Part shown: positions 1-37,596 of the stretch, piece by piece
How the letters are laid out: every line of letters starts with the position of its first letter
Position numbering within the stretch: the first letter of the stretch is position 1
Assembly: GCA_021850865.1 (NCBI GenBank)
Contig: JAJZKN010000005.1
Span: forward strand, 1-37,596
Direction: 5' to 3'
Origin: a bacterium
Lineage (GTDB): Bacteria > Patescibacteriota > Saccharimonadia > Saccharimonadales > UBA4665
Length of the DNA: 37,596 nucleotides
Notes under the pieces: generated by a model
Told to the model about the DNA's origin: nothing
What the model saw: the letters and a program-made list of their open reading frames with translations, nothing else
Database searches by the model: none
Position numbers and translations under genes: made by a program

Positions 1-2
1 CC

Positions 3-119
3 GTTACCGGCTTTAGGATCTTTTACCATCCGGCTACCATTGACAGACTAAGAGGCGGCGCTACCTTCTCCGGGGGATCCCTTCAGTCCCTGGACACCCC
101 GCCGACTGCGGTGCAGTGA
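3..119 (+). CDS. possible C-terminal tail of an upstream gene (partial)
   Basis: An open frame enters from the left edge and ends in TGA at 117-119, giving about 38 residues that contain FRIFYHPATIDRLRGG. The codons resemble those of neighbouring genes and the residue mix is protein-like, but no family is recognised. The other two forward frames close earlier, at about 15 and 49. The promoter of the next gene begins just after the stop, which fits an end of gene here. It could equally be non-coding sequence. Confidence 0.3.
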   Translation, partial: VTGFRIFYHPATIDRLRGGATFSGGSLQSLDTPPTAVQ

Positions 120-146
120 GTAAGTGCCAGGGGCCTAGTCTTACCG

Positions 147-152
147 TATAAT
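147..152 (+). promoter_or_regulatory. -10 element close to the hydrolase start
   Basis: A consensus TATAAT lies 12 bases before the ATG at 165. Initiation about 7 bases downstream would leave a leader of only a few bases. There is no Shine-Dalgarno sequence in the gap. No good -35 was seen. Confidence 0.6.
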
Positions 153-164
153 GGGGCTTGAATT

Positions 165-911
165 ATGACGATTATCGTTGACGACTTAGCGATTAATTAC
201 GAAACGGCCGGCCAGGGGAAGATGGTGTTGCTGCTGCATGGCTGGGGAGATAATCTGAAAACCTTTGCCGGATTGGCTGCCGTGTTAAGCAAAGACTATC
301 GGGTGATTGTTTTGGACTTACCCGGGTTTGGCCTGAGCGAAGTTCAAAAAGAAGCCTGGAATCTGGATAATTACGCTTCATTTCTGGCAGATTTCCTAAA
401 GAAGCTGGATACCGAAGTCTACGCCGTGATTGGCCACTCCAACGGCGGAGCGCTGGCTATCCGGGCGTTGGCTACCGGTAAGCTGACAGCCGGCAAACTT
501 ATTCTGCTAGCCAGTGCCGGTATCAGGGAAGGAAAAACTATTCCCAAAACGGCAATTAAAGTTATTGCTAAAACCGGCAAGGTAGCAACATTCTGGCTGC
601 CGAAAGCTCAGCGGCATATGCTGCAGCGTGTACTGTACGGCAGCATAGGCTCGGATTATCTGGTGGCGCCGCAGTTGAAGGAGACCTTCAAACTAACCGT
701 TGCCCAGGATGTTCAAGAAGATGCCGCCAAACTTAAACTGCCGACTCTCTTAATATTTGCCGCCAACGATCCGGCAATTCCGCTAAGCGACGCAAAGCGC
801 TACCATAATCTTATCAAAAGGTCTAAACTGGAGGTGCTAGATGGCGATGACCATTTTGTGCACCTCGATCAACCGAATAGAGTCACTGAGCTTATAAAGG
901 AGTTTTTATGA
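165..911 (+). CDS. alpha/beta-fold hydrolase
   Basis: A 248-residue soluble alpha/beta hydrolase. The oxyanion-hole HGW is at residues 25-27, the nucleophile elbow GHSNGG at 90-95 puts the catalytic Ser at 92, the acid is probably D202 (NDPAIP) and the base H230 or H233 in DDHFVH. No signal peptide or membrane segment is seen, so it should be cytosolic. Its TGA overlaps the ATG of the MurF-like gene (ATGA at 908-911), which implies translational coupling and possibly a role in wall-precursor or lipid-intermediate chemistry. The substrate cannot be read from the sequence. The start at 165 is supported by a -10 box 12 bases upstream and by alignment of the first beta strand. Confidence 0.88.
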   Translation: MTIIVDDLAINYETAGQGKMVLLLHGWGDNLKTFAGLAAVLSKDYRVIVLDLPGFGLSEVQKEAWNLDNYASFLADFLKKLDTEVYAVIGHSNGGALAIRALATGKLTAGKLILLASAGIREGKTIPKTAIKVIAKTGKVATFWLPKAQRHMLQRVLYGSIGSDYLVAPQLKETFKLTVAQDVQEDAAKLKLPTLLIFAANDPAIPLSDAKRYHNLIKRSKLEVLDGDDHFVHLDQPNRVTELIKEFL

Positions 912-2356
912 ACTTGCGCCGCATTGTCTACCTGTATACCCCGAAATTCCCTCGAACGGTTATCTATATGCTGCAAACGAGCGAATATTCCAGCAACGCC
1001 TACTTAAAATGGCTGTGGCGTACACAGGACTTTTCCCTGGTGCAACACCGCAAAACGCTGAAGTTAACCAAGTATGCCAGGCTGCTTTTATTTTTGCTGA
1101 GCGGCGGTATGTTGATAGAAATTGCCGCGGGCATCGCGTTGATTGTTGCCGGCATAATTACCGGCAACATCTGGCTTTGGTCTTTCGCTCCGGCGGTAAT
1201 ACTGGCTTACCCGATTATTGCCTCGCATCTTATTGTATTGCCGCTGGAAGCCGGCCGGCTTCTAGTGGTTAAGCCGAAGAGTAAAAAAAAAATTAGACAC
1301 TCGGAAAGCGTTTTCGCGGGCCATCCGGCAATTAAGATAGCCGTTGCCGGCAGCTACGGCAAAACTACGATGAAAGAAGTTTTAAAAACGGTTTTAAGCC
1401 AGGGACTAAAAGTTGCCGCCACTTCGGCCAACCACAACGTGCCAATAGAGCATGCCAAGTTTGCGGCTAACTTAAGCGGCGAAGAGGAAGTATTAATTAT
1501 CGAGTACGGCGAAGGAGCCCCGGAAGACGTAGCTAACTTCGCTCGCGTTACCCATCCGACGCATGCGGTCATTACCGGTCTGGCCCCGGCCCATTTGGAC
1601 CGTTATAAGACGCTCGATGCGGCGGCTAAAGATATATTCTCGCTGGCTGCGTATTTGCACAGCCAAAATGTCTACGTGAATGGGGAATCGGCGGCAATGA
1701 AACCGTATTTACACCGGGAGTATATGAGCTACGGAGCAAACGGACTCGACGGCTGGAAAGTTGAAAACGCCAACTTAGGCATTAGCGGGACCAGCTTTTC
1801 GCTGCATAAAGACAAGATCAACCTGCAGCTGCACAGCCGGCTGATTGGACGGCACCAGATCGGTACGCTTGTACTGGCGGCAGTGCTGGGGTTGAAACTT
1901 GGTCTGAGCGCCAAACAGGTCGAAGCGGGTGTAGCGGCTACCGAACCCTTCGAACACCGGATGCAACCTTATGAGCTGAACGGTGCCTGGATTATTGACG
2001 ATACGTATAACGGCAATATTGAAGGGATTAAGGCCGGTACAGAATTGCTCAGCGAGCTGCCTGCGGCCAAACGGAAAATATACGTTACGCCGGGACTGGT
2101 CGACCAGGGCGGTGAAACCGAGAAGGTTCACCGGCAAATGGGCAAATATATCGCCAAAGCCAAACCGGACATCGTGGTGCTGATGAACAATTCGGTCTGC
2201 GGCTATATAAAGGCCGGGATCAATGCGGAAAAGAACTTCACCGGCGAATTGATTATCGAGAACGACCCTCTTAAGTTCTACACTAGTCTTGACCAATTTG
2301 TTGCCAAGGGCGATTTGGTAGTGATGCAAAACGACTGGCCGGACAATTACTCTTAA
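908..2356 (+). CDS. murF: membrane-anchored MurF-like Mur ligase
   Basis: A Mur ligase of 482 residues, most like MurF, which adds D-Ala-D-Ala to UDP-MurNAc-tripeptide using ATP. The nucleotide loop GSYGKTT is at 148-154, NHNVPIEH at about 175-182, GRHQIG at 314-319, and the MurF-type FEHRMQ...DDTYNGN at 348-370. Unlike ordinary MurF, the part before the ATPase domain is not a recognisable uridine-binding domain: it holds two hydrophobic stretches at about 57-82 and 88-113, followed by a Lys/Arg-rich segment (KPKSKKKIR). The enzyme therefore looks tethered to the inner face of the membrane. It is followed by ddl, which makes the dipeptide MurF would use. A related ligase acting on a lipid-linked substrate is an alternative. 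Confidence 0.78.
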   Translation: MNLRRIVYLYTPKFPRTVIYMLQTSEYSSNAYLKWLWRTQDFSLVQHRKTLKLTKYARLLLFLLSGGMLIEIAAGIALIVAGIITGNIWLWSFAPAVILAYPIIASHLIVLPLEAGRLLVVKPKSKKKIRHSESVFAGHPAIKIAVAGSYGKTTMKEVLKTVLSQGLKVAATSANHNVPIEHAKFAANLSGEEEVLIIEYGEGAPEDVANFARVTHPTHAVITGLAPAHLDRYKTLDAAAKDIFSLAAYLHSQNVYVNGESAAMKPYLHREYMSYGANGLDGWKVENANLGISGTSFSLHKDKINLQLHSRLIGRHQIGTLVLAAVLGLKLGLSAKQVEAGVAATEPFEHRMQPYELNGAWIIDDTYNGNIEGIKAGTELLSELPAAKRKIYVTPGLVDQGGETEKVHRQMGKYIAKAKPDIVVLMNNSVCGYIKAGINAEKNFTGELIIENDPLKFYTSLDQFVAKGDLVVMQNDWPDNYS

Positions 2357-2370
2357 GCCGGATTTTAGCT

Positions 2371-2376
2371 TATACT
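2371..2376 (+). promoter_or_regulatory. -10 element close to the ddl start
   Basis: TATACT ends 9 bases before the ddl ATG at 2386, so a transcript from it would be nearly leaderless. It lies in the 29-base gap after murF and has no Shine-Dalgarno sequence behind it. Confidence 0.5.
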
Positions 2377-2385
2377 GGGTATATT

Positions 2386-3555
2386 ATGAGTAAACGTACT
2401 GTCGGTGTGTTTTTCGGCTCCCGCTCAACCGAACACGACGTATCGATTGTCACGGCTATCTCCAGCATCATTAAGCCGCTCGAGCTGAGCGGAAAGTACG
2501 AGGTGGAGGCCGTCTATATTGACAAGCGGGGACGTTTTTATAGCGACCCGCAACTTAAAGACATTTCGCTGTTTAGTTCCGGCAGAATTGATGACTTTCT
2601 AGCTAAGAGCAAACCGGTATTGATGCGTATTGGCAACGGGTTGGAGCTGGTCAAGCCCGGACTTAAAAGCAAGTCGCTTAAAATTGATATAGCCTTTCCG
2701 GCGACTCACGGCACCCATGGCGAAGACGGCGAGCTGATGGGGCTGTTTGAGATGGCCAATATTCCCTATGTGGGCTGCGATGTGGCCTCCAGCGCGATTG
2801 CCATGGACAAAGCCCTATCTAAAACTATCGTTCGGGCTAACGGCATTAATACCAGCAAATTCGTCTGGTTTTATGCTGATGAGTATATCTCCGGCAATAA
2901 AACTGCAATCGACGGCCAAATCGCCGGGCTGAGCTACCCGCTGTTTGTTAAACCGGTGCATTTGGGATCGAGCATCGCCATAACCAAAGTCGCCAACCCC
3001 AAAGAACTGATTCAAGCGATTGAGCTGGCGGCCCATTATGACAATAAGATTATCGTAGAGGAAGCGGTTAATAACCTGACTGAAGTCACCTTGCCGATTA
3101 TGGGTAACGAGGAACCGCGTCCGGCGCTGCTGGAAGAACCGTTAACTAAAGACGACAAGTTCTTTGATTTTGACGCCAAGTATTTGCGTGGCGGCAAAAA
3201 GGGTAAGGGAGCGAAAACCGCCGCTGGTACTCAGCTTAACGGTTACAGTAAACTGCCGGCACCGCTGGACGAAAAACTTTATAGCGAAGCCCAAGCCACC
3301 GCTCTTAGTGTCTACCGGACAATCGGTTGCAGTGGCATTGCCCGGGTCGACCTGTTAATTGATAATAAGACGCGCAAAGTTTACTTTAACGAGATTAATC
3401 CATTGCCCGGCAGTCTTTATGCTCACAACTGGCGGGCGGCCGGCGTCAGTGGAGTTGAGCTGGTAAACAAGCTTATCGAGCTGGCTGATCAGCGCTTCGC
3501 TAAAGCCAAAGACCTGCAAACCGTCTTTGCGACCAGCTATCTCAAGCAATACTGA
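2386..3555 (+). CDS. ddl: D-alanine--D-alanine ligase
   Basis: ATP-grasp ligase of 389 residues that joins two D-alanines for the peptidoglycan stem peptide. Visible landmarks are FGSRSTEHDVS at 10-20 with the substrate-binding Glu, HGTHGEDGELMG at 108-119, the ATP-binding YPLFVKP at 184-190, HLGSS at 192-196, and the metal-binding NEINPLPGS at 335-343. In the omega loop the FFDFDAKY motif (259-266) has Tyr266 at the position that is Phe in D-Ala-D-Lac ligases, which predicts ordinary dipeptide synthesis and vancomycin sensitivity. A Gly/Lys-rich insertion follows at about 269-280, making the loop longer than usual. It sits directly after murF. Confidence 0.93.
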   Translation: MSKRTVGVFFGSRSTEHDVSIVTAISSIIKPLELSGKYEVEAVYIDKRGRFYSDPQLKDISLFSSGRIDDFLAKSKPVLMRIGNGLELVKPGLKSKSLKIDIAFPATHGTHGEDGELMGLFEMANIPYVGCDVASSAIAMDKALSKTIVRANGINTSKFVWFYADEYISGNKTAIDGQIAGLSYPLFVKPVHLGSSIAITKVANPKELIQAIELAAHYDNKIIVEEAVNNLTEVTLPIMGNEEPRPALLEEPLTKDDKFFDFDAKYLRGGKKGKGAKTAAGTQLNGYSKLPAPLDEKLYSEAQATALSVYRTIGCSGIARVDLLIDNKTRKVYFNEINPLPGSLYAHNWRAAGVSGVELVNKLIELADQRFAKAKDLQTVFATSYLKQY

Positions 3556-3603
3556 TACGCATCGCTGCCGCGCCGGATGGCTTCTGCCGCTGGTCAATAA
3601 TGT

Positions 3604-3609
3604 TATACT
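3604..3609 (+). promoter_or_regulatory. -10 element close to the leuS start
   Basis: TATACT ends 12 bases before the leuS ATG at 3622. The gap between ddl and leuS is 66 bases and contains no Shine-Dalgarno sequence in the usual position. Confidence 0.5.
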
Positions 3610-3621
3610 GGCTAAGAAGTT

Positions 3622-6507
3622 ATGAGCCGATACAATCCAAAAGATATTGAGCACAAATGGCAGGAAGCCTGGGCGGCGCAGAATATTTATGCCGCAAAAG
3701 ATTTTGCTAAACGGCCTAAGTTTGTCATGCTGACCGAGTTTCCTTATCCATCCGGCAGCGGTATGCATATCGGTCATATGCGCGAATATACTCTGGGCGA
3801 CATTTTGGCCCGCCACAAACGGATGAACGGTTTTAATGTGCTCTTCCCGATGGGCTTTGACGCTTTTGGCCTGCCTACCGAAAATTATGCTATTAAGAAT
3901 AGGATATCCCCGGTCAAAGCTACCCGTGACAATATTGCCAATTTTGAACAGCAGCTTAAATCAATGGGCTTTAGTTTTGACTGGAACCGCAGCTTCAAAA
4001 CCTCAGACCCGGATTATTACCGCTGGACCCAGTGGCTGTTTCTGCGTTTCTTTGCCGCCGGAATGGCTTACCAAGAGGAAATTGCCGTCAACTGGTGTCC
4101 GTTTTGTAAGACCGGCCTGGCTAACGAAGAGGTGATCAATGGCCGACACGAGCGTTGCGACACGCCGGTCGAGAAAAAAATGCTGAAGCAATGGCTGCTA
4201 CGAATTACCGATTATGCGGATCGTCTGATTAGCGGCCTGGATAGCGTCGATTATCCGCCGTCGATTGCCGACCAGCAAGTCAACTGGATCGGCCGAAGCA
4301 AAGGCGCCGAAATTGACTTCCAACTGGAAAAATCAGCTGAAAAAATTCGCGTCTTTACTACTCGACCGGACACGATTTACGGCGCGACGTTTTTGGTGCT
4401 GGCACCCGAACATCCGCTGGTTGCCGAAGTAACCACTAAGTCCCAAAAAGAGCAAATCAACCGCTACATTAAAGCAACCCAGGCAAAAACTGATGTTGAA
4501 CGCCAAGCTGCTGCCAGTAAGGAAAAAACCGGCGTGTTTTGCGGGGCTTACGCTATTAATCCGGCCAGTCAACAACGAATTCCTATCTGGATTGCCGATT
4601 ATATCCTGATGGGATACGGTACCGGAGCAATTATGGCCGTACCGGCGCATGATGAACGGGACAGTGAGTTTGCGACTAAATATTCCCTGCCGGTTCAGCC
4701 GGTTATCGAACCGGAATACGGAGAGACAAAAACCGGCGAGATCACTAGAGACTCCATCATTGCGGTCTTAAGAAATAAAAAGACCAACGAGGTACTGTTA
4801 CTGAACTGGGGCGCTAGACAAAATCAAAGCGGCGGCCGGCTGCTGATCGGTGGCGGCATTGAACGCGACGAGGACATTGCCGCTGCGGCGCAACGCGAAA
4901 TCCGTGAAGAAACCGGCTACCGCGACGTCAGGTTTGTTCAAAGCTCAAAAGAGATCGTTCATAACCACTACTATTCGGCTGTTAAGGAACGGGACTGCTA
5001 TGCCAAAATTACCGGGTTACTGTTTGATTTGATCAGCGACGAGTTGGTCGCTCCGTCGCCGGAGCCGGGTGAAAAGGGCAAATTTCTACTAGAATGGGTG
5101 CCGGTTGAAACGGCTGCCCAGTTGATTGATGATCCGGCGCACCGACGGGTGTTTGAAGAGTTAGTGGCCAACAAAGTTTTTACCGGAGAAGGCTTGATGG
5201 TTAACAGCGGCAAGTATGACGGTCTAAACAGTGCATTAATGCGCGAACAAATCGTTGCCGACTTAGTTAAGACCCGCCAGGCCGAGGAAAAAATCAACTA
5301 CAGACTCAAAGACTGGATTTTCAGCCGTCAGCACTACTGGGGGGAACCAATACCGATCATCCATTGCCCGAAACACGGACCGGTGGCGGTGCCGGACGAC
5401 CAATTGCCGGTTAAATTGCCACCGGTAGAACATTATGAGCCGACAAACAGCGGCGAAAGCCCGCTCGGCTTAATCGAAGACTGGGTAAATGTGTCTTGCC
5501 CGGTATGTGGCGGTCCAGCTAAGCGGGAAACGGATACAATGCCGAACTGGGCGGGGAGCAGCTGGTATTATTTGCGCTACTACGATCCGCACAACGATTT
5601 AACATTTGCCGCTGGTAGCAAACTAAATTACTGGGGAATGGTTGATTTGTATCTAGGCGGTATGGAGCATACGACCCTGCATTTGCTTTATTCGCGCTTC
5701 TGGCATCAGTTTTTGTTTGATCAAGGCCTGGTGCCGACACCCGAGCCTTACGCCGCGCGCCGCGGCCAAGGTATTATTCTGGCTGCCGACAACTCAAAAA
5801 TGAGCAAAAGCAAAGGCAACGTGGTTAATCCGACGGAGATTATCGAGTCCGGATACGGCGCCGACGCGCTCAGGTTGGCGATCATTTTTTTGGCTCCTTA
5901 CGACCAGACTACTCCCTGGAGCCCCGAGGCGCTCGGCGGTACCTATCGGTTTTTGAACCGGGTTTGGACGCTGGGCGCCGAATTCCAAAATAGCGCAAAC
6001 TCCACTACCGGCCAGAAGTCGGATCTGCTGGACCGGCTTTGCAATACGGCAATAAAAAAAGTCAGCGAAGATATTAACGGTATGAACTTCAATACGGCCA
6101 TTGCGGCACTAATGGAATACGTCAACGGCCTGTATAAGTTTAAGACTGAAGACAAATTTACTTCCGGGAACTGGTTGAGCGCGCTACAAGTGTTAGCCAA
6201 GCTGCTGGCGCCGTTCGCGCCGCACCTGAGCGAGCAGTTATGGCAAGAGCTGGGCAACGACGGCAGTATCCACCTGAGCGATTGGCCGAAGTGGGACCCG
6301 AAGTTTGTTAATCGTCAGGTTACCGTTATTGCCGTTCAAATCAACGGCAAGCTGAGGGGCGAACTGGAAGTCGAAGCCGGCATAACCCAGGAAGAAACTC
6401 TTAAATTAGTCGAGCAAGAGCCGAAACTGCAAACACAGCTGGCCGGGAAAGAAATTAAACGGGTAATTTTTGTTCAAGACAAGCTGATTAGCCTGGTCGT
6501 TACTTAA
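3622..6507 (+). CDS. leuS: leucyl-tRNA synthetase with inserted Nudix domain
   Basis: Class Ia synthetase of 961 residues that charges tRNA-Leu. HIGH is at 49-52, KMSKS at 726-730, a zinc-type CPFC at 159-162, and the CP1 editing domain is marked by TTRPDTIYG and GTGAIMAVPAHDERD. The odd part is at about 371-515. Between the usual end of the editing core (PVQPVIEP) and the usual resumption (FTGEGLMVNSG) sits an entire Nudix domain, where typical LeuRS has about 20 residues. Its Nudix box is complete: G411, E417, R425-E426, E429-E430, G432. The frame runs open through the insertion, so this is a fusion and not an assembly break. The anticodon-binding and C-terminal domains are present, ending around IFVQDKLISLVV. 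Confidence 0.97.
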   Translation: MSRYNPKDIEHKWQEAWAAQNIYAAKDFAKRPKFVMLTEFPYPSGSGMHIGHMREYTLGDILARHKRMNGFNVLFPMGFDAFGLPTENYAIKNRISPVKATRDNIANFEQQLKSMGFSFDWNRSFKTSDPDYYRWTQWLFLRFFAAGMAYQEEIAVNWCPFCKTGLANEEVINGRHERCDTPVEKKMLKQWLLRITDYADRLISGLDSVDYPPSIADQQVNWIGRSKGAEIDFQLEKSAEKIRVFTTRPDTIYGATFLVLAPEHPLVAEVTTKSQKEQINRYIKATQAKTDVERQAAASKEKTGVFCGAYAINPASQQRIPIWIADYILMGYGTGAIMAVPAHDERDSEFATKYSLPVQPVIEPEYGETKTGEITRDSIIAVLRNKKTNEVLLLNWGARQNQSGGRLLIGGGIERDEDIAAAAQREIREETGYRDVRFVQSSKEIVHNHYYSAVKERDCYAKITGLLFDLISDELVAPSPEPGEKGKFLLEWVPVETAAQLIDDPAHRRVFEELVANKVFTGEGLMVNSGKYDGLNSALMREQIVADLVKTRQAEEKINYRLKDWIFSRQHYWGEPIPIIHCPKHGPVAVPDDQLPVKLPPVEHYEPTNSGESPLGLIEDWVNVSCPVCGGPAKRETDTMPNWAGSSWYYLRYYDPHNDLTFAAGSKLNYWGMVDLYLGGMEHTTLHLLYSRFWHQFLFDQGLVPTPEPYAARRGQGIILAADNSKMSKSKGNVVNPTEIIESGYGADALRLAIIFLAPYDQTTPWSPEALGGTYRFLNRVWTLGAEFQNSANSTTGQKSDLLDRLCNTAIKKVSEDINGMNFNTAIAALMEYVNGLYKFKTEDKFTSGNWLSALQVLAKLLAPFAPHLSEQLWQELGNDGSIHLSDWPKWDPKFVNRQVTVIAVQINGKLRGELEVEAGITQEETLKLVEQEPKLQTQLAGKEIKRVIFVQDKLISLVVT

Positions 6508-6574
6508 AAACTCCGGCGGGTTGTGTCTAAGAGGTGGTTTTGTTAAAGTATCTAGTAAGACATTAAGCCTCAAT

Positions 6575-6582
6575 AAAGGAGG
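6575..6582 (+). promoter_or_regulatory. strong ribosome binding site for rpmF
   Basis: AAAGGAGG lies 12 bases before the ATG at 6595. It decides the start of the short bL32 gene and contrasts with the SD-less starts of leuS and ddl just upstream. Confidence 0.75.
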
Positions 6583-6594
6583 AATAAAAAAACA

Positions 6595-6744
6595 ATGGGG
6601 AAGCCGAAAAAGCGAACCAGCCCAAGGGCGACGGGTGCCAGGCGCAGCCATCTTGTAATCAAGCTGGCTCGCCGGGTCAATTCCAATTCGCCGGTTAAAG
6701 TAAAAACTACCAAACGGGAATCACCGAAAGCCCTAAAAGGCTAG
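6595..6744 (+). CDS. rpmF: ribosomal protein bL32
   Basis: A 49-residue, strongly basic protein beginning MGKPKKRTS and containing RRSH, the N-terminal pattern of large-subunit protein bL32. It ends in TAG at 6742-6744. It has no cysteines, so it is the zinc-free form and lacks the CxxC pairs of zinc-binding bL32. The strong AAAGGAGG site fixes the start. It stands between leuS and nusB. The identification rests on the PKKRTS/RRSH pattern, size and charge. Confidence 0.82.
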   Translation: MGKPKKRTSPRATGARRSHLVIKLARRVNSNSPVKVKTTKRESPKALKG

Positions 6745-6822
6745 AATGCCTCACGCCGGATTTTTCTTTAACCAGCCAGAACACAGCTAGGGTATACATA
6801 ATCGGATTTATTATTCTATATC

Positions 6823-7293
6823 ATGGCATCAAACCGACATCTAGGTAGAATTATCGCACTGCAAACTCTTTACGAAGAAGAGTTTCGCCGCGAAGCGGGA
6901 GATAAGGACTTTGACCTTAATGAAGTTCTAAAGCGCAATATCCAGCGCTATGAACAAACCGTGGAAGACACCGATTTCATTCGCCGTTTGGTTTTGGGCG
7001 TATCGAAGAATGCACTAAGTCTGGATAAAAAGCTCCAGCCGGTGGCGCCGGAGTGGCCAATTGAGCAAATCGCCAGAATGGATCGAACTGTTTTAAGGAT
7101 TGGCCTGTACGAACTGGATAATGAAAACGACGTGCCGCCCAAAGTGGTCATTAACGAAGCGGTTGAGCTGGCCAAGTCGTTTGGCGGGGATAACTCATCT
7201 AAATTCGTCAACGGGGTACTTGGTACTTTGCTTAAACAAAGAGAGGAAAAAGCCACGCCCGCCAAGCCTGCCAAGAAAGCGAGTAAAAAATAA
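6823..7293 (+). CDS. nusB: transcription antitermination factor NusB
   Basis: NusB-type RNA-binding protein of 156 residues that helps assemble antitermination complexes on rRNA operons with NusE (S10). The all-helical NusB fold is recognisable from [13 protein letters not shown] at 9-21, [19 protein letters not shown] in the second half, and [14 protein letters not shown]...KFVNGVLG near the end. The last ~17 residues are a Lys/Ala/Pro tail beyond the usual end. The stop is followed two bases later by the ATG of the Nudix gene, so nusB starts a short operon nusB-nudix-rnc. A TATACA at 6793-6798 may be the -10. Confidence 0.92.
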
Positions 7294-7295
7294 GC

Positions 7296-7790
7296 ATGCA
7301 CCGGCCTAAACCAATCAGGGGCATTAAAAAATTAGTAACTCGCCGTCCGGTGATCGAAGAGGCGGTTCACGAGACTACCTCCGGAGGAGTTGTTTGGCGT
7401 CGCGACGTTAAAACCGGCGAAATTGAATTGCTGCTGATTCAGGACGCAAAAAATCGCTGGACTATACCCAAAGGTCATGTCGAGCCGGGGGAAGAACCTA
7501 AAGCTACCGCCGAAAGAGAAATCCGTGAAGAAACCGGCCTACAAAACATGAAGGTTATGTCCTGGCTGGGCAAAGTCAACTTCCGCTACCGCCGAAACCA
7601 TACACTGGTTCTTATGACGATGCATATTTATCTAGTACAGGCACTGGGCGATACCCAGAAACTAAGCGGCGAGGATTGGCTGAGCGATATGCGCTGGCTG
7701 CCGGCCGCCGAAGCGATCGACAAGGTCGCCTATGAGGACATCGGCAAGCTAATCTTGATCGGACTGAAGCGGATTCGGGAAGCGAAATAG
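7296..7790 (+). CDS. Nudix hydrolase
   Basis: A 164-residue Nudix hydrolase that cleaves a nucleoside diphosphate linked to another group. The Nudix box is complete: G60, E66, R74-E75, E78-E79, G81. The WTIPKGHVEPGE context is common in diadenosine polyphosphate (Ap4A)-type and related enzymes, so a house-cleaning or alarmone-degrading role is possible, but substrate cannot be assigned. A basic N-terminal segment of about 20 residues precedes the fold. It is closely packed between nusB (2-base gap) and rnc (6-base gap), so it is probably co-transcribed with RNA-processing genes. Confidence 0.9.
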   Translation: MHRPKPIRGIKKLVTRRPVIEEAVHETTSGGVVWRRDVKTGEIELLLIQDAKNRWTIPKGHVEPGEEPKATAEREIREETGLQNMKVMSWLGKVNFRYRRNHTLVLMTMHIYLVQALGDTQKLSGEDWLSDMRWLPAAEAIDKVAYEDIGKLILIGLKRIREAK

Positions 7791-7796
7791 AGACAT

Positions 7797-8522
7797 ATGG
7801 ACGAGCATGCCTACCAACGATTCGCGGAAAACAATTTGGGTTTTCGCTTTAATGACATCGGTCTGCTAATTATCGCCTTTACCCACCGGTCTTATTTAAA
7901 TGAACACCGGAAAACGGTTTTTGAGCATAACGAACGGCTGGAGTTTCTGGGGGATGCGGTACTCGAGCTGGCGGTTACCGAATATCTGTTTATTAATTAC
8001 CGTGATCCGGAAGGCGTGTTAACTAACTGGCGCAGCGCCTTGGTTCGAACTGAAAGTATCGGCGCCGCCGCCCAAAAGTTAAACTTTGATGCTTATCTGC
8101 GTCTCAGCCGCGGCGAGAAAAAAGGCACGGAACGCGGTCGGGCCCAGATACTGGCCAACAGTTTTGAGGCAGTTATCGGGGCGATCTATCTCGATCAGGG
8201 TTACGAACGGGCCAGGGATTTTATAGCCAGCTCGATACTGATTACTTTTAAGGACATTTTAAGCCAGGGCTCGTGGCAAGATCCTAAATCACGGCTTCAG
8301 GAAATAATTCAAAGCGAGGAAGGCTATACTCCGGTTTACCGGGTGCTGGCTGAAGAAGGGCCTGATCACGACAAGAAATTTACCGTCGGTGTATTCGTAG
8401 ATAAAAAGCTGCTGGGCCAGGGCAGCGGGCCGAGCAAACAAGCCGGTCAGCAGAGTGCGGCGGAGGCAGCGCTCAGAATATATGAAGGCGGGCCGGCCGC
8501 GGATTATTCTCCGACATCCTAA
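7797..8522 (+). CDS. rnc: ribonuclease III
   Basis: Double-strand-specific endoribonuclease of 241 residues for rRNA and mRNA processing. The signature NERLEFLGDAVLEL at 45-58 carries E46, E49 and D53. The second half of the active site reads LANSFEAVIGAIYLD, with E124 retained but Asn121 where most bacterial RNase III have the metal-binding Asp. A C-terminal double-stranded RNA-binding domain follows from about 160 (DPKSRLQEIIQ...) to AAEAALRIYEG. It is the last gene of the nusB-nudix-rnc group; a new promoter lies just downstream for rpsP. Confidence 0.95.
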   Translation: MDEHAYQRFAENNLGFRFNDIGLLIIAFTHRSYLNEHRKTVFEHNERLEFLGDAVLELAVTEYLFINYRDPEGVLTNWRSALVRTESIGAAAQKLNFDAYLRLSRGEKKGTERGRAQILANSFEAVIGAIYLDQGYERARDFIASSILITFKDILSQGSWQDPKSRLQEIIQSEEGYTPVYRVLAEEGPDHDKKFTVGVFVDKKLLGQGSGPSKQAGQQSAAEAALRIYEGGPAADYSPTS

Positions 8523-8526
8523 AGAG

Positions 8527-8555
8527 TTGACGTTTTGCGTTTCAATCTGTAAAAT
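8527..8555 (+). promoter_or_regulatory. sigma70-type promoter upstream of rpsP
   Basis: TTGACG at 8527-8532 and TAAAAT at 8550-8555 are separated by exactly 17 bases. A second -10 candidate, TATAAT at 8601-8606, lies closer to the rpsP start at 8645, so tandem promoters are possible. AAAGGA near 8627-8632 would serve as the ribosome binding site. Confidence 0.65.
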
Positions 8556-8644
8556 AAAGAACCATTGCTAAGGTTAAGTTAAGAAGTTTAGAGCGTAGGC
8601 TATAATCACTTAAGGAAATCCGAAAAAAAGGACAATTTGATCAG

Positions 8645-9103
8645 ATGTTAGTTATTCGTATGCAGCGCACTGGCCGACGCGGACACGCCATGTTCCGGCT
8701 GGTCGTTCAAGACTCGCGGCAAACACCCACTAGCGGTAAAATCGTGGCGCACTTAGGCAGTTACGACCCGCATCTTAAGTTGGCGCAGATCGATCTTGAT
8801 AAAACCGATTTTTACCTAAGCCGAGGCGCCCAGCCGTCAAAAAAGATTATAAAGATACTGATCGACAAAAAAGTTAAACTACCATCTTGGTTGGGCGAAA
8901 CGAAGACCAAGCAACGGGAGGTAAAAAACCCCAGCAAGCGGCGCTCGACTGCACCGGTCGCTGAAGCTCCCGAAAATGAAACTAGCGCCAAAGCTCCGGA
9001 ACCCGATCAATTAGCTGACGCGAACAATGCGTCTCAGGACGAATCTTCTCCGGCGGCGGCCAAGCAAGAACAGCCAGCCGAAGAAGCGTCCACCGAAGCC
9101 TAG
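8645..9103 (+). CDS. rpsP: ribosomal protein bS16 with long acidic tail
   Basis: Small-subunit protein bS16 in residues 1 to about 88: MLVIRMQRTGRRGHAMFR, then DSR, LGSYDP and the KILIDKKVKLPSWLG end. The family is normally 80-90 residues; this protein has 152, the extra part being an Ala/Glu/Pro/Ser-rich, low-complexity acidic tail. The start is fixed by the universally conserved N-terminus and an AAAGGA site upstream. It leads the rpsP-khpA-trmD group; rimM, which usually lies between khpA and trmD, is absent. Confidence 0.95.
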   Translation: MLVIRMQRTGRRGHAMFRLVVQDSRQTPTSGKIVAHLGSYDPHLKLAQIDLDKTDFYLSRGAQPSKKIIKILIDKKVKLPSWLGETKTKQREVKNPSKRRSTAPVAEAPENETSAKAPEPDQLADANNASQDESSPAAAKQEQPAEEASTEA

Positions 9104-9145
9104 CCCTAAAAGTGATATAATTGATCTTGATTAGCTAATTTAGGG
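9104..9145 (+). promoter_or_regulatory. hairpin that could mask the khpA ribosome binding site
   Basis: CCCTAAA at 9104-9110, directly after the rpsP stop codon, is the exact reverse complement of TTTAGGG at 9139-9145. The second arm overlaps the GGGAGG ribosome binding site of khpA (9143-9148). A TATAAT at 9116-9121 lies inside the loop, so a transcript starting there would lack the first arm while read-through from rpsP would contain it. Confidence 0.35.
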
Positions 9146-9158
9146 AGGATTTTCTGTC

Positions 9159-9656
9159 ATGAGTAGTATTGACCAACAATTTGTTGAGTTTGTCGTAAAA
9201 TCACTGGTGTCCAACCCGGACGCCGTTAAGATCGATCGCCGGATTGACGAAAAAGGGGTGTTGCTGGAGTTGACCGTTGACCCCGAAGACCTAGGCCGCG
9301 TAATCGGCAAGCGCGGGGCTACCGCGCAAAGCCTCAGGACCCTGCTACGGGCTCTAGGCACTAAAAACGATGCCAGGTACAATCTTAAGATTGTCGATAA
9401 TGGAACCGGCAAAGTCGGCGGCCGCACTGCGTCCTCCGATGACAACGAACGCTTGCCCGAACCTTACCCTTCAGTTGATTCTCCGGCAAAAACGGCTAAA
9501 AAGACTAAAAAGACCGAAGACATTGAAGAAGTCGAACCCGACCTGGAAGACACGTTGAGTGAAGACCGGGAAGGCGACGAAGATGATGAAGACCGGACCG
9601 ATCGCTACTCAAAGACCCGCCGCGAACTGGAAGATCTGGACGACCTCGATCTCTAA
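9159..9656 (+). CDS. khpA: KH-domain RNA-binding protein KhpA with acidic tail
   Basis: KhpA-type RNA-binding protein. A single KH domain fills residues 1-80, with the binding loop IGKRGATAQ (the GxxG motif) near 48-56 followed by LRTLLRALG. The family is normally about 75-80 residues; here 165, because a Lys-rich then Asp/Glu-rich low-complexity segment follows. It lies between rpsP and trmD as in many bacteria. GGGAGG upstream supports the ATG at 9159. KhpA in other bacteria acts with KhpB on mRNAs linked to cell elongation; whether that holds here is unknown. Confidence 0.9.
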   Translation: MSSIDQQFVEFVVKSLVSNPDAVKIDRRIDEKGVLLELTVDPEDLGRVIGKRGATAQSLRTLLRALGTKNDARYNLKIVDNGTGKVGGRTASSDDNERLPEPYPSVDSPAKTAKKTKKTEDIEEVEPDLEDTLSEDREGDEDDEDRTDRYSKTRRELEDLDDLDL

Positions 9657-9665
9657 TCCGGTTAA

Positions 9666-10319
9666 ATGAAAATTCAAATCATTACCCTGTTTCCGGAGAT
9701 ATTCGATGGGATATTCGCTGCCAGTATGCTCTACAAGGCCGCACTTAAGCAGATTGTCAGTTATGAAATTATTAACCTGCGGGACTTTGGCCAAGGAGTT
9801 CGTTACCGGGTCGACGATACGCCATACGGCGGGGGCGACGGTATGCTGCTGATGGTCGAGCCGCTGCAAAAGGCTATTGAGCTAGCCAAGTCAAACGATC
9901 CAGATGCGGCCGTGATTCTGCCAACCCCAAGAGGGTCCAGCTATAGGCAGTCGGCAGCTAAAGCTCTAGCCAAGTCCGGCCGCGGGCTGATTATTATCTG
10001 TCCGCGCTACGAAGGTTATGACGAGCGGATCGTCAACTGGGTGGACTACCAGTTTAGTATCGGCAATTTTATTTTGACCGGGGGCGAACTGCCGGCGGCG
10101 GTTATTATTGATTCGGTCGTCAGGCTTCTGCCCGGCGTATTGGGCGGTGCCAGTTCGGCGGAAATCGAATCTTTTCAGCAGAACGATATGAACATTGAAT
10201 TTCCGCAGTACACCCGGCCGGAAGAATTTATGGGCTACCGGGTGCCGAAGGTACTATTGAGCGGTAACCATGCCAAAATTGCCGCATGGCGGCAAAAACA
10301 CTCCGCTTCCGGCGATTAG
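9666..10319 (+). CDS. trmD: tRNA (guanine37-N1)-methyltransferase
   Basis: SPOUT-class methyltransferase that makes m1G37 in tRNAs and prevents +1 frameshifting. The sequence starts MKIQIITLFPEIF, has DTPYGGGDGM at 51-60, PRYEGYDER at 113-121, and the SAM-binding trefoil knot GNFILTGGELPA at 133-144. The catalytic Asp is in IDSVVRLLPGVLG at about 149. At 217 residues it is slightly shorter than the usual 230-250, trimmed at the C-terminus. It begins 9 bases after khpA and ends the translation block; rplS does not follow in this window. Confidence 0.96.
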   Translation: MKIQIITLFPEIFDGIFAASMLYKAALKQIVSYEIINLRDFGQGVRYRVDDTPYGGGDGMLLMVEPLQKAIELAKSNDPDAAVILPTPRGSSYRQSAAKALAKSGRGLIIICPRYEGYDERIVNWVDYQFSIGNFILTGGELPAAVIIDSVVRLLPGVLGGASSAEIESFQQNDMNIEFPQYTRPEEFMGYRVPKVLLSGNHAKIAAWRQKHSASGD

Positions 10320-10339
10320 TCCATAGCAATCTAGTTAAA

Positions 10340-10786
10340 CTAAAATGTTTGTCTTAGGGCGGTCTGCCGCTGCTTAGCTACGCTCTGCCTTAGATCAACC
10401 GCGAGACTGGTAATTTCCGCGTTGCATTCCAGCCGGCTGATGAGAGATTTCGGTCGAATGCCGCCGGTAATTGCCCGGATCCTTTCTCTTTTGGTAGTGC
10501 CGCCCGCCACGCCTTCAACCTCTTGTACTCTCAGTGCATAGTCCAGACAGTTTTCCATGCATCGGCAACCGAGGCAATAAGCCTTAGCCAGTTTCTGATC
10601 CTTGGCGTCTTCACTTATGAAAATACTCCTTGGGACTGCATAATTACAGTTCATTAAGGCCGGGTTCAAACTGTTTAGCGCATTAAACGACTCCGGAATA
10701 GGCACGAAGCCCGGTCGTCCATCGGGCTTTTCGCCGGAGTGCTCTAGATTAGCGCTAACTTCACCTAATGTTTCCCAGCTGGCCAT
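10340..10786 (-). CDS. WhiB-like iron-sulfur regulator
   Basis: A 148-residue protein with the WhiB arrangement. Cys47 is followed by C71-x2-C74-x5-C80 in CLGCRCMENCLDYAL, then GVAGG at 92-96 (G[VI]WGG in WhiB) and a basic TTKRERIR stretch for DNA contact. The four cysteines would bind a [4Fe-4S] cluster sensing oxygen or nitric oxide. Trp in the turn is replaced by Ala, and there are extra cysteines at 76 and 121. I chose the ATG at 10786 because AAGAAGG precedes it and a sigma70 promoter lies over the longer TTG-started alternative (10837). It is divergent from the nickel SOD gene. WhiB proteins are otherwise regarded as actinobacterial. Confidence 0.8.
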   Translation of the reverse strand: MASWETLGEVSANLEHSGEKPDGRPGFVPIPESFNALNSLNPALMNCNYAVPRSIFISEDAKDQKLAKAYCLGCRCMENCLDYALRVQEVEGVAGGTTKRERIRAITGGIRPKSLISRLECNAEITSLAVDLRQSVAKQRQTALRQTF

Positions 10787-10808
10787 ATTTACCTTCTTAT
10801 AAATAGGC

Positions 10809-10837
10809 AGCATAGTCATTTCTTTAGTAAATTGCAA
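10809..10837 (-). promoter_or_regulatory. promoter of the WhiB-like gene
   Basis: On the minus strand TTGCAA (10837-10832) and TATGCT (10814-10809) are spaced by exactly 17 bases, with TG three bases before the -10 as in extended promoters. The ATG at 10786 follows with an AAGAAGG site between. This placement argues against the longer upstream starts. Confidence 0.55.
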
Positions 10838-10946
10838 GTGTCTTTATGGTTAACCTTTCGCCGACTGTAAGCTGCGGCTCTGAATTTAAGATGCTCCGCC
10901 GCGCGCTATAATCCGGCTGCGCACCGGTTTAGTTATCGTGTTGCTA

Positions 10947-10952
10947 TATAAT
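10947..10952 (+). promoter_or_regulatory. -10 element of sodN
   Basis: TATAAT at 10947-10952, with a GGAGG ribosome binding site at 10976-10980, seven bases before the sodN ATG. The divergent WhiB-like promoter is about 110 bases away, so the region between 10838 and 10946 could hold shared control sites; none was recognised. Confidence 0.55.
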
Positions 10953-10987
10953 AGAGCTTAAGCTATTAGAATAACGGAGGTTAATCA

Positions 10988-11374
10988 ATGAAACTGTTAA
11001 GTATTATTAAGCCCGTATATGCACACTGTGACTTGCCGTGCGGCGTTTATGATCCGGCGCAAGCCGGAATCGAAGCCGAAGCTATCTATGAGATCTTAAA
11101 AAAGTATGAAGCGCTGGGCGAGCATGACAAAACCAGGGCCATTATTATCAAAGAAGAACGGGCGGAACTGGTCAAACATCATTTAATGGTGCTTTGGGCG
11201 GATTACTTCAAACCAGAGCACATTGAGAAGTACCCTGAGCTGCATGAGATGTTCTGGAAGGCAATCAGGCAGGCTAGTGCCTGCAAGCGTCACCTTGACC
11301 CGGAAGAAGGCCGAAAACTGGTCGAGCAAATTGACGGCATTGCCAAGATTTTCTGGGAAACCAAACAGGCGTAG
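10988..11374 (+). CDS. sodN: nickel superoxide dismutase
   Basis: Ni-containing superoxide dismutase, 128 residues. After a 12-residue leader (MKLLSIIKPVYA) comes the nickel hook HCDLPCGVYDP. Cleavage before His13 would free the N-terminal His1, and Cys2, Cys6 and Tyr9 of the mature protein are all present. The remaining ~105 residues are the four-helix bundle of the family. The leader is short and not a Sec signal, so the enzyme should stay in the cytosol. The processing protease is encoded four bases downstream. A strong GGAGG site fixes the start. No nickel transporter is seen nearby. Confidence 0.95.
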   Translation: MKLLSIIKPVYAHCDLPCGVYDPAQAGIEAEAIYEILKKYEALGEHDKTRAIIIKEERAELVKHHLMVLWADYFKPEHIEKYPELHEMFWKAIRQASACKRHLDPEEGRKLVEQIDGIAKIFWETKQA

Positions 11375-11378
11375 ACCG

Positions 11379-11732
11379 ATGCCGGTTGTGCTATTGCGCC
11401 GGATCGTCGGACTAAGTATGGCTCCGACCTTGAGCGAGGGTCGGTTGGTGCTCGGACTGACCGGAGTTAAAAAGGTTAAGGTCGGCCAAGTTTATGTATA
11501 TACACAAGACGGACGGGAAGTAATCAAACGCTTAACGCAAGTCCGTGGCGAAGAGATGTTTTTTGTCGGCGATAACCGTGCTTTGAGTAGCGACAGCCGG
11601 ACATTCGGTTGGGTTGGTCCAGACCGGCTGATTGCTCGGGTGATCTGGCCGCCGGCTAAACGGCCATCAGGCTTCGATGTGTCTGAATCTGAAAGCGCCA
11701 AATCCGACCAAAACAACCAGGGTAATCGCTAA
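11379..11732 (+). CDS. sodX: nickel-type SOD maturation protease SodX
   Basis: S26-family peptidase of 117 residues, matching the small soluble proteases that remove the SodN leader. The catalytic Ser13 lies in GLSMAPTL and the general-base Lys50 in EVIKRL, followed by FVGDNRALSSDSRTFGWV. The start at 11379 is chosen because upstream codons in this frame overlap sodN and do not look like signal peptidase. The last 66 bases overlap the end of the oppositely oriented ABC permease gene, and this overlapping tail (Ser/Asn/Gln-rich) is probably dispensable. It is unlike type I signal peptidase in having no membrane anchor. Confidence 0.9.
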   Translation: MPVVLLRRIVGLSMAPTLSEGRLVLGLTGVKKVKVGQVYVYTQDGREVIKRLTQVRGEEMFFVGDNRALSSDSRTFGWVGPDRLIARVIWPPAKRPSGFDVSESESAKSDQNNQGNR

Positions 11733-12410
11733 GGCCAACAGATCATGCCAGATGCCAAAGCGGGTTGTTCCGATTAGCGTCCAGCGGAGGGCGTCAACAG
11801 TATAGGAGATCGGATTAATTTCAGCGATAATTCGCAGCCAGGCCGGTACCCGGTTAAGCGGATAGAGAGCGCCGCTCAAGAAATACAATGGAAATATCAG
11901 GAACTGGTTAATCGCCTGAAACCCTTGCATATCGTTAACGAAGGACCCGATGCCTGAGCTAAAACTGGTGATCGCTACAGCCAGTACGCTCATAATAACA
12001 ATAGTCAGCGCTAGTTGCGACCAGTGCGGTTTAAAACCTAAAAACAACGATATAACAAAAACCAGCATGCCCTGAATCACCGACGTTGTTGCCCCGCCAA
12101 GAGCCCCGCCGAACATTATCTTAAAACGGCTGTCCGGAGCGACAAGCGTTTCTTTTAAAAAGCCGAACTGCCGGTCGAATATAATCATTGCGCCGTAAAA
12201 CATCGCAGAAAAAAGTACCGTCTGAACCATAATTCCCGGCACTAAGAACTGCAGGTAATTTCCCTGACCGGCGGCTTTGTAAACCGAGCCAAGACCGTAT
12301 CCGAGAGCCAGCAAAAAAAGCAGCGGCTGACCGATGGCTCCGACGATTCTGGATTTACTCCGGACATATTTCTTCAGCTGCCTTAACCACAAAATATAGA
12401 TGACTCTCAT
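11667..12410 (-). CDS. ABC-2 type transporter permease
   Basis: A 247-residue ABC-2 permease with about six hydrophobic segments, beginning MRVIYILWLRQLKKYVRSKSR and containing the family's FLVPGIMVQTVLFSAMFYG and LYFLSGALYPLNRVPAWLR (the loop before the last helices). It is the DrrB-like partner of the ATPase encoded just upstream, the two genes overlapping by four bases. Together they should export a hydrophobic compound. Its 3' end overlaps sodX in convergent orientation. Confidence 0.93.
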   Translation of the reverse strand: MRVIYILWLRQLKKYVRSKSRIVGAIGQPLLFLLALGYGLGSVYKAAGQGNYLQFLVPGIMVQTVLFSAMFYGAMIIFDRQFGFLKETLVAPDSRFKIMFGGALGGATTSVIQGMLVFVISLFLGFKPHWSQLALTIVIMSVLAVAITSFSSGIGSFVNDMQGFQAINQFLIFPLYFLSGALYPLNRVPAWLRIIAEINPISYTVDALRWTLIGTTRFGIWHDLLALAITLVVLVGFGAFRFRHIEA

Positions 12411-13195
12411 CGCATCACCCTGGCCCGCTGCCGTTCCCGCCAGGCCTCGCCCTTACTGACGCTTTCATCACGAATTTCTTTGCCGGTCAGTTTCAAATAA
12501 GCTTCCTCCAAACTTTGGCTCTTGGTGCTCTTTTTCACCTCGTCGGCTGGCGCTACAATCAATAATTTACCATGATCGATAATAGCGATGCGGTCGGCGT
12601 TAGTCTCGGCTTCTTCCAGGTAGTGGGTAGTGAAAAAAATAGTCATATCTTTTGTCTTAGCTAAATTGCCGACATATTCCCATAGCAGATTTCTGGTTTG
12701 GGCGTCCAGGCCTAAAGTCGGCTCATCCAGAAACAATATTTTTGGTTGGTGCAGTAAACCTCTGGCGATTTCCAGCCGTCGTTTCATACCGCCGGAGAAG
12801 GTTTTGACCAGACTGTTGCGCCGATCCCAGAGCTCGACTAAAGTCAGCAACTCTTCTATTCTTGTTTTGATTCGTTTTGGTTTCAAGTGATACATTACGG
12901 CGTGCAACTGCATGTTTTCATAAGCGGTCAAATCCAAGTCCAAAGACGGATCCTGAAAAACAATACCGAAGCTTTTACGCACCGCGCTCTGCTGTTTAAC
13001 GACATTGTAGCCGTTTAGTTTCAGACTGCCCGCCGTCGGCTTGAGTAGCGTGGTTAACATCTTGATGGTCGTAGATTTACCGGCGCCGTTCGGACCAAGC
13101 AAGGCGAAGAGCTCGCCTGGTTCGACCTTAAAAGATATATCATCAACCGCAGTAAAACTGCCGAATTTCTTAACCAGGTGATTTACTTCTATCAT
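12407..13195 (-). CDS. ABC transporter ATP-binding protein (DrrA-like)
   Basis: ATPase subunit of 262 residues. Walker A GPNGAGKS is at 34-41, followed by a Q-loop (VFQDPSLD), the signature FSGGMKRRLEIARGL, Walker B ILFLDEPTLGLD and the switch His in FFTTHYLEEAE. The sequence is of the DrrA/NodI type that pairs with ABC-2 permeases. It overlaps the permease and the upstream MFS gene by four bases each, so the four genes marR-MFS-ATPase-permease form one coupled operon. Confidence 0.95.
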   Translation of the reverse strand: MIEVNHLVKKFGSFTAVDDISFKVEPGELFALLGPNGAGKSTTIKMLTTLLKPTAGSLKLNGYNVVKQQSAVRKSFGIVFQDPSLDLDLTAYENMQLHAVMYHLKPKRIKTRIEELLTLVELWDRRNSLVKTFSGGMKRRLEIARGLLHQPKILFLDEPTLGLDAQTRNLLWEYVGNLAKTKDMTIFFTTHYLEEAETNADRIAIIDHGKLLIVAPADEVKKSTKSQSLEEAYLKLTGKEIRDESVSKGEAWRERQRARVMR

Positions 13196-14793
13196 AGCTC
13201 GATCGGGGAATGACTTTTTATATCTTCAACTGATGTCGCTGGAATCGGATCGTGCGACGAACGTAGCGGCGTTTCACGCAGGATTAAAGCGGTAATCAAA
13301 GCGCCGCCAACGAAAGGCAGCCCGATCAAAAACATATCGTGAAAAGATTTGACGTAAGCGCTAAGCACGTCGTGGCGAATATAGGCCGGCAATTTCAGCA
13401 TGACATTGCTGCTAGTTTCCAGCGCGGATACGAGGGACTGTCCGGCCTGTTTGACCGCCGACGTGGCGCCCAGGCTTTTTTCCAGGTAGTAGGTAAGTCG
13501 CGTGATCAGAATTGTGCCAAAAATGGCTCCCCCTAAGGCACTGCCGATACTCCGGAAAAAAGTAGTGGTGGATGTGGCGGTACCGAGTTCGTGGCGCTCC
13601 ACGGCATTTTGAACCGCCAAAGTCGGCACCTGCATGATCGAACCGAGCCCCAACCCGGTAATGACCATCCAAATAGATAAGGTAGTTTGGCTGGTACTTA
13701 AGCTGACATGCGTAAACAGCCAGATTCCCAGACCGAGTAAAATCGTGCCGATAATCGGAAACGGTTTGTAGTGGCCCCATTTGGTAATTATCCGGCCGCT
13801 GGCGATCGACGCCGCCATCATACCGATTACCAGCGGGATCATCATAAGACCGGACTTGGTGGGGGAATAACCCCGGGCTACCTGCTGGTATAGGGGAATA
13901 TAGAGAATGGTAGCGAACATAGCAATGCCGGTCAGGATTGACATCAATACCGATACGGTCAGGATATCGTTTTTAAATAACCGCAATGGCATCAACGGTT
14001 CCGGCGCCTGCTTTTCCCAGAGAGTAAACCCAAGAGTGAAGACAATAAATGCCGCTATCAGTGAAATAATTTCCGGGCTTCCCCAGGAGTACTGAATGCC
14101 GGCCCATACCGACACCAACATAATGCTGACAACGGAAATCGATAGCAGTGCGGCGCCGACATAGTCGATTTTGTGCTGGCGCTTAAACGCTGGTAAGTGC
14201 AGCCTGGTGGCAACAGCTGCTAAGGCCAGCACCCCAAGTGGTAAGTTTATATAAAAGATCATTCGCCAGCCGCTAACGCCGAAAATGGAATGAGTGCCGG
14301 CTAAAAACCCGCCGAGCAGCGGTCCGGCCACACTGGCGACACCGAATACCGCACCGAAGTACCCCTGATATCTGCCTCTTTGTCGTGGGGGTACGATATC
14401 GCCGATAATTGCCAGCACTAAACTCATAAGTCCGCCACCGCCGATGCCTTGAAGGGCTCTAAAGGCGATGAGCTGATGCATACTGGTGCTTAGGCCGCAT
14501 AAGGCTGAACCTACCAGGAAAATAATAATGGACAACTGGAATAGTTTTTTGCGACCGAATAAATCACCCAGCTTACCGTAGATGGGGGTAGCAATGGCGC
14601 TGGTTAGCAGGTAGGCGGTGGCCACCCAAGAATATTCATTCAGCCCATGCAGGTCACTGGCAATGGTCGGTAGCGCGGTGGCCACAATCGTCTGGTCCAG
14701 CGCTGAAAGCAACATGGCCAGCATCAAGGCTGACATAATCACCAGAATTTCTTTATGCGTGCGTTCGCCGGTTAAAACTCTGGCGTCACTCAT
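13192..14793 (-). CDS. DHA2-family MFS drug transporter
   Basis: A 533-residue major facilitator protein of the 14-helix DHA2 (drug:proton antiporter) class. Family features are LDQTIVATALPTIASDL in helix 1 (antiporter motif D region), GKLGDLFGRKK (motif A) after helix 2, and ALQGIGGGGLMSL in helix 4. It is coupled on both sides: the MarR gene overlaps by eight bases upstream, the ATPase by four downstream. Control by the MarR protein and an export function are the natural reading; the substrate is unknown. Confidence 0.93.
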   Translation of the reverse strand: MSDARVLTGERTHKEILVIMSALMLAMLLSALDQTIVATALPTIASDLHGLNEYSWVATAYLLTSAIATPIYGKLGDLFGRKKLFQLSIIIFLVGSALCGLSTSMHQLIAFRALQGIGGGGLMSLVLAIIGDIVPPRQRGRYQGYFGAVFGVASVAGPLLGGFLAGTHSIFGVSGWRMIFYINLPLGVLALAAVATRLHLPAFKRQHKIDYVGAALLSISVVSIMLVSVWAGIQYSWGSPEIISLIAAFIVFTLGFTLWEKQAPEPLMPLRLFKNDILTVSVLMSILTGIAMFATILYIPLYQQVARGYSPTKSGLMMIPLVIGMMAASIASGRIITKWGHYKPFPIIGTILLGLGIWLFTHVSLSTSQTTLSIWMVITGLGLGSIMQVPTLAVQNAVERHELGTATSTTTFFRSIGSALGGAIFGTILITRLTYYLEKSLGATSAVKQAGQSLVSALETSSNVMLKLPAYIRHDVLSAYVKSFHDMFLIGLPFVGGALITALILRETPLRSSHDPIPATSVEDIKSHSPIEL

Positions 14794-15316
14794 TGACTAA
14801 ATCCTGCTTAAAGTTAGTTTTTCCGGCGGTAATGGAAGAATCGGGTGCGATATTGAATCGAGCGGTCATATCGGCGGCAAAACGCTCCAGAAGTATTACT
14901 AGCTGCTCTATGTCGGAACTGGTCCAGTCGCTGACTATTTCACTTAACAGCTGGTGTTTAGCCTGAGTCAGTTTTTTGGCCAGCGATTTGCCGCGACTGC
15001 TAAGTCTTAACTCGTGAACGCGGCGATCCGCTGTCGGCACTCGTTCGACTAAGCCGGCGGATTCCAGCATATGAACCTTGCGACTGACCGACGGAGCTTC
15101 AATGCCCAGCCGGCTGACCAGTTGCTGGAACTGACATTGGTCGCTGGCGTCGAGTGTGCCGACAATGGCAGAAGCGGGGCGATCCAGCTGCACGTCGGCC
15201 CGGTTAAGCACCGTTTCCCAGTAATCCGAACGCTTAAATGTTCGAATATATGAAGTTAAGGCCGCTTCTAAACGATCCAATTCGTCTTGTTTGATTGAGA
15301 CTTTGTCTTTAGGCAC
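14786..15316 (-). CDS. MarR-family transcriptional regulator
   Basis: Winged-helix repressor of 176 residues. The recognition-helix region LGIEAPSVSRKVHMLESAGLVERV and the wing ADRRVHELRLSSRGK lie at about 89-131. Flanking helices form the dimer interface. The start is GTG at 15316, only six bases after a TATAGT -10, so translation is probably leaderless. A perfect 11-base inverted repeat covers the -35 and spacer of its own promoter, which fits autorepression of the marR-MFS-ABC operon and release by a ligand that the pumps would remove. Confidence 0.92.
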   Translation of the reverse strand: MPKDKVSIKQDELDRLEAALTSYIRTFKRSDYWETVLNRADVQLDRPASAIVGTLDASDQCQFQQLVSRLGIEAPSVSRKVHMLESAGLVERVPTADRRVHELRLSSRGKSLAKKLTQAKHQLLSEIVSDWTSSDIEQLVILLERFAADMTARFNIAPDSSITAGKTNFKQDLVNE

Positions 15317-15322
15317 TACCCT

Positions 15323-15351
15323 ACTATAACAAAATTAATTACTTGTGTTAA
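15323..15351 (-). promoter_or_regulatory. promoter of the marR efflux operon
   Basis: Minus-strand TTAACA (15351-15346) and TATAGT (15328-15323) are 17 bases apart. Transcription about 7 bases past the -10 would begin at or next to the GTG start at 15316. Confidence 0.65.
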
Positions 15352-15360
15352 GTAATTAAT
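15334..15360. promoter_or_regulatory. MarR operator palindrome
   Basis: ATTAATTACTT and its exact reverse complement AAGTAATTAAT flank a 5-base centre, 27 bases in all. The site overlaps the -35 and the spacer of the marR promoter, where bound MarR dimer would block RNA polymerase. Its right arm includes the stop codon of the neighbouring gene at 15356-15358. Confidence 0.7.
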
Positions 15361-15787
15361 AAGGCAGATTCGGATTAATAGTTTGGCCCGACGGTTGGGC
15401 TGTGGTCCCCGATTGCAACGTACTGGCACTGCCGCCGGTTGTGCTTTTCCTTTGCGGAACATTTTGTAATCCGGTATAAGCCGAGCCTAGTGCCCCGCTT
15501 GAACTTGAAGGCTGAGATGCTCCATTTTTCGTCAAAGTCGACGCTAGCGGGCTGGCGTTAATGGCGCTGCCAAGAGGCAGAGCCTGGACGTTAGCATATT
15601 TAGCGCTCGACCCGGTCAGCTGTTTAACACCCTGATTATTATGGTTAATTAGAATGCCGGCGCCAACAATAAAGCCGATTCCGACGATAATGGCCACCAA
15701 GCTGACTGCCGCGCGTTTCCCGTTAGCTGAAGAGTCGGCCAAGTCTGCTTCGTGATCATCTTGATTTACCAGTTCGGTTTTAATCAT
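15356..15787 (-). CDS. single-pass exported protein, unknown
   Basis: A 143-residue protein of unknown family. Residues 1-25 are polar and cytosolic, about 26-48 form one membrane helix (SLVAIIVGIGFIVGAGILI), and the rest is a low-complexity Ser/Gly/Thr/Ala/Gln-rich stretch without cysteines that should lie outside the cell. There is no lipobox. It is encoded just upstream of marR on the same strand and its stop codon lies in the MarR operator. It resembles the stalk regions of other exported proteins in this window, without a folded domain at the end. Confidence 0.65.
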   Translation of the reverse strand: MIKTELVNQDDHEADLADSSANGKRAAVSLVAIIVGIGFIVGAGILINHNNQGVKQLTGSSAKYANVQALPLGSAINASPLASTLTKNGASQPSSSSGALGSAYTGLQNVPQRKSTTGGSASTLQSGTTAQPSGQTINPNLPY

Positions 15788-15864
15788 TATCTTTAACTAT
15801 ACCTCAAATTTAGTTTTGCTTAAACCGGGGTATATACCGAATTTATAACGCCTGGATTAAGGTA

Positions 15865-15870
15865 TATAAT
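15865..15870 (+). promoter_or_regulatory. -10 element upstream of the lectin-CHAP gene
   Basis: TATAAT at 15865-15870, about 75 bases before the ATG at 15945. It lies in the divergent region between the anchored unknown protein and the CHAP gene. No clear ribosome binding site precedes the ATG. Confidence 0.4.
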
Positions 15871-15944
15871 GATAAAGCCACTCAAGACGTTGCCTGCGGT
15901 AACGTCGGTAAAAACAAAAATAATAAGCGAACAATATTGTAGCC

Positions 15945-17021
15945 ATGAACGCCAGCCGCCCGTCCAGTTACGGTTTTTATCCGAGACAACCCTTAGTTAC
16001 TAAACCCCCGGTGAAAAAATCTACCGTCGGAGGGTATGTCAAACTATTCGCCGTCATCATTCTGGCCGCCGGTTTGATCTGGTGCGGTTTGTTTATTAGC
16101 AGTTTGGGGGCAGTTAGCGCCGACAGTCTGCAGCCGCAAATTAGAGTAGATGTCGGAGATAATTGCCTGGACGATTACCATGGCCAGCTGAAATCCGGTT
16201 CCATCGTAGATTCCTGGACATGCAATGGCACCCAATCGCAAGCGTGGTCGTTTAGCGGCAATCTTATCAGCTTAAAAAATAAGTATTGTCTGGCCGTAAC
16301 AACCGATAATAAGACGGTTATTGAGCGTTGTTCGGTTACGGCCCACAACCAATCTTGGAGCAGGGACGGAGTCGGCCTGGTGAATAACGGGAATCACCGG
16401 TGTCTTTCTTTGCCCGCCGGCAAAACAAAAGTCCAGCTGATTACCGCCAGCTGCAGCCAACTGACGTCGGTTAACGAATCGTGGACGCCGGATTATTGGT
16501 CCGGTAAACCTCTGGCGCAAATGTCCAGTCCCGCTTGCGACCAAGCTACTATCGGTGCCAGGGTCGCATGTGATGCTGAAAAACAATGGCTGGCTTGGCA
16601 GACCGAGCCGACACTGCATAGCGTACTGCTTAACTATTACACCGCCGGCAACCCTTACGAGGAATGGTGTGCTGATTTTGTCAGCTATATTTATAACGAA
16701 GCCGGAGCTCCGTTCAAGTACGGCGAGAGGGGAAACGGTTGGGATGAGTACAACGCCAACAATATCCGCTATATGGGCTTTACTTACCATCCGGCTAACG
16801 GTACATATCTCCCTCAGCCCGGCGATGTGGCATTCTTTGACTATGCCGGCGGCCATGTCGAGATCGTCGCAAAGGGCGGACCGCATCCGACTTTCATTTA
16901 TGGTGATTCCGGTACGATCGACCCCTATACCGGTAACGGCAATATGGCGGAGAACCAGATAGTTAATGATGGCAGCGCGGGTCATCTAATGTATTACCTA
17001 TCCCCCAACCCCGGTGTCTAG
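15945..17021 (+). CDS. anchored ricin-type lectin and CHAP amidase/peptidase
   Basis: A 358-residue surface protein. Residues 1-30 are cytosolic, about 31-57 form a membrane anchor or uncleaved signal, 62-185 are a ricin B-like (beta-trefoil) sugar-binding region with QAW at 99-101, QSW at 136-138 and paired cysteines, and 200-355 are a CHAP domain. In the CHAP domain Cys242 (EEWCADFVSY) and His304 (AGGHVEIV) are the expected catalytic pair. CHAP enzymes cut peptidoglycan amide or peptide bonds. The lectin may aim it at wall glycans, either its own or those of a host bacterium. Confidence 0.85.
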   Translation: MNASRPSSYGFYPRQPLVTKPPVKKSTVGGYVKLFAVIILAAGLIWCGLFISSLGAVSADSLQPQIRVDVGDNCLDDYHGQLKSGSIVDSWTCNGTQSQAWSFSGNLISLKNKYCLAVTTDNKTVIERCSVTAHNQSWSRDGVGLVNNGNHRCLSLPAGKTKVQLITASCSQLTSVNESWTPDYWSGKPLAQMSSPACDQATIGARVACDAEKQWLAWQTEPTLHSVLLNYYTAGNPYEEWCADFVSYIYNEAGAPFKYGERGNGWDEYNANNIRYMGFTYHPANGTYLPQPGDVAFFDYAGGHVEIVAKGGPHPTFIYGDSGTIDPYTGNGNMAENQIVNDGSAGHLMYYLSPNPGV

Positions 17022-17051
17022 GATTTTATTAAGGCAGGCTTCAGTTGGCTG

Positions 17052-17057
17052 TATAAT
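17052..17057 (+). promoter_or_regulatory. -10 element close to the membrane-protein start
   Basis: TATAAT ends 12 bases before ATG 17070 and 6 before the alternative GTG 17064. Either start gives a nearly leaderless message. Confidence 0.5.
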
Positions 17058-17069
17058 AATTCAGTGACT

Positions 17070-18599
17070 ATGCCGAAAGTACTGTCGAGGGTAGCCGAAT
17101 ACTTCCGAAGTGTTAAGTTCTACCGTTTAATCCTGATTCTGTTTATTCTTGAGTCGGTTTGGATTGCCTTTTCGGCCGCTTATCCCCAGGCCTTTGATGA
17201 GAATTTCCATTTCGGATTAATCAAAGTTTATTCGCATTACTGGCTGCCGTTTTTAACTTCTCAGCCGCCGCATGCCGACGCTTTCGGTGCTGTTGCCCGG
17301 GATCCTTCATATCTCTATCACTATTTAATGAGTTTTCCGTACCGGATTATTGAGCTGTTCGCCAAAAGCCAGATGAGTCAGGTAATAATCCTGCGCCTGA
17401 TCAATATTGGTCTGTTCAGTTGGGGCATAGTGCTTTTCCGCAGAATTCTGATCCGGGTTGGCACCTCCAAGGCGCTGACAAACCTGATCTTAATGCTGTT
17501 TATTTTGATTCCGATCGTGCCGCAGTTGGCTGCCCAGATCAGTTACGACAACCTGCTAATGCCGTTGACCGCGGCGTTTATACTCTTGGCCTTCAGGGTC
17601 GTCGATGAGATAAAAAACAAACAAGCTTCAATCTGGACAATTAGTATGCTGTTGATTTTCGGTCTATTCATCAGCCTTGTTAAGTACGCCTTTATGCCAA
17701 TATTTGCCGGCGCCATCCTGTTTCTGGCCGTGCTGCTCTATCAGGTTAACCGGCACAAAATCAAAAAGTTCTTTTCTCAACTGCGAGTGAGCTGGGCAAA
17801 ACAACGAACACTGGCCAAGGCGGTAATTATAATTCTAAGTATAGTTTCGCTCGGCATGTTCATTCAACGTGACGGTGTTAATCTGGTGGTTTATCATAAT
17901 CTTCAGCCCAACTGCTCCAAAGTACTGTCCGTTAAACAGTGTATGGCCTATTCGCCGTGGGCCTACAATTACAAGAACCATGCCAAAGTAATCAGCGGCG
18001 CTTCGACTTTCTCCTATACGAATCCGGTCGTTTATTTCTCTCAGTGGGTATATTGGATGTGGTATCGTTTATTCTTTGCGGTTAACGGTCCAAAGACTCA
18101 TTTTAAAAACTATCCGCCTTTGCCGCTCCCCAGCTTGGCGATGGCGATCGTGTTGATTGCCGGAACCTATGCGATTATCAAATGGCGCAAAAAAATCTTC
18201 GCCAAAAATTTGTATCTGGTACTGCTATTTGTTATCACGCTATCTTATCTGGTGGCTTTAATGGGCCAGGGCTACGTTACCTATCGTTATACCGCCGTAC
18301 TGGAAAACATGAACGGACGGTATTTGTTGCCGATTATGCTACTGGGTGCGGCCGTAGCGGGACAGGCTCTGTCCGTGGCCTTTAAGCAACGCAGCCGCAA
18401 GATAATTTTTGCCTTGTTAATACTGGTTTTGTTCTTACAGGGCGGAGGGCTGCTGACGTTTATCACTCGCAGCAATCCGACTTGGGATGTGCACAATCAA
18501 ACGGTAGTTAAAGTCAACAATGTGGCCCGCAAAGTCGTAAAAAACGTTGTGGTTAAGGGTTCCCGCCACTACGGCACCAAAGTATGGTTTTTTAATTAA
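17070..18599 (+). CDS. polytopic membrane protein, possible GT-C glycosyltransferase
   Basis: A 509-residue membrane protein with roughly ten or more hydrophobic segments. An early acidic loop (PQAFDENFHFG) follows helix 1, as in GT-C-fold glycosyltransferases where Asp/Glu in the first outer loop is catalytic, and ISYDNLLMPLTA resembles the DUF2142-type family. The last ~45 residues are a short hydrophilic tail. It may transfer a sugar from a lipid carrier onto a wall polymer or protein. A GTG six bases upstream (17064) is an alternative start. Its TAA shares the palindrome TTAATTAA with the stop of the convergent GT2 gene. Confidence 0.6.
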   Translation: MPKVLSRVAEYFRSVKFYRLILILFILESVWIAFSAAYPQAFDENFHFGLIKVYSHYWLPFLTSQPPHADAFGAVARDPSYLYHYLMSFPYRIIELFAKSQMSQVIILRLINIGLFSWGIVLFRRILIRVGTSKALTNLILMLFILIPIVPQLAAQISYDNLLMPLTAAFILLAFRVVDEIKNKQASIWTISMLLIFGLFISLVKYAFMPIFAGAILFLAVLLYQVNRHKIKKFFSQLRVSWAKQRTLAKAVIIILSIVSLGMFIQRDGVNLVVYHNLQPNCSKVLSVKQCMAYSPWAYNYKNHAKVISGASTFSYTNPVVYFSQWVYWMWYRLFFAVNGPKTHFKNYPPLPLPSLAMAIVLIAGTYAIIKWRKKIFAKNLYLVLLFVITLSYLVALMGQGYVTYRYTAVLENMNGRYLLPIMLLGAAVAGQALSVAFKQRSRKIIFALLILVLFLQGGGLLTFITRSNPTWDVHNQTVVKVNNVARKVVKNVVVKGSRHYGTKVWFFN

Positions 18600-19561
18600 C
18601 GGCGGCGGGTTTTTTTATCATAAAAACTACGTTTAGTGAGTTCGAGAATCTCTTCCAGTAACGATCGATTAATTCTAATCAAATCGGCGATCACGCCTAG
18701 CGTAATTGAAATGAAGGCGGCAACCAGCAAAACCGTACCGGTAATCAACGACTGCAAGTGATGCGGCCCGAAGGGATTATGAGTGGTCAGCGCCAAAATT
18801 AAAAAGTTAATAAACGGTATTAGTCCGCCGATTAGCAGTATCGCCCCGATGCTCAAAAAGATCGTATAAGGCTTGTGCATAATAAAGGCGCGAGTAATGG
18901 TTACCGCCGAACGCCGGATGTGCTGCCAGTTGCTGTTAAACTGCCTGGATTCGCGAAGCTTGGGATTAGTTTCGATCGGGATGTTGATTATGGCATGACC
19001 TTTATGCGATGCCTGTATAGTCGTTTCGGTGGCCCAACTATAATCGGCGATCGGATTAAGCTGCATCGCTGCTCTGCGGCTATAGGCTCTAAAACCGCTG
19101 ATTGCGTCGGGTACGCTCGTGCCGGCGGCGGCATTTAATACCGCCGTACCGAACTTTTGGAAAAACTTTTTCTGGGCTGAAAAATGATCAATAGTTGCGG
19201 TTTGCCGGTCACCGATGACCGTATCGGCCTTGCCCTTAAGTATCGGCTTGATCAAGTCCGGTATTTTTTGTTGCGGGTATTGGTTGTCGCCTTCGGTCTG
19301 GACAATAATATCGGCGCCCATTTCCAGGGCATAGTTCATCCCGTGCCGGAAAGACCGGCTCAGACCCTGGTTCTTGGTGTGGACTAGAAAATGCTTGACG
19401 CCGTGGGCTTTAGCAACGCCAACCGTGTTGTCGGTCGACCCGTCGTCAATCACCAGGATGTCGATTTTATCGATTCCCTTAATTTTCTTAGGTATGCTCT
19501 TTAACACCAGCGGAAGGGTCTTTTCCTCGTTAAGGCACGGAATCATTACCACTAATTTCAT
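18596..19561 (-). CDS. family 2 glycosyltransferase (DPM synthase-like)
   Basis: A 321-residue GT-A glycosyltransferase. Residues 1-215 form the catalytic domain, with MIPCLNEEKTL, the nucleotide-binding IDDGSTDNT and an acidic EGDNQYP in the position of the metal-binding DxD. Two membrane helices follow (about 231-257 and 269-293) and a basic C-terminal tail. This layout is like polyprenyl-phosphate mannose/glucose synthases, which make lipid-linked sugars used by GT-C enzymes such as the convergent neighbour. The start has a TATAAT 11 bases upstream. Confidence 0.9.
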   Translation of the reverse strand: MKLVVMIPCLNEEKTLPLVLKSIPKKIKGIDKIDILVIDDGSTDNTVGVAKAHGVKHFLVHTKNQGLSRSFRHGMNYALEMGADIIVQTEGDNQYPQQKIPDLIKPILKGKADTVIGDRQTATIDHFSAQKKFFQKFGTAVLNAAAGTSVPDAISGFRAYSRRAAMQLNPIADYSWATETTIQASHKGHAIINIPIETNPKLRESRQFNSNWQHIRRSAVTITRAFIMHKPYTIFLSIGAILLIGGLIPFINFLILALTTHNPFGPHHLQSLITGTVLLVAAFISITLGVIADLIRINRSLLEEILELTKRSFYDKKTRRR

Positions 19562-19572
19562 AGGATATTGCG

Positions 19573-19578
19573 ATTATA
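19573..19578 (-). promoter_or_regulatory. -10 element close to the GT2 start
   Basis: Minus-strand TATAAT (19578-19573) ends 11 bases before the ATG at 19561. Confidence 0.5.
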
Positions 19579-19673
19579 TCAAATACATTCTTATAAAGAA
19601 CCTTAAAATAACGAAATAATCTTGCCGGCCGACTATAAGCGGCACCGCCCGATAATTTGCTAAACTGCATAGT

Positions 19674-20513
19674 ATGGCTTTGTTTATGGGCAAAAAAATT
19701 AAACAGAAAATCTCCAACCGCCGCGGCTATTTGTTAACCGCCCTGATAATAATTGTCGCCGTCGAATTTTTGGCCATAGTCGTGCGCAATGACCAAGGAG
19801 CCAATAATCTGGCCAACCTGAAGGTGGTCAGTAATATCTCTGAAGTAAAGTTGGCAACTGCCCTGGGTCAGGGTTATTCAGCCGGTTCGCTGAGGGCTGA
19901 TTTAGGGATAATCGAGAAAGCTAATACCCAGACTGTGTCCGACCAGAATCTGGCGGCTAGCGGAGCACGCGACAGTAGTTACCGCTCAACCAACCCGATA
20001 ACCGAAAAACAGCGACGAGCTAATTTGCTCGGTATTGCCGCCGCGGAACTGAAAGCAACCGTTTTTTTAAGTAATTACTCCCGTAATTCACTAACTGCAC
20101 AGGTTACCCGGTTGGAAGCGGCTAACAAGTCGATGCTAAGCGAGGCTGATCTAGCAGCCGCATATAATAACTTTGCTGCGCAATTAATTCGGGTCGAAAA
20201 TCTCAAAACAGCCGACGATATTCGTGTTTGCTCCGGTTTACTCGTTCAGTTTGCGGCTAGATTAAATTCGGCGGTTATCGCCTCAGGCTTAAGCGGCGTT
20301 GCTTTCACCGACTCTCAGGCTGATATCACAACGTTGAGTTCGGACCTGAGTGCCGCCAGCAATCTCGCTAAACCGATCGAAGGTTCTCTGACCAACACAA
20401 CTCCCCGAACCGCACTCCAGCAAAATTACCTCAATCGGTTAAAAACCGGGGTTTTGGACGAACAGGCGGCGATTAACGCTGCAGCCGCCGCCGCCGCGTA
20501 TATCGGGGGTTGA
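19674..20513 (+). CDS. membrane-anchored exported protein, unknown
   Basis: A 279-residue protein with a basic N-terminus, one membrane helix at about 18-37 and an extracytosolic, mostly helical Ala/Leu/Asn-rich domain. No catalytic motif or known family is seen. The end is Ala-rich (AAINAAAAAAAYIGG). The ATG at 19674 has a TAAACT seven bases upstream; ATG 19686 is an alternative. The next gene (MTH1-like Nudix) follows after 8 bases, so they may be co-transcribed, though their functions look unrelated. Confidence 0.65.
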   Translation: MALFMGKKIKQKISNRRGYLLTALIIIVAVEFLAIVVRNDQGANNLANLKVVSNISEVKLATALGQGYSAGSLRADLGIIEKANTQTVSDQNLAASGARDSSYRSTNPITEKQRRANLLGIAAAELKATVFLSNYSRNSLTAQVTRLEAANKSMLSEADLAAAYNNFAAQLIRVENLKTADDIRVCSGLLVQFAARLNSAVIASGLSGVAFTDSQADITTLSSDLSAASNLAKPIEGSLTNTTPRTALQQNYLNRLKTGVLDEQAAINAAAAAAAYIGG

Positions 20514-20521
20514 TGGACTAA

Positions 20522-20980
20522 ATGCTACGTCACACACTAATATTTTTAGTTAAGGACAAACGCATATTGCTGGCGATGAAAAAACGCGGGCTTGGTGTCG
20601 GTTTTTGGAATGGCGTTGGGGGCAAGCAGTCCGGAGACGAGTCCATTAGGCAGGCTGCGGTTAGAGAGGCTAAAGAAGAAATCGGCGTCGACGTCCGGAT
20701 GCTTCGCAAGATGGCCGAGTTGCAGTTCACTGATAACCAGGGTAAAAAAAGCTCGGCGACTGTATATTTTTGCGATTCCTGGACGGGTGTTCCAATCGAA
20801 AGCGAAGAAATGCGGCCAAGCTGGTTTAATATCGACGAAATACCATATGAGCAGATGTGGCCGGATGATCGCTACTGGCTGCCAAAACTTTTGCGAGGCG
20901 ATAAACTAACCTGCCAATTTATTTTTGACCAAGACAACCAGTTAATCAGTCAACGGATTGAACAGTTAAAAGTCCGTTAG
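20522..20980 (+). CDS. MTH1-like Nudix hydrolase (8-oxo-dGTP type)
   Basis: A 152-residue Nudix enzyme. The Nudix box is complete: G34, E40, R48-E49, E52-E53, G55. The preceding KKRGLGVGFWNGVGGK is strikingly like the MTH1 family, which hydrolyses oxidised purine nucleoside triphosphates such as 8-oxo-dGTP to keep them out of DNA. Acidic and aromatic residues around EEMRPSWFNIDEIPYEQMWPDD also fit that group. This would complement the nickel superoxide dismutase in oxidative stress defence. Confidence 0.88.
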   Translation: MLRHTLIFLVKDKRILLAMKKRGLGVGFWNGVGGKQSGDESIRQAAVREAKEEIGVDVRMLRKMAELQFTDNQGKKSSATVYFCDSWTGVPIESEEMRPSWFNIDEIPYEQMWPDDRYWLPKLLRGDKLTCQFIFDQDNQLISQRIEQLKVR

Positions 20981-21065
20981 TCTGGTTAGCTAATCGGGAG
21001 ATTGGTACCGGGGCAAATTGTTAAGCAAATCTTAATATGCCCTGCCAATTAAGCGACGGAGTGCT

Positions 21066-21071
21066 TATACT
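21066..21071 (+). promoter_or_regulatory. -10 element close to the Mrr-like gene start
   Basis: TATACT ends 6 bases before the ATG at 21078, predicting a leaderless transcript. No Shine-Dalgarno sequence fits in the gap. Confidence 0.5.
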
Positions 21072-21077
21072 GTCAGC

Positions 21078-21623
21078 ATGGAGCGGCAGGATAATGATTA
21101 TTTACTGATCGCCGGAGCCGTGTTGTTGGGGTTGATCTGGCACGATCGCCGGCGGCTGGTCAGTCCGTGGACGGTTCTGGTTGCGGCGACGCTACTCAGT
21201 TTGACTATTCTGATCTCCTGGCGGATTTTCCACTCGCCGCGAGTCAAACGTCGCCGAAAACAGGCGGTAGTTCCGGAAATATCCGGGAAAGGACTTACCA
21301 GGATTGAATTTGAAAATACGGTCGTGCGGTGGCTAAAAAACTCCGGCTATTCAAGCGTTATTAAGACTGGTGACTTTGAACGGGGCCTGGATATGATTGC
21401 TTCACGATCCGGCCTAACCGTGGGCGTGCAAGTAAGGCAGTCTAAGCGCCCGGTTGGCGTAAGCGCCGTTAAAGAAGCGGTTGCCGGGTTGAAGTTTTAC
21501 GGCTGCAGCAAGGCAATGATCGTCACTGATTCGACCTATACCGAACCGGCGATCAAACTGGCCGAGTCAAACGGTATTTTGCTATTCGACAAGCAGCTAT
21601 ACGAAGCCGGGATTAAGCGTTAG
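21078..21623 (+). CDS. membrane-anchored Mrr-like restriction endonuclease-fold protein
   Basis: A 181-residue protein. Two hydrophobic segments at about 8-22 and 31-51 are followed by a basic stretch (VKRRRKQ) and a domain of the Mrr_cat / restriction-endonuclease-like fold at 73-178. The latter shows IEFENTVVRWLKNSGY, then D105 in GLDMIA and QVRQ at 118-121. The usual PD-(D/E)xK core would read D...QxK here; the Lys is Arg120, so catalysis may be altered. No methyltransferase or specificity gene is nearby. It could act on DNA at the membrane (for example incoming DNA) or be a nuclease-dead structural relative. Confidence 0.78.
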   Translation: MERQDNDYLLIAGAVLLGLIWHDRRRLVSPWTVLVAATLLSLTILISWRIFHSPRVKRRRKQAVVPEISGKGLTRIEFENTVVRWLKNSGYSSVIKTGDFERGLDMIASRSGLTVGVQVRQSKRPVGVSAVKEAVAGLKFYGCSKAMIVTDSTYTEPAIKLAESNGILLFDKQLYEAGIKR

Positions 21624-21692
21624 TGCACTTCTGCGAGGTTCTAGATAGGTTAATATCCGCAGCGTTTAACACCCGCTGGACATCAGTGCTAA

Positions 21693-21698
21693 TATAAT
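21693..21698 (+). promoter_or_regulatory. -10 element of the Mtb12-like gene
   Basis: TATAAT at 21693-21698, about 50 bases before the ATG at 21749. A purine-rich GGGAAGAGG stretch lies between and could bind ribosomes. Confidence 0.4.
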
Positions 21699-21748
21699 CA
21701 ACAGGGACTTATTAATTAAGTTAATTTTAAGGGAAGAGGTGTAGGGAA

Positions 21749-22267
21749 ATGAAAAAATCAACCATATGGACAGCGGTCGTAGCCGGCGTGCTGGTTGTGG
21801 CCGTTATATTGATTATTGTTTTCGTGCCGTCTAATTCAACTAACATTAAACCTACCGGTAGTAGTAAGCCGTCTACTGTCAGCCATACGCTGAGCACCGC
21901 TCAAAAGACGGCCGCCGAGACAAAAATAAACGCGAATCTGCAAAGTTTCTTTTCAGTAAACACATCAATGGCCACCAGAGAGACTTTACTGGAAAACGGC
22001 CAACAATTCGCGCAGGCTATGACAACTGAATTCACTCAATTGAATAGCCAGAAGCCGAGTATCACCGTCTCTTCAATCACTTTCCCTAGCACTACATCCG
22101 CAACCGTAACTTACACGATTTCTCTGGATTCTCAGCCGGTGCTTAAAGACCAGACCGGGACTATGGTGCTGGTGAATGGCAATTGGCTGGTCGGTGACGC
22201 GACTATGTGCCAGCTGTTGAGCCTTGGCGGATCGGCGCCGACCGTTTGCAACAACGTTGCTAAGTAA
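21749..22267 (+). CDS. anchored Mtb12-like exported protein
   Basis: A 172-residue exported protein: membrane helix at about 7-27, Ser/Thr-rich linker to about 50, then a domain with QSFFSVNTSMATRETLLENG, alternating beta strands, and a C-terminal GNWLVGDATMCQLLSLGG...VC. This layout, including the two C-terminal cysteines (likely a disulfide) and the WxV..xxxC.LL pattern, resembles the NTF2-like Mtb12/CFP-2 low-molecular-weight antigens of mycobacteria. Function of that family is poorly known. The next gene downstream is an MFS transporter. Confidence 0.62.
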   Translation: MKKSTIWTAVVAGVLVVAVILIIVFVPSNSTNIKPTGSSKPSTVSHTLSTAQKTAAETKINANLQSFFSVNTSMATRETLLENGQQFAQAMTTEFTQLNSQKPSITVSSITFPSTTSATVTYTISLDSQPVLKDQTGTMVLVNGNWLVGDATMCQLLSLGGSAPTVCNNVAK

Positions 22268-22328
22268 CTTTTTTGACGCTTAAGCACATTAACCGACCGG
22301 AGTAAGGTTCCCAATAAGCAGTTAGCCT

Positions 22329-23885
22329 ATGAGTAGTCTCATTAAAAGTCGCAGTTCCTTGACTATTGTTTGCGTGGTACTGTTTTTGACTTTTTTGGAC
22401 AATACGATTGTCAGTGTGGCACTTTCCAGCATTCAATCGAAATTGGCTGCCGGTGTAACAGATCTCCAGTGGGTTGTCGACTCATACATGCTGGTTTTTG
22501 CTGTTTTAATGCTTTTTGGCGGGACGATGGGAGACATCTTCGGTCGAAAAAAGGTTATGTTGAGCGGCGTAGCGTTGTTTGCTGCCGGGTCAATTGTCGC
22601 CGCCAGTGCCGGATCGGTTGACTCTCTGATCGCCGGACGGGTAATTATGGGACTGGGCGCCGCCGCGTCCGAACCGGGAACGCTTTCGTTAATCCGCCAT
22701 TTATATCCAGACCGGAAAAAACGCTCCAAGGCACTGGGAATTTGGGCGGCCGTTTCCGGCATCGCCTTGGCTTTCGGTCCGATTATTGGGGGAGTGATAG
22801 TCGGATTTAGCGACTGGAAGGGTGTGTTTCTTTTCAGTGCTATCTTCGGTCTGCTGGCCTTGATCGCCGGCTGGCTGATTCTACCCGAGAGCGCCGATCC
22901 AAGCGGTCGGAGGCTGGATATCACCGGTTTAGTAGCGGGCGGGCTGGCAATAGCCGCAGTGATCGTGGCGCTAATCTTTGGCGAAACCTATTCTTACGGC
23001 AGCGGCTGGATAATTACTCTGTTTATTGTTGCATTACTGGCGGGAATTGCGTTCGTCTATATCGAACGGCGCAAGCCGGATCCGGTATTACCAGTCAGCT
23101 TCTTTAAAATTCCCGAGTTTACCCTGGCTAATGTGGTGGCGTTCGGCGCTAATTTCGGTATCTTTGCGGTATTCTTTTTCGTCGCGTTGTATTTGCAACT
23201 GATCGTTAACTATTCCGGATATCATATTGCATTGGCTTTCATTGCTATGAGCGGGACAATTGTTGCTGGCGCACTGCTGGCTAGCCGTTGGAGTACCGGG
23301 GTCCGGCAGACGACTCTCCTTACGATATTCGGCTGCCTGACCGCCGCGGCGGGTATTTTTATTCTCAACTCGCTTATTGGTCCAAATATCAGCGTGCTCA
23401 CATTGTCCTGGGTACTGGCAATAGCCGGAATTGGGTTTGGAGTTTGCCTGGTGTCGATGACTTCGGCCGTACTTAATATCGTACCGCCGCAGCGTTCGGG
23501 CATGGCGGCATCGACCGTCAATACTTTTCGTGAACTGGGCGGTGTTTTCGGCGTGGCTGTCCTCGGCTCAATCGTTAACGCCCAGCTGACTGGAAATCTG
23601 GTCATTCGTTTGCGGGAGTTTAATTTACCGGTCAACTTCATTCAGCTGGTTATCTATGCCATTACCCATGGTGGCCATACGCCACAGTCGGCACACATAT
23701 CCATATCCGAGATTGCCGCCCATGCCAGCTTAATTCAGCAGATCTCACAAACAGCTAATCAGGCTTTTGCAAATGGACTGAGTTACGCGCTGGACGTCGC
23801 CGGAGGCTTATTCCTACTGATAGCGTTCATCTCGATCGGTGTTTATGTTTACCAGAGTCGAAACCTCAGTCTTTATCTCGATTAA
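22329..23885 (+). CDS. DHA2-family MFS transporter
   Basis: A second 14-helix major facilitator, 518 residues. Helix 1 carries LDNTIVSVALSSIQ, motif A reads GGTMGDIFGRKK, and motif C-like glycines occur in helix 5 (GIALAFGPIIGGVI). It resembles actinobacterial drug exporters. It is a single gene without a regulator next to it, convergent with galU (8-base gap). Substrate unknown. Confidence 0.92.
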   Translation: MSSLIKSRSSLTIVCVVLFLTFLDNTIVSVALSSIQSKLAAGVTDLQWVVDSYMLVFAVLMLFGGTMGDIFGRKKVMLSGVALFAAGSIVAASAGSVDSLIAGRVIMGLGAAASEPGTLSLIRHLYPDRKKRSKALGIWAAVSGIALAFGPIIGGVIVGFSDWKGVFLFSAIFGLLALIAGWLILPESADPSGRRLDITGLVAGGLAIAAVIVALIFGETYSYGSGWIITLFIVALLAGIAFVYIERRKPDPVLPVSFFKIPEFTLANVVAFGANFGIFAVFFFVALYLQLIVNYSGYHIALAFIAMSGTIVAGALLASRWSTGVRQTTLLTIFGCLTAAAGIFILNSLIGPNISVLTLSWVLAIAGIGFGVCLVSMTSAVLNIVPPQRSGMAASTVNTFRELGGVFGVAVLGSIVNAQLTGNLVIRLREFNLPVNFIQLVIYAITHGGHTPQSAHISISEIAAHASLIQQISQTANQAFANGLSYALDVAGGLFLLIAFISIGVYVYQSRNLSLYLD

Positions 23886-23893
23886 TGGCTTGG

Positions 23894-24784
23894 TTACTGC
23901 AGCAGCTGCCGCAAAAACTCCGTCAAGTCATCTTTTAAGTCTGGCTCAGCCAAAGCACATTCAATGTTAGCTTTAATGTAATCAAGCTTATTGCCGGCGT
24001 CAAAGTATTTGCCGTTTTTAATGTCGGAGGCGATGATTTGGTGTTTATCGGCCAGCATCAACTTTAAGGCGTCATTACTATATAATTCGGCGCCTTCGCT
24101 TAACTGGTCTTCGGCTTGGTGAAGATATTCAAAGATATCCGGCGTCAGAATAAAACCGCTGACCGTCGCCAAATCACTCGGTGCATTCAGCTGTCCAGGC
24201 TTCTCGATAATTTGCTTGACATCAATTACGCCCGGTTCGAGCTCGTTGCCGGCAGCGAAACCGTACTTGTCATAATCCTTTGGGCCGGCTGCGTGAATGA
24301 CACTCATTACCGGACAATTGTACCGCTCAAAGACCTCGATCATTTGCGCAAAGCGCGGCGGGTCGGCACTGATGAAATCGTCGCTCCAAGTATAGATGAA
24401 CGGTTCGTTGCCGATCAAATGCTCGGCGTTAATTAGCGGCGTGCCATTACCGTAAGGGCCCTTTTGCCGGACATAAACAAAATTAGCCATATGGGCAATG
24501 TTCTCGATCATTTGCAGCAAGGGCTTTTTCTTGTCGCCGCCGGCTTTAAGGTTGGTTACCAGATCCTCGCTTGGTTTGTCAAAATGATCCTCGATACTCC
24601 GCTTGTTCTGGTTGGTGACAATGACTATGTCTTCAACACCAACGCTTACCAGTTCTTCTACGACATATTGAATAATCGGTTTGTCGACCAGCGGCAGCAT
24701 TTCTTTCGGCATCGCTTTGGTCTGCGGTAAAAACCGGGTGCCGAATCCGGCGGCCGCGATTACGGCTTTGGTTATCTTAGTCAT
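23894..24784 (-). CDS. galU: UTP--glucose-1-phosphate uridylyltransferase
   Basis: GalU makes UDP-glucose from UTP and glucose-1-phosphate. The 296-residue protein starts MTKITKAVIAAAGFGTRFLPQTKAMPKEMLP, where GxGTRFLP...K is the nucleotide-binding signature, and has VDKPIIQYVVEE, the GNGTPL loop and a sugar-binding VIDVKQIIEKP region. I chose the ATG at 24784 over the GTG at 24802 because family members begin here and TAATAT lies 8 bases upstream. It would feed glycosyltransferases such as the GT2 encoded nearby. Confidence 0.95.
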   Translation of the reverse strand: MTKITKAVIAAAGFGTRFLPQTKAMPKEMLPLVDKPIIQYVVEELVSVGVEDIVIVTNQNKRSIEDHFDKPSEDLVTNLKAGGDKKKPLLQMIENIAHMANFVYVRQKGPYGNGTPLINAEHLIGNEPFIYTWSDDFISADPPRFAQMIEVFERYNCPVMSVIHAAGPKDYDKYGFAAGNELEPGVIDVKQIIEKPGQLNAPSDLATVSGFILTPDIFEYLHQAEDQLSEGAELYSNDALKLMLADKHQIIASDIKNGKYFDAGNKLDYIKANIECALAEPDLKDDLTEFLRQLLQ

Positions 24785-24792
24785 CCTTAAAG

Positions 24793-24798
24793 ATATTA
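24793..24798 (-). promoter_or_regulatory. -10 element close to the galU start
   Basis: Minus-strand TAATAT (24798-24793), preceded by TG one base away as in extended -10 promoters, ends 8 bases before the ATG at 24784. The divergent response regulator promoter (TATAAT 24872-24877) lies within 80 bases. Confidence 0.5.
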
Positions 24799-24871
24799 GC
24801 ACTATTGCTTGGTAAAACCGAAAAATATGAACCCTTAAAAACCAAGCGTATCAAGCTGACGCGGGAACAGC

Positions 24872-24877
24872 TATAAT
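24872..24877 (+). promoter_or_regulatory. -10 element of the two-component operon
   Basis: TATAAT at 24872-24877, 26 bases before the ATG at 24904, with AGGGG near the start codon. It probably drives the regulator-kinase pair and perhaps the redox genes beyond. Confidence 0.45.
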
Positions 24878-24903
24878 ATTAAAAAACGGATTAATAGGGG
24901 CTT

Positions 24904-25611
24904 ATGAGGATATTAGTCATTGAAGATGAAAAGCGTATCGCTGAAGCAATCAGGCGATCGTTAGAGACTGTAGGCTATATCATCGATACTAAGGCTAATT
25001 TTAACGAAGGATTTCATTCCGCACTAAACCCAGATTACGACCTTATTGTTCTCGACCGTATGCTACCTAACCATACTGACGGGCTGGAGATCGTTAAGTT
25101 GATTAGGGAGAGAAAAATCAGCACACCGGTGTTGCTGCTCAGTGCCCTGTCGGAGGTTGACGAAAGGGTCGAAGGACTACGGGCCGGCGCCGACGACTAT
25201 CTGCCCAAGCCGTTTTCCATTAAAGAACTGACTGCCAGAATCAAGGTTTTGCTTAGACGGCCAAAAACGCATCTGGGCAACCAATTGAGCGTCGGCGATT
25301 TACGCTTAGACAGCGAAAGCCGCGAAGCCGTCCGAGCCGGCAGGCGAATTAAACTATCACGGCGCGAATACAAACTGCTGAACTACTTGTTGCACAATCA
25401 AGACCGGATTATCTCTAAAGCCGAAATCATTAGTCACGCTTGGGACGCTGATTCGATTATTTTGCCCAATACCGTAGAAGTCTACATCGGCTATTTGCGC
25501 AAAAAAATCGACAAGGACTTCCCCGATAGGCCGGCGCTGATTCATACGGTTTTCGGTTTCGGTTATCGCATCGGCGAAGAAACGTCAACGACAGTCAAGG
25601 TAATAGACTAA
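24904..25611 (+). CDS. OmpR-family response regulator
   Basis: DNA-binding response regulator of 235 residues. The receiver domain (1-118) has the acidic pair E7-D8, phospho-acceptor D51 and K102 in LPKPF. The C-terminal winged helix (about 127-228) contains LSRREYKLLNYLLHN and the wing sequence HTVFGFGYRIG. The kinase gene begins at the base after its TAA, so the two form a pair. Confidence 0.96.
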   Translation: MRILVIEDEKRIAEAIRRSLETVGYIIDTKANFNEGFHSALNPDYDLIVLDRMLPNHTDGLEIVKLIRERKISTPVLLLSALSEVDERVEGLRAGADDYLPKPFSIKELTARIKVLLRRPKTHLGNQLSVGDLRLDSESREAVRAGRRIKLSRREYKLLNYLLHNQDRIISKAEIISHAWDADSIILPNTVEVYIGYLRKKIDKDFPDRPALIHTVFGFGYRIGEETSTTVKVID

Positions 25612-26634
25612 ATGTTTCGTTCGGCGCTGATCAAGTTGACGTTGTATTACGTCGGGTTGGCAATGTTATTAAGTCTGCTGTTCAGCGTGGTAATGTACCA
25701 TTTCGCCACCTATGAACTGCGCGAAGGGCTTAACCGCCAATATTCGGAGCTGGTCATTAAGCAAAAAGACAACGAGACTAACGGTATCTATAATGCCGGT
25801 GAATATAACAAACGGGCAAACCAACTGCTGGTAGACTTTGTCTATTTCAACTTAGTGGTGCTCGGACTGTCCGCCGGAGCAAGTTATGCTCTGGCTCGCC
25901 GTACGCTTAAACCAATACGGATTGCTCATCAAGCCCAATCCCGCTTTGCCTCGCTGGCTAGTCACGAGCTGAGGTCGCCGCTGGCCGCGATGCGCGCCGA
26001 CACCGAATCGATACTAATGATCAACCCTCAGCCGTCGCCGCCGGAACTGGTTAAAACTCTTAAATCTAATTTAGCGGATATAAAAAGAATTGAGCGATTA
26101 GCCAACCAATTATTACAACTAGCTCGACTGCAGTCGGCCCAAACAGTAAATTTTCAAGATTTTGATTTAATCCGTCTGATTCGGAGTAACATTACCCAAG
26201 CCCGACGTGCCGGCCAACGATTTAATATAAAGATATCTATGCATAGTCCGCCGCCGCAGCTAGTTATTAGCGCGGACAAATTTGGCCTGGATCTGTTAAT
26301 CTCGGCGCTGCTGGATAACGCCGTCAAATATAATAACCGGGGTGGCAAAGTCGATGTGACGGTTAAACTTCTTGGTTCCGCCCAGGCGATGCTAGAAATT
26401 TCCGATAACGGGCAGGGCATCGACACCAAAGACAGACCTTACGTATTTGAGCCCTTTTACCGTTCATCCGCCAAGAGTCGCACCGGCGGTAGCGGGGCTA
26501 ATGGCTATGGTTTAGGCTTGTCTCTGGTCAAGGAGATTGTTGACGCGCACCATGGGACAATTAAACTGGATAGCCAGCCGGGTAAAGGAACGACGGTTAG
26601 TGTTTATTTGCCGCGGAATAATCGGACAAGATAA
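25612..26634 (+). CDS. sensor histidine kinase
   Basis: A 340-residue membrane kinase. Two helices (about 10-33 and 74-96) enclose a short ~40-residue outer loop, too small for a folded ligand domain. The dimerisation box is SHELRSPLAAMR with phospho-acceptor H118; the ATPase domain has LLDNAVKYN (N box), ISDNGQGI (G1) and GYGLGLSLVKEIV (G2). It directly follows its regulator and precedes the FMN-binding/ApbE/NqrB-FNR genes by 39 bases, so it may govern them. The small outer loop suggests sensing in or near the membrane. Confidence 0.95.
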   Translation: MFRSALIKLTLYYVGLAMLLSLLFSVVMYHFATYELREGLNRQYSELVIKQKDNETNGIYNAGEYNKRANQLLVDFVYFNLVVLGLSAGASYALARRTLKPIRIAHQAQSRFASLASHELRSPLAAMRADTESILMINPQPSPPELVKTLKSNLADIKRIERLANQLLQLARLQSAQTVNFQDFDLIRLIRSNITQARRAGQRFNIKISMHSPPPQLVISADKFGLDLLISALLDNAVKYNNRGGKVDVTVKLLGSAQAMLEISDNGQGIDTKDRPYVFEPFYRSSAKSRTGGSGANGYGLGLSLVKEIVDAHHGTIKLDSQPGKGTTVSVYLPRNNRTR

Positions 26635-26673
26635 TCAGCATATCTACAGTTAAGCTTGGCAATATAGGCGCTT

Positions 26674-27198
26674 ATGAAGAAGTTTGTTATTGGCATTGCA
26701 GTTATTGGCATATATTTAATTTACAGCATAGGAATCAGGCACACGAACCCGATATTGCCGATTCCTTCATCACTGGCCAATGCTAAAACGAAAAGCTCCG
26801 GCAGCGGTTCGACTACTGCCGCCGCTACCTCGTCGTCTACCACATCCGGCAGCAGCAGTTCAGCTTCCGGAAGCTCGAGCGCTGCGAGCAGCCAGTCAAG
26901 CTCAAAGCCGTCCAGCGGCAAGTATAAGGACGGTACGTATACTGGCGCGACTGAAAACGCCTACTACGGCAACGTGCAAGTTTCGGTTGTCGTTTCCGGC
27001 GGCCGGATCAGCGACGTTAAGTTTTTACAATATCCTAACAGCCACTCAACTTCGGTCTACATTAACCAACAGGCAATGCCTTATTTGAAACAGGAGACAC
27101 TACAAGCTCAAAGCGCAAACGTACAATCAATTACCGGAGCTACTTTTACCTCATACGCTTTTATTCAATCACTCCACTCGGCGCTAGCTAAAGCATAA
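26674..27198 (+). CDS. exported FMN-binding domain protein
   Basis: A 174-residue electron carrier. A signal-anchor helix (4-20) is followed by a Ser-rich flexible linker (about 41-81) and an FMN_bind domain (84-173) of the NqrC/RnfG type. The motif ITGATFTS at 153-160 is the recognition site at which ApbE links FMN to Thr, here most likely Thr157. The protein should sit outside the membrane with a covalently attached flavin. The genes for its flavin transferase and for a membrane oxidoreductase follow at once. Confidence 0.88.
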   Translation: MKKFVIGIAVIGIYLIYSIGIRHTNPILPIPSSLANAKTKSSGSGSTTAAATSSSTTSGSSSSASGSSSAASSQSSSKPSSGKYKDGTYTGATENAYYGNVQVSVVVSGGRISDVKFLQYPNSHSTSVYINQQAMPYLKQETLQAQSANVQSITGATFTSYAFIQSLHSALAKA

Positions 27199-27203
27199 AA
27201 ATT

Positions 27204-27947
27204 ATGAAAAGGACCGAACTGATTATGGGCATGCCTGTCACGCTTGAGATAGCTCTGGTTAAGGAAGCCGATCCCTTTGACCAGGTATTTGCGTATTTTA
27301 AGGATGTCGATGAGCGATTCAGTCCGTATAAAAAAACCAGCGAACTTTCCTTGCTAAACGATGGGAAATTAAAGGAACCGGATTATTCGGCGGATATGCG
27401 TGAAGTCCTAGAGCTTTGCAGTGAAACCAAACGGATCAGCGGCGGCTTTTTTGATATCGTCAAAAGTAACGGCCGGCTTGACCCCTCGGGCCTGGTTAAG
27501 GGTTGGGCCATCAACCATGCCGCCAATTTATTAAGAAGTATGGGGTATGATAACTTTTGCCTCGAGGCTGGTGGGGATATTCAGACCTCTGGCCAAAACG
27601 AAGATGGCCATCCCTGGTCTATCGGCATCCGTAACCCTTTTAATATTGAGCAGATTGTCAAAGTGGTAGAACTGAGCGATCGCGCTATTGCCACCTCCGG
27701 AACATATATCCGCGGCGAGCATATCTATAATCCGCTGGCCGGATATGTCAGGCCGGCCGGAATTAAAAGTCTAAGTGTTATCGGGCTTAATATTTTCGAG
27801 GCCGACCGGTTTGCTACTGCGGCTTTTGCCATGGGTCCGGATGAAGGTTTGGCGTTTATCAGCGCATTACCGGAAATGCAAGCCTATTTAATCGGCGACG
27901 ACCAATCAGTAACCTTTACGAAAGGATTTGAGGCCTATGTGGCTTAG
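27204..27947 (+). CDS. apbE: FAD:protein FMN transferase ApbE
   Basis: ApbE cleaves FAD and attaches FMN to Thr in the target motif of flavoproteins. The 247-residue sequence has MGMPVTLEI at 9-17, ERFSPYKKTSELSLLN, DPSGLVKGWAIN, LEAGGDIQTSG and the metal-site region AIATSGTYIRG...HIYNPLAG. It lacks a signal peptide, unlike many exported ApbEs, so its export or site of action is uncertain. It lies five bases after the FMN-binding protein, its obvious substrate, and its end overlaps the start of the fused oxidoreductase gene. Confidence 0.94.
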   Translation: MKRTELIMGMPVTLEIALVKEADPFDQVFAYFKDVDERFSPYKKTSELSLLNDGKLKEPDYSADMREVLELCSETKRISGGFFDIVKSNGRLDPSGLVKGWAINHAANLLRSMGYDNFCLEAGGDIQTSGQNEDGHPWSIGIRNPFNIEQIVKVVELSDRAIATSGTYIRGEHIYNPLAGYVRPAGIKSLSVIGLNIFEADRFATAAFAMGPDEGLAFISALPEMQAYLIGDDQSVTFTKGFEAYVA

Positions 27948-29469
27948 ACTAATCGAACCGCTAGATAAAATAATTGATTCGATCACGATGTATCGTTTGT
28001 TGCTTTACTATCTGGGCGGTTTAGTCCTGGCGGCCGCTGGATTGTCGGCCGTCGGAGTTCTTCATTTCAGCGCCATATCCATTTTAATTTCGGCCATAGT
28101 TTTGGTTTTCGCCTGCTGGCTGATCAATAAAATTTTAGCTTCGATCTTTAATGCGCCAGTCAACCCCGAATCATCGATTCTAACCGGCTTGATTCTGGTT
28201 TTGATATTACCGCCGCAGCCTACCGGCTCCGGGCTGCTTTTTATGCTAGCGGCCTCCGGTCTGGCTATGGCTTCAAAGTATCTCCTGACTATTAAGCGCA
28301 AACATATTTTTAACCCGGCAGCGGTCGCCGTGGTACTGACCGCACTCGGTCCGAGGCAAAGCGCCAGTTGGTGGGTGGGTACGGCGTCGATGCTGCCGTT
28401 TGTAATTATTGGCGGTCTTTTACTGGTTAGGAAAATACGCCGCGGGCAAATGGTCAGTGTTTATCTGTTGGCAACGACGATTGTGACTGCGGTGTTTTCG
28501 ATCAGCGGCGGCCAGTTAATACCTAATATCAAAAACATGATTTTGACTTCATCCGTATTCTTTTTGGGATTTGTTATGTTAACCGAGCCGTATACTTCGC
28601 CGACTACCAGAACAAAACAGATCTGGTATGCGATTATTGTCGGAACGCTGTTGGCTCCTCAGTTTCATATCGGCAGCTATTATCCGGCGCCGGAAATGGC
28701 TCTGATCTTCGGGAATCTGTTTGCTTATCTGACTGGAGATAAAACCAAACTATATTTGAGTCTGTTCCGGAAATACAAAATAGCCGGTGATACTGCCGAA
28801 TTCTCCTTCGTCACTAACCAGAAATTTGACTACAAACCCGGCCAGTATATGGAATTTACCTTACCTCACGAGAAACCGGACTCCAGGGGGGTCAGGCGTT
28901 ACTTTACAATGTCCTCTTCACCGACTGAAGATCATTTAAAGCTGGGTGTTAAGTTTTACGAGCCGGGCAGCAGCTATAAGGCCGCTTTGCTGGATATTGA
29001 CCAGAACTCGACTTTTGTCGGAGCCCAGCTGGCCGGAGACTTTGTGCTGCCGGAGTCTGATCCGAATCAAAAGCTGTTATTTATTGCCGGCGGTATCGGC
29101 ATTACACCTTTCCGCAGCATGATCAAATACCTAATCGACAAGCATGAACGACGGGACATTATCCTGCTTTATTCGGTGCGCAGCAGTGATGATCTTGCTT
29201 ACAAGGAATTACTAGACCAGGCCGTTAAGGAAATCGGACTGAAGGTAGCCTATTTCATAACCTCCAGACAAGCGAAAGCTGTTGGCGTCAATGTTTTTCG
29301 CCAACAAATCAACCGCCGGGTATTAACCAAGCAAATTAGCGATTTAGATGAGCGCTTAATATACATTTCCGGCACTCATCCGATGGTCGAGTCAATGCAG
29401 GAACTACTTCACGAAATCGGCATAGCCCATGACCGGATCAAAATCGACTTTTTCCCGGGATATGCTTAG
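27937..29469 (+). CDS. RnfD/NqrB-like membrane domain fused to ferredoxin reductase module
   Basis: A 510-residue fusion. Residues about 20-275 hold some eight membrane helices with the RnfD/NqrB signatures SSILTGLILVLILPP, HIFNPAA and TEPYTSPTTR. From about 280 comes an FNR-like module: FAD-binding RRYFTMSSSP, NAD(P)-binding FIAGGIGITPFRSM, and a C-terminal YISGTHPMVESM and IDFFPGY. No 2Fe-2S ferredoxin motif is seen. The expected path is cytosolic NAD(P)H to FAD to membrane-bound flavin to the exported FMN protein. The ATG at 27937 (AAAGGA ten bases upstream) is preferred to TTG 27928. Whether it pumps ions is unknown. Confidence 0.88.
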   Translation: MWLRLIEPLDKIIDSITMYRLLLYYLGGLVLAAAGLSAVGVLHFSAISILISAIVLVFACWLINKILASIFNAPVNPESSILTGLILVLILPPQPTGSGLLFMLAASGLAMASKYLLTIKRKHIFNPAAVAVVLTALGPRQSASWWVGTASMLPFVIIGGLLLVRKIRRGQMVSVYLLATTIVTAVFSISGGQLIPNIKNMILTSSVFFLGFVMLTEPYTSPTTRTKQIWYAIIVGTLLAPQFHIGSYYPAPEMALIFGNLFAYLTGDKTKLYLSLFRKYKIAGDTAEFSFVTNQKFDYKPGQYMEFTLPHEKPDSRGVRRYFTMSSSPTEDHLKLGVKFYEPGSSYKAALLDIDQNSTFVGAQLAGDFVLPESDPNQKLLFIAGGIGITPFRSMIKYLIDKHERRDIILLYSVRSSDDLAYKELLDQAVKEIGLKVAYFITSRQAKAVGVNVFRQQINRRVLTKQISDLDERLIYISGTHPMVESMQELLHEIGIAHDRIKIDFFPGYA

Positions 29470-29579
29470 ATAAGTTTAAAAAATGCTAATATAGATACTG
29501 CCTAAGCTAAGATCAGGCAATAACTTCGGGCCTTTAAACAACTTGTCTTCAACGAAAGGATGCTAAGCTGGATCCATAT

Positions 29580-30392
29580 ATGAGCAGCAAAACGAAAACA
29601 CGGAAACACGAGCCCCAGGCCGCCGACCGGTCCGATTCGATAGATTTTTACGATGACGCCAACCACAATTACGAAGACTTTTGGCTAGGACGGGATTATG
29701 AACACCGTTCCGAGCTACTGGCGCTGAATAAGCTGCTCAAGAACAGGCATTACCATCTGGCAATGGATTACGGCGGCGGCTACGGGCGGATTTCACCGGT
29801 TATTCTCGAACACGCCGACAAGCTGATTCTGTCTGACCCTTCAACGAAACAACTTAATATCGCCAGACGGTTTCTGGACAAATACCCCAACGTCGATTAT
29901 TTGAAACTAAAGCAAAAAGAAGTCATACCCGTGGATGACGGCACATTGGATCTATTGGTAATGGTCCGCGTGTCGCATCATCTGGAAGATCCAAAAGGTA
30001 CGTTCGCGGCAATCGCCAGGTCATTAAAGCCCGACGGCGAGGCGATTATTGAGATCGCTAACGAAGCGCATTTTATTAATCGGCTTAGGTATTTGAAGCA
30101 GCTTAAGCCCGTGCCTAAACAGCCCATTCCCGTCGGTAGGATCGCCAACGGCATAGCGGACAACACGCCATTTTTTAATCATAATCCGCAAACCATCGAT
30201 AACCTGCTGGCCGGCGTTGGCCTCAAAACTATCGCCAAGCTGTCTGTCTCCAACCTCCGACACGAGTATCTTAAGCAGCATCTGGACGTTGAGCGGATGC
30301 TGGCAATGGAAAAATTCTTCCAAGGCAAATTATCCAGGTTGGATTTTGGGCCGAGTATTTTTTTTATGGTCAAGAAAACCGATTCCAAGTAG
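29580..30392 (+). CDS. class I SAM-dependent methyltransferase
   Basis: A 270-residue Rossmann-fold methyltransferase. Motif I is MDYGGGYGRISP (about 61-72), motif II ILSDPS, and the post-motif region LLVMVRVSHHLEDP with the H-H-L typical of the UbiE/Methyltransf_11 branch. No membrane segment is seen. The substrate is not apparent; the reducing-equivalent genes upstream would allow a quinone or small-molecule role, but 110 bases separate them. Confidence 0.85.
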   Translation: MSSKTKTRKHEPQAADRSDSIDFYDDANHNYEDFWLGRDYEHRSELLALNKLLKNRHYHLAMDYGGGYGRISPVILEHADKLILSDPSTKQLNIARRFLDKYPNVDYLKLKQKEVIPVDDGTLDLLVMVRVSHHLEDPKGTFAAIARSLKPDGEAIIEIANEAHFINRLRYLKQLKPVPKQPIPVGRIANGIADNTPFFNHNPQTIDNLLAGVGLKTIAKLSVSNLRHEYLKQHLDVERMLAMEKFFQGKLSRLDFGPSIFFMVKKTDSK

Positions 30393-30418
30393 CTTAAGGA
30401 ATAAGTGCTAAAAACGGG

Positions 30419-30424
30419 TATAAT
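30419..30424 (+). promoter_or_regulatory. -10 element of the phosphoesterase gene
   Basis: TATAAT at 30419-30424, about 35 bases before the ATG at 30460. Confidence 0.4.
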
Positions 30425-30459
30425 ATAAGTTAACTGTTAAAGCGAGTGTAATTTAAGCA

Positions 30460-31467
30460 ATGAAGATTTGGCGAAAAGTCTTAATCGGGTTAATCGGAGT
30501 CTTACTGGTAGGCGGCGCCACCTATTTCTTTTTCCGGCCGTATAATCACGCCAGCGATTCGGGTAACATATCCGGAATATCGGTTCCGAACAGTAATAGC
30601 GGTAAAAGCTCGGTCAGCTCTTCTTCCGGCGCTAACGGCAGCGTTAACCCGAATAAGATCCAGCCAGTAACGCATATTTTTATTATTATGGACGAAAATC
30701 AGCCGGCAAGTCTAATTACCGGCAACAGCCCCAATGATCCTTACTTATCCGGTCTAATTAAGCAATATTCGCTGGCTACCAACTATTTTGGCGTCACCCA
30801 CCCGAGTCTGCCCAATTATCTCGCCATCACCAGCGGCTCAACCGACAATACGACTACTGACTGTAACCCGCCGAGCGCCGGCTGTATAGTTAATGTTAAA
30901 AACATCGCTGACACAGTTCAAGCCAGCGGCCGGACTTGGAAGGAATACGCCGAGAGCATGCCATCCAATTGCTATGCGTATAATTACGGCAACTATGCCA
31001 CTAAGCATAACCCTTTCGTTTATTATGCGGATATTATTAATAACAAGGCCAGGTGCGCAGCGAATGTGGTGCCTTTTTCTCAGTTGCAGGGTAATCTAAG
31101 CTCGGTTAAAACTACGCCAGACTTTGCCTTTATTACACCCAATCTTTGCAATGATATGCACAACTGTTCGATTAATACCGGAGATTACTGGTTATCTCAG
31201 GTGGTGCCAATGATTTTGCACTCCCCGGCATTTACTACCCAGCGATCGTTACTGTTCATTACCTGGGACGAAGGAGATGCGACCAACAACAATGTCGCCA
31301 CGATCGTTGCCGGATCGGCGGCCAAACAGGGCTATACCTCCAATATGTTCTTCGATCACTACTCGATTCTTTCGACTATTGAAAGCCTTTGGAATTTGCC
31401 GCCGCTGACTCAGAATGACAAGTCGGCCACCCCGATGCTCGACTTTATAAAACCGACCGGCAATTAA
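30460..31467 (+). CDS. exported phosphoesterase (PLC/acid phosphatase family)
   Basis: A 335-residue enzyme of the phosphoesterase family that includes non-haemolytic phospholipase C and AcpA-type acid phosphatases. The N-terminal helix (7-25) is an anchor or uncleaved signal, 31-66 a Ser/Asn/Gly linker, and the catalytic domain follows with MDENQ at 77-81, HPSLPNYLAITSG at 114-126, FAFITPNLCNDMHN and FITWDEGD (metal ligands). Several cysteines are placed for disulfides, consistent with an outer location. DedA follows after 30 bases, so the pair may act on phospholipid or lipid phosphates. Confidence 0.87.
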   Translation: MKIWRKVLIGLIGVLLVGGATYFFFRPYNHASDSGNISGISVPNSNSGKSSVSSSSGANGSVNPNKIQPVTHIFIIMDENQPASLITGNSPNDPYLSGLIKQYSLATNYFGVTHPSLPNYLAITSGSTDNTTTDCNPPSAGCIVNVKNIADTVQASGRTWKEYAESMPSNCYAYNYGNYATKHNPFVYYADIINNKARCAANVVPFSQLQGNLSSVKTTPDFAFITPNLCNDMHNCSINTGDYWLSQVVPMILHSPAFTTQRSLLFITWDEGDATNNNVATIVAGSAAKQGYTSNMFFDHYSILSTIESLWNLPPLTQNDKSATPMLDFIKPTGN

Positions 31468-31497
31468 CAGCCTTTATACAACACATACAGTATTTAT

Positions 31498-32121
31498 ATG
31501 CATTCCCAAATACAGCACTTACCAAGCGCCCTGCAAGCAATTGCGCCGATTATCGACAATTATGGCTATCTGGCAGTGGCATTCATGCTGTTTATGGAAG
31601 ACTTCGGCCTGCCGATGCCCGGCGAAACCGTCTTGATTGGTGCGGCCTTTTACGCCGGCCTGGGTCAGCTGAATATATTTATGGTAATGCTCGTTGGCTT
31701 AGCGGCGGCTGTTACCGGTGATAACGTCGGCTTTGCCATTGGTAATTATGGCGGCCGGCCACTGGTAGAACGATTCGGTCGCTATGTGTTCCTTACTTCT
31801 GAGCGGATTGATAAGGCGGAAAAATTTTTTAACCGTCATGGCGGGAAAGTTGTAGCGGTAGCCCGGTTTATCGAAGGGCTGAGACAGCTTAACGGTATTA
31901 TTGCCGGAATCAGTGAAATGAAATGGCTAAAGTTCCTGCTGTTTAATGTTATTGGTGCGGCCATTTGGGTGGGCGCTTGGTCGTTGGCCGGTTATTACGG
32001 CGGCAGTCATGTTAATACGTTCCTCAAGATTGAAACGCTAATTACTATCTTAGCGATCGTGGCGTTTGTCGGCCGTATTATATATAAACGGCAACACAAG
32101 CGGAAAACTGTTAAAACATAG
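31498..32121 (+). CDS. DedA-family membrane protein
   Basis: A 207-residue DedA/SNARE-associated family protein. Family landmarks are FMEDFGLPMPGETVLIGAAF at about 33-52, NVGFAIGNYGGR, and FFNRHGGKVVAVARFIEGLRQLNGIIAG, where the re-entrant loop and the Arg/Glu residues are conserved. Members move or help recycle lipid carriers such as undecaprenyl phosphate and phospholipids. It follows the exported phosphoesterase closely. A TATACA at 31475-31480 might be its own -10. Confidence 0.92.
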   Translation: MHSQIQHLPSALQAIAPIIDNYGYLAVAFMLFMEDFGLPMPGETVLIGAAFYAGLGQLNIFMVMLVGLAAAVTGDNVGFAIGNYGGRPLVERFGRYVFLTSERIDKAEKFFNRHGGKVVAVARFIEGLRQLNGIIAGISEMKWLKFLLFNVIGAAIWVGAWSLAGYYGGSHVNTFLKIETLITILAIVAFVGRIIYKRQHKRKTVKT

Positions 32122-32162
32122 AACAGTGAATTAAGCTTTCGGTTCGACTAAAGTTCGCCGGT

Positions 32163-32168
32163 TATAAT
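32163..32168 (+). promoter_or_regulatory. -10 element before the small ORF
   Basis: TATAAT at 32163-32168, 23 bases ahead of the ATG at 32192. Confidence 0.4.
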
Positions 32169-32191
32169 TAAACTACGTAATCGAGCGTTTT

Positions 32192-32311
32192 ATGGCGGAG
32201 TTAGCTATGCTGCGTACTAATTTAAAAAAACTAAAACCTGTTGAGTATCAACAATTCAGAGATTATATCTTAAAACTAAAAGTGCCTGGCGTCAATTATC
32301 CTAGTTTCTAA
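32192..32311 (+). CDS. small 39-residue protein, unknown
   Basis: An ATG-started frame ending in TAA at 32309-32311 gives 39 residues, basic and amphipathic, containing LRTNLKKLKPVEYQQF and YILKLKVPG. It has a TATAAT in front, no clear ribosome binding site, and its last 36 bases overlap the convergent 221-residue gene. It could be a small regulator, a toxin-like peptide, a remnant, or chance. Confidence 0.35.
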   Translation: MAELAMLRTNLKKLKPVEYQQFRDYILKLKVPGVNYPSF

Positions 32312-32941
32312 CAGTCCCATTACGCAATTGAGCGTATTTATGGCTGGTATGCGAGTATAAATATGGTTATTGCTATGCATCTCGTCGATAACCGCCCTGG
32401 CATTAAACTCATCGAGTCCCGGCTGAGCTTCGTAGTAAATATCATCCGGGCAAGTGAGGATTTGTTTGCCCTCCATTGGCCAAGGTTTGTTCAATTCGTT
32501 GGGTGTAGGTTTCCGTAGCGAATCTTTTCCGACGGTTGACAGTAACGTTACCGACGGACACAGTTCGCCGAATCTGTCGCTAATGTTGGCTTTATCAAAA
32601 AAGCTCAAAATAAACGTTAAGTTTGAGCTGAAGGCATCGGGCAGACCATACTCGTCGAGTTCCGGTGCCGGTTCGCTGAATTGAAAAAAACTCACCCGGT
32701 CCATATGGGCAATATAATTACTGGTCGGAAGCAATCTGGTTTCGGCTCTAATCTTTGATTTGCTTTGTTGGTCAAGACTTAACTCACGCCAAATGGTCAT
32801 GATGTATTTGCCCCGATCACCTAAGTCGGCCAATCGTTCCCTGATATCCTTGGCTAGTATGCTGTTTGGATTGACTGACGCGACACTGGACTCTGTGCCT
32901 CTAGCCAGCTGGTTGATTAATGTATCGTGCTTAAAACTCAT
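32276..32941 (-). CDS. hypothetical protein, 221 residues
   Basis: A soluble protein of unknown family. It has no membrane segment, no signal and only scattered cysteines; the composition is ordinary for a cytosolic protein. The sequence is not low-complexity and shows no nucleotide-binding or catalytic motif. The upstream GTAGG before the ATG is a weak ribosome site. It is isolated between dedA and the metK riboswitch, transcribed against both. Confidence 0.6.
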   Translation of the reverse strand: MSFKHDTLINQLARGTESSVASVNPNSILAKDIRERLADLGDRGKYIMTIWRELSLDQQSKSKIRAETRLLPTSNYIAHMDRVSFFQFSEPAPELDEYGLPDAFSSNLTFILSFFDKANISDRFGELCPSVTLLSTVGKDSLRKPTPNELNKPWPMEGKQILTCPDDIYYEAQPGLDEFNARAVIDEMHSNNHIYTRIPAINTLNCVMGLLETRIIDARHF

Positions 32942-33024
32942 AAAAAACCTACCCGGAAGCCTGAACTACTTAACTAGCATATATAAACACCGAGTAGTCA
33001 ATAAGTCAACCAAATAATCTTGCT

Positions 33025-33044
33025 GCGCTACGATTTGGTAGCGC
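33025..33044. repeat. inverted repeat in the gap before metK
   Basis: GCGCTAC (33025-33031) and GTAGCGC (33038-33044) are exact reverse complements around a 6-base loop. There is no T-run on either side, so it is not a simple terminator. The gap 32942-33336 is otherwise the promoter and riboswitch of metK plus AT-rich sequence without a gene. A second imperfect hairpin (CCGGGCAA / TTGCCTCCGG) lies at about 33097-33119. Confidence 0.35.
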
Positions 33045-33135
33045 CATCATGGTCGTCTTGTCTATTTAGCACTGCGCGTTGGCTTATTGAGCAGCTCGAA
33101 TCCGGGCAACTTGCCTCCGGTTTAGTTAAAAACAA

Positions 33136-33165
33136 TTGCGTCAAGCTATTAAATAGTGCTAAAGT
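33136..33165 (+). promoter_or_regulatory. metK promoter
   Basis: TTGCGT (33136-33141) and TAAAGT (33160-33165) are 18 bases apart, with TG just before the -10 (TGC-TAAAGT). The predicted start near 33172 coincides with the 5' edge of the riboswitch, which supports the call. Confidence 0.5.
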
Positions 33166-33171
33166 TAAATC

Positions 33172-33300
33172 ATTAACAATTTAAAAATATAAAGAGTACG
33201 GGGAGAGAACTAGCTCGTTGATCCGTCAGCAACCTGCGGCAGCAATGTGTAAGTAAGGTGCTCCATCTAGCCTGCGCGGCAGGAAAGATGTTTAATCATT
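33172..33300 (+). promoter_or_regulatory. SAM-I type (S-box) riboswitch
   Basis: Core matches to the SAM-I aptamer in order are AAAGAG (33191-33196), a short P2 stem ACGG/CCGT (33198-33201/33223-33226), a hairpin GAG-CTC (33205-33216), CAGCAACC (33227-33234), AAGGTGCTCCATCTAGC (about 33255-33271), a P4-like hairpin CCTGC-GCAGG (33271-33283) and the closing AAAGATG (33284-33290). The P1 helix is AT-rich and needs bulges, so its ends are uncertain. Position before metK, which makes SAM, is the classic context. It should turn metK down when SAM is plentiful. SAM-IV or a mixed variant is possible. Confidence 0.85.
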
Positions 33301-33303
33301 TTC

Positions 33304-33336
33304 ATCCTTTCGGTCGCCACCAGAAAGGATTTTTTT
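33304..33336 (+). terminator. riboswitch-controlled terminator at the metK start
   Basis: ATCCTTTC (33304-33311) pairs exactly with GAAAGGAT (33323-33330) around an 11-base loop, followed by seven Ts (33330-33336) and at once the metK ATG (33337). The competing partner is GAAAGATG (33283-33290) at the 3' edge of the aptamer, which can pair with CATCCTTTC as an antiterminator. The 3' arm also holds the AAAGGA ribosome site, so folding could block both transcription and translation. Confidence 0.85.
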
Positions 33337-34455
33337 ATGACAAATCAACAATTGTTTACCAGTGAAAGCGTTTGCGCCGGCCATCCGGACAAAATCTGTG
33401 ACGCTATCAGTGATGCCATACTGGACGAGGCGCTTAAGCAGGATCCGTACAGCCGTACCGGAATCGAAACCGTTTGTGGCGCTAATAGGATCGCCCTGTT
33501 CGGTGAAATAAAGACCAAGGCAAAGTTAAATTATGAAGCTATTGCCAGGCAGAAAATTGCCGATCTCGGATATGTTGTGCCATCCTGGAATTTTAGTACT
33601 GAATCCGAATTCAGCAACGACATTCACGAACAGTCACCGGAAATAGCCATCGGAGTTGATGATGGCGGCGCTGGCGACCAGGGGATGATGTTTGGCTACG
33701 CAGTTAATGAAACTCCTGCGCTAATGCCGGTTCCGATTGCACTGGCACACGCCCTCAGTCGAAGGATTGATGATTGCCGGACAGCAAGACGGCTGTCTTG
33801 GCTCAGACCCGACGGAAAAGTTCAAGTAACCATCAGATATGAGAACAATCACCCCGTAAAGGTGGAAAAATTGGTCGCGGCGGTTGCCCATAGCGAACAG
33901 GTTACACTTCAAGAAGTTTACAAGGACGTTGTGGCTGAAGTATTCCAGCCTGTTTTGGCCGAGTTCGGTTATGCGTTGCCTAAAAAGAGCGATATAACAA
34001 TTAATGGTACGGGGCTGTGGCATATTCCCGGACCGGAAAGTGACGCTGGCTTAACTGGTCGGAAAATCGTCGTCGATACTTACGGTGGCTTTGCCCGGGT
34101 CGGTGGTGGTGCTTTTAGCGGCAAAGATCCTAGTAAGGTCGATCGCAGTGGCGCTTATGCCGCCAGATACATTGCCAAAAACATCGTAGCCGCCGGTTTG
34201 GCCGATGAGTGCGAAGTTGGCTTGGCCTACGTTATTGGCCATGCTCGACCGTTGATGCAGACCATAAATACTTTCGGTAGCGAAAAAGTACCGATCTCCA
34301 AGATCAAGAATTTTAAAGACAACTTACTGGATACTTCAGTCGGAGGAATTATTGACGCCCTTAAACTGAGGCGACCGATATATTCACAAACTTCTGCCTA
34401 TGGTCACTTCGGTAAACCCGGATTGCCGTGGGAGAATGTCGTAAACGCCGGCTAG
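33337..34455 (+). CDS. metK: S-adenosylmethionine synthetase
   Basis: MetK makes SAM from methionine and ATP. In 372 residues the sequence shows FTSESVCAGHPDKICDAISD at 6-25 with the catalytic His, GAGDQGMMFGYA, and the P-loop-like GGGAFSGKDPSKVDRSGAYAARY. All standard signatures are present; the protein is slightly shorter than the usual 380-400. It is preceded by an S-box riboswitch whose terminator ends at its start codon. Its product would serve TrmD and the methyltransferase at 29580. Confidence 0.97.
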   Translation: MTNQQLFTSESVCAGHPDKICDAISDAILDEALKQDPYSRTGIETVCGANRIALFGEIKTKAKLNYEAIARQKIADLGYVVPSWNFSTESEFSNDIHEQSPEIAIGVDDGGAGDQGMMFGYAVNETPALMPVPIALAHALSRRIDDCRTARRLSWLRPDGKVQVTIRYENNHPVKVEKLVAAVAHSEQVTLQEVYKDVVAEVFQPVLAEFGYALPKKSDITINGTGLWHIPGPESDAGLTGRKIVVDTYGGFARVGGGAFSGKDPSKVDRSGAYAARYIAKNIVAAGLADECEVGLAYVIGHARPLMQTINTFGSEKVPISKIKNFKDNLLDTSVGGIIDALKLRRPIYSQTSAYGHFGKPGLPWENVVNAG

Positions 34456-34560
34456 AATCAACGCTTATGCTATTAACATTTGCCGTAAATAGGCCTAGAA
34501 TAAGTATCAGTTAGATATAAGGGGTAGTTTTAACGGGGAAGTAGCCATCGGTAATTTATT

Positions 34561-35055
34561 ATGGACAATAACGATTTCAACCAGTCGCAACAGTCAACGC
34601 AACAAGAACCCCAGTTTGGTAAGTCGCAGAAAATAGTCATAGTTGAAGATAACGTTAGTTTAGCGGACATTTACCGGACCAGGCTGGAGCTGCTTGGTTA
34701 CAAGTGTTTCACCGCCTATGACGGCATTGCCGCGTTAAACCTCATTCAACATGAATTGCCAAACCTGGTACTCCTGGATTTAATGGTGCCTAAAATTGCC
34801 GGAGACCAGATTCTGGAAACGATGCGAAAAAGTGACTGGGGCCGGTCAATTCCGGTGTTCATAATCTCCAATCTTAATGAAGCCGATGCCCCAGCCGGGC
34901 TTAGAGAGATGGGCATCGAAGGCTATGCGGTGAAGGCTAATTTATCCAATAATCAGCTCGATGTACTAGTTGACAACATCTTAAAACCGGCCGATCAGCA
35001 GGAAGACGTCCTGCTCGAAGTCAAACAGGACGATCAGACGACCTTCAGTCAATAA
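34561..35055 (+). CDS. stand-alone receiver-domain protein
   Basis: A single-domain response regulator of 164 residues. An N-terminal Gln/Ser-rich stretch (1-22) precedes the receiver domain (23-145) with E29-D30, phospho-acceptor D73 in LLDLMVP and VKAN as the conserved Lys region. The C-terminal tail is acidic and Gln-rich. There is no output domain and no kinase next door; the kinase at 25612 has its own partner, so it may be phosphorylated by another kinase or act as a phosphate shuttle. Confidence 0.93.
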   Translation: MDNNDFNQSQQSTQQEPQFGKSQKIVIVEDNVSLADIYRTRLELLGYKCFTAYDGIAALNLIQHELPNLVLLDLMVPKIAGDQILETMRKSDWGRSIPVFIISNLNEADAPAGLREMGIEGYAVKANLSNNQLDVLVDNILKPADQQEDVLLEVKQDDQTTFSQ

Positions 35056-35108
35056 TTAGATCCGGCTGACCGATACGGACTTTAAAGTCTCAGAGGATAC
35101 AAACGCTT

Positions 35109-35654
35109 ATGGACCAACTATTTATGCCGGTAATAATCGGAACCAATCGAGAAAAACGTCGGAGTTATTTTGCGGCCAAGCTAGTAGCCGAAGTCGGTGC
35201 GTCGGTTGACGGAGTGGTGACGGAATTAATCGATCCGCAAAACTTTTATTTTGCGGGCGACGGTAATGATCCGAACGGGAAAGACGGCCGGTACAGCGAC
35301 TTGACCGCGAGAGCAGACGGCTTCTTTATAGTAACACCAGAATACAACCACAGTTTCCCTGGGTCATTAAAACGGATGCTGGACAGTGAGTTTGAGAACT
35401 ACAGGCATAAACCGGTTGCTTTGGGCGGAGTTTCAGATGGAATTTGGGGCGGGGTCAGGGCTATTGAATCACTGGTTAACGCCGTTCGGGAAATGGGGTT
35501 AGTGGCAACTTGGATTGATGTTAACTTTCCGAGAGTGCAGGACCTCTTCGACGAGCACGGTAATCTTTTAGACGAAGAGTATCGGAAACGTATCTTGAAG
35601 TCATGGCAGGAATTGATCTGGATGGCCAGGGCGCTAAAAGCTGCAAGAGGCTAA
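35109..35654 (+). CDS. NAD(P)H-dependent FMN reductase
   Basis: A flavodoxin-fold reductase of 181 residues. It has the early IGTNREKRRS phosphate-binding turn, the family motif TPEYNHSFPGSLKRMLD, and GGVSDGIWGG. Such enzymes reduce free FMN, quinones or azo compounds using NAD(P)H. Together with the ApbE/FMN-binding genes it adds to the flavin chemistry here, although 5.6 kb away. CAGAGGA upstream supports the ATG at 35109. Confidence 0.92.
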   Translation: MDQLFMPVIIGTNREKRRSYFAAKLVAEVGASVDGVVTELIDPQNFYFAGDGNDPNGKDGRYSDLTARADGFFIVTPEYNHSFPGSLKRMLDSEFENYRHKPVALGGVSDGIWGGVRAIESLVNAVREMGLVATWIDVNFPRVQDLFDEHGNLLDEEYRKRILKSWQELIWMARALKAARG

Positions 35655-35784
35655 GCGGGTCTAGCGTAGGGTGGCGGGCGCCTAAGCCGTAGCCGTATTG
35701 TTAAGTTTGCCGTGGTAGCTAGCGCAACTTATTGAGACGGTCACTTTTAACCAAGTTTTATATCCAGGCATTAGCTGCGTAAAA

Positions 35785-36483
35785 TTATCGCGCTAAACCG
35801 GTAACCTCAGCTTGAGAATGCTTTTCGACTAGCGCCGAGCGGCGGTTTAGCTCGCCGGGAGTATTCAGGGTTTCGACGACCTGTTGCATAATGACGGCGC
35901 CGACACCAAGCAGGGTTTCTTGATTTCTGCTTAATACGGAACTGAGTTGGTGTTGATTAACTCCTTCCAGCTTGGTTCTGGTACGACTGAGTGTTCTTGT
36001 TAAAGCATATCTTACAACCTCAATTTCATCATAGGCCGGCAAATTATCGGCTAATTTTGCAACTAAATCGTAGAGCGGTTCGGCGGCAAACGCTGCTCTT
36101 GTCTCGCTGTCGATTAAAGCGCTTCGCAGGGTCTCATTAAGCTCGTTGCGGGCCGGGTGGGGGTTTGGCCATAATCCATCGAACATAATATCAATACCGG
36201 CATTGGCGCTTTGGATTGCGGTTCGCCAGGGCAAAAATTCACTCAGGTCGTCTTTTAAACGACGCTTGAGCGATAACACTCTCGGATGATTATCGAATAC
36301 TTTGTTGGTCATTCCATGCAATACGTTTCCCTCTATTAACGCCGGGTTTTTTAGCTCCGGTAACAGTCGCCTGGTAGCTGACATACGGCATAAATCAGCC
36401 AGAACCGAACCGAACAGTAACCGGCGGTCCGACGGCTGGTCGTATAGCCTTACGGCTACTTCGTGATGAGATAAAAAATTCAT
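35785..36483 (-). CDS. hypothetical protein, distantly AcpH-like
   Basis: A 232-residue soluble protein. The beginning MNFLSHHEVAVRLYD, LLFGSVLADL, then H and D spaced as in GNVLHGMTNKVFDNHP, and a later D-containing IDIMFDGLW, resemble the acyl carrier protein phosphodiesterase family (MNFLAH..., G.LL.DF, H...D). The match is distant and the ends differ. If real it would remove phosphopantetheine from a carrier protein, or act on a related phosphodiester. Confidence 0.45.
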   Translation of the reverse strand: MNFLSHHEVAVRLYDQPSDRRLLFGSVLADLCRMSATRRLLPELKNPALIEGNVLHGMTNKVFDNHPRVLSLKRRLKDDLSEFLPWRTAIQSANAGIDIMFDGLWPNPHPARNELNETLRSALIDSETRAAFAAEPLYDLVAKLADNLPAYDEIEVVRYALTRTLSRTRTKLEGVNQHQLSSVLSRNQETLLGVGAVIMQQVVETLNTPGELNRRSALVEKHSQAEVTGLAR

Positions 36484-36698
36484 TAACTATGCCGCCAGAT
36501 AGGCTTAGCGTTTTCGATTATCCATATTTTCATAGAACGCGATCTAAATTGATTTTCGGGCGCTAGCGGTCCGATACCGGTCGAAGCCGCAACGACACTA
36601 GCGCCGGTTGTGTTAAATTATATAATAACATAAGTATGCAATAAAAGCGGATAGATACTATATTCTAAAAAGGAACAAAAGCTGTATCGCCATCGGGT

Positions 36699-36736
36699 AG
36701 TCGTTCTTAACCGGCATTAGAAAAACGACTCTTTTT
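36699..36736 (+). terminator. orphan intrinsic terminator
   Basis: AGTCGTT (36699-36705) and AACGACT (36724-36730) are exact reverse complements, followed by CTTTTT. It faces the plus strand, where no gene ends; the next gene is on the minus strand. TATAAT at 36621-36626 lies about 75 bases before the stem, so a short RNA of about 100 nt is possible. The region 36484-36734 has no other gene that I can support. Confidence 0.5.
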
Positions 36737-37217
36737 AAGGTCGGGCGACGGAAAAACCGGCTACGCCGTTACCAGTAACGCTTCCGGGTTTGTCCGAAGA
36801 AAAAGTATAAAGAGGCAGCCCCTTATAGGTGTACTGAACTTTATGGTTGTCGGTGCGTACGAAAGTTCCGACATTCGGCGGCAGGTTGGTGGTCGAACCC
36901 TGATCAAGGTAAGCCGGCCACAATGCCAGGCAAGATCCGCTACAATTGCTGACTCCCGGTTTATCGGCGCTGTATGTATATAACGGGTAACCGTTCGGTT
37001 CTGCCAGATAGGTCCCGATACCGGCGGCTGACCTGGAGACTAACACCGAATTATTAACGTTTGGGTTGTTTTGACTTGTCGACGGTGTTTTTTTAGCGGT
37101 ATTGTTGCTCAGATAAGTCTTATTGCCTGTTTTGCTGTTGGAATAATAAATGCCGCCGATAGCTGCAGCGACAATTATAACCACACCTATAACGATAAGA
37201 TAGCGCGATCTGTTCAT
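36735..37217 (-). CDS. secreted YxFxxD-motif repeat protein
   Basis: A 160-residue exported protein: N-terminal membrane helix (6-26), an Asn/Ser/Thr-rich linker, then two copies of the Lipoprotein_15-type motif (GYPLYTYSADKPG near 77-89 and GLPLYTFSSDKPG near 133-145) and CSGSCLALWP between. The family is described as lipoproteins with a conserved Yx(F/W/Y)xxD motif, but no lipobox cysteine is present here, so it is a membrane-tethered form. TATAAT on the minus strand (37251-37246) and AGAAGGGGG precede the start. Confidence 0.85.
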   Translation of the reverse strand: MNRSRYLIVIGVVIIVAAAIGGIYYSNSKTGNKTYLSNNTAKKTPSTSQNNPNVNNSVLVSRSAAGIGTYLAEPNGYPLYTYSADKPGVSNCSGSCLALWPAYLDQGSTTNLPPNVGTFVRTDNHKVQYTYKGLPLYTFSSDKPGSVTGNGVAGFSVARP

Positions 37218-37369
37218 AATAAATAAGCCCCCTTCTAATACCCCAATTATATGCTTTTTTAAAAAATCGATTGGGGAAAGTTTTATTTTAAAGTGTCGGT
37301 GACGGCGCTTGCCGATACTATATTTACAAATTACACAATAAGGTTGTAATCTTATAAACAGCAGAGATT

Positions 37370-37596
37370 ATGATGAATTTGAATGCCGGAATAGTTGAAG
37401 AAATTAATGGTTGCGCCGACCGGATGTATCAGACGGCCTACGCAGTACAAAATGTCCCGGCTTTAATGCGTGCTGAGACTATTAAAACGCAGAGTGCGAT
37501 GTTGGGAGAGTTGGTGCTCGGGCACGGCATTAAAGATGATGTTAAACGGAATATCGTCCGGGCAGAAATTATCCAGGCTAATGCCCCTCCAAATAA
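37370..37596 (+). CDS. unknown protein, 3' end cut by the window
   Basis: An ATG-started frame (second ATG at 37373) stays open to the last base, giving at least 75 residues beginning MMNLNAGIVEEINGCADRMY. The sequence looks soluble and helical with regular codon use, but matches no family I know. A TGTAAT and an AT-rich region precede it, 152 bases from the divergent secreted-protein gene. Confidence 0.5.
   Translation, partial: MMNLNAGIVEEINGCADRMYQTAYAVQNVPALMRAETIKTQSAMLGELVLGHGIKDDVKRNIVRAEIIQANAPPN

Follow-up and report, generated by a model that had tools for sequence, protein, structure and literature searches.

A divergent WhiB-domain protein of Saccharimonadia and the occurrence of its family in the class

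Background

WhiB proteins are widespread in Actinobacteria, where they serve as cluster-based redox sensors. Two reports describe them as exclusive to Actinobacteria (PMC10245118; PMC3905903). The first also gives a G[I/V]W[G/A]G beta-turn as a criterion of the family and reports that in M. tuberculosis each of the WhiB3 replacements F31A, F32A and W76A abolishes the complex with sigma, as does the change of sigma-A H516 to Ala (PMC10245118). Cultured Saccharibacteria are described as epibionts on Actinobacteria (PMC10633639). Our search of PMC full text, judged by titles and abstracts, found no published report of WhiB in Saccharibacteria or Patescibacteria; PMC12369343 treats the whiB of the host.

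Here we consider a whiB-like gene found by a sequence-only reading of one stretch of DNA (the window, 37,596 nucleotides), which is the entire contig C8 of a 571-kb assembly that is 68% complete. We compare its product with actinobacterial WhiB-like (Wbl) proteins and with its relatives in the class Saccharimonadia.

Results

The gene and its product

The minus-strand frame 10340-10837 is open and would give 165 aa from a possible TTG start at 10837. The shorter form in Table 1 has a good ribosome-binding site (AAGAAGG five bases upstream of its ATG), and the residue numbers of the sequence-only reading match this form. Codon usage is best in the gene's own frame, at 0.105 bits per codon, and is the weakest when set against the 15 window genes compared (0.23-0.40 bits per codon).

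Table 1. Features of the window and of WhiB loci elsewhere in Saccharimonadia
Feature	Position	Strand	Evidence and remarks
trmD, left border of variable interval	9666..10319	+	PF01746, 162 bits
whiB-like gene	10340..10786	-	148 aa from ATG 10786; stop codon 10340-10342; PF02467, ribosome-binding site, best-frame codon usage
WhiB domain	10475..10648	-	C47, C71, C74, C80 ligand set; GVAGG turn (residues 92-96); basic KRERIR (99-104); invariant alignment columns, Pfam, AlphaFold/Foldseek
C-terminal extension, residues 112-148	10343..10453	-	predicted single long helix; contains extra C121
divergent whiB / sodN intergenic region, 201 bp	10787..10987	.	sequence read directly
sodN, nickel superoxide dismutase, divergent neighbour	10988..11374	+	PF09055, 150.7 bits; TIGR02753, 156.9 bits
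S26-type peptidase on the far side of sodN, probable sodX maturation protease	11379..11732	+	PF10502, 36.5 bits
rpoD-whiB linkage, example	L371:1597-8016 (G022:C3)	same strand	whiB downstream of rpoD
further rpoD-whiB loci	L090, L092, L098, L105, L109, L119, L124, L125, L128, L136, L143, L415, L417, L419, L420, L428, L430-L433, L435, L437		
sigma-70/WhiB fusion	L108:3010-4377 (G303:C14)	-	one ORF, 455 aa from ATG

The sequence-only reading called the product WhiB-like, and the profile search that it proposed agrees: PF02467 (WhiB) matches the window protein with 43.5 bits (E 4.7e-11, cut-off 23.6), or with 45.2 bits when the whole genome is searched, the Pfam stretch being residues 64-119 of the 165-aa form. 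As a chance control, 14 control genomes were searched with the same cut-off, which was exceeded in one of them, Corynebacterium glutamicum, an actinobacterium. Most of the 11 PHROGs matches are WhiB families (best 42 bits, E 1.1e-10), and all nine phmmer matches against PDB at E<=1 are WhiB chains; the NCBIfam search of the protein gave no WhiB match. HgcB ferredoxin (NF040864) was rejected as an identity, its 19.8 bits being below the cut-off of 99 and probably a match of Cys spacing only.

An AlphaFold model, for which the window protein and 22 viral-contig WhiBs were the input, has a mean pLDDT of 74.5, with 86-91 in the core over residues 51-110. With this predicted model, Foldseek places WhiB chains at all of ranks 1-14 (best E 9.6e-4, probability 1.00). 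Of the 13 entries listed by VIA-align, 12 are WhiB1, 3, 6, 7 or S. venezuelae WhiB (Z 4.8-9.9), and the other one is the unrelated NusA (Z 2.5). The predicted fold thus resembles actinobacterial Wbl over residues 39-108, at an identity of 22-30% to the seven best structural matches.

Departures from the actinobacterial pattern

The cysteine pattern C47, C71-x2-C74-x5-C80, the CLDYAL motif, the glycine turn and the basic stretch all lie where the sequence-only reading had put them, and the four-Cys spacing, the turn and the basic residues after it are those of WhiB1, WhiB3, WhiB7 and S. venezuelae WhiB. The four ligands fit C-xn-C-x2-C-x5-C and are invariant across both alignments; near-complete Cys conservation in the 150-row Saccharimonadia set partly reflects selection by the search model. 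That set comes from a search at E<=1e-3 with a model whose input was 23 Saccharimonadia fragments, and some weak-scoring sites lie outside it (e.g., G350, G270, G225, G382, G129, G156, G160, G172, G173, G113 and G083).

The protein differs from actinobacterial Wbl in several respects. It lacks a Trp a short way ahead of its first Cys, and it carries two extra cysteines, which were counted before and are now located at 76 and 121. The replacement of the turn Trp by Ala, also noted before, is real and weightier than had been said: GVAGG agrees with G[I/V]W[G/A]G in all but the Trp, and with Ile in place of the second docking Phe the sigma-region-4 aromatics F-F-W have become F56, I57 and A94. 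These positions are those at which single Ala replacements in WhiB3 abolish the sigma complex (PMC10245118). Among the 150 Saccharimonadia WhiBs the turn position is Trp in 122 and Ala in the window protein only; Trp is absent from 28 of these rows and from 4 of 23 actinobacterial plasmid/phage rows. Considering that the Trp is absent here and is not strict in the family, we class the protein as a divergent member with a WhiB domain and not as a canonical sigma-binding Wbl. A further difference is the 37-residue C-terminal helical extension (AlphaFold helix 112-147, pLDDT about 76-95 by block); no homologue of residues 112-148 was found, and they stay unaligned in the alignment with Saccharimonadia WhiBs.

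Distribution of WhiB

At E<=0.001, WhiB was found in 14 of the 19 genomes of the window's genus, so the gene is not a lone oddity. Across the class, 109 of the 392 genomes sampled have it. In the phylum sample the family occurs in 18 of 379 genomes, all 18 from Saccharimonadia, and in none of 342 sampled Patescibacteria genomes outside the class. This census corrects the statement that WhiB is restricted to Actinobacteria; it does not exclude the window protein from the family.

The host genome

The genome was taken earlier to be non-actinobacterial, and an actinobacterial origin of the contig, named as what would overturn the reading, is not borne out. The 24 best relatives of the window trmD are 57-71% identical to it (the next match is 47%) and are titled Saccharibacteria (14), Patescibacteria group (3), Nomurabacteria (2) or only "bacterium" (5). 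It is from such titles that we read the class as Saccharimonadia. The order trmD, sodN, ABC-permease is common to the window and its congeners L150, L161 and L173, with identities of 67-68%, 74-77% and 80-81% for the three genes. From the trmD relatives and this common order it follows that the genome is not actinobacterial. Elsewhere in Saccharimonadia, whiB was found on contigs bearing a Saccharimonadia-type rpoD, and the whiB-bearing G127, G095, G114, G224 and G030 are single-contig assemblies. Together with the gene order and the identity to congeners, these observations rule out actinobacterial contamination of the bin.

Phylogeny and nearest relatives

The nearest named relatives outside the class are the WhiBs of the Kitasatospora plasmid NZ_CP108485.1 and of Mycobacterium phage MarkPhew, with an identity of 43% over 56 aa for the first and of 40% over 60 aa for the second, which makes them roughly as close as any protein from Saccharimonadia; both keep the turn Trp, whereas the window protein does not. 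By BLAST its distances to Saccharimonadia, plasmid and phage proteins are about equal (45-47 bits). Searches of 392 Saccharimonadia genomes (best 34 bits), 93 family genomes, GTDB contigs and viral contigs gave no close orthologue. Other Saccharimonadia WhiBs (for example L003, L063 and the second copy of the window genome, L374:8069-9070) have the same domain at 25-33% identity; in contrast to the window protein, most of them keep the aromatic pair and the W, many are neighbours of rpoD or have a long N-terminal region, and the window protein shares no N- or C-terminal extension with them.

A first tree (69 columns for 186 rows, one truncated duplicate having been removed beforehand) left most forks unresolved. 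A careful tree of 54 rows combined 31 of the 150 Saccharimonadia rows, chosen by eye so that the WhiB1-like, the WhiB2-like and further types were represented, with the full set of 23 actinobacterial plasmid/phage rows; it contained no row from the 13 viral contigs. In this tree Saccharimonadia and plasmid/phage rows intermix (10 changes). When the Saccharimonadia rows are forced together, the log-likelihood drops by 102 units (AU p 1.4e-6), and a single clade is rejected also without the window protein (AU p 1.3e-5). Judged from these alignments, several exchanges of WhiB between Saccharimonadia and Actinobacteria or their phages are therefore needed. Since WhiB is widespread in Actinobacteria, we infer that the transfer ran from Actinobacteria or phage to Saccharimonadia.

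The window protein itself is the longest end branch of the 54-row tree (2.18) and has no strongly supported sister there: it pairs with the Kitasatospora plasmid protein (support 91/84, not starred), which joins two long branches, and the attempt to place it failed. The sequence-only reading had offered a divergent or early branch or a transfer; for the class the phylogeny speaks for transfer and against an early branch.

The trmD-sodN interval

The interval between trmD and sodN is a variable spot in the family (window 9666-11374; L145-L174). The two genes adjoin in 25 of 29 other sodN loci. In L161 and L173 they are about 100 bp apart with nothing in between; in others various unrelated ORFs separate them. 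A conserved link of whiB to sodN is not supported by comparison: none of the 53 other trmD or sodN loci contains a WhiB, and with a gap so variable the link to sodN is not conserved. Neither an inverted repeat or operator nor a promoter signal above chance was found in the whiB-sodN intergenic region, where promoter-like sites occur at about chance level. A role as conserved regulator of sodN is not supported on these grounds. A sodN match is present in 64 of 294 Saccharimonadia genomes, and the nearest other whiB-sodN pair seen (G283) lies about 2.2 kb apart, with a WhiB that is not orthologous. The whiB-like gene is an insertion in a variable spot, its link with sodN resting on position in one genome.

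Sigma genes beside whiB

The surroundings of whiB were read in 106 WhiB-bearing genomes, in most cases 3-5 kb in each direction if the contig reached that far. A sigma-70 gene is near whiB in 25 of them; in 23 it is of the RpoD type (tail KLRKHKD), with whiB 0.2-5.2 kb downstream on the same strand. By family, 21 of these 23 genomes belong to one, one to another and one to the window's own, so descent explains much of the count. The linked WhiBs differ in type; examples are the WhiB1-like L042 and L045 and the WhiB2-like L030 and L031. No sigma gene was seen in 54 trmD or sodN control loci (290 kb).

In G303 a single frame joins sigma-70 region 2 (42.5 bits), region 3 (21.6, below cut-off) and region 4 (25.3) to a C-terminal WhiB domain (39.9 bits), and is divergent from three tandem whiB genes. 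G303 also has a separate RpoD-like gene, and the G+C of the fusion contig (0.584-0.606) is near that of the separate gene's stretch (0.557). The fusion is absent from the one other genome of its family examined.

Other domain arrangements were also seen: WhiB, Helicase_C and ResIII domains on one ORF (L014:1-1890, +, G007:C4), and WhiB towards the N-terminus of long ORFs whose later parts give weak helix-turn-helix matches (L046:430-1815, -; L121:2990-3964, +).

The RpoD tails of Saccharimonadia have K-H at the positions of M. tuberculosis H516-P517 in all 23 read, as do all 23 in whiB-linked loci, so the interface between WhiB and sigma must differ from the actinobacterial one. The rpoD of the window genome was not found in the incomplete (68%) assembly; its second WhiB, a 333-aa ORF on contig C6, keeps FF and GVWGG. 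Among other Patescibacteria, 7 of 27 RpoD-type tails (one incomplete) keep H-P and most others are without it; since the loss is common there, the K-H tail is not a mark of WhiB use. As an observation in its own right, the H-P of the canonical sigma-70 tail was lost in several different ways in most Patescibacteria RpoD read (L341-L370).

Discussion

We believe that the explanation accounting best for these observations overall, and one to which we give about even credence, is that the window protein is a divergent WhiB which Saccharimonadia acquired from the pool carried by Actinobacteria, phages and plasmids. It has the four ligand cysteines and the predicted WhiB fold and would carry a [4Fe-4S] cluster; it may bind DNA through the basic stretch and perhaps also through the added C-terminal helix. 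With two of the three aromatics lost, it presumably does not dock sigma region 4 in the usual way. Loss of docking along with cluster and DNA binding would point to local redox-sensitive action as a repressor or accessory regulator, the likeliest targets being the promoter of the gene itself and that of sodN opposite. Against this explanation, the best matches reach about 47 BLAST bits, and there is no orthologue to show selection on the window copy; the chance-level promoter-like sites and the lack of an operator-like repeat between whiB and sodN also count against it.

Alternatively, the gene could be a paralogue in decay or without function that entered the variable interval recently and is drifting. 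The weakest codon usage of the window genes compared makes decay possible, and the longest end branch, the want of a close orthologue in the 392 class genomes and a gap that elsewhere is empty or filled with unrelated ORFs agree with it. However, drift should erode the open frame of 148 codons, the ribosome-binding site, the four ligands and the basic stretch, all of which are intact, and we consider decay unlikely. The Trp is missing in enough relatives, within the class and on plasmids and phages, that its loss need not mean the loss of sigma binding, and the protein might be an ordinary sigma-dependent WhiB with docking remodelled on the Saccharimonadia RpoD, the Ala offsetting a K-H in place of H-P. 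The K-H tail, found wherever it was read in the class, does make for a different interface anyway; but it coexists with Trp in 122 of the 150 WhiBs and so does not require Ala, most tails of other Patescibacteria, from sampled groups free of WhiB, also lack H-P, so that the tail is no response to WhiB, and the window genome's own RpoD is missing from the comparison. This makes sigma-dependent action rather unlikely in our estimate.

A dedicated redox regulator of sodN-sodX, kept for that link, would suit the divergent orientation across a common 201-bp intergenic region and the redox sensing of the family. The want of WhiB at all 53 other trmD or sodN loci, the sodN match in 64 of 294 class genomes and the distance and non-orthologous WhiB of the G283 pair make it improbable. 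Delivery of the protein into an actinobacterial host, to act on the host's sigma or promoters, is recommended by the epibiotic life of cultured Saccharibacteria (PMC10633639) and by H516, which the M. tuberculosis sigma has and WhiB3 needs (PMC10245118), and which the Saccharimonadia sigma is without. We find it hardly credible: the window copy lacks the residues needed to hold a host sigma, whiB adjoins or is fused to the organism's own sigma genes, which points to action inside the cell, and the sigma tails of other Patescibacteria vary too.

We thus return to a divergent WhiB without the usual docking as the preferred reading. In this protein nature offers an equivalent of the WhiB3 laboratory mutant W76A, and with it one can test whether a WhiB is able to function when it does not dock sigma. 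The other Saccharimonadia WhiBs, the second copy of the window genome included, probably act via the organism's own RpoD, because they keep the aromatic set, lie downstream of rpoD in 23 of the 106 genomes read and in one case are fused to a sigma factor. As independent genomic evidence, linkage and fusion support the partnership with sigma that is known in mycobacteria.

We would tentatively go further, with less than even confidence, and propose that Saccharimonadia built a sigma-WhiB control of their own from repeatedly captured actinobacterial and phage whiB genes. Various types would have come to lie beside rpoD, one would have fused to a sigma-70, the interface would have been remade around the K-H tail, and side branches like the window protein, having no sigma docking, would act as stand-alone Fe-S DNA-binding regulators.

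The window protein belongs to a wider Saccharimonadia WhiB pattern, of which our PMC search found no description; automatic annotation may already name such Saccharibacteria proteins WhiB. Within the sampled phylum, WhiB is confined to a class whose cultured representatives have Actinobacteria as their hosts, which ties a regulatory family to ecology.

Three other genes or groups of genes in the window deserve mention. A leucyl-tRNA synthetase (3622-6507, +) has a NUDIX domain (50.6 bits, residues 376-513) beside its editing domain. Ricin-B-type lectin and CHAP domains occur together at 15945-17021 (+), in a candidate secreted enzyme acting on the cell wall. An FMN_bind protein, an ApbE protein and a fusion of NQR2/RnfD with a reductase stand in a row at 26674-29469 (+), which suggests a small flavin electron-transfer system.

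Follow-up and report, generated by a model that had tools for sequence, protein, structure and literature searches.

The window (the whole stretch of 37,596 nucleotides that was analysed) contains five genes in a row at positions 24904-29469, consisting of a two-component pair and a trio of predicted flavin proteins, with two conserved sequence blocks between them:

24904..25611, + strand: response regulator of the OmpR/PhoB type (Pfam Response_reg and Trans_reg_C), adjoining the trio in several genera
25612..26634, + strand: sensor histidine kinase (Pfam HisKA and HATPase_c; sequence)
26634..26649, + strand: candidate operator, direct-repeat element ATCAGCATATCTACAG, at the same position with or without the regulator pair and matched exactly only once in the window
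26656..26665, + strand: third conserved block TTGGCAATAT of a 23-site consensus, its 3' end a -10-like hexamer CAATAT with a putative promoter function
26674..27198, + strand: membrane-anchored FMN_bind protein with candidate flavinylated Thr157 (Pfam, Thr157 invariance and fold match)
27204..27947, + strand: ApbE FAD:protein FMN transferase with no signal peptide (Pfam, PDB ApbE relatives, N-terminus and catalytic triad)
27937..29469, + strand: fusion of an NqrB/RnfD-like membrane domain with a cytosolic FAD/NAD(P)H reductase (Pfam, structure model and RnfD/NqrB profile match)

The open reading frame list and Pfam agree with the genes, gaps and overlaps that had been read from the letters alone. 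The kinase frame directly abuts that of the response regulator (25611/25612), five bases separate the FMN_bind and ApbE genes, and the ApbE gene overlaps the fusion gene by 20 bp if the latter starts at TTG (27928) or by 11 bp if it starts at ATG (27937). The ATG is preferred as the closer fit to relatives; the TTG is a possible start.

The product of 26674-27198 carries an FMN_bind domain (Pfam E=1.2e-9), and its fold matches domain 2 of SaFMN3 (8p2a). Thr157, which lies within SITGATFTS and had been picked by the sequence-only reading as the flavinylated residue, proved constant in the 44 sequences aligned, and the Gly-Ala-Thr of the motif is invariant. The full D-x-x-[ST]-G-A-[ST] pattern is not matched in the window protein, which keeps [ST]GAT and has Gln151 in place of the Asp; the same replacement is found in 33 of 50 sequences, the window's included, and in most Saccharibacteria. 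A search for ApbE residues co-varying with this Asp/Gln switch yielded only a conservative D/E difference. The FMN_bind protein is labelled as exported because of its N-terminal hydrophobic membrane anchor, a candidate export feature. The anchor is preceded by the nearly invariant Lys2 and Lys3 and followed by a long Ser/Thr-rich linker, and positive-inside counts speak for an outside location of the FMN domain in 34 proteins, with 9 equal and 9 against.

The product of 27204-27947 is an ApbE protein (Pfam E=1.7e-44) whose catalytic triad S165-H173-D201, corresponding to the described Ser-His-Asp triad of ApbE (PMC12052999), is present in 48/48 aligned members. The third protein was correctly read as a fused reductase, since NQR2_RnfD_RnfE (E=3.5e-11), FAD_binding_6 (E=4e-5) and a C-terminal NAD_binding_1 domain (PF00175, E=2.5e-15) all lie in one polypeptide, modelled with a pLDDT of 91.5. 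Its reductase part matches NqrF-like enzymes. A Foldseek search with the whole fusion was dominated by the reductase domain, and the membrane domain was therefore tested by profile search, in which it matches RnfD and NqrB PDB chains. No covalent FMN site was seen in this NqrB-like part, as the fusion lacks any [ST]GA[ST] sequence.

The three genes stay together in many contexts. The check proposed by the sequence-only reading, conservation and synteny in Saccharibacteria, was borne out: a strict test finds the trio with its gene order preserved in 48 of 63 loci, ranging from Saccharibacteria to Ktedonobacteria, a grouping far beyond chance. Full-length fusions are present in 57 of the 93 genomes of the window's family; the system is thus common in one Saccharibacteria family and no rarity. 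An apparent second copy of the operon on another contig of the assembly, C1, was rejected as a paralogue, as 2,340 bp of it are identical to a congeneric genome (G063) and its regulator matches that genome's own; C1 most likely belongs to a sister species and was misbinned. Outside C1, a single PF03116 protein is found in this genome.

By its predicted domain content the trio belongs to the 'NQR/RNF-like' kind of flavinylation system, which Meheust et al. (2021) reported also from the candidate phyla radiation (PMC8238504); the minimal arrangement, at first called notable, is thus not new, having already been published. The features of that kind recur here: PF00175 in the same protein as the membrane domain, ApbE and FMN_bind encoded adjacently, and a membrane subunit devoid of a covalent FMN site. 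The system modelled in Ktedonobacter racemifer (PMC10979944/PMC11334425) likewise has an NqrB/RnfD-like domain fused to a PF00175 reductase, with an FMN_bind partner and ApbE, and its fusion is about 46% identical to that of the window. The general electron path first suggested for the window agrees with the one-way transfer of NAD(P)H electrons to an outside flavin that has been proposed for this architecture (PMC8238504, PMC10979944). We found no biochemical test of an NQR/RNF-like trio of this kind in the literature. What sets the window lineage apart is its own two-component pair, the conserved upstream element and the Gln for Asp in the motif. Na+-NQR and Rnf share with the window a homologous NqrB/RnfD-like domain, an NqrF-like reductase part and an NqrC/RnfG-like FMN protein, but their other subunits and the 2Fe-2S/ferredoxin module are absent from the operon, only three genes of such a set lie at this locus, and no ion pumping is evident because there is no return path to the cytosol. 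In the flavin-based extracellular electron transfer of Listeria (PplA/FmnB), too, the external carrier is an FMN_bind protein that an ApbE-type enzyme flavinylates, as proposed for the window, but the electron input differs.

The regulator pair would provide dedicated control. The kinase has two N-terminal hydrophobic stretches with a short loop between them and no recognised sensor domain. Across loci the distances of the regulator and of the kinase track that of the fusion (rho 0.67 for both, p ≤ 0.0005). Just 5' of the FMN gene lies the element ATCAGC-N6-ACAG with 11-bp spacing, found in 16/18 trio-bearing congeners; the direct repeat with an 11-bp period and its conservation make it a candidate OmpR/PhoB-type operator. 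Exact matches within the genus number 35 against 14 in a reversed control, a surplus of about the number of trio sites. A wider regulon was rejected, as the other inspectable exact matches in the genus fall inside open reading frames. We propose that the neighbouring two-component pair probably controls the trio via this candidate operator. Placement under a two-component pair holds for the window's clade and some other genera but fails in a sister clade of the same genus, where the trio is at the same place and the element is kept but the pair is missing, indicating that control by an adjacent pair is not universal.

No signal peptide or anchor was found on ApbE in any cluster examined, nor on the divergent second ApbEs that the genus carries, wherever their start is readable, and TatC is absent from 17/19 congeners. 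ApbE usually acts outside the cytosol (PMC12052999), as does Listeria FmnB (PMC9973259), and in the cases reviewed an exported ApbE could not be replaced by a cytosolic-only one (PMC12052999). Klebsiella pneumoniae also has an ApbE without a signal peptide, but there the enzyme acts on a fumarate reductase that is soluble and cytosolic (PMC12052999), whereas the window's target is membrane-anchored and probably faces outward. A leaderless ApbE is common to the window lineage and Ktedonobacter, and we found no discussion of it in the literature; the complete chromosome of Ktedonosporobacter rubrisoli carries one ApbE gene and one FMN_bind gene. Nor did we find earlier descriptions of the recurrence of the pair and its parallel divergence with the trio, the upstream element, a leaderless ApbE without Tat or the Gln for Asp. 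The sequence-only reading was silent on the missing signal peptide, Gln151 and the terminal oxidase described below.

The same genome encodes a bo3-type oxidase operon with an NDH-2-like protein beside the oxidase genes, and elsewhere an ApbE gene flanked by genes for an FAD/NAD reductase and for a membrane protein of the Ferric_reduct type. The initial statement that no cytochrome is involved is true of the trio itself but not of the genome, and the trio need not be the sole electron outlet of the cell. No FAD synthetase (PF06574) turned up in this genome, a result without weight because the genome is 68% complete.

We consider the trio likely to be a flavinylated electron-export module of the NQR/RNF-like type that comes with a regulator of its own. 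In the proposed mechanism, NAD(P)H would reduce the FAD of the fusion's cytosolic reductase domain, and electrons would then cross the membrane via a flavin, probably non-covalent, in the NqrB/RnfD-like domain, and pass to FMN on the anchored FMN_bind protein outside and on to an external acceptor, for which ferric iron is the best guess, based on a few gene neighbours. ApbE would place the FMN on Thr157. Its missing export signal and the absence of Tat from most congeners make a cytosolic reaction, preceding or accompanying Sec export, the simplest route. The assignment is supported by the domain content and order, the invariant Gly-Ala-Thr, the intact ApbE triad and the retention of the trio as a unit; by the RnfD/NqrB and NqrF-like matches and the identical published architecture and proposed path; by the regulator and kinase distances and the element upstream of the FMN gene; and by the leaderless ApbE throughout, with ApbE and FMN_bind each encoded once in K. 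rubrisoli. The Gln in place of Asp and the lack of unanimity in the positive-inside counts weaken it.

Other readings were weighed against this one. The module might be an alternative NADH dehydrogenase, delivering electrons to the quinone pool or to the bo3-type oxidase, and not an extracellular reductase, in keeping with the oxidase operon, the NDH-2-like protein and the reduction of quinone by NqrB relatives. We regard this as unlikely, since oxidase and trio are not linked, quinone reduction needs no outward FMN carrier and the NDH-2-like protein already stands beside the oxidase genes. Rather unlikely, too, is a cytosol-facing FMN domain beside ApbE, which would make the module a membrane-bound cytosolic flavin reductase with no transmembrane electron transfer; the ApbE, leaderless in every cluster examined, and the indecisive anchor charges of some members favour it, but Lys2/Lys3 before the anchor and the linker after it follow the pattern of outward-facing proteins, RnfG/NqrC relatives face outward, and in the published model of the complex the flavin lies close to the flavin site of the NqrB/RnfD-like part (PMC10979944).

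The maturation step has its own alternatives. Export of ApbE by an unrecognised route would restore flavinylation at the enzyme's normal site outside the cell and fit the failure of cytosolic-only ApbE elsewhere (PMC12052999), but it is improbable given that neither the cluster members nor, where their start is readable, the second ApbEs carry a signal peptide or anchor and that K. rubrisoli has no further ApbE. That the FMN protein is never flavinylated, with FMN held non-covalently or the motif a relic, would account for Gln151; we think this very improbable, as the Gly-Ala-Thr is invariant, the adjoining ApbE is kept with an intact triad, and one ApbE target in which Asp was changed to Ala was only slightly affected (PMC12052999).

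The electron-export reading links a predicted flavin system with one particular signal-transduction pair and with a defined site on the DNA, which makes its trigger searchable. It also exposes a topological contradiction between a leaderless ApbE and an apparently external target, which bears on how external flavoproteins mature. We tentatively suggest, at less than even confidence, that in this family a leaderless ApbE attaches FMN to its target while this is still in the cytosol, and that the chain, flavin-bearing and unfolded, then leaves via Sec, under dedicated two-component control. If true, this would be flavinylation before export in mostly Tat-less lineages, and would differ from the route described for other ApbE targets outside the cell.

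Five open reading frames, each supported by Pfam, lie where the sequence-only reading had placed them:

24904-25611, response regulator
25612-26634, histidine kinase
26674-27198, FMN_bind protein
27204-27947, ApbE
27928-29469, fusion protein with NQR2_RnfD_RnfE, FAD_binding_6 and NAD_binding_1 in one polypeptide

The 5-base gap and overlapping gene ends described in that reading are both correct. The ApbE/fusion overlap is 20 bp if the fusion starts at TTG; an in-frame ATG at 27937 is a start in better agreement with relatives. Judged from sequence, the operon is real, conserved, functional-looking and of an already described type. The published NQR/RNF-like system has this architecture, occurs in 127 genomes, mainly of Actinobacteria and the candidate phyla radiation (CPR), and is proposed to move electrons unidirectionally from NAD(P)H to external FMN (PMC8238504). 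The matching architecture, the roughly 46% identity of the window fusion to the protein of this system in K. racemifer, and the absence of an [ST]GA[ST] motif from the fusion indicate that the window operon is a member of this known kind. Our literature search found no paper on the NQR/RNF-like system in Saccharibacteria, and the regulator pair, the conserved upstream element, the leaderless ApbE and the changed flavinylation motif are additions that we have not found described.

Counted among the matches listed, a full-length fusion is encoded in 57 of the 93 genomes of the window's family and 18 of the 19 genomes of its genus. Joint conservation of the trio, on which the earlier proposal depended, is borne out: the order FMN_bind-ApbE-fusion is kept in 48/63 loci examined by a strict test, the others being contig ends, a few fusions without adjoining partner genes and one divergent subfamily whose FMN gene that test missed. 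The neighbours are of many different kinds among loci, so the trio behaves as a unit. Genome G028 has, besides a complete trio, a second FMN_bind and fusion locus without an ApbE gene (L088, G028:C18). A divergent fusion subfamily (loci L099, L100 and L102-L108; about 31-42% identical) belongs to other genera, and its ApbE is also leaderless where present.

Contig C1 of the window's genome G000 (locus L029, 7.6 kb) bears an apparent second five-gene set with a fusion 70% identical. We reject it as a second operon copy because 2,340 bp are 100% identical to the congeneric genome G063, whose own regulator matches that of C1. By these matches C1 is most likely a misbinned contig, and keeping it in G000 would give wrong paralogue counts for the genome.

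The AlphaFold model of the fusion (alignment with 52 relatives) has a mean pLDDT of 91.5 and a pTM of 0.84. A profile built from just the membrane part hits RnfD (8ahx, E=9e-5) and NqrB (7xk3, E=0.0025). Matches to the C-terminal part are NqrF and flavohemoprotein reductases. The FMN domain resembles SaFMN3 domain 2, a solved domain from a multi-flavinylated protein (TM 0.94 by target length, 39% identity); its Gly155, Ala156 and Thr157 are invariant (n=44 sequences), and the Ser-His-Asp triad of ApbE (S165, H173, D201) is kept in 48/48 aligned members. In the ApbE motif as published, the first position is a conserved Asp, six residues ahead of the flavinylated residue; this position is Gln151 in the window protein and, across 50 sequences, Gln in 33, Asp in 7, Asn in 5, Ser in 4 and Gly in 1, with Ktedonobacteria and other CPR among the carriers of the Asp form. 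Since one target that was tested was little affected by an Asp-to-Ala change (PMC12052999), loss of the Asp here need not mean lost function.

Just 5' of the FMN gene lies the conserved element ATCAGC-N6-ACAG (candidate operator, 26634-26649). In the consensus of 23 sites, TGGCA comes next and then an AT-rich -10-like hexamer. The CAG, CAG and GGC blocks have the 11-bp spacing seen in OmpR/PhoB-type direct repeats. Across 19 genomes there are 35 exact matches to the pattern, versus 14 for the reversed control; 16 matches are immediately upstream of the trio, covering 16/18 trio-bearing congeners when C1 is credited to the genome where it belongs, and the remaining ones open to inspection fall inside open reading frames. 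Retention of a mostly non-coding element in congeners whose fusions are just 54-70% identical to the window's suggests that it is functional, and we infer that the adjacent regulator binds it. With 8 bp between the end of the hexamer and the ATG, the FMN gene message may be leaderless.

The element is present in loci both with and without the regulator-kinase pair. The placing of the trio under a two-component pair holds for the window clade and several other genera, where the pair is directly upstream, but not for the sister clade of the genus, from which it is absent; the chromosomal site, which has the UTP-glucose-1-phosphate uridylyltransferase gene on one side and the FMN gene on the other, is the same in both clades. 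In one distant genome (L027) the pair is directly downstream. Over 15 five-gene loci, regulator and kinase pairwise distances track those of the fusion (rho 0.67 for both, permutation p <=0.0005) no less closely than the FMN_bind and ApbE distances do, a correlation that species history shared by the genes could produce alone. Pair presence requires 8 changes on the fusion tree versus 12.8 when shuffled (0/500 shuffles as low). Most genomes of the family encode elsewhere a regulator homologue about 50% identical, which in G000 has a bo3-type oxidase operon about 5 kb away:

L175:6530-8323 and 10159-18026 (G000:C6 about 34529-46025), paralogous regulator-kinase pair (regulator 50% identical), bo3-type oxidase operon and NDH-2-like gene

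Clades without an adjacent pair may use this paralogous one for the flavin operon. The oxidase operon and NDH-2-like protein (the latter read by eye), reported likewise in soil Saccharibacteria (PMC8407418), mean that the cell need not rely on the trio alone as an electron outlet.

As to the acceptor, G010 has a VIT-family transporter close to the trio, and published clusters of the NQR/RNF-like type include VIT1 as well (PMC8238504); in one small clade the trio is followed by a Fur-family gene. G000 has a separate flavin locus:

L030:5486-8355 (G000:C6 about 51485-54354), FAD/NAD reductase, leaderless ApbE and Ferric_reduct membrane protein

Its reductase has a C-terminal membrane segment and a proline-rich tail, and no FMN_bind gene is beside it. 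A homologue of its Ferric_reduct protein adjoins the trio in G045 and flanks it on both sides in G038. The VIT, Fur-family and Ferric_reduct neighbours make reduction of ferric iron our best guess, perhaps correct and tentatively held.

The ApbE N-terminus in the main family reads M-[KR]-x-T-x-[IL]-IMGMP or near, and no cluster examined has a hydrophobic one; the FMN proteins have a membrane anchor starting near residue 5. The complete 11.3-Mb chromosome of Ktedonosporobacter rubrisoli encodes exactly one ApbE, leaderless and adjoining its one FMN_bind gene, and second ApbEs of the window's genus also lack a signal peptide wherever the start was readable. TatC is absent in 17/19 congeners, including all six high-quality ones; the TatC in the window's own bin (G000:C9:36627-37250) is either a lineage-specific retention or another misbinned contig. 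The leaderless ApbE of K. pneumoniae differs in having a soluble cytosolic enzyme as its target, and for external targets an exported ApbE is the rule (PMC12052999). A leaderless ApbE beside an anchored FMN protein thus implies that the flavin is attached ahead of Sec export, that the FMN domain is not on the outside, or that ApbE is exported by an unrecognised route. ApbE accepts motifs down to seven residues, and an already folded engineered target failed (PMC12052999; PMC10722498), which makes attachment before folding plausible. Cytosolic flavinylation before export, if true, would make the operon of greater interest.
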